Of a stretch of DNA of 26,698 bases, positions 1 through 26,698 are shown piece by piece. The translations under genes were made by a program, and so were the position numbers. Position 1 is the stretch's first letter. The number at the start of each line of letters is the position of its first letter. Below the pieces are notes generated by a model. The model did no database searches. It was not told where the DNA came from and saw nothing but the letters and a program-made list of their open reading frames with translations. Origin of the DNA: a virus; IMG/VR virus record IMGVR_UViG_3300046028_003165, positions 1 to 26,698 of that record; one strand, given 5' to 3'.

Positions 1-1
1 C

Positions 2-1351
2 ACGCTTGGCGGTACGGGCACAATCACAGGTTACGTCAACCCCACAACGTACTACATCATTGCAACCAATGGCTCTACAACATTTACGTTGTCCACTACA
101 TCGGGCGGCTCTGGTGTCGTAACAACTGCTGGTACACCGACAGGCTTAACTTACACTCTTTCTACCGTCATTAACACATCAGGCACACAGTCTGGTGTTC
201 AAACGTTATCACTGCGCGGGATACCTTTGACGCAACTATCTGGGGCTTCTGATGTCCCTACGATACAAAACTCTATTTTTGTATCTGATGCTAGCCGTTT
301 TGTGTTTGCGTTCGGTTGTAATGACTATGGCAGCACTATTCAAGACCCTATGCTAATACGTTGGTCTGACCAAGAGAGCCCCACAAATTGGACGCCCTCC
401 GCAACCAATCAAGCTGGAAGCGCTAAATTGTCTCACGGCTCACGATTCGTTTCAGCATTGCAAACCCGTCAGGAAATTGTTGTGTTTACTGATGCGTCCG
501 TGTATTCGTTGCAATATCAAGGCCCGCCATCCGTATGGTCTACCCAGTTATTGGGCGACAATATTTCAATTATTTCTCTTAACTCACCCATTATTGCATC
601 CGGTATTATTTATTGGATGGGTGTGGATAAGTTTTATAAATATGATGGACGTATACAAACTTTGCGTTGTGATTTGCGTCAACACATTTTTCAAGACATT
701 AATTTTGGGCAAGCGGCACAAGTATTTTCTGGCACCAATGAAGGCTTTAACGAAGTGTGGTGGTTCTACTGCTCTGCCAACAGCACTGTCATTGACAAAT
801 ACGTCACGTTTAATTACTTTGAAAATAATGGTGAAGGCGTGTGGGCTTACGGCGATTTGGGCCGTACAGCGTGGTTAGATTCTGGCTTGCGGGCTAATCC
901 TTTGGCGGCTACGTACACTAAAAACTTAGTTAACCATGAGCAAGGCGTTGATGATAACGAAACCGGAACGCCTGTAGCCATTAACGCCATCATAAGTTCT
1001 GCTGAGTTTGACATTGATGACGGCGACCACTTTGGGTTTGTTTACCGCATGCTTCCAGACATTACATTCCGTGGTTCTAATATAGATTCGCCGCAAGTTA
1101 CGATGACGCTAATCCCCATGCAGAACTCCGGCTCTGGGTATAACAATCCCATATCTTTAGGTGGAAACTCTGATGCCACAGTTGTTCGTACATCTACCGC
1201 AGTGATTGAGCAGTTTACGGGTCAGGTCTATGTCAGGGTGCGTGGTCGTCAGATGATTCTGCAAATTGAATCAAACCAACTTGGTTGTGCATGGCAGTTA
1301 GGTAGCCCACGTATTGACATCAAACAAGATGGCCGAAGGGGTAACTCATGA
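2..1351 (+). CDS. Phage virion structural protein, beta-rich (5'-partial)
   Basis: The frame is open from the first bases of the window, so the gene starts upstream and only its last ~450 residues are seen. A TTG codon at 89 is not a credible start because coding continues before it. The protein is rich in Thr, Gly, Ser and aromatic residues and has repeated short strand-like segments. The stretch containing EIVVFTDASVYSLQY and YWMGVDKFYKYDG resembles the repeat core of virion proteins from short-tailed phages that are often annotated as structural or packaged-DNA stabilisation (P22 gp10-like) proteins. A head-tail connector or tail-tube role is inferred from this and from the virion genes downstream. 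The stop overlaps the next start (ATGA). The virion assignment is fairly safe. The exact part of the particle is not. Confidence 0.6.
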   Translation, partial: TLGGTGTITGYVNPTTYYIIATNGSTTFTLSTTSGGSGVVTTAGTPTGLTYTLSTVINTSGTQSGVQTLSLRGIPLTQLSGASDVPTIQNSIFVSDASRFVFAFGCNDYGSTIQDPMLIRWSDQESPTNWTPSATNQAGSAKLSHGSRFVSALQTRQEIVVFTDASVYSLQYQGPPSVWSTQLLGDNISIISLNSPIIASGIIYWMGVDKFYKYDGRIQTLRCDLRQHIFQDINFGQAAQVFSGTNEGFNEVWWFYCSANSTVIDKYVTFNYFENNGEGVWAYGDLGRTAWLDSGLRANPLAATYTKNLVNHEQGVDDNETGTPVAINAIISSAEFDIDDGDHFGFVYRMLPDITFRGSNIDSPQVTMTLIPMQNSGSGYNNPISLGGNSDATVVRTSTAVIEQFTGQVYVRVRGRQMILQIESNQLGCAWQLGSPRIDIKQDGRRGNS

Positions 1352-1698
1352 GTACACTAAGCGTTACTTCAGAATACGCCTTGAATCAAACGGCGTCGCC
1401 AAATTTGCCACTTGCTCCTGCGGTGTATGACTCCCGCTACCAAGAGCAGGTAAACAACGTGCTTCGTTTATATTTTAATAGGGTTGATTCCATTTTAAAT
1501 CAACTACAAACATCAAGCATTCAGCTTCCATTAACTAATTACACTGTAGCCACATTACCAAGCGCGGCCACATCTGGCGCAGGTGCCAAGTCTTTTGTAA
1601 CGGATGCGTCATCTCCTACTTTTGGGGCAACGGTCGCTGGTGGTGGTGCTGTAGCTACACCCGTCTACTCTGACGGAACCAATTGGAAGGTTGGATAA
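1348..1698 (+). CDS. Small phage structural protein, fibre-type C-terminus
   Basis: 116 residues, starting in an ATGA overlap with the previous gene, which implies translational coupling. The N-terminal half has a helical stretch (YQEQVNNVLRLYFNRVDSIL) that could oligomerise. The C-terminal 40 residues (KSFVTDASSPTFGATVAGG and SDGTNWKVG) match a short module common at the ends of phage fibre and minor structural proteins, where a beta strand closes on a conserved Gly-Thr-Asn-Trp. A tail or neck accessory role is inferred from that module and from its place among virion genes. No catalytic motif is visible. It could be a chaperone or capping protein for the larger neighbours. Confidence 0.55.
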   Translation: MSTLSVTSEYALNQTASPNLPLAPAVYDSRYQEQVNNVLRLYFNRVDSILNQLQTSSIQLPLTNYTVATLPSAATSGAGAKSFVTDASSPTFGATVAGGGAVATPVYSDGTNWKVG

Positions 1699-4049
1699 TG
1701 GCATTAACACAAGAACAAGTTGACTGGTGGTTTTCCCAGAACCCAACTGCTACGGCTGAACAAGTTGCTGAAGCGGTAAAGGGTGCTGGTGGATTAGATG
1801 CTAATGCTGGCTTGGCAGATATGATTGCCAACAGGTATCAGATTGCACCCACCCAAGTAACTGACTATTACGCGCAACAATTTGCGCCGGATGTTAGTAC
1901 CCCTACAACAAATGAAGAATTAATTTCTTCAACTACCGAACAACCTGCAGTAGTACAGCAACCGGTTGCTGAAGCCGCTCCAACATTGGCTGATCTTAAA
2001 AAAATGTACGCCGAAAAAGGCGCAACAACACAACGTATTACACAATCTGGTGATGCTGGGGACGTTATTGATTACCTTACCAATGATTTAGGCGGAGGTT
2101 TTTCGGCAAGAGAAGACCGACCTATTATTGGATACGAGGGCCAAGGCATGGATGCCACCCCTATTTATGGTGATGCAGTTTTAAGTGGTTTTATGCAGTC
2201 AAAAGATGGCATGGATTATTTTTATGATCCAGAAGGTGTCTTTCAAGGTTCACAAAAATCACAAAAAGCAGATACATTTTGGGATACTTTTGGCCCAATG
2301 ATTATGGCCGCAATGACTATGGGTGGCGGCGGGGCAATGCTTGGCAATAGTTTGTTTGGCTTAACGGGCCAAGCGGCAGCGGGTGCTGGTGGTGCTTTAG
2401 CAGGTGGTGTAAATGCCGCTTTAACAGATCAAGATATTCTTGCAGGCGCATTAAAAGGCGGTGTAAGCAGTGCTGGCGCAATGAAATTAGGTGATACAGG
2501 CATTACGCTTGGTGATGTTAACAAAGCTATTAATTTGGCACAGAATCCAAACTTAGCAGGTGCTGCCAATCTTTTTGCTCCTTCTGTAGGTAGTACTCAA
2601 ATTGGCGACACTGGCATATCTTTAAATGATGTGCTTAAAGGTTTAAACACTGTTCAAGCTTTGGGTAGCGGTAACGATAAACAAATCTTTGATGCTGTTA
2701 CTGGATTAGCTAAAACTTATGGCTCTAGCGGAGTTGCATCTAGTACCGAGCCCGCAATTACCACTTTGTCTGACGAAGACTTAGCAGAACTAAAACTAAG
2801 AAACCAACCCGGTGAATTGCAAGCGTACCAAGATGGTGGTGTGCAAGGTTTGGCTGACTTTAGAAAAGACATGAGGTTGCTTAACAGCCTGACCACTAGC
2901 GGGCGTACTGGCGACGACATGGGCGGTAATGTTACCGAAACTACAACAGAAACTACAACCCCTACCGACACGTCCGGCACAACTGGCGCAGACACTACGG
3001 ATTTAAATTCAATTCTGGACTATATTGATTCCCTTGGCACTGACACTGCTAAAGATAGCGGCCTGAGTAACCAAGACATCTTGGATATGGTTAACGCTAC
3101 GGATGACACCGTTGTTGTAAAAGGTGGTAAGCCGCTTGACTATTTACCCACTGACAATGATTTTGTACCGACCAAAATAGATGACAAGGGTGAAGTAGTT
3201 GTAACTGGTGGTAGACCTACGGACACCACAGGTCTGGACGAAGGCCCAATCATACCTACAGGCGGTACAGGGAACGATGGCCTTGAAACCGTAACTGTAA
3301 CGGGCGGTACGGGCAATGACTCAATTACAGGCGGTACTGGCAATGACACCACAGGTCTGGACGAAGGCCCAATCATACCTACAGGTGGTGACGGCCTTGA
3401 AACCGTAACCGTAACGGGCGGCGCTGGCAATGACACCATCACTGGTGGGGGCGACTCGGTTACAGGCGGCACAGGCAATGACTCAGTCACAGGCGGTACA
3501 GGGAATGACACTGTTGAAGAACTTGTCGTTACAGATAAAAAATGCAATCCCGGCTATGTGTATGACGAAGACCTAAAGCAATGTGTACCCATTCAAACTA
3601 CGGAAGACACAGTCACGGGCGGCACTGGGAATGATGATATTGAAGAACTTGTCGTTACCGATAAGAAATGCCAACCGGGTTTTGTATATGACGAAGACTT
3701 AAAACAATGCGTTCCTATTGTTACAACGCCCGTGGTAAACCCGCCGGTGGTGAAGCCGCCCGTCGTAAAGCCACCCGTGGTCAAGCCGCCGGTTGTGATA
3801 CCAACTACAACTCCCGTATATACACCGTCAGGATATTACGGGGCTACTGAAACAAATGAACCTGTTTACGCAGGTGGCATGAGTGACTTTAATTTGTTGG
3901 CAACTTTGCAGGAACTTTTGGCAGAAGAACCCGTAAAAAAAGATACCAAGAAATCAAAGGATAAGACTAAAATGGCTACCGGCGGGCACCTTGATGACCT
4001 GCTGGCGGAGCAGATGACGGTGGACGATCTGCTAAAACTACTACGCTAA
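1698..4049 (+). CDS. Virion-associated protein with RTX-like GGTGND repeats and duplicated Cys motifs
   Basis: 783 residues from the ATG at 1698, which overlaps the previous TAA by one base (TAATG) and follows AAGG. An upstream TTG at 1683 is less likely. Visible parts in order: a helical N-terminus (1-60); a Pro/Thr linker; a Gly/Ala/Met-rich hydrophobic stretch at about 200-250, of the kind seen in ejected virion proteins; a long acidic Thr-rich region; GGTGND units between about 520 and 645 that look like RTX calcium-binding repeats; two 42-residue units each with CxPG(Y/F)VYDEDLKQCV (Cys near 616 and 658); a PPVVK repeat near 680-700; and a helical tail. Position among late genes suggests an internal or tail protein. 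Calcium binding is an inference. No enzyme motif is seen. Confidence 0.6.
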   Translation: MALTQEQVDWWFSQNPTATAEQVAEAVKGAGGLDANAGLADMIANRYQIAPTQVTDYYAQQFAPDVSTPTTNEELISSTTEQPAVVQQPVAEAAPTLADLKKMYAEKGATTQRITQSGDAGDVIDYLTNDLGGGFSAREDRPIIGYEGQGMDATPIYGDAVLSGFMQSKDGMDYFYDPEGVFQGSQKSQKADTFWDTFGPMIMAAMTMGGGGAMLGNSLFGLTGQAAAGAGGALAGGVNAALTDQDILAGALKGGVSSAGAMKLGDTGITLGDVNKAINLAQNPNLAGAANLFAPSVGSTQIGDTGISLNDVLKGLNTVQALGSGNDKQIFDAVTGLAKTYGSSGVASSTEPAITTLSDEDLAELKLRNQPGELQAYQDGGVQGLADFRKDMRLLNSLTTSGRTGDDMGGNVTETTTETTTPTDTSGTTGADTTDLNSILDYIDSLGTDTAKDSGLSNQDILDMVNATDDTVVVKGGKPLDYLPTDNDFVPTKIDDKGEVVVTGGRPTDTTGLDEGPIIPTGGTGNDGLETVTVTGGTGNDSITGGTGNDTTGLDEGPIIPTGGDGLETVTVTGGAGNDTITGGGDSVTGGTGNDSVTGGTGNDTVEELVVTDKKCNPGYVYDEDLKQCVPIQTTEDTVTGGTGNDDIEELVVTDKKCQPGFVYDEDLKQCVPIVTTPVVNPPVVKPPVVKPPVVKPPVVIPTTTPVYTPSGYYGATETNEPVYAGGMSDFNLLATLQELLAEEPVKKDTKKSKDKTKMATGGHLDDLLAEQMTVDDLLKLLR
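3222..3385 (+). repeat. Two perfect 41-base direct repeats inside the RTX-like gene
   Basis: Bases 3222-3262 and 3345-3385 are identical, 123 bases (41 codons) apart and in the same reading frame. They encode the DTTGLDEGPIIPTGG segment, and similar sequence continues after each copy. This is a recent in-frame duplication within the GGTGND region. Confidence 0.9.
3516..3716 (+). repeat. Tandem 42-codon repeat with paired cysteines
   Basis: Two units starting at 3516 and 3642 (126 bases apart) encode nearly the same peptide, beginning EELVVTDKKC and containing VYDEDLKQCVP. Differences are mostly at third codon positions, so this duplication is older than the 41-base repeat just upstream and appears to be kept under protein-level selection. 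Confidence 0.85.
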
Positions 4050-4058
4050 GGACTCAAG

Positions 4059-6041
4059 ATGGCACTAATTACCGAAACGGTTATCAACCCTGATACGGGC
4101 GAAGAAGAAACATATACCTACGAAGACGGCACTGTAACTACTGTTGACTTTACCGGAGGCGAGTCACAAGATTATGACCTGACTGAAGCCGAAGCTTTGG
4201 CGGGACAAGGGTTTTTGCAAGACGAGCGTGGCAACGCCTACAAGTTAGACGACTCTGGCAATTTAACTTTTAAAGATAGCACGGGCACTGACTTTACATA
4301 CAACACAGAAAAGGGCGGGTTCACAGACAAGGCCGGAAACTTTGCTGGCGGCGATAACGCCCTGCTGAGCTATGTAAAAAAATACGGCTCTAAAGCGCTT
4401 GACTTGCTCAAAACTAACGGCAAATTTGACCCCGCAAAATTGTTAACCGCTGGCATTGGCGCCTATAAGCTGGCGACCAACAAAGACGAAGGTGGCTACA
4501 ACGTACCAGTTCCCAAGATGGATGCGGTGCGGGAGCAGATTATGTATAACGACCCCAACCGCCGTCCAGGTGCGGCAGGTCGCCAGTACTTTACTGACCC
4601 ACGTTTTGTAAAGCAGGGTGATGCAGCTGCATTAGAAGCGGCTAAGCAAGCATCCGCCGCCCAAGCCGCTGGTATTTTGGCGGCCGTCCCTAAATATACG
4701 GCGCCTGTAAATACTTACGACACAACAATGAAGATGCCGTGGAACCCAACAGAGCCAGCTAAAACCGGCACTACTACGGTTACAACCCAGCCTGTTGGCT
4801 TAGCTGCCATACCAACCAAAGAGCAACTTATGGATCCTAACTACAAAATTGGCATGGCGTCTGGCGGTATTGCTTCTGCTAGGTATTTACAAGGTGGGAC
4901 AGATGGTATGGCTGACCGCATCCCCGCCAATATCGATGGTAAGCAACCAGCGGCCTTGAGTCACGGTGAGTTTGTTATTCCGGCTGACGTTGTCTCCCAC
5001 CTTGGGAACGGTAACTCAGAAGCTGGCGCAGACAAGTTATATCAGATGATGTCCCGCATTCGTAAAGCACGTACAGGCAATGAAAAGCAGGGCAAGAAGA
5101 TCAACCCTGACAAGTTTATGCCTGGTGGCTTGGCTGCTGCGTATGCAGGCGGTGGAAGCGTTAAAGGATTTAACGGAACTACTGGTAGCGCGGTGTCTCC
5201 TACGCCCACATCTGCGGGTGGCGTACCTTTGGATACATCTAAAACATCTACTCTTTCCCCGTGGGCTGGTGATTACATTACCAATTTCTTGGGGCAGGGC
5301 GCGGCTTTGGCTAATGCGCCCCAACAAACTTATGGTGGGCCATTAACAGCAGGCGCTTCTGACTTACAGCAGCAAGGCTTTGCCGGCATTAGTGATGTGG
5401 CGGCAGGCGGCTTCCAACCTACAACGTTTACCAGCGGTACGTTTGGCGCGGCTGAAGCTAACAAGTACATGAACCCATACTTGATGTCTGCTTTGCAGCC
5501 GCAGATTGATGAGGCACGTAGGCAGTCCCAGATCACGCAGATGGGTAACGCTGCCAAAATGACGCAAGCCGGTGCGTTTGGCGGTAGCCGTCAAGCCATT
5601 ATGGATGCGGAAACACAACGTGCTCTAGGCGCTAACTTGGCAGGCATTACGGGCGCAGGCTACAACAAGGCGTATGACACTGCGATGGGTCAGTTCAATA
5701 CTGAGCAGGGGCGCGGCCTAGATACTCAAAGGGCGACCGAAGCTTCCCGCCAGTACAGTGCTGACTATGGTTTGAAGTCCTTGTCAGATTTGATGTCGGC
5801 CGGTCAAACGCAGCGCGCCATTGAAGGCGAAGGCATTGCGGCAGACAAGGCTCAATTTGAGCAACAACAAGCATATCCATTTAACATGGTGGAATTCCAG
5901 CGTAAGTTGGTTGAAGGCTTGCCTACTGGAGCCTCTACTACTGCTGTTAACCAGGATGCTATTTCTAAAATGCAAACTGATGTTGCAGGCTTAGCTTCTT
6001 TGTATAAAACTTTGGCCAACCTTGGCATTAAAACTCCTTGA
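4059..6041 (+). CDS. Phage virion protein (late operon)
   Basis: 660 residues, with AAGGA just upstream of the ATG. The acidic N-terminus (1-110) is rich in Thr, Asp and Glu. The middle carries the segment DGMADRIPANIDGKQPAALS followed by HGEFVIPADVVSHLGNG and INPDKFMPGGLAAAYAGGG. In my recollection this combination is widespread in virion-associated proteins of short-tailed environmental phages. The C-terminal half (from about 440) is helical and Gln/Ala-rich (AAKMTQAGAFGGSRQAIMD), consistent with an internal or ejected protein. No catalytic residues are evident. Its place between two other late genes supports a structural role. The exact location in the particle is unknown. Confidence 0.6.
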   Translation: MALITETVINPDTGEEETYTYEDGTVTTVDFTGGESQDYDLTEAEALAGQGFLQDERGNAYKLDDSGNLTFKDSTGTDFTYNTEKGGFTDKAGNFAGGDNALLSYVKKYGSKALDLLKTNGKFDPAKLLTAGIGAYKLATNKDEGGYNVPVPKMDAVREQIMYNDPNRRPGAAGRQYFTDPRFVKQGDAAALEAAKQASAAQAAGILAAVPKYTAPVNTYDTTMKMPWNPTEPAKTGTTTVTTQPVGLAAIPTKEQLMDPNYKIGMASGGIASARYLQGGTDGMADRIPANIDGKQPAALSHGEFVIPADVVSHLGNGNSEAGADKLYQMMSRIRKARTGNEKQGKKINPDKFMPGGLAAAYAGGGSVKGFNGTTGSAVSPTPTSAGGVPLDTSKTSTLSPWAGDYITNFLGQGAALANAPQQTYGGPLTAGASDLQQQGFAGISDVAAGGFQPTTFTSGTFGAAEANKYMNPYLMSALQPQIDEARRQSQITQMGNAAKMTQAGAFGGSRQAIMDAETQRALGANLAGITGAGYNKAYDTAMGQFNTEQGRGLDTQRATEASRQYSADYGLKSLSDLMSAGQTQRAIEGEGIAADKAQFEQQQAYPFNMVEFQRKLVEGLPTGASTTAVNQDAISKMQTDVAGLASLYKTLANLGIKTP

Positions 6042-6050
6042 GGGTGAAAT

Positions 6051-7802
6051 ATGAATCTCGTTAAAGCACAAGAGCTTGCCAAGGGCATGGGCCCAGCACA
6101 ATTACAAAAATTTGCTGATGGATTTGCCCCTGATTTGATTCCGCCTTGGCTGGCAACGGGCGAAATACAGGCACAGATGCAGCGTGAGCAAAAAATGCGA
6201 GCTATGCAAGGCGGCGTCCAGGGCCCGCAACCCAGTGTAAAAGAACAGATTGAACAGAAGGCTGGCCTGATGGGTTTGCAGCAAGCCCAGCAACGAATGA
6301 TGCAGAGTCAGCAGATGGCTCAGCGGCCTATGGGCGGGCCGGTACCTGCGGGAACGCCAGAGCCAGAGATGCAACCAGATGCCGAAATGATGATGGCTCG
6401 TGGTGGATTAGCCAACGTACCTGTACGGTTTAACTATGATGGCGGCGGCATTGTTGCCTTTACTTCTGGTGGTGATGTAGACAGCGCCAGGAAAGCGGCC
6501 AAAGAAGCTCAAGCCAAAGTTAGAACCTATGGTTTGGTTCAGCGCAAGAACGATCCAGAAGGTTTCCAAGCGGCGCAAGCTGCACTGGCAAAAGCGCAAG
6601 CTGCCGTGACTGCAGTTGAGGCTGCATACGCAAAAGAAATGTCAGCTGCAGGGGCTGATCGTCCCGCAACAGGTGCCAAAGATGTTGGTGGCCTTAAGCA
6701 ATTAATGGCTGCAGCGCCCGCTTCAGGAGACATGATCATCCCTTACGGCCAAAGCAAAGCAACCAACGTGTTGGCTGAAGCCCCTCCCCGCCCACCTGCC
6801 CCTCCTCGTCCACCTGTAACGCAGCAAGCCGCAAAGCCTGCTACCCAACAGATGGGTCCAGTGCAAGAGCCTTTAAATGTGGGCGTACCTGGCACACCAA
6901 ACATTCCTGGATTAAGCGATCCTGCCGCAGCCGCTGCTGTCGCTACGGCGTTAAAAGCTCCGGATCAGGCATCTTTGTTGACAGAAAACCAAGCGCGCTT
7001 AACCGCTATGGGTATTAAAGGTCGTGGCGGTGAAGAGCAAGAAGCTCGAATCCAGGCGGCGCGTGATTTGTATAACCAATCCAAACCATCCGGCTTAGAT
7101 GATTTAATTCGCGTGTTTGGCCAGGCTGGTCAGTCTAAAGGTTTGTCTGGCTTAGGCCCGGCTTACACAGCCATGCAAGCCCAGAAGCGCGCTGAAGATT
7201 TGAAGATGCAGCAGCAAGAAATGGATTTGCGTAACGCAGTTGATGTTGCCCGCCGCTCAGAAGGCATTGCCGGAGCTAATAAAATCGGCGATACATTAAG
7301 CAAATTGCGCGATACATCTGCTACTACGGGCGCCAGCGTCTTGGGCTCACAGATGCAAGGTAATATTAATTTGGCTAACCAAGCATCTAGCAATGCAGTG
7401 CAGATGCAGATTGCCAAAGAGCGCAATTTGAATTCGTTGGAAGTTGCACGTATTCAAGCAGCGGTTGCTAATAGACCAGGTGAAACTGAGCGTCTGTTGT
7501 CTCAATACGGCGCGCTCAAGGCTAAAGATCCTGCGGCTGCTGAAAAAATGTTGCAAGACATTGAACGCATCAAGACCGGCACTCGGGGCGCTACGGCTCA
7601 AGATAAAGTAACTTTGCAGCGTCAAGCCTTGGTTGAAAAGAATGAAGCGTATAAAACCGCTGCGCAACAATACTATTTTGCTAAAGATCCTGCTAAAAAA
7701 GCTGCTGCCAAAGCTATCATGCAAGATATTGAGCGTGGCGCTGGGATCATGCCCGATTTGCCAGACAATATTGCTAACTTAGTGAATCAATACGCAAAAT
7801 AA
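6051..7802 (+). CDS. Phage virion protein, Gln/Ala-rich helical
   Basis: 583 residues, preceded by GAGGG. The N-terminus (MNLVKAQELAKGMGPAQLQK, then PPWLATGEIQAQMQREQKMR) matches a start I recognise from structural genes that accompany large polyvalent proteins in environmental phages. Next come a Met/Gln-rich helix (60-110), a GGLANVPVRFNYDGGGIVAF segment near 115-140, Ala/Lys-rich coils, a Pro-rich linker near 245-265 (PPRPPAPPRPP), and a mostly helical C-terminal half. The composition fits an internal core or ejection protein. It lies 9 bases upstream of the giant gene, so the two are probably made together. No enzymatic motif is visible. Confidence 0.55.
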   Translation: MNLVKAQELAKGMGPAQLQKFADGFAPDLIPPWLATGEIQAQMQREQKMRAMQGGVQGPQPSVKEQIEQKAGLMGLQQAQQRMMQSQQMAQRPMGGPVPAGTPEPEMQPDAEMMMARGGLANVPVRFNYDGGGIVAFTSGGDVDSARKAAKEAQAKVRTYGLVQRKNDPEGFQAAQAALAKAQAAVTAVEAAYAKEMSAAGADRPATGAKDVGGLKQLMAAAPASGDMIIPYGQSKATNVLAEAPPRPPAPPRPPVTQQAAKPATQQMGPVQEPLNVGVPGTPNIPGLSDPAAAAAVATALKAPDQASLLTENQARLTAMGIKGRGGEEQEARIQAARDLYNQSKPSGLDDLIRVFGQAGQSKGLSGLGPAYTAMQAQKRAEDLKMQQQEMDLRNAVDVARRSEGIAGANKIGDTLSKLRDTSATTGASVLGSQMQGNINLANQASSNAVQMQIAKERNLNSLEVARIQAAVANRPGETERLLSQYGALKAKDPAAAEKMLQDIERIKTGTRGATAQDKVTLQRQALVEKNEAYKTAAQQYYFAKDPAKKAAAKAIMQDIERGAGIMPDLPDNIANLVNQYAK

Positions 7803-7811
7803 GGTTGGGCT

Positions 7812-10800
7812 ATGGCAGACATGCAGACTCTTTACCGTGCGCTACAAAACGCGCATGCGGCGGGTGACGTACAGGCGGCCACGCAAATAGCCACATACAT
7901 CAAGAGTATGCAGGGGCAGGCTGAGCCCCTACCAGCGGAGCCCACCTTTCTAGGTAGTGCTAAAGCTGCTGCTGTCCGTGGCTTTGAAGCCGTGCCTGAA
8001 AGCGCTGCCGGCATTGGGTTGGGCATTAAAGCTGCCCTGGGAATGCGGGAGTCTGCCAGCAAACAAGCAGAAGACATTCGCGCCCAGGCGCAGGCGGAAG
8101 CAAACAAACCCCAGGGCGTGTCGTTTGCTGATCTGGAAAAAGCATATCAAGAACAGGGCCTACTGTCTGCGGCCAAGAAGGTTCCATCCTACCTGACTGA
8201 GCAGGTATTACAAAGCGCTCCATCTATGGCTGTGCCGTTGGCCGCTGGTATTGGCGCTGCTGCTGTGTCTGGCCCGTTTGCCCCAATTGTTGGCCCGGTG
8301 GCGGGTATTGGTACGTATGGCCTACAACAGTTTGGTAACTTCATGCGCCGTCAGGCTGAAGAAGGCGCTACTGGTGAAACCCTTGCGCCTGGTAAAGCTG
8401 CCGCTACTGCCGCGGTTACGGCGCCTATTGGTTACTTTGCCGACAGGTTAATGCTGGGGTTTGGTAACGTACCAGAAAAGATTCTAGGTCAGCAGGTCGC
8501 GGCTGAGTTAGCCAAACGGGCCGGCGTCCGTGCTGCTACTGGCGCTACCGTTGGTGTGGTGGCCGAAGCGCCTACTGAAGTGCTTGAGCAGATGGGTGAA
8601 CGTTGGCAAGCAGGCTTACCCCTCAAGGGTGATGATGCTATGCGCGAATACAAAGAGGCATTCTTTGGCGCTGCTGCTGTTGGTGGTGTGGGTGGTGCGG
8701 CTGCTGGTGCGCTGCGTAAACCTACCGTTACGCCTGAGCCTGAGCCAGAAGCATACAAGCCGCCTGTTTCCCTAACCGGAAAAACACCCGCCGAGATGTT
8801 CCGGGAGCAAGCTGCTGGCCGTCAGGGTATGGGTGCTGATGTCATGGGTGCGGCCCGTGAGCGTGAAGCTGCCGCCGCTAAAGCTAGACAAGATGAGCTG
8901 GACGCACAACGTGCTACACAAGAACGCGCTGCTGGTTTGTTTGAGCAACAAGCTGCCCCACGTAATGAAGATTTAATGCAGGCCGCTCGGGTTCGTGCTG
9001 ATGAGAAGGCTGCTGCCGATGAAGAGTTGCGCGTCCAGGCTGAGAAAGAAGCTAAAGCTAAGCGTGATGCCGAAGCCAAAGCTACTGCTGCCGCTACGTA
9101 CAGCGGTGATCCAGCGCTTAACGCCATCCGCCGTGATGAACAGCTGGCTACCCTGGGTTACCAAATGTCTAGGGATAAACAAGGCAACGATGTTGTTGTT
9201 CCTATTCCGCCAGCGGGTAGAGATATTGCGGCTGAGCGCGCGGCTCAAGAAGCAAAGATTGCTGAAGGCCGGCGGGCTGATGAGGTGCGTCAGTCCCTGG
9301 CTGGGACTACAGCTAACGAAGATTTAATGGCGTCTATCCGTCAGCGCCAGGCAGACCAAGCTGCGGCCGCGGCTAAAGCTGAGCAAGACAAGAAGGCTGC
9401 TGAAGCCACAGACATTCAGTCACGCGTGAATGGGATTATGGCTACCGCATACAGCCGTGACCCGATCATGAATAACGCCCGTCAGCGTGAAGCGTTGGGT
9501 GAATTGGGATATGAGCTAAAGCTGGACAAGAAGGGTAACCTGACGCCCCAGCCTAAGCCGGCTACACCAGCCGTCACACCCACATCTTTAACGCTGGAAA
9601 AGCCGCCAGAGACGCCGGCCGTTACCACGACGCCTGCAGTGCGGGAAGAGTATCCGTCGCTTACGCAAGCTGAAGTAGATGAGCTGGGCCTGATCCCGCC
9701 CGCTAAGGTGGTTACGCCTAAAGAGCCCAAGGTGGATTACTTTAATCACCCTGACAACATTGGCCACGACGCAGCTGCCAAGCGTGAGCTGGACGAGAAG
9801 GGTAAGTTGGCGGTAGCACCGCAGCCCGTTACTGAAGGCGGCGTACCATTTAAATCCCGCAAGTCAGCGGATATGGCGCGTAAAAACTACCCTGAAATGC
9901 GCGTCTTGCCCACAAAGGATAAGAAGGGTTTCATCTTGGCACCCAAGACGCCCAAGCAGATTGCTGCTGATGAAGCCAAAGCTAAACGTTTAGGCCTGGC
10001 CAAGACGTCGGCTACAGGTGTGCCCATGTCTGCGCATGAGTACATCACCAGCGAAGGCGGCTTGGTTAAATCTGAAATGTCTGATCTGGGCATGGACAAA
10101 AACATTCGTGTTGGCAACCGATTCCTATTTGCCGGCGAAGGCAAAGGCATCAGCATGGAAGAGGCTTACACCAAGCTTCAAGAAGCTGGCTACCTGGGTG
10201 AGAACGCAACCCAGAACGATGCCCGCAAGATGATTACGGACAGCGTCAAGAAGCCCCAGTACCGCCCACAAGACGTGGAAGAAATGACGAAGCGCGACGA
10301 AGAAAAGCGCTTTGCTGATTACCTAAAAGCAGAAGAAGAAGCATCCCTGTATTCCCCTATTGATGAAGAGTTGGGATATGAGATGTCTGACTTTGACGGT
10401 ACGGGCTACGACGCTGCCGAGCCTGATGTTCAAGCTGAAGTGCGCGCGCTGTTGGCTCAAGCCGATGAGCTGGGTATTGATACGGCATCCATTCAAGAAG
10501 AGGTCTTTTATGAAACAGAAAACCAGTCCGTCCAAGCCTACTACAAAGCCTTCAAGTCAGCCCTCGAAGACACCATCACCGCAGGCCGTGAAGATAGCGT
10601 CCAGGATACTGGCCAACCGAGCGATGAGGGAGCTGGGCTCGAGCTAACCCAACCTTCCGTTGAAGAGATTGTGGCTAAGCAAGATGCTGCAATCAAAGCG
10701 GAAAAAGACAGGAAAGCTGTTGATCGTGCGGCGGAAGAGAAAGCTAAAGCCGACGAAGCTGCTGCTGACTTTGTCCTGACAGGTAGCGACCGGGATGCTG

Positions 10801-13800
10801 ATGTTGCTGCGTCTCTTGGTCAGACAGATATCTTTGCAGAACCAGCAAAGCCCAGGGCACCTCCCGAGCTTAAGCCTCCCGAAGGCTTTAAGACAAAAGA
10901 AGGCCGTAAGCAACAGGTTGTGTTGGCTGCCCGCGAACTACAAGCTGGCCGCATTACCAAAGAACAGTTTGATGAGTATGTAGATTTCTACATGCCTATT
11001 GGCACGATTCCAAACCCTGAGCGGCCCATGTCTCAATCTGACATGAAGTTGGTTTTGCAGACTAACCAGATATCCAAAATGAATGCGCCGATTGCTGACG
11101 GTACGCCGGTTGGTTTGCGCATGGATATTAATGCCCTGGGCCGCGCTAAATCTCAGGGTCTGACAGGTAGCGTTGTTGCTATCCATCCAGAAAACAATCC
11201 TAATTCACCCATCAGTTACTCAAGCGCTGCCCGCATACAGAACGTACGGTTCTCTATTCGTAACCAAAAGGCTGCCATGAAGGTGGCCACCCAGGCTGAG
11301 CCGACAATTAGCAAGAGTGGTAACAAGGTAGACCAGGGCAACAAGTCACCCCAGCAAACGATGGAAGGTAACTGGGTCAGCATTACGCCTGAAGAAGCCT
11401 ATGCAATGGTCCAGCGCTTATTGAAAGATAAAGCATGGTCACAGGTCAGCTTTGATCCGCTGCGTCACTCCTACTTCTATGACCGGGCAACCAAGCAGCC
11501 CGTGATAGCTGCTGACGACGTCATCCAGATAGGCCGTTTTGTGCTGGCTAAAAATGTCCAGTACTCCGACCGCGGTGAGTTCTTGTACATGCTGCGGGAT
11601 GCTACGCCAGAGCAGATTGCGTTTGTAGATGCTGGCGCCGAAGGTGTCAACGGCCAAGTGGTCTGGCAGCGCGGATCGTTGGCTTTAGTGCGCGGCTGGA
11701 ATAAGCGAACAGGCAATCCGGTTTATGTGGCCATCAAAGATTTTACCCGCAACAACTTTGATATTGATACGCAACAAGGCACCAACGGTTTAACAGATGC
11801 TGAAACTAAAGAGTTGCGTCAGGTCAGGTTGGACCTGGAAACTGCCGACGCGCAGGCAGAAGCTGAGAATCCATTTATCAAATTTGACAAAAATGGGTTG
11901 GCGTTTTCCAAAAACATGCCGCCTAAAATTGCTGGCGTGGTCAAGGGTTGGAAAGAGATGTTGGGTATTAATAACAACATCTACATCACCACCATACCTG
12001 ATGCCCGCGTAGATGCACACAACATGACGGGCCAGTGGCGCGCCGTTGGATCTGCCGCCCTGGACTACCGTTTGGCAGGCTCGATGCGCCAGATGCCGAA
12101 TGGAGATTACTACATTGCCATGACGCCGTCTTCTAGCATTACGTCAATGCTAGAAATTATGGCGCACGAGATGGGCCACATGCACCAGTTTGAGGTGTTT
12201 AACAAAGCACCAGCTGAAACCCAGGCGGCCATCAAAGCTGAGTACGACAAGTGGTTGGCGTCCACCAAAGGCAAGACCGCCCGCGAGCTGGTAAATTCTT
12301 TGCGCGCCAAGACAACGGCAAAAACCACGGACATTAGTGAAGGCGCTATGGCTGCCCACATGGATCCGTATTGGTTTAACTTTAAAGAATGGTATGCCGA
12401 CCAGGTTTCACGTTGGGCTTTAACGTCCGACAAGCCTGTGGGTGTGGTTGAGCAGTTCTTTAAACGCTTGGCTGATTCGCTTCGTGCGTTCTATGCCAAG
12501 GTAAAGAATGCTGGCTACCTGCCTAACGAAACGTTCAAGAAGTATTTGGAAGCTGCTAATGAAGCCGCTCAAAAAGCCCAGGACATGACGATTCCGCCAA
12601 TCATCTCGCAAGATGCGCAGATGGAAATGTTCATGCTGAAAGAAGCGGGTGACACGGCCGCCAAGGTTGCAGCATCCGTCAAAGCTGCAGCCCAGCAGAA
12701 GCTACAAAAGCGTGAGCCTATTAACCGCGAAGCCCTGTCCGACATGGATGCGGATTATGTTAAAAAGCTAGGCGAAGTCTTTAACCCCCAGACCAAGACC
12801 ATCATTGACCGCATTGCCGGCATGAGGGATGGCTTCTGGCGCCGTGCCGCCCAAGGTATTGCTGACCAGTACCGCACCATCAAAGACTACAGCGAAGAGG
12901 CTTACATGATGGCCCGCCTGTCAAAGACTGTGGACGGTGCGCTAGAAGGTTTGCTGATGCACGGCCATGTTTACAACAACGGTGGCGCCCTGGATATCAA
13001 AGGCAAGACCAAAGGTTTGTTTGAAGCTATGAAGCCCGTCGGTGCTGAGACAGACCGCTACATGATGTGGATTGCCCTGGGTCGTGAGTCGCGCCTGCCT
13101 ATTGAAAAGCGTTCTCCCAATCTAGCCCCGCTGCTTGCTGACCGTGATCAATTGGTGCAAGGTGAAATCAATGGTAGACCCCGCTTAGAGGTGTATCAAG
13201 AGGTTCAGCAGGACATGAACGCCTTGAATAAATCTGTGCTGGATGTTGCGTACAACGCCGGCCTAATGGACAAGGCGGCTTATGAGCGTTTCTCCCAGGA
13301 TCTGTTCTACATTCCTTTTTATAAACAAATGGAAAGTGGTGACCTGCAAGACGCGGCCACGGCTTCCGGTTTAACTAGCCAGAAGTTTAGTGCTGAGCTG
13401 AAGGGCCAGAGCGATAAACCATTTGGCGACCTGATGGAAAACACTTTGCGCAACTGGAGTCATATCCTGTCAGCGTCGATGAAGAACCAGGCGTCCAACG
13501 CAACGCTCAATGCCGCAATGGAAGCTGGCGCTGCTATTCCAAACCTAAAAGTTGGCCTGGCTTGGGAAGACGGTCAGGTGGTATCCACTAAATCAGGGGA
13601 AGTAGTGGGGGATGGTTCGTTGCGTCCAGAATATATGGAAGCCGGCAAAGGCATGGTCAAGACAATGATCAACGGCCAGCCCGCTTACTTTGAAGTGCTG
13701 GATCCGATGCTGCTAGATTCCATTACATCTATTGGTTACTTGGGCCCCAAGTCAAAGTTCCTGGATGTTGCTCGTGACTTCAAGAACCTACTGCAATACG

Positions 13801-15362
13801 GCGTGACGATTGCCCCCGGCTTCAAAGTAAACAACTTGATTCGCGATTCAATCCAGGCGCTGGCTGTTAGCGACCTAAAGCGCAATCCATTTGCCAACGT
13901 GATTGAGGGCTGGGCCGCCACGGATAAAAACAATCCTGCGCACATCTCTGCTCTGGCCGGTGGTGCAATCTTTAACTTTGGCTCGGCTTATGAAGGCGAC
14001 CAGTCCAGGTTGATCAAGCGTTTGCTGGCTCAGGGCGTCAAGGGTGAGCATATCTTGGACACCCAAGAAAAGATTAAAGCCGGCCTGAACGTCGCTTGGG
14101 ATAAGTACCAGGAATGGGGCAACAAATCTGAAGCTGCTAACCGTATGGCTTTGTACAACCAGATGCGCGAGCGTAAGTTAACGCACCTCCAGGCGGCGTT
14201 TGCTGCCAGGGATCTGTTGGACTTCTCAATGCAGGGTTCGTGGCCGGCGTTTAGATTGGTGACCCAAGTGGTGCCGTTTATGAATGCCCGCGTCCAAGGC
14301 TTGTATAAGCTGGGCCGTGATGGTGTAACTCCTACGGCGCGCGTTTTGTACAACACCGTGACCGGCAAACCCATTGAGCAGACGGACAAGCAGAAAGCTG
14401 AAGCGTTTGGCTACACCACACTAGCTGTGGCCGGTGCGTCCATGGCTTTGTACATGATGTTCAAAGACGACGAAGACTACAAGAAGAGAGACGAATGGGA
14501 CCGCGATAACTTCTGGTGGTTTAAGTTGCCCGGTATGGACTTCGCATTCCGTGTACCCAAGCCGTTTGAAATTGGCGCATTTGGAACCATGGCCGAGCGC
14601 GTCCTGGAGCAGATCGTTGACCAGGAAGCAGAAGGCAAACAGTTTGGCGACAGTATCAAGCGCATGCTGGGTGATACGTTTGCTTTGAATCCTGTGCCGC
14701 AGATATTTAAACCGGTGCTGGATTTGTACGCCAACAAAGATAGCTTTACCGGCTCACCTATTGAGAGCGCCGGCATGGAGCGCCTGTCTAAGCAGGAGCG
14801 CGCAGCTGATACAACTAGCCCGCTGGCCATAGCTTTGGGCGGTATGACCGCAATCCTGGGTGAGAAGGGCGAGCTGTCGCCCGTCCAGGTGGACTATGCA
14901 ATCAAGGCCTACTTTGGTTGGCTGGGTAGCACGGCTGCGGTTACAAGTCATTACGCCGTTATGCCGTTTAATGATGGTGATTATCCTGATGCCAAGTGGC
15001 TGGACCGCGCTAGTCTGGGGTTGGTTAAGTCATTGCCATCTAACCAGTCGCGCTATGCCACTGCGTTCTATGAGAACAACCGTCAGATTAGCCAAGCCTT
15101 TGCCGACATGCGCCACTATGCTGAATCCAATCAAACGGATAAAGTTATGCAGATCATGGAAGAGAAGGGCGACAAGATTGCTTTGGCTAAAATTTACGAT
15201 CAGACAGCCAAGAAGATGGCTGCGATACGTAAACAGATCCGCGAAGTCAACGCCAACGAAGGACTGTCCGGCTCAGACAAACGCGAAGAAATTGACCGCT
15301 TGAAAGAGTTGATTGGCATGTACGCCGAGCAAGCTGAGTCACTACGCAAATCTCTTAAATGA
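7812..15362 (+). CDS. Giant polyvalent virion protein with zincin metallopeptidase domain
   Basis: 2516 residues, the largest gene in the window, probably packed in the virion and ejected. Regions: a short helical start (1-34); Gly/Ala-rich hydrophobic segments at about 138-170, 185-215 and 285-302 that could cross or disturb a membrane; a charged coiled-coil region (330-560) with an internal duplication near 428 and 543; a DPLRHSYFYDR segment near 1214; a zincin site HEMGH at 1452-1456 with EWYAD at 1526-1530, whose acidic residue could be the third zinc ligand; and a long C-terminal part with NLIRDSIQALAVSD (about 2009) and AARDLLDFSMQGSWPAF (about 2133), resembling the LPD38 domain of phage polyvalent proteins. 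The stop lies just before the convergent hairpin. The peptidase fold is well supported. Its substrate is unknown. Confidence 0.75.
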   Translation: MADMQTLYRALQNAHAAGDVQAATQIATYIKSMQGQAEPLPAEPTFLGSAKAAAVRGFEAVPESAAGIGLGIKAALGMRESASKQAEDIRAQAQAEANKPQGVSFADLEKAYQEQGLLSAAKKVPSYLTEQVLQSAPSMAVPLAAGIGAAAVSGPFAPIVGPVAGIGTYGLQQFGNFMRRQAEEGATGETLAPGKAAATAAVTAPIGYFADRLMLGFGNVPEKILGQQVAAELAKRAGVRAATGATVGVVAEAPTEVLEQMGERWQAGLPLKGDDAMREYKEAFFGAAAVGGVGGAAAGALRKPTVTPEPEPEAYKPPVSLTGKTPAEMFREQAAGRQGMGADVMGAAREREAAAAKARQDELDAQRATQERAAGLFEQQAAPRNEDLMQAARVRADEKAAADEELRVQAEKEAKAKRDAEAKATAAATYSGDPALNAIRRDEQLATLGYQMSRDKQGNDVVVPIPPAGRDIAAERAAQEAKIAEGRRADEVRQSLAGTTANEDLMASIRQRQADQAAAAAKAEQDKKAAEATDIQSRVNGIMATAYSRDPIMNNARQREALGELGYELKLDKKGNLTPQPKPATPAVTPTSLTLEKPPETPAVTTTPAVREEYPSLTQAEVDELGLIPPAKVVTPKEPKVDYFNHPDNIGHDAAAKRELDEKGKLAVAPQPVTEGGVPFKSRKSADMARKNYPEMRVLPTKDKKGFILAPKTPKQIAADEAKAKRLGLAKTSATGVPMSAHEYITSEGGLVKSEMSDLGMDKNIRVGNRFLFAGEGKGISMEEAYTKLQEAGYLGENATQNDARKMITDSVKKPQYRPQDVEEMTKRDEEKRFADYLKAEEEASLYSPIDEELGYEMSDFDGTGYDAAEPDVQAEVRALLAQADELGIDTASIQEEVFYETENQSVQAYYKAFKSALEDTITAGREDSVQDTGQPSDEGAGLELTQPSVEEIVAKQDAAIKAEKDRKAVDRAAEEKAKADEAAADFVLTGSDRDADVAASLGQTDIFAEPAKPRAPPELKPPEGFKTKEGRKQQVVLAARELQAGRITKEQFDEYVDFYMPIGTIPNPERPMSQSDMKLVLQTNQISKMNAPIADGTPVGLRMDINALGRAKSQGLTGSVVAIHPENNPNSPISYSSAARIQNVRFSIRNQKAAMKVATQAEPTISKSGNKVDQGNKSPQQTMEGNWVSITPEEAYAMVQRLLKDKAWSQVSFDPLRHSYFYDRATKQPVIAADDVIQIGRFVLAKNVQYSDRGEFLYMLRDATPEQIAFVDAGAEGVNGQVVWQRGSLALVRGWNKRTGNPVYVAIKDFTRNNFDIDTQQGTNGLTDAETKELRQVRLDLETADAQAEAENPFIKFDKNGLAFSKNMPPKIAGVVKGWKEMLGINNNIYITTIPDARVDAHNMTGQWRAVGSAALDYRLAGSMRQMPNGDYYIAMTPSSSITSMLEIMAHEMGHMHQFEVFNKAPAETQAAIKAEYDKWLASTKGKTARELVNSLRAKTTAKTTDISEGAMAAHMDPYWFNFKEWYADQVSRWALTSDKPVGVVEQFFKRLADSLRAFYAKVKNAGYLPNETFKKYLEAANEAAQKAQDMTIPPIISQDAQMEMFMLKEAGDTAAKVAASVKAAAQQKLQKREPINREALSDMDADYVKKLGEVFNPQTKTIIDRIAGMRDGFWRRAAQGIADQYRTIKDYSEEAYMMARLSKTVDGALEGLLMHGHVYNNGGALDIKGKTKGLFEAMKPVGAETDRYMMWIALGRESRLPIEKRSPNLAPLLADRDQLVQGEINGRPRLEVYQEVQQDMNALNKSVLDVAYNAGLMDKAAYERFSQDLFYIPFYKQMESGDLQDAATASGLTSQKFSAELKGQSDKPFGDLMENTLRNWSHILSASMKNQASNATLNAAMEAGAAIPNLKVGLAWEDGQVVSTKSGEVVGDGSLRPEYMEAGKGMVKTMINGQPAYFEVLDPMLLDSITSIGYLGPKSKFLDVARDFKNLLQYGVTIAPGFKVNNLIRDSIQALAVSDLKRNPFANVIEGWAATDKNNPAHISALAGGAIFNFGSAYEGDQSRLIKRLLAQGVKGEHILDTQEKIKAGLNVAWDKYQEWGNKSEAANRMALYNQMRERKLTHLQAAFAARDLLDFSMQGSWPAFRLVTQVVPFMNARVQGLYKLGRDGVTPTARVLYNTVTGKPIEQTDKQKAEAFGYTTLAVAGASMALYMMFKDDEDYKKRDEWDRDNFWWFKLPGMDFAFRVPKPFEIGAFGTMAERVLEQIVDQEAEGKQFGDSIKRMLGDTFALNPVPQIFKPVLDLYANKDSFTGSPIESAGMERLSKQERAADTTSPLAIALGGMTAILGEKGELSPVQVDYAIKAYFGWLGSTAAVTSHYAVMPFNDGDYPDAKWLDRASLGLVKSLPSNQSRYATAFYENNRQISQAFADMRHYAESNQTDKVMQIMEEKGDKIALAKIYDQTAKKMAAIRKQIREVNANEGLSGSDKREEIDRLKELIGMYAEQAESLRKSLK

Positions 15363-15376
15363 GAACTAAAGTGTAT

Positions 15377-15412
15377 CGAGAACCAAAACGTTTCGGTTCT
15401 CGGTGCATTTTG
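15377..15412. terminator. Hairpin between converging operons, possible two-way terminator
   Basis: CGAGAACC (15377-15384) and GGTTCTCG (15395-15402) form a perfect 8-bp stem with a 10-base loop, followed on the plus strand by GTGCATTTTG. It sits in the 55-base gap between the stops of the rightward late operon and the leftward early operon. The T run is short on both strands, so termination strength is uncertain, but the position fits a shared terminator. Confidence 0.6.
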
Positions 15413-15417
15413 TAGTA

Positions 15418-16254
15418 CTAATCACCACAAAAACAAGCGATGCCTTCGTCGTCCGGGTCAAACAAGTCGGTTTGTTTTTGGGAATAGTTCAGCATTTCTG
15501 AGTAGCTTGGTCTATCGATCCTGAACTTGTTTGCGTTGCCGTCAGTAATGGTGGCTGCCAACATTTCCATCTTTGCCCACCAAACCGCCCGCATAGGTTT
15601 TTCTTGGATCAAAGATAGGATTTGCCCGGCTGGCTTTAGGTAGCAAAGGTCGCAGTTACCCGCCAAAGTTTTGCCGTTGAATGTGGTGAGTTCTAATTTG
15701 AATGGCTGGGTCGCCCAGAACGCCTCTATCTGCGCGATATCCACATCATCCATAGCCAAGGGTGCAATGGGCGTTTCGGCCTTCCTATCGGCTCTTAATT
15801 TGGCGGCTCGTCTTTGCTCATCCGCCCTGATCCCTACCATTGCAGTCCACTCTTCCCATCCAATAGACTTAAGGTACCTGGCCACCGCCCGAATCTTTAG
15901 TTCGGCAGTGCAAGATTTGTTTATTGGGTTGGGTAGTTTGCCGTAGTGCCTAATGACCTCTTCAAATGGCTCACCGTTACGGCTGGCCGTTTCGTAGGTT
16001 ACCTTTTTAAATCTACGGTCGGCTTCTTCGTGGGAAACATACTCAACCCAGGTCACGGGTACGCTCCAGTTCACCGAGCAGTCATTGACAAACTGTAGCG
16101 TAGCTTCCTCCTCCTTGCCAGTGTTGGCAAAACAAACTTTGGCCTCTGATGGGAGGCCGCCGTTTTCCTGCAATACCCTCCACAACATATAGGCTGACGT
16201 CCTGCCACCGGAGAAACTAATAACGGTAGGCTCATCTATTTTGTATGGATTCAT
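15418..16254 (-). CDS. PAPS reductase family (PP-loop) protein
   Basis: 278 residues. The N-terminus has the PP-loop SFSGGRTSAYML (about 13-24) that binds the phosphates of ATP or adenylylated substrates. Further family features are FANTGKEEEAT near 43, NKSCTAELKIRAV in the middle and GIRADEQRR near 140. Cysteines at CDLCYLK and CFCGD near the C-terminus could hold a metal or Fe-S cluster. Relatives include sulfate-assimilation reductases, tRNA thiolation enzymes and the DndC subunit of DNA phosphorothioation. No DndA, B, D or E partner is visible here, so the reaction is open. It is the last gene of the leftward operon and overlaps the HNH gene by 23 bases. Family assignment is firm. Function is not. 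Confidence 0.75.
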   Translation of the reverse strand: MNPYKIDEPTVISFSGGRTSAYMLWRVLQENGGLPSEAKVCFANTGKEEEATLQFVNDCSVNWSVPVTWVEYVSHEEADRRFKKVTYETASRNGEPFEEVIRHYGKLPNPINKSCTAELKIRAVARYLKSIGWEEWTAMVGIRADEQRRAAKLRADRKAETPIAPLAMDDVDIAQIEAFWATQPFKLELTTFNGKTLAGNCDLCYLKPAGQILSLIQEKPMRAVWWAKMEMLAATITDGNANKFRIDRPSYSEMLNYSQKQTDLFDPDDEGIACFCGD

Positions 16255-16507
16255 CCAGCAATCTTTCTATGGTGATATTTAAAGCATCCAGCTCGTCCAT
16301 CTTTTTGATGGCCCATATGCGCCTTTGACCGTGCCATCCCATGACCGGGCCCTGGTGGCATTCGGCGCATAGGGCGACAGCGGTGTACTGCTGGTTCTGC
16401 TTTACATGATGCGCAGCGCTGGGGCCTGGTGCATCACATACGCTACATGGTAATGCTTTTACCAAAGCCAAGTGGCGCCTGTGCTTAGCGGTTAGCTTGT
16501 TGTTCAA
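16232..16507 (-). CDS. HNH-type (treble-clef) small nuclease-like protein
   Basis: 91 residues. The only sensible start is the TTG at 16507, since no later Met precedes the conserved core. TTG overlaps the previous stop (TTGA) and follows AGGGAG at good spacing. Motifs in order: LPCSVCDAPGPSAAHHV (a CxxC, then His-His) and ALCAECHQGP (CxxCH), the arrangement of a zinc-bound HNH/treble-clef nuclease such as the DUF968 or Ref-like proteins of phages. The likely role is DNA cleavage or nicking during recombination or packaging. The 23-base overlap with the PP-loop gene couples the two. Nuclease activity is inferred from the motif only. Confidence 0.65.
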   Translation of the reverse strand: MNNKLTAKHRRHLALVKALPCSVCDAPGPSAAHHVKQNQQYTAVALCAECHQGPVMGWHGQRRIWAIKKMDELDALNITIERLLDESIQNR

Positions 16508-16779
16508 GTGTTTTTCTCCCTGAGCTTGGATTCGGTTTCACGCACAACTTGCCGGTAGTTACTTAGGCCCAGCTGGTCGATCTCCTCATTCGTCAGCCCT
16601 TCCCATTCGCGGTCATCCAGCTGGCCTACCATGTCGCACATGCTTGCGTAACAAGTTGGGCAGAACGCTACCGGCAGAATACCGAAGTAGCCCTGAATGC
16701 CGCCTTCATCATCCGTGAAGTCACACTGGCATACATTGCACTTGTGGTCAGTGCCTACGTGTTCAAGGCCTTGGATCAT
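16504..16779 (-). CDS. Small putative zinc-binding protein
   Basis: 91 residues. Two cysteine pairs, CNVC (about 14-17) and CPTC (about 40-43), separated by a short beta-like stretch (IQGYFGILPVAF), look like a zinc ribbon. The C-terminal half is acidic then basic and helical (REWEGLTNEEIDQLGLSNYR). The start overlaps the stop of the gene before it (ATGA), and its stop overlaps the TTG start of the HNH gene, so all three are likely translated together. I do not recognise the family. A DNA- or protein-binding adaptor is possible. Confidence 0.5.
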   Translation of the reverse strand: MIQGLEHVGTDHKCNVCQCDFTDDEGGIQGYFGILPVAFCPTCYASMCDMVGQLDDREWEGLTNEEIDQLGLSNYRQVVRETESKLREKNT

Positions 16780-16982
16780 ATTCGTTTCTCCCGCTCGGCC
16801 ATCAAGGCTTCTGCCATGTCAAAGATCTTTTCGGCTTCCGCGCCGTGATCTTCGTCGGTGCAAATCCAAGCAATCGTGAGAGCCATCGCATACCAGTCAA
16901 GCATCGTAATGTCCTGGATAGATGGGTTGTGCGGCTTGGGCGCCAGGGCTGCTATGCCTTCAGCCTTTTTTCTTGTTGCCAT
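16776..16982 (-). CDS. Small hypothetical phage protein
   Basis: 68 residues from the ATG at 16982, which has GGGGGCG at ribosome-binding distance. A TTG four codons upstream is less likely. The N-terminus is basic (MATRKKAEG), followed by one helical domain with TMLDWYAMALTIAWIC and a charged C-terminal helix. It overlaps the upstream RHH gene by 23 bases and the downstream gene by four. No known motif is visible. Its position in a recombination operon gives no clear hint of function. Confidence 0.45.
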   Translation of the reverse strand: MATRKKAEGIAALAPKPHNPSIQDITMLDWYAMALTIAWICTDEDHGAEAEKIFDMAEALMAEREKRI

Positions 16983-17265
16983 TTTCGCCCCCAATCTTTT
17001 CTGCGATCTGGTCAGCCAATACTTCTGACATCAGTTCGCCGTGAACAGACAGGCTCTTGGCCCAAACGTCATCACGCACTACCTTCATGGCTTCGCGTAG
17101 GCCTTTGTTAAACCCCGCGTTAAAGGCGTCGTCGCCCTCGATGATCATGGTGATGGCGTCACGCACGATTCCGCTGGCTTTACGGCCCCTTGCGGCGTCT
17201 TTTAGCTGATGGTAAATGTCCTCCCGCAGGTGGACCGAATAAGGGATTAGGCGCTTTGTTTCCAT
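16960..17265 (-). CDS. Ribbon-helix-helix DNA-binding protein
   Basis: 101 residues. The first 45 (RLIPYSVHLREDIYHQLKDA, then ASGIVRDAITMII) match the ribbon-helix-helix pattern: a short strand that pairs in a dimer and contacts DNA, followed by two helices. The C-terminal half is helical and may add a dimerisation or effector domain. Such proteins in phage early operons usually repress transcription. The likely target would be the divergent promoter region near 20801-20853 or the operator at 21886-21902, but this is inference. The start overlaps the end of the previous gene by 19 bases. Confidence 0.6.
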   Translation of the reverse strand: METKRLIPYSVHLREDIYHQLKDAARGRKASGIVRDAITMIIEGDDAFNAGFNKGLREAMKVVRDDVWAKSLSVHGELMSEVLADQIAEKIGGENGNKKKG

Positions 17266-17666
17266 GCTAGGTATTCCTGTTGCACGGCCATGTATTGTCT
17301 GGCCGCTTCTGGGTTATTTTTAAGTTCTGCGCGTGAGGCGATTTGGAATTCAGCCAGCATCCATTGCCGGGCTTCTTCTTCGCTTTCACCAAAGGTCTGG
17401 CCCGCTTGGCACAGAAACTTCTGAAAGAGTGGGTCACGGCACAGCATCCCGGCGCTGCGAACCAGGTCGCGTGAGTACTCATGCTCACGGTTCATTGGTT
17501 CTTCTTGCGCGTTTAGCCGGACCATGACAACCTGGTACCGTGCCCCAACAAAGTCACGAAGGATGTCTTCGGGCACGTCGTCGGGGTGGACGGACAAGGT
17601 CAACACGTAGCCGGTACGATTCTGCGTCATCGCAATCTTGACGGCTTCAAAGTTGTTGGTCTTCAT
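17247..17666 (-). CDS. Hypothetical phage protein next to SSB
   Basis: 139 residues. The N-terminal 55 residues form a likely beta domain with GYVLTLSVHPDDVPEDILRD and GARYQVVMVRL. A proline and charge change then leads to a helical C-terminal half with LFQKFLCQAGQTFGESEEEA. I recall similar proteins beside SSB and recombination genes in other phages, without an assigned function. It starts two bases after the SSB stop and lacks a clear ribosome binding site, so it probably depends on SSB translation. A role as an SSB partner or modulator would be a guess from context. Confidence 0.5.
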   Translation of the reverse strand: MKTNNFEAVKIAMTQNRTGYVLTLSVHPDDVPEDILRDFVGARYQVVMVRLNAQEEPMNREHEYSRDLVRSAGMLCRDPLFQKFLCQAGQTFGESEEEARQWMLAEFQIASRAELKNNPEAARQYMAVQQEYLAWKQSA

Positions 17667-17668
17667 GG

Positions 17669-18046
17669 TCAGAAGGGAATGTCTTGGTCTTCGGCCGTGT
17701 CCATCTTGGGTGCTGCGCGGCGCTCTTGCTGCGGCTCTGCATCGCGGCGGCCGCCTTGCAGGGCTACATCACCCACACGAACATCCATAGACTTGCGCTT
17801 GCTGCCTTCTTTGTCAGTCCATTCGCGCTCGGACACTGTGCCGGACACGGTGACCGCCTGACCTTTGATGAGGTACTGGGACAGGGCTTCTGCGCGCTTG
17901 CCGTACAGACTGCAGTTCCACCAAATGGTTGGCTTGTCTTTGCCCTGGCCGTCTGCTACGGAGAAATTGCACAAGGCATCGCCGTTGGCCATTCTTTTAA
18001 CTTCTGCGTCTTTGCCGATGGTTCCGGCCACTGTGATTGAGTTCAT
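17669..18046 (-). CDS. ssb: Single-stranded DNA-binding protein
   Basis: 125 residues. Residues 1-105 show the OB-fold pattern of bacterial and phage SSB: ITVAGTIGKDAEVKRMANGD, then NFSVADGQ, WWNCSLYGKRAEALSQYL, KGQAVTVSGTVSERE and DVRVGDVAL. A short Gln/Arg-rich linker leads to the acidic tip EDQDIPF, the conserved tail by which SSB recruits recombination and replication partners. It coats single-stranded DNA during phage replication and annealing. It overlaps the stop of the ERF gene by four bases, which fits their joint work. Its length is shorter than E. coli SSB, as is common in phages. Confidence 0.92.
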   Translation of the reverse strand: MNSITVAGTIGKDAEVKRMANGDALCNFSVADGQGKDKPTIWWNCSLYGKRAEALSQYLIKGQAVTVSGTVSEREWTDKEGSKRKSMDVRVGDVALQGGRRDAEPQQERRAAPKMDTAEDQDIPF

Positions 18047-18738
18047 GCTGCTTCCTTGTGATTAGCTCTTGCTTTTTTAAATTCCGCCATGAGTTCGTCA
18101 TAGCGGTCTGCGTCGGACACCTTGAGGTGGTCAAAGATTGCGCGGTTAACTTTGAAGATAGACATGACATCTGCTTCGCTGCCGCACTGGGTCAGGCCCA
18201 TGCGCGCCATGTCGATCACCAATGAGCACCACTCGCCAACATCAGTGCCCGGTTTGGCTGTGACCTTGAGCGACCAGGGGGCGTCGGCACCTTCCATCTT
18301 GGCGGGCGCTTTCTTTTCTTCCGCCTTTGGCGCTGCTCGCACTACTGGTTTGGCTGAAGCTTCGTTGTTGGGGCTGGCATCAATGATGTCATGTTCCACA
18401 ATTTCTAAAGCTGCCATCCAAAGGTAGCGACGCTGGTAACTCAAAACGGCGCCCAGGTTTTGGATGGGGTGTGCGCCCTTCAGGTTAGCTTCGGCCATAG
18501 GAGAGGTCACAACGATCTGTGAGCCGTCTTCTGTGTCGGTGATACACAAGGTAGCATGTGTAGCATCAAACGACACTACGCCGCACAGACCAATATCATT
18601 AAAGATTGTTTGGATGTGGGGGATGAAGTCACCCAACTCAAAATAACTGTAGCCCGCAAACTTGTTTAGTCCTGACTTCTTCATCTCTGTAGCTTGCAGC
18701 TTTACCCGAGCTTGCATTAGTTTTTTGTGAACAGACAT
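18043..18738 (-). CDS. erf: ERF-family single-strand annealing recombinase
   Basis: 231 residues with AAGGAAAA ahead of the ATG. Residues 1-130 carry the ERF superfamily pattern: a helical start, then NKFAGYSYFELGDFIPHI, GLCGVVSF, QIVVTSPMAEANLKG, IQNLGAVLSYQRRYLWMAAL and EIVEHDIIDA. The C-terminal part is an Ala/Lys/Glu linker followed by a small helical domain with WSLKVTAKPG. ERF proteins such as that of P22 anneal complementary single strands and support genome circularisation or concatemer processing. The SSB gene follows directly and the Cas4/RecB-like nuclease lies upstream, giving a full end-processing and annealing set. The family call is strong. Confidence 0.88.
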   Translation of the reverse strand: MSVHKKLMQARVKLQATEMKKSGLNKFAGYSYFELGDFIPHIQTIFNDIGLCGVVSFDATHATLCITDTEDGSQIVVTSPMAEANLKGAHPIQNLGAVLSYQRRYLWMAALEIVEHDIIDASPNNEASAKPVVRAAPKAEEKKAPAKMEGADAPWSLKVTAKPGTDVGEWCSLVIDMARMGLTQCGSEADVMSIFKVNRAIFDHLKVSDADRYDELMAEFKKARANHKEAA

Positions 18739-18746
18739 TATTTTCC

Positions 18747-18983
18747 TTATGGGTTGATTTCGTTACAGATGCCGTGATTGGCCCGCACCCACAGCAGCTC
18801 GGTGACCATGGCTGCGCCCGCAAGCACCAGCTCGTCTGCGCTATACCGCGACCTGTTGTGCGTAGGGTATCCAGGTCCAACATACACGCTGTTGTTGCGG
18901 TAGTGGGGGACGTAGGTCACACCTTTAAGTTTGTAGGCCGTTTGCGCCGAGCATGGCGCGGCTTCTTGCGTGTTGCGTTTCAT
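18747..18983 (-). CDS. Small hypothetical phage protein
   Basis: 78 residues, with AAGGA at good distance from the ATG. The start overlaps the stop of the previous gene by four bases, and its stop touches the ribosome binding region of erf. Visible segments are YKLKGVTYVPHYRNNSVYVG, which looks like a beta hairpin, and ADELVLAGAAMVTELLWVRA, a likely helix. No known domain is recognised. The tidy coupling on both sides supports it as a real gene. Confidence 0.45.
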   Translation of the reverse strand: MKRNTQEAAPCSAQTAYKLKGVTYVPHYRNNSVYVGPGYPTHNRSRYSADELVLAGAAMVTELLWVRANHGICNEINP

Positions 18984-19165
18984 TGTTTAATCCTTTGTGC
19001 TGCGTGACTGGGGTGGGCTATCCACTTTTCGCCCAATTCTGCGATGGCCGCTTTAGCTCTGGCTTCGTTGCGTCGGCGCAGGGCGTTGAGTTCTTCTTCA
19101 ATAGAGAACCGCGGCTCTTCCATAAAAAATTCTTTGATTTGGTGTTTAAGTTGTTGCAGCATCAT
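18980..19165 (-). CDS. Small helical hypothetical protein
   Basis: 61 residues, starting at ATGATG right at the stop of the preceding gene (ATGA overlap), with GAGGATCGG upstream. It is almost entirely helical and charged (FSIEEELNALRRRNEARAKA), with a likely coiled coil at about 18-45. No family is recognised. Coupling to both neighbours supports expression. It could serve as a small adaptor. Confidence 0.42.
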   Translation of the reverse strand: MMLQQLKHQIKEFFMEEPRFSIEEELNALRRRNEARAKAAIAELGEKWIAHPSHAAQRIKQ

Positions 19166-19665
19166 CCGATCCTCAATACATCAACGGCGTTGGTTGATTT
19201 GTTTTGAAAAGTAGTACAGGAATTTTTCCCGTACGTGCTGACAAACCATGAAGTTACTGAGTTTTGAATGTTGCTCACTCCATATTTGTCTGCGGGGATG
19301 GAGACTGTATCACCAACCTGCAGGGAGCCAACAAACGACTTGACATATGCGCGCGTGTCACCGTGAGGGAATTCTCGGGCCACTCTAACTGGCGGCTCCG
19401 GGGTTTTTTCAATGGTGTTGCTGTACTTCATCCCATCTTTAGTGGTGATGACGTATTGGCATTCCATCTTTTCTAGGACGGCGCTAACCAGGCCGTGGCG
19501 TACACCGGCTAAGTCAATGACGGCATAGGTAGAACCCAGCTCATCTAACACGGTCAGGGGGCTGCCGTGCAATTCTTTTGCTGAATCGACAATGGCGAAG
19601 GTACAGTCTAAAGCTGTAAGAGTTTTAATGGCTCGTTCTAGCGATGCTTTATGAACATCATTCAT
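19162..19665 (-). CDS. Hypothetical phage protein, two-part
   Basis: 167 residues with GGAGAAACC before the ATG, the same leader as the gene at 20769. The N-terminal half (1-95) is an alternating helix/strand domain (ALDCTFAIVDSAKEL, then GLVSAVLEKMECQYVITTKD). The C-terminal half (about 105-167) reads AYVKSFVGSLQVGDTVSIPA, then ISN-type and WFVSTYGK segments, a small beta/alpha module that I recall from phage early proteins of unknown role. Its start overlaps the nuclease stop by four bases. No catalytic motif is seen. Confidence 0.5.
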   Translation of the reverse strand: MNDVHKASLERAIKTLTALDCTFAIVDSAKELHGSPLTVLDELGSTYAVIDLAGVRHGLVSAVLEKMECQYVITTKDGMKYSNTIEKTPEPPVRVAREFPHGDTRAYVKSFVGSLQVGDTVSIPADKYGVSNIQNSVTSWFVSTYGKNSCTTFQNKSTNAVDVLRIG

Positions 19666-20540
19666 GGTTTCTCCTTGAGGTAGGTTTGGTATTGATCACA
19701 GTACTGGGCGATTTGACAGAATCCTGAGCAGCGGGTGCGGTCGCCTTCACGCACCTCGATGCCGTAGCCCTTGGTCTTTGCGACTTCTAGGGCTGCCTGA
19801 GCTTCTTCAAGCGTCTTGTGAACGCTCTTGGCCCTGGCTGCGCCGTCTTTTTTAACGGCATACATAGTGGGTTTTTCCCACATCTCTTCGGGGGTGCATT
19901 CGGAAATGCTCCCGCCTGTTTCTGCATCAAAGAAAGCTGCTTCGTGCAAAGCGACGCGCGCTTTTACGTACGCTTCTCTTTCTTCAAATGACCATAGGGG
20001 TATGTCAATTACCACAATCGGTGCTTGCGGGTAACCCTCGCGGGTCTTAGCGTCCCGGCGCGACCAGTCCCGGACGATAGCGACGATCTGCGCCTTGCAT
20101 ACCGGCTTTTTCTTGACGCTTTCAACCAGGTAGGCGTACAGGTTTAACTGTGAATGCCAATCTTGTTTCTCATTCATTACAGCCCATGCGCTGGTGACTT
20201 TGTAGTCAGACAGAATGGTGCCGGCATCGGTCAACTCTTGCAGGTCGATGGCGCCGGATATCTTCCAGCCGTCCACCTCGGTATGAATGCGCTCTTCTAC
20301 AATGTGGTGGTCGTCTTTGCCGTGTTCCAGTACGCCGTGCACAGCAGTCCCAAACAGGGACCAAACCATGTCGGCCGCGTCCTCTTCTATGTCGTCCCAG
20401 TGTTTGCGTTTGAGCTGCACAACGCGGGGGCTGTTGAGTAGTTCGGTGGCCGATATGTTTGCCTTGCCTTTGCTGTACGTCGGGCGCTTTAAAACGTTGA
20501 CGATTGTCTCGGGCAGGTTGTAGTTGTTAGTGAGTTTCAT
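19662..20540 (-). CDS. PD-(D/E)XK nuclease, Cas4/RecB-like, with Fe-S cysteines
   Basis: 292 residues from the ATG at 20540, which has GGGAGG at ideal distance. An ATG six codons upstream is less likely. Nuclease motifs: GTAVHGVLE (His 68), GAIDL (Asp 99), SDYKV (Asp 112, Lys 114) and QLNLYAYL (Gln 131, Tyr 135), the order seen in RecB/Cas4 enzymes. Four cysteines, one at 215 and three in CSGFCQIAQYC (271, 275, 281), match the Fe-S cluster layout of Cas4/AddB-type nucleases. It likely resects DNA ends to give the single strands used by the ERF protein and SSB downstream. No cas genes or repeats are present, so a CRISPR role is unlikely. Overlap with the upstream gene is 14 bases. Confidence 0.82.
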   Translation of the reverse strand: MKLTNNYNLPETIVNVLKRPTYSKGKANISATELLNSPRVVQLKRKHWDDIEEDAADMVWSLFGTAVHGVLEHGKDDHHIVEERIHTEVDGWKISGAIDLQELTDAGTILSDYKVTSAWAVMNEKQDWHSQLNLYAYLVESVKKKPVCKAQIVAIVRDWSRRDAKTREGYPQAPIVVIDIPLWSFEEREAYVKARVALHEAAFFDAETGGSISECTPEEMWEKPTMYAVKKDGAARAKSVHKTLEEAQAALEVAKTKGYGIEVREGDRTRCSGFCQIAQYCDQYQTYLKEKP

Positions 20541-20769
20541 GCGAGCCTCCCATTGCATCGAAGCGGGCTGAGCGTTCGTAGACGCCGCTGATCAGGGCCT
20601 GGGCTTTCTCTTCTGCGACACGGTTGGAACACATCAGTGATGCGTATGCCATGCCTAATGCGAGAGAGGCCAGCATGCCGTTGCCGCTTGCTTTGTCCAT
20701 AGCGTGATCTACTAAGTACGTGGCCAGCTCATATGCCGTGCCCATTGATTGAAGTTCCGGTTTATCCAT
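20527..20769 (-). CDS. Small hypothetical protein, first gene of leftward operon
   Basis: 80 residues from the ATG at 20769, which follows AGGAGAAACC. An in-frame ATG at 20829 would place the leader and the likely -10 box inside the gene, so it is rejected. The protein is largely helical with small residues (MLASLALGMAYASLMC at about 32-47), and it ends Gly-Ser-His-Glu-Thr-His. The hydrophobic helix is short and contains Cys and Met, so a membrane location is not certain. It is the first gene behind the leftward promoter. No family is recognised. Confidence 0.45.
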   Translation of the reverse strand: MDKPELQSMGTAYELATYLVDHAMDKASGNGMLASLALGMAYASLMCSNRVAEEKAQALISGVYERSARFDAMGGSHETH

Positions 20770-20800
20770 TGGTTTCTCCTGACTGGTTGTTCTGTGTGTG

Positions 20801-20829
20801 AATGTAACAGGTAGGTCCATGTACGTCAA
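20801..20829 (-). promoter_or_regulatory. Leftward early promoter
   Basis: On the minus strand, TTGACG (plus 20824-20829) and TACATT (plus 20801-20806) are separated by 17 bases, a good sigma70-type arrangement. It lies 32 bases before the first leftward gene and would drive the recombination operon. Confidence 0.6.
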
Positions 20830-20853
20830 CAGTTTTTTTATATCTGGTATAAA
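20826..20853 (+). promoter_or_regulatory. Rightward promoter with extended -10
   Basis: TGGTATAAA (TATAAA at 20848-20853) is an extended -10 element. A weak -35 (TCAACA, 20826-20831) is 16 bases upstream and overlaps the -35 of the leftward promoter, so the two promoters probably compete. It would drive the small nuclease gene. Confidence 0.5.
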
Positions 20854-20878
20854 CGCTAATCAACATGAGGACTTTTGT

Positions 20879-21163
20879 ATGCGACGAGCAGCCAGGCGCG
20901 ACGACAATGAAAACGAAATAGTTCTATTTCTGCGGGACTGCGGTGCCTATGTGCGCTCAATCAATCACGCCGGCTTGTTTGATTTGTTGGTTTACTACAA
21001 CGGCCATACGCTTTTATTTGAAATAAAAGATGGAAGCAAGGCTGCATCGGCCCGCGATCTGACGGCGGCGGAACAGAAGTTCCACGAGGAATGGCCAGGT
21101 AATAATTTATTTATTGTTAATTCTGTTGAAGATGCGGTTGAAGTTTTAAAAAAATGTGTGTAA
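20879..21163 (+). CDS. Small PD-(D/E)XK nuclease (VRR-NUC-like)
   Basis: 94 residues from the ATG at 20879, preceded by GAGG. Longer starts would run through the promoter. The fold signature is clear: Glu 13 in a first helix (ENEIVLFLRDCGAYV), Asp 35 in FDLLV, and Glu 48/Lys 50 in LLFEIKDG, followed by a helix with LTAAEQKFHEEW and a strand NNLFIVNS. This is the compact PD-(D/E)XK core found in VRR-NUC and similar phage nucleases. It probably cuts branched or flapped DNA. It is a one-gene unit: divergent promoter in front, palindrome and strong terminator behind. Confidence 0.72.
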   Translation: MRRAARRDDNENEIVLFLRDCGAYVRSINHAGLFDLLVYYNGHTLLFEIKDGSKAASARDLTAAEQKFHEEWPGNNLFIVNSVEDAVEVLKKCV

Positions 21164-21165
21164 TA

Positions 21166-21178
21166 TGGAATCATTCCA
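21166..21178. promoter_or_regulatory. 13-base perfect palindrome
   Basis: TGGAATCATTCCA is fully symmetrical around its central C and begins three bases after the nuclease stop. It could be a protein-binding site or part of an RNA hairpin. No second copy was noticed. Confidence 0.35.
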
Positions 21179-21224
21179 GAGGGCTGGTTGGTTTGTTGGT
21201 TTACGTTTCTCCTTTGATTGCTTT

Positions 21225-21252
21225 GCGGCTCCGTAACTGGGGCCGCTTTTTT
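21225..21252 (+). terminator. Strong intrinsic terminator
   Basis: GCGGCTCC (21225-21232) pairs with GGGGCCGC (21239-21246) as an 8-bp stem with one G-U pair and a six-base loop, followed at once by six T. It ends transcription from the nuclease gene and insulates the structured region downstream. Confidence 0.85.
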
Positions 21253-21260
21253 CTCAGGGG

Positions 21261-21384
21261 CAACACGCATGGGGATTGGCGCCAGTCCTCAGTCGTGTTG
21301 GTGGTAAGCGGGTTAGCGCCGCGCGTTGTTCCTTAGTTCGGTTTTAGCGCCCACACTGCTTCATGTGCCCACCAACAATTTTTT
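21261..21384 (+). other. Non-coding segment with competing RNA pairings
   Basis: CAACACG (21261-21267) can pair with CGTGTTG (21294-21300). Part of that same segment, TGTTGGTGG (21296-21304), is also a perfect 9-base complement of CCACCAACA (21369-21377), which is followed by six T (21379-21384). The two helices cannot form together, as in a switch or attenuator. An inner segment GGATTGGCGCCAGTCC (21273-21288) is nearly self-complementary. No promoter for it is obvious and the preceding terminator would block read-through, so transcription is uncertain. Confidence 0.35.
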
Positions 21385-21393
21385 CATAGGGTA

Positions 21394-21424
21394 TTGACAA
21401 ATCTATACATTTGTTTGATACAAT
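21394..21424 (+). promoter_or_regulatory. Likely promoter of a small RNA
   Basis: A perfect -35 TTGACA (21394-21399) is followed by GATACAAT (21417-21424). The -10 is either GATACA at 17 bases or TACAAT, the better match, at 19. No open reading frame with a ribosome binding site follows. A structured, terminated segment does. Confidence 0.65.
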
Positions 21425-21429
21425 TCATC

Positions 21430-21585
21430 CATCAACGGATTGGTAACCCGTTGTAGTTCGTTGAAACGACATCCCGAACCCTTATTGAAGGAGCGGGCTT
21501 CGTCAAAGCTAGGATGCCCTGTCAACGCAGGCTCTTATGCGGCAACCAAGCCTAAAGCTCGTATCTTTCAATAAGGGTTTTTTGC
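21430..21585 (+). ncRNA. Putative structured small RNA
   Basis: The segment lies between a promoter with TTGACA and a T run. Helices seen: CAACGG/CCGTTG (21433-21438 with 21448-21453), TCGT/ACGA (21458-21461 with 21466-21469), and a perfect 13-bp closing stem (21477-21489 with 21567-21579) that runs into six T and so doubles as the terminator. Inside it are GAGC/GCTC, GGCTT/AAGCC and a CCTG/CAGG hairpin whose loop TCAACG (21522-21527) complements CGTTGA at 21459-21464, a possible pseudoknot. No ORF with a ribosome binding site is present. I cannot assign it to a known RNA family. The start is estimated from the promoter. Confidence 0.65.
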
Positions 21586-21604
21586 TTTTTAGCCACCACT
21601 CGTC

Positions 21605-21853
21605 AGAGCGCGTTAGCTAATAGGCCAATGTCGGGGCCGTACTCAAGAAACCGATGGCGCTTTAATAGACCCCCGGCGCCGCAGCGTTTCGTAGCGACTG
21701 CATAAAACGACCAAGCAAACCGACAATCAGCGTCTGGCCCACGACACGGGCGGTCGATAGTTGAATACGACGTTCCGCGAGCAGCAGGTTTCGACTGGCT
21801 GGTGACTTCCACATATCTGTGCAAAGGGTACAGGTCGGGAGTCTCGGGGGTCT
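21605..21853. other. Non-coding region with long-range complementary segments
   Basis: Two adjacent blocks look folded. Block one is closed by AGAGCGC (21605-21611) with GCGCTTT (21657-21663). Block two is closed by a perfect 9-bp pair, AGACCCCCG (21667-21675) with CGGGGGTCT (21845-21853). Inside block two lie in-order hairpins: GCAGCG/CGACTGC (21681-21701), GCCC/GGGC (21737-21751), GTCG/CGAC (21753-21770), CAGCAG/CTGGCTG (21782-21801) and GACTTCC/GGGAGTC (21804-21843). This looks like a multi-branched RNA, but no separate promoter or terminator is clear. It may be part of a longer transcript from 21394, or a DNA site such as an origin. The minus-strand open frame here is not credible. Confidence 0.45.
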
Positions 21854-21872
21854 GCTATCGCTATACGTACTG

Positions 21873-21902
21873 CCTGTTATAAATAAACAGGAACAACCTG
21901 TT
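21873..21902. repeat. Alternating inverted repeats overlapping a -35 box (candidate operator)
   Basis: CCTGTT (21873-21878), AACAGG (21886-21891) and CCTGTT (21897-21902) occur in a row. The pair AACAGG-N5-CCTGTT reaches into the -35 hexamer of the rightward promoter. This is what an operator for a dimeric repressor would look like. Confidence 0.55.
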
Positions 21903-21929
21903 GCAAAGTATCTTGAATACGTGTATAGT
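21901..21929 (+). promoter_or_regulatory. Rightward early operon promoter
   Basis: TTGCAA (21901-21906) and TATAGT (21924-21929) are 17 bases apart, close to the sigma70 consensus. Transcription would start near 21936, just ahead of AAAGGAGA and the ATG at 21956. It likely drives the whole small-gene operon. Confidence 0.75.
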
Positions 21930-21955
21930 CGATTTCAAGTTTAAAGGAGAAGCGT

Positions 21956-22138
21956 ATGACAAAACACGGCGGAGCTAGGATTGGCGCGGGCCGGCCGGCA
22001 ACACCAGTAGATGTAAGGCGAGCAATCGTGCTGCGTAAACAGGGGCTTTCATACCGACAAATTGCAGAAAGATTTGGGGTAACAGAAACAATTGTGCGCA
22101 GGGCAATCAGAAACGAAAACAAAAAGGAATCAACATGA
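21956..22138 (+). CDS. Small helix-turn-helix DNA-binding protein
   Basis: 60 residues with a strong AAAGGAGA site. The start, HGGARIGAGRPATP, is the basic Gly-rich arm common in phage small DNA-binding proteins. Residues about 20-52 (RRAIVLRKQGLSYRQIAERF, then GVTETIVRRAI) form a clear helix-turn-helix of the homeodomain/resolvase type, with the turn at FGVT. It is the first gene behind a promoter that overlaps an inverted repeat, so self-regulation is plausible. It may instead be a replication or antitermination factor. Its stop overlaps the next start. Confidence 0.7.
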   Translation: MTKHGGARIGAGRPATPVDVRRAIVLRKQGLSYRQIAERFGVTETIVRRAIRNENKKEST

Positions 22139-22365
22139 GAGAGAAAACAGGCGGCGCAGCATTCCCAACACCCAGGTTCATGGTCGATGATGAATCGCGG
22201 ATCCTGGGCTTTTCAATTCACACAGACGGCATGTCGCTGCGGGATTATTTTGCAGCCAAAGCTATGCAAGCATTGTTGGCTGGAGGCTCACACCCCAATC
22301 GTTACGAACTGGCAGCAGATGCATATAAAGCGGCCGATGCCATGCTAGAGGAGCGTGACAAATGA
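22135..22365 (+). CDS. Small conserved-type phage protein
   Basis: 76 residues, ATGA overlap with the HTH gene and AAAGGA upstream. The pattern GGAAFPTPRF followed by DGMSLRDYFAAKAMQALL and AADAYKAADAMLEERDK is one I recognise from many phage early regions, with no assigned function. The C-terminal two thirds is helical. There are no Cys, metal or nucleotide motifs. Confidence 0.6.
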   Translation: MREKTGGAAFPTPRFMVDDESRILGFSIHTDGMSLRDYFAAKAMQALLAGGSHPNRYELAADAYKAADAMLEERDK

Positions 22366-22661
22366 AGCCAGGACAAGAAGCATGTTTACGCATGGCGCAG
22401 TACCAATACACCTGCCGCAATGAGCAGATGATGTGGCGCTGGTTGTTTACCTGGGCAGCATGGAAAGATGAGCCTGAGTTCTTTACCGACCCCAGGATGC
22501 CTGTGTTTGAACCACGCCCAGCCAAGAAGCGGTGGAAGAACCTGACCAACAGTGAAACAAACGCAATCATCAAGCAGATGCCTAACTGGACGACGGATCA
22601 CCTCAATACGTTTATTTTCAAAGTGTTAGTGGAAGAAAAGTTCAAGGAGAAGAACACATGA
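22362..22661 (+). CDS. Hypothetical phage protein
   Basis: 99 residues with GAGGAG upstream and a four-base overlap with the gene before. It is rich in Trp and aromatic residues (MMWRWLFTWAAWKDEPEFF at about 23-41), then basic (PRPAKKRWKNL), with a helical end. The aromatic-basic make-up suggests nucleic acid or protein contact. No family is recognised. Its stop overlaps the start of the alpha-CTD-like gene. Confidence 0.5.
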   Translation: MKPGQEACLRMAQYQYTCRNEQMMWRWLFTWAAWKDEPEFFTDPRMPVFEPRPAKKRWKNLTNSETNAIIKQMPNWTTDHLNTFIFKVLVEEKFKEKNT

Positions 22662-23005
22662 ACAAAGAAGAGTTACTGGACCAACTTGCAATAGAAATAT
22701 TGCGTCTTTCGCCGCATAGTTTTGTGAGGTCTTATGACCTTGCAGGGGAGATGTTAGAGCGCAGACGGCACATCATTGAGCAATGGACTTTGCGTGACGC
22801 CAATGCCGATGTTTATATTGCCAATTTGGAGCTAAGCGCTAGATCTAGGTCTTGCCTGGAGGCGGAGAGCATTCGAACGGTCAGCCAGCTGCTTAGATGC
22901 ACCGAGAATGATTTACTAAAAGTACCCAATTTAGGCCGCAGAAGTCTTAATGAAATTAAAGATAAGCTGGCGGAGCGAGGTCTGAAGTTACTGGGGCAAG
23001 CGTGA
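22658..23005 (+). CDS. RNA polymerase alpha C-terminal-domain-like protein
   Basis: 115 residues with AAGGAG upstream. Residues 54-112 closely follow the C-terminal domain of proteobacterial RNA polymerase alpha: IANLELSARSRSCLEAESIR, then LLRCTENDLLKVPNLGRRSL and NEIKDKLAERGLKLL. By memory alignment to E. coli alpha, Arg 62 matches Arg 265 (key UP-element contact), Cys 66 matches Cys 269, Gly 93 matches Gly 296, Arg 95 replaces Lys 298, and Ser 65 replaces Asn 268. The N-terminal half (1-53) is helical and unrelated to the alpha assembly domain, so this cannot be a full polymerase subunit. It may bind AT-rich promoter DNA or activators and so alter host transcription. The stop overlaps the next gene's GTG start. 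Confidence 0.85.
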   Translation: MNKEELLDQLAIEILRLSPHSFVRSYDLAGEMLERRRHIIEQWTLRDANADVYIANLELSARSRSCLEAESIRTVSQLLRCTENDLLKVPNLGRRSLNEIKDKLAERGLKLLGQA

Positions 23006-23181
23006 TAGTCCGTAAGGTCAGGGGCCAAGACAAGGTTGGCAAGATTCTTTTGTCTGCAACCGACGTAAAGGTTGCAAACATGATGGGAGTTGCACTCGAA
23101 AGATATACGAAAGAAATGCTTAGTTTGATTGCCAAGCAGCGTAGATGGAAGTGGTATTTTAACAAGGAGAAAAATTCATGA
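23002..23181 (+). CDS. Small basic hypothetical protein (GTG start)
   Basis: 59 residues from a GTG that overlaps the previous stop (GTGA). The GGGGCAAGC at the end of the previous gene may act as the ribosome binding site. The protein has SATDVKVANMMGVALERYTK and ends IAKQRRWKWYFNKEKNS. The run of basic and Trp residues after a predicted helix suggests nucleic acid contact, and I recall a similar small protein type in other phages. It fills an otherwise empty 176-base gap, and its stop overlaps the next ATG, both good signs that it is real. Confidence 0.6.
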   Translation: MIVRKVRGQDKVGKILLSATDVKVANMMGVALERYTKEMLSLIAKQRRWKWYFNKEKNS

Positions 23182-23405
23182 CCAATGAAAACAAACTTCC
23201 AAGCATAGAGCTTAGCGCCGTAGTTGCGCACGCCGTATTGGCGGGGTTGATTCCAAAAGATCAACAGGATTTGCCAATAACAGACATCGAGATTCGTTGC
23301 GACTTTGCTGGCCTGATGCAGTTCGTAGAGCTGATGTACGAAGTCAAAGATGCAAACGAATACTTTGAAAAACTTCTAAACAAAAATCAGGAGGCACCCA
23401 GATGA
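23178..23405 (+). CDS. Small acidic hypothetical protein
   Basis: 75 residues with AAGGAG upstream and an ATGA overlap. It is acidic and mostly helical: LSAVVAHAVLAGLIPKD at about 12-28, then ITDIEIRCDF and a C-terminal helix ending KLLNKNQEAPR. No motif is recognised. Its stop region contains the AGGAGG that serves the next gene. Confidence 0.5.
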   Translation: MTNENKLPSIELSAVVAHAVLAGLIPKDQQDLPITDIEIRCDFAGLMQFVELMYEVKDANEYFEKLLNKNQEAPR

Positions 23406-23629
23406 CCTATAACGCAGAACAGATTACCTACATGTTGGCTGAGGCCATAGACAAAGACCGAGAGTACAAGTCGTGGCACGTAAGTACCAAGCACCTGATG
23501 ACCCTTGTTGAGATGGTTGTTGCCGAGGAGCGTGAGGCGTGTGCAAAGATTTCAGACGAGTGGGCAGTAGGTTATCCGCACCCATCAACAGTTATTGCAG
23601 AAGCTATCCGAGCAAGGGGACAAGCATGA
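23402..23629 (+). CDS. Small phage protein of the …RARGQA family, copy 1
   Basis: 75 residues with AGGAGG upstream. The C-terminal half, VAEEREACAKI…AEAIRARGQA, is shared with the gene at 24403-24633 (HEREACADI…NEIRARGQA) and more loosely with that at 24200-24406 (AERAECKKL…YRAIDQRGQA). These are paralogues with variable N-termini. Proteins with this ending are common in phage early regions and have no known function. The last codons also form the ribosome binding site of the next gene. The 25 bases at its end are repeated exactly at 24610-24634. Confidence 0.6.
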   Translation: MTYNAEQITYMLAEAIDKDREYKSWHVSTKHLMTLVEMVVAEEREACAKISDEWAVGYPHPSTVIAEAIRARGQA

Positions 23630-23630
23630 C
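23606..23630 (+). repeat. 25-base direct repeat, copy 1
   Basis: The 25 bases from ATCCGAGC to AAGCATGAC are identical to 24610-24634. They hold the end of one gene, an embedded GGGGA ribosome binding site and the start of the next gene. The copies bracket about 980 bases with three and a half small genes. Confidence 0.9.
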
Positions 23631-23952
23631 TAAAGAGCTAGGCAAAATACAAAAGTTTGACGTTGGTCTTGGCGGCTATGACGGTGCAATGTTTGGTATG
23701 TCGGTCACGCTAGGCGGTAAAGGTTGGGGTGTCGGTGACTTTGATGGCACATGGACACGCACTCCGGATCAGCACTGTCAGTGGACGGTCGAGGATCAGA
23801 CTAAACATTGGGGCGAGATGTGCCGTCGTGTGGCAAAGCTAATGGAGCAAGCCAAGGTAACTTCATGTGCAGACATGGTTGGCATTCCAGTTGAGGTTAC
23901 TTTAAACGGCAACAAGTTGGAATCGTGGCGCATTCTTGAGGAGGTTTTATGA
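23626..23952 (+). CDS. Conserved-type phage protein, unknown function
   Basis: 108 residues from the ATG at 23626, which overlaps the previous stop (ATGA). A longer frame start at 23539 would lie inside the previous gene. The glycine- and aromatic-rich core GYDGAMFGMSVTLGGKGWGV followed by GDFDGTWTR, and the end GIPVEVTLNGNKLESWRILE, are familiar from many phage genomes as a protein of unknown role. It is probably a single beta-rich domain with a central helix (CRRVAKLMEQAKVTS). No catalytic motif is evident. Confidence 0.6.
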   Translation: MTKELGKIQKFDVGLGGYDGAMFGMSVTLGGKGWGVGDFDGTWTRTPDQHCQWTVEDQTKHWGEMCRRVAKLMEQAKVTSCADMVGIPVEVTLNGNKLESWRILEEVL

Positions 23953-24203
23953 GAATTTCCACCACAAATAAATACGAACTGGTGTTGCATAACGTGCCGA
24001 TCTGTGCGGTGTGCAACAAACCTGTTGAGCGCATGGAATCCATGTACGACATTGCATACGGAGGCAAGCGGTTTCGTGTGTACTGTCACGGCGATATGGA
24101 AGAGGCGATGCTTGACGACACGACTATTGAGGATGCCAACAGCGTAAGGTTTGGGGAGGCATTCATTGACAAGCTACCGCAGAAACAACTGGAGGCGAAA
24201 TGA
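23949..24203 (+). CDS. Small putative zinc-finger protein
   Basis: 84 residues with GAGGAGG upstream. ICAVCNKPVERM (CxxC near 19-22) and FRVYCHGDMEEAM (Cys-His near 47-48) form a plausible treble-clef zinc site of the CxxC…CH type. The rest is acidic. Such small zinc proteins in phages often bind nucleic acid or host factors, but nothing here shows which. Four-base overlaps at both ends show that it belongs to the operon. Confidence 0.5.
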   Translation: MRISTTNKYELVLHNVPICAVCNKPVERMESMYDIAYGGKRFRVYCHGDMEEAMLDDTTIEDANSVRFGEAFIDKLPQKQLEAK

Positions 24204-24406
24204 ACAGAGAAGACATTGAACAATGGACGCGGGAGGCGGGTGGCTTTGACGCTACTCCTGAGTTTCTTGCCAAGTTTGCCAACCTTGTCGCTTCTGCCGA
24301 GCGTGCAGAATGCAAAAAACTTTGCACATGGAAAACAGGCAATCAATTTGTTGACGAGGCGGTTGCTGTTTGCTATCGGGCAATAGACCAAAGGGGGCAA
24401 GCATGA
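24200..24406 (+). CDS. Small phage protein of the …RGQA family, divergent copy
   Basis: 68 residues with GGAGG upstream. It starts MNREDIEQWTREAGGFDATP and ends YRAIDQRGQA. The middle AERAECKKLCTWKT matches the EREAC segment of its paralogues at 23402 and 24403, but in a more diverged form. Its last codons (GGGGGCAAGC) form the ribosome binding site of the next gene. Function is unknown. Confidence 0.55.
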   Translation: MNREDIEQWTREAGGFDATPEFLAKFANLVASAERAECKKLCTWKTGNQFVDEAVAVCYRAIDQRGQA

Positions 24407-24633
24407 CAAAAGATGAAATCATTGCGATGCTGAGAGCATCGTGCGACAAAGACAAGGTAGACCCTGAGCAAAATGGCTTTTGGATAATTCATACTCCAGA
24501 ACTTGAAGCCTTTGCCAAGCTAATAGCACAACATGAGCGTGAGGCGTGTGCCGACATTGCTGAGAATTGGAATAGCAATGGTATGCCTAGAACTGGAGTA
24601 GCAAATGAAATCCGAGCAAGGGGACAAGCATGA
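24403..24633 (+). CDS. Small phage protein of the …RARGQA family, copy 2
   Basis: 76 residues from the ATG at 24403, which overlaps the previous stop. The start at 24370 in the same frame would be inside the previous gene. It shares 17 identical bases (24535-24551 with 23528-23544, encoding EREAC) and the 25-base end repeat with the gene at 23402. The N-terminal half is different (MTKDEIIAMLRASCDKDKVD). This pattern suggests duplication followed by exchange of N-termini. Function is unknown. Confidence 0.6.
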   Translation: MTKDEIIAMLRASCDKDKVDPEQNGFWIIHTPELEAFAKLIAQHEREACADIAENWNSNGMPRTGVANEIRARGQA

Positions 24634-24634
24634 C
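24610..24634 (+). repeat. 25-base direct repeat, copy 2
   Basis: Identical to 23606-23630, with the same position relative to gene stop and next start. Homologous recombination between the copies would delete the genes between them while leaving a working junction. Confidence 0.9.
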
Positions 24635-24800
24635 CGCCATCACACCACAAAAAATGGCACAGGACATTCTAAAAATAATGAATGACGTTGCCTCTGAGTT
24701 CCCAGAAGAAGATCGAGAGCGTTTAAAGGCGGTCATGCTTGGTCAGTTGGGCATGGCTATGTTTAACGGGCCAGTGGAGATTGATGATGGCAAAGCTTAG
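24630..24800 (+). CDS. Very small hypothetical protein
   Basis: 56 residues starting in an ATGA overlap, with GGGGA as ribosome binding site. The sequence is one or two helices (MAQDILKIMNDVASEFPEED, then RLKAVMLGQLGMAMFNGP). The stop TAG at 24798 lies 15 bases past the next gene's start. No family is recognised. The overlaps on both sides support it. Confidence 0.5.
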   Translation: MTAITPQKMAQDILKIMNDVASEFPEEDRERLKAVMLGQLGMAMFNGPVEIDDGKA

Positions 24801-25014
24801 TGAAACCACAGCAAGGACAACCATTGGCATGATGCGTTCAATGGCAAGTCACAAACCGATCAGCCCATTTCATTTGATGGCAGCTGATGAAATGGAACGT
24901 TTACTCAACGAAGTATTGGAATACAGAAAGGCAAACAATGAGCGAAGCACAATTAAGCATATGGGAGAAGGCGCTGGGGTGGCGCAAGCGGCAGATGATC
25001 ATCAAACAACTTGA
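24784..25014 (+). CDS. Small hypothetical protein with unusual long overlap
   Basis: 76 residues from ATGATG at 24784 (the second ATG, 24787, is also possible). Residues 1-50 read KLSETTARTTIGMMRSMASH, then FHLMAADEMERLLNEVLEYR, a helical type I recall in phage early genes. The last 25 residues overlap the next gene by 77 bases in another frame and look unconstrained. The original stop may have been lost by a small indel near 24950. Ribosome binding is weak (GTGGAG). Confidence 0.4.
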   Translation: MMAKLSETTARTTIGMMRSMASHKPISPFHLMAADEMERLLNEVLEYRKANNERSTIKHMGEGAGVAQAADDHQTT

Positions 25015-25141
25015 TCCCATATCCAACAAGATCAGGAACGATACTTTGGAAGAGGTGGCCAAAAAGGTGGACAACTTTAAAGCGTTTGAGAAGGACACTA
25101 TGGGCAGTTTTGCTGCTTATGTGCGGAGCTTAAAGCGATGA
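24938..25141 (+). CDS. Small basic hypothetical protein
   Basis: 67 residues from the ATG at 24938, preceded by AAAGG. A longer frame start at 24887 is less likely. It is helical and basic (SIWEKALGWRKRQMIIKQLD), then LEEVAKKVDNFKAFEKDTMG, ending YVRSLKR. It overlaps the previous frame by 77 bases, unlike the 1-23 base overlaps elsewhere. No family is recognised. Confidence 0.45.
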   Translation: MSEAQLSIWEKALGWRKRQMIIKQLDPISNKIRNDTLEEVAKKVDNFKAFEKDTMGSFAAYVRSLKR

Positions 25142-25163
25142 TTACATATATAGGAGCAAGAAT

Positions 25164-25409
25164 ATGATTGAAAAAGCAACGGCCGATGAGCATCAGGTGG
25201 GTGGCGACCACTATCACAAGATCGGCATCCAGCCCTGGGCCGTCATGGAATCTGTGCTTAACCGCCAGGAATTTATAGGCTACCTGAAAGGCAACATCAT
25301 CAAATACAGCATGCGAGCCGGCCGCAAAGAGGGCACGGATGACGCAGCAAAAGCATTGCATTACAAGCAAAAACTCAAAGAATTTATAGGCTTCGACGCA
25401 CCATTTTAA
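25164..25409 (+). CDS. DUF3310 family protein
   Basis: 81 residues with AGGAGC upstream. The pattern VGGDHYHKIGIQPWAVMES, then GYLKGNIIKYSMRAGRK and DDAAKALHYKQKLKEFI, is the full signature of DUF3310, a small phage family sometimes labelled a nucleotide kinase-like protein. The fold looks all-helical, with conserved His, Trp and Lys. Its biochemical role is not established. It sits between the run of tiny genes and the ParB-like gene. Confidence 0.85.
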   Translation: MIEKATADEHQVGGDHYHKIGIQPWAVMESVLNRQEFIGYLKGNIIKYSMRAGRKEGTDDAAKALHYKQKLKEFIGFDAPF

Positions 25410-25418
25410 AGGAACGAC

Positions 25419-26255
25419 ATGTTAGAAAGAAAAGAACTAGAACTGAAACTAATCAGGCTGGACGGCGGCACCCAGGTGCGCGCATCGATTAAAGAAGAGG
25501 CGGTCATGCGCTACGCCACGGACATGGAAGGCGGAGCAGTCTTCCCCCCGATGCGGGTGTTTTATGACGGCACAGATTACTGGCTATCCGATGGATTTCA
25601 CCGCTATCACGCGGCCCTGCGCATCGGCATTCAAAGTTTCCTGTGCGAAGTAGACACCGGCACCCCAAGGGATGCATTGTTTTACGGCAGCACGGCCAAT
25701 AATCTGCACGGTCAGCCCATGGACAACGCAGACAAGCGCAAAATTACAATGATTTTTGTGGAGGACTTTGAGTGGGGCGACTGGAGCAATGCAGAGATTG
25801 CTCGCCAGCTACACGTATCTGCGCCGTTCGTTGCCAAGATGCGCGGGGAAAGCGCGCCAGCTGTCCGGAAATACATTACACCCAAGGGTAACGTTGCCGA
25901 AAAGCGCAAGCCCGAAAAGAAAGACAAGCCAGCCAAGCCAGCGAAAGAAGCGCCGCTGATTGAGGCGCCTAAACCTGCGGATCCGCCAGCCGTAGACCAC
26001 CGCCAGGAAATGGTAGACGAGCTGATTTCTCAGAACGAAACGCTAACCGACCGCTTGGCCGTCAAAGTCATGGACGCGACAGCCGAAGAAAAGAAAGCAG
26101 CGCAAGATCTGATCAAGCAATTACGCGAAGAGATTCGTATTCTGAAGTTAGAAATGAACGCGGTTAAATCCAGCCGGGATAAATTCCAGTTGGAAAACGC
26201 GCAGCTCAAACGTCAGATTGCCATGCAACAAAGACAACTTAAAGCCTACGAATAA
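25419..26255 (+). CDS. ParB-like nuclease-fold protein with C-terminal coiled coil
   Basis: 278 residues with AAAGGA upstream. Residues 8-85 resemble the ParB N-terminal fold: a start of ELKLIRLDGGTQVRAS, the strand VFPPMRVFYDGTDYWLSDGF and the box DGFHRYHAALR. A helix-turn-helix-like part (WSNAEIARQLHVSAPFVAKM) follows near 122-141, then a Lys/Pro/Ala linker (150-195), then a coiled coil to the end (EIRILKLEMNAVKSSRDKFQ). It probably binds DNA and oligomerises. It may be a replication or partition-type factor or a nucleotide-dependent clamp. It lies next to a helicase gene, so a role in replication start is plausible. Confidence 0.7.
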   Translation: MLERKELELKLIRLDGGTQVRASIKEEAVMRYATDMEGGAVFPPMRVFYDGTDYWLSDGFHRYHAALRIGIQSFLCEVDTGTPRDALFYGSTANNLHGQPMDNADKRKITMIFVEDFEWGDWSNAEIARQLHVSAPFVAKMRGESAPAVRKYITPKGNVAEKRKPEKKDKPAKPAKEAPLIEAPKPADPPAVDHRQEMVDELISQNETLTDRLAVKVMDATAEEKKAAQDLIKQLREEIRILKLEMNAVKSSRDKFQLENAQLKRQIAMQQRQLKAYE

Positions 26256-26266
26256 ACAAGGCCCAA

Positions 26267-26289
26267 GCCGGCGGGCATAGTGTGCCGGC
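26267..26289. other. Hairpin between ParB-like and helicase genes
   Basis: GCCGGC at 26267-26272 and again at 26284-26289 can pair as a 6-bp GC-only stem with an 11-base loop. No T run follows, so it is not a typical terminator. It lies just upstream of the GGAG ribosome binding site of the helicase and could tune its translation or protect the mRNA. Confidence 0.45.
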
Positions 26290-26302
26290 AGCGGAGAAAA
26301 AC

Positions 26303-26698
26303 ATGAGTTTACAACTGAGGGATTACCAAGACGCCACCCTGGCAGCGCTACGCCAGGGGTTTGCACAGGGCAAGCGCGCACAGATACTTTACGCACCGAC
26401 CGGAGCGGGCAAGACAGAGATGGCCATTGCGTTGCTTAACGCAACCAGGGGCAAAGGTAACAAGGCAGCGATGCTGCTGGACCGAATCATTCTGTGCGAC
26501 CAGACCAGCGAGCGATTAGAAAAATACCATATCCCGCACGGGGTACTGCAGTCAGGTCATTGGCGCTACCGGCCATATGAAAGCATACAGGTTTGCTCTG
26601 CGCAGACGTTGGAAAAGAGGGGCTCATTCCCAGGGCTGAACCTTTTAATCGTTGATGAATGCCACACAACTCGGCAGCAGACAGTTGATTTCATTAAT
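26303..26698 (+). CDS. SF2 DEAD/DEAH-type helicase (3'-partial)
   Basis: The first 132 residues are seen and the gene runs past the window end. The ATG at 26303 has GGAG upstream. Motifs: LRDYQ (Q-motif region, near 5-9), APTGAGKTEMA (Walker A, near 31-41), VCSAQTLEKRG (motif Ib region) and LLIVDECHTT (Walker B, DECH variant of DEAH, near 115-124). This is the first RecA-like domain of a superfamily 2 ATP-driven helicase, similar to those used by phages in replication or recombination. Its place after the ParB-like gene suggests a replication role. Confidence 0.85.
   Translation, partial: MSLQLRDYQDATLAALRQGFAQGKRAQILYAPTGAGKTEMAIALLNATRGKGNKAAMLLDRIILCDQTSERLEKYHIPHGVLQSGHWRYRPYESIQVCSAQTLEKRGSFPGLNLLIVDECHTTRQQTVDFIN

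Follow-up and report, generated by a model that had tools for sequence, protein, structure and literature searches.

A predicted structured small RNA carried as an exchangeable cassette by uncultured lake phages

Genes and signals at the locus

The DNA analysed here (the window, the whole stretch of 26,698 bases) is the IMG/VR virus record IMGVR_UViG_3300046028_003165, from a phage of lake origin. The RNA described below lies between leftward recombination genes on its left (exonuclease, ERF and SSB) and an array of small rightward genes on its right, a position between two transcription units that an earlier note on the same DNA had already recognized. The window segment 22658-23005 (+) is predicted to encode a homologue of the C-terminal domain of the RNA polymerase alpha subunit (PF03118, E 1e-21); in a comparison with the PDB, residues 53-111 of the product match alpha subunits from bacteria. 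The features of the locus, with the RNA of the window designated class A, are the following:

21382-21602 (+): exchangeable cassette of promoter, RNA and terminator, delimited by homology breaks in L002-L007
21394-21399 (+): -35 box TTGACA, read from the sequence; kept in most, not all, homologues
21419-21424 (+): -10 box TACAAT after a long spacer of 19 nt, read from the sequence; at a fixed place in 68/70 homologues
21431-21583 (+): class A RNA, predicted mature extent; start placed from the -10 box, end from the T-run
21433-21453 (+): 5' hairpin P1, loop with TTGGT at 21440-21444; both-side changes in 4/6 pairs
21459-21464 (+): pseudoknot strand 1, CGTTGA; 6/6 pairs covary with 21522-21527
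21477-21500 (+): 5' half of the closing stem P2; covariation in helices 4-6
21508-21540 (+): variable hairpin P3, loop with pseudoknot strand 2, TCAACG, at 21522-21527; covariation
21541-21552 (+): hairpin P4, GGC-AACCAA-GCC; loop with ACCAA at 21545-21549, a possible pairing partner of the P1 loop
21555-21583 (+): 3' half of P2 and the T6 run, terminator-like, read from the sequence; T-run of 4-7 in 70/70 homologues
21584-21885 (+): conserved non-coding stretch, candidate second RNA, conserved in relatives; a neighbour outside the cassette RNA

Taken together, these signals support a sigma-70-type promoter and a terminator-like closing stem that bracket a predicted structured small RNA of about 155 nt without an ORF. 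The earlier note had described a perfect TTGACA, an ORF-free segment, nested helices and a perfect 13-bp stem running into six T, and all four descriptions hold. No ORF of at least 50 aa is found within 21394-21590. The 13-bp stem is formed by 21477-21489 with 21567-21579, and the six T occupy 21578-21583, two of them also belonging to the stem. The segment 21429-21590 folds at -59.9 kcal/mol, compared to -40.3 +/- 3.9 kcal/mol for dinucleotide-shuffled sequences (z -5.0). Folded by itself, the 3' domain reaches z -6.1, and none of 200 shuffles attains the native stability.

Homologues and covariation of the class A RNA

The first homologue search used the closing-stem pattern alone and returned 11 viral contigs. 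A pattern of the two loop motifs returned 83, including several near-duplicates and one false match (L148), which was excluded as it does not show the class A architecture. The RNA is thus not the orphan it was taken for: homologues occur on 82 IMG/VR contigs, and interchangeable classes occupy the same slot. The class A set comprises 70 distinct sequences, the window's own included. Every homologue is a metagenomic contig, and the gene calls in them are mechanical. As the collecting patterns fix some motifs, class diversity and counts are lower bounds.

The promoter and terminator signatures are kept in this set, as expected from the RNA's own promoter and terminator-like stem that had been proposed. 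A -10 box with at least 5/6 matches stands at a near-fixed distance 5' of P1 in 68 of the 70 homologues, where about 10 would be expected by shuffling, and a run of 4-7 T follows the closing stem in all 70. The -35 box is less constant, the best-fitting spacing ranging from 15 to 19.

Covariation in homologues had been set beforehand as the test of the stems. In an alignment of 26 diverse homologues, scored on a structure with both tertiary contacts, 95.2% of the base-pair cells are paired. Pairs changed on both sides number 24 against 16.9 in shuffled alignments (0/500 shuffles as high), and the covariation score is 0.354 against 0.114. Sliding the partner columns by 1-3 positions destroys the signal.

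The proposed pseudoknot between TCAACG and CGTTGA shows covariation at all six pairs. Its mean complementarity over the 70 sequences is 6.05, compared to 4.25 +/- 0.11 after random reassignment of partners among the sequences, in a pairing register that is nearly always identical. Kinship among the sequences inflates such shuffle tests, but the positions show three to five standard pair types, a variety that would be hard to explain without selection on the pairing. The only clear loss occurs in L149, possibly an assembly chimera or a recombinant, which was left out of the covariation alignment.

A second contact is predicted between the P1 loop (UUGGU) and the P4 loop (ACCAA). It is invariant in class A, which follows from the search pattern, as this fixed both motifs. 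In divergent members, however (L056, L059, L061 and L242-L246, recovered by a covariance model or a looser pattern and partly sharing contigs), it reads UGGC/GCCA, a compensated change that lends the putative loop contact modest support. In three sequences (L016, L036 and L041) a C for U abolishes the outer pair. Covariation does not distinguish intramolecular from intermolecular loop contacts.

The Rfam scan that the earlier note had called for (Rfam 15, 4227 families, curated gathering score) gave no match for the RNA in the window. With curated and relaxed thresholds over the window and the homologous loci, matches fall outside the RNA, and those below cut-off were set aside as chance. Neither the window nor any of 55 homologous loci yielded a tRNA or tmRNA with ARAGORN. 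Comparison of the class A, B and C RNAs with cultured phages by blastn gave nothing or short chance matches, without a homologue. The two matches of the two-loop pattern in GTDB genomes were judged chance, as their sequence does not contain the RNA, and a class A model had zero matches in 349 genomes of one bacterial order, in a run without a positive control. Stem-closed RNAs were also sought in portions of four distant relatives that have been sequenced (DSL-LC04, Pag-Yong1, MW202675 and HTVC023P), and nothing convincing was seen by inspection. No description of the class A RNA was found in the open-licence literature. Within the databases searchable, the class A RNA appears to be restricted to uncultured phages.

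Exchange of RNA classes in the slot

For comparison of the slot, the neighbouring exonuclease was used as a lead to collect 80 relatives. In the near relatives L002-L007 homology to the window ends at 21381 and restarts at 21603; in L008 it breaks at 21378 and in L009 at 21252. The replacement DNA of L002-L009 holds another promoter and another structured RNA, of the sequence classes B and C. By inspection, a glutaredoxin-like reading frame lies 5' of the alternative RNA in this DNA. The content of the slot is exchanged as a unit, in the manner of an autonomous phage RNA cassette.

Four class B and C examples fold with z from -4.4 to -7.6, and the classes have a plan in common, in which the loop of a 5' hairpin is complementary to a strand inside the terminator-closed domain. 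For class C this complementarity amounts to 7.25, compared to 5.94 +/- 0.14 for shuffled partners (49 sequences). For class B it was seen by inspection only (GTAGTGA/TCACTAC, GTAGGAA/TTCCTAC and GTGATGG/CCATCAC); the automatic score of 4.84 versus 4.82 is uninformative, as the partner strand lay beyond the end of the extracted segment. The common plan proves neither shared ancestry nor shared function. Still, unrelated sequences built on one plan replace each other in a single slot, which suggests selection on shape, and to our knowledge few such cases of RNA are known.

A mechanical scan found a promoter with a stem-closed RNA in the slot of 45 of the 61 relatives with enough sequence; the controls gave 2/61 for the opposite strand and 3/61 for the gene side. 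Being strict, the scan overlooks some visible cases, L013 and L026 among them. Class A is present as one sense-strand copy in each of the records searched whole, where extra opposite-strand matches reflect the stem, and it is absent from the 13 class B or C records searched whole.

Further candidates for stem-closed RNAs were noticed elsewhere in the genomes, namely in L065 at 14264-14394 (+), where the strands GGCGGTTAC and GTAACCGCC are complementary, in L067 near 13619 and in L071 near 13220 (+). Two motifs, GCGSGTTAGCG and CACTGCTTYATGTG, are recurrent in the surroundings of the slot in many relatives (window sites 21308-21318, 21608-21618 and 21354-21367) and are not over-represented in the window.

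The exchange bears on how the RNA may act. Its size, its own promoter and an intrinsic-terminator end with a U-tail would suit an sRNA of the conventional antisense type, with host or phage mRNA as its pairing target. However, the loops would be occupied by internal contacts, and the classes using the same slot have no exposed seed in common, so that we regard this explanation as very improbable. A folded object acting in trans is preferred over antisense because close relatives swap in RNAs of other sequence and the same architecture.

The downstream RNA and the interpretation of the cassette

At most class A loci a second conserved non-coding stretch, roughly 250-400 nt long, begins within about 5-20 nt past the T-run. 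These stretches form a few sequence families (e.g. at L083, L096, L097, L100, L106 and L114). In the largest family the outer stem stays paired despite changes of sequence, and a tRNA T-arm is present in several members. At L100 a tRNA match to Rfam is embedded in the downstream RNA, and at L097 and L106 the downstream RNA matches the Rfam family Betaproteobacteria-1 (RF02932). From this match comes our guess that the hosts are freshwater betaproteobacteria. By eye, the bacterial Betaproteobacteria-1 loci inspected have no class A RNA upstream. In the window, 21584-21885 is not significantly folded alone (z -0.95).

At these loci no separate promoter for the second RNA is visible. For this reason the closing stem, which had been proposed to double as terminator and retains its T-run throughout the homologues, may act as a regulated terminator and not as a final one. 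This leads to the main rival explanation, a cis-acting leader or attenuator. The closing stem would terminate unless a factor or ligand blocks its folding, and would thereby gate read-through to the second RNA and to the early genes on the right. That the second RNA lies directly 3' with no visible promoter is easier to reconcile with a leader or co-transcript than with a cassette standing alone. In addition, the next annotated-like genes downstream are mostly on the same strand as the RNA, and antitermination often controls early phage operons. On the other hand, the closing stem is very stable, and the prefix fold without its 3' half shows no strong conserved antiterminator, although a factor-dependent switch would be invisible to this test. 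The downstream elements also vary between loci while the small RNA stays, and at some loci the next conserved ORF, according to mechanical gene calls, is on the opposite strand. Attenuation of the downstream RNA is thus a tentative possibility that we consider improbable on balance. The gene 5' of the RNA varies as well among homologues, including by inspection several nuclease- or resolvase-like kinds and a primase-like protein, among others.

Alternatively, the small and the downstream RNA could act together in a larger assembly, with loop contacts that may be intermolecular, as in the GOLLD and ROOL cages. The covarying outer stem and T-arms of the downstream families, the embedded tRNA match and the Betaproteobacteria-1 matches are in line with such an assembly. 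Neither RNA, however, matches the Rfam covariance models of GOLLD or ROOL, the covariation is blind to the intermolecular nature of the contacts, and among L002-L009 the class of the small RNA switches while the downstream stretch is kept. A joint assembly is therefore judged unlikely.

For the RNA of the window, we favour a self-contained cassette of uncultured lake phages, an 'RNA moron' whose RNA would work in trans as a folded object, and hold this reading at about an even chance. It is backed by the covariation of the helices and the pseudoknot, the compensated kissing contact, the fixed -10 box and T-run, the exact exchange of units, the several classes with one plan, the single copy per record and the slot occupancy. 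In the proposed mechanism, the host sigma-70 RNA polymerase would transcribe the RNA, probably early in infection. The loop of the 5' hairpin would then dock on the loop of an inner hairpin, and the strand that follows would pair with a second inner loop. Both RNA ends would thereby be locked in a compact, probably nuclease-resistant fold. The folded RNA would most likely bind or decoy a host protein or ribonucleoprotein.

A broader and doubtful extension is that the slot is an RNA-only diversification locus, in which the phages of one lineage would each bear one of several sequence-unrelated but architecture-matched kissing-loop RNAs, swapped as cassettes and set beside a large T-arm-bearing RNA, as an RNA-based device of host takeover or counter-defence. 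The slot RNAs are carried by most members of one lake-phage lineage. They represent RNA families new to Rfam that show strong covariation and for which no cultured representative was found. Next to the class A RNA a second and larger RNA locus is marked, and through both loci it becomes directly testable what structured RNA does in phage infection.

Several known systems resemble the class A RNA in part. The pRNA of phi29-type phages is a phage RNA with complementary loops and a variable sequence on a kept fold. The class A RNA is similar in size, also has complementary loops and keeps its fold despite sequence change. In contrast to pRNA, it does not match the phi29-type pRNA model in Rfam, and the annotations of distant relatives of the window phage name both terminase subunits, large and small. 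Phage morons are extra protein-coding units with their own promoter and terminator that are gained or lost as a block. The class A cassette likewise carries promoter and terminator signatures of its own and moves as a block, but it is predicted to yield an RNA, and it gives way to a matching block instead of only disappearing. Betaproteobacteria-1, which adjoins the class A RNA 3' at L097 and L106, is of unknown function too; it is a different RNA, whose model the class A RNA does not match. GOLLD and ROOL are phage-encoded structured RNAs of unknown function with kissing loops, sometimes with tRNA parts near or inside them; GOLLD is often over 800 nt, and both match their own Rfam models (PMC12286853). 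The class A RNA shares with them its phage origin, its structure, the predicted kissing loops and the tRNA parts nearby, and differs in that it is unmatched in Rfam and, at about 155 nt, much smaller.
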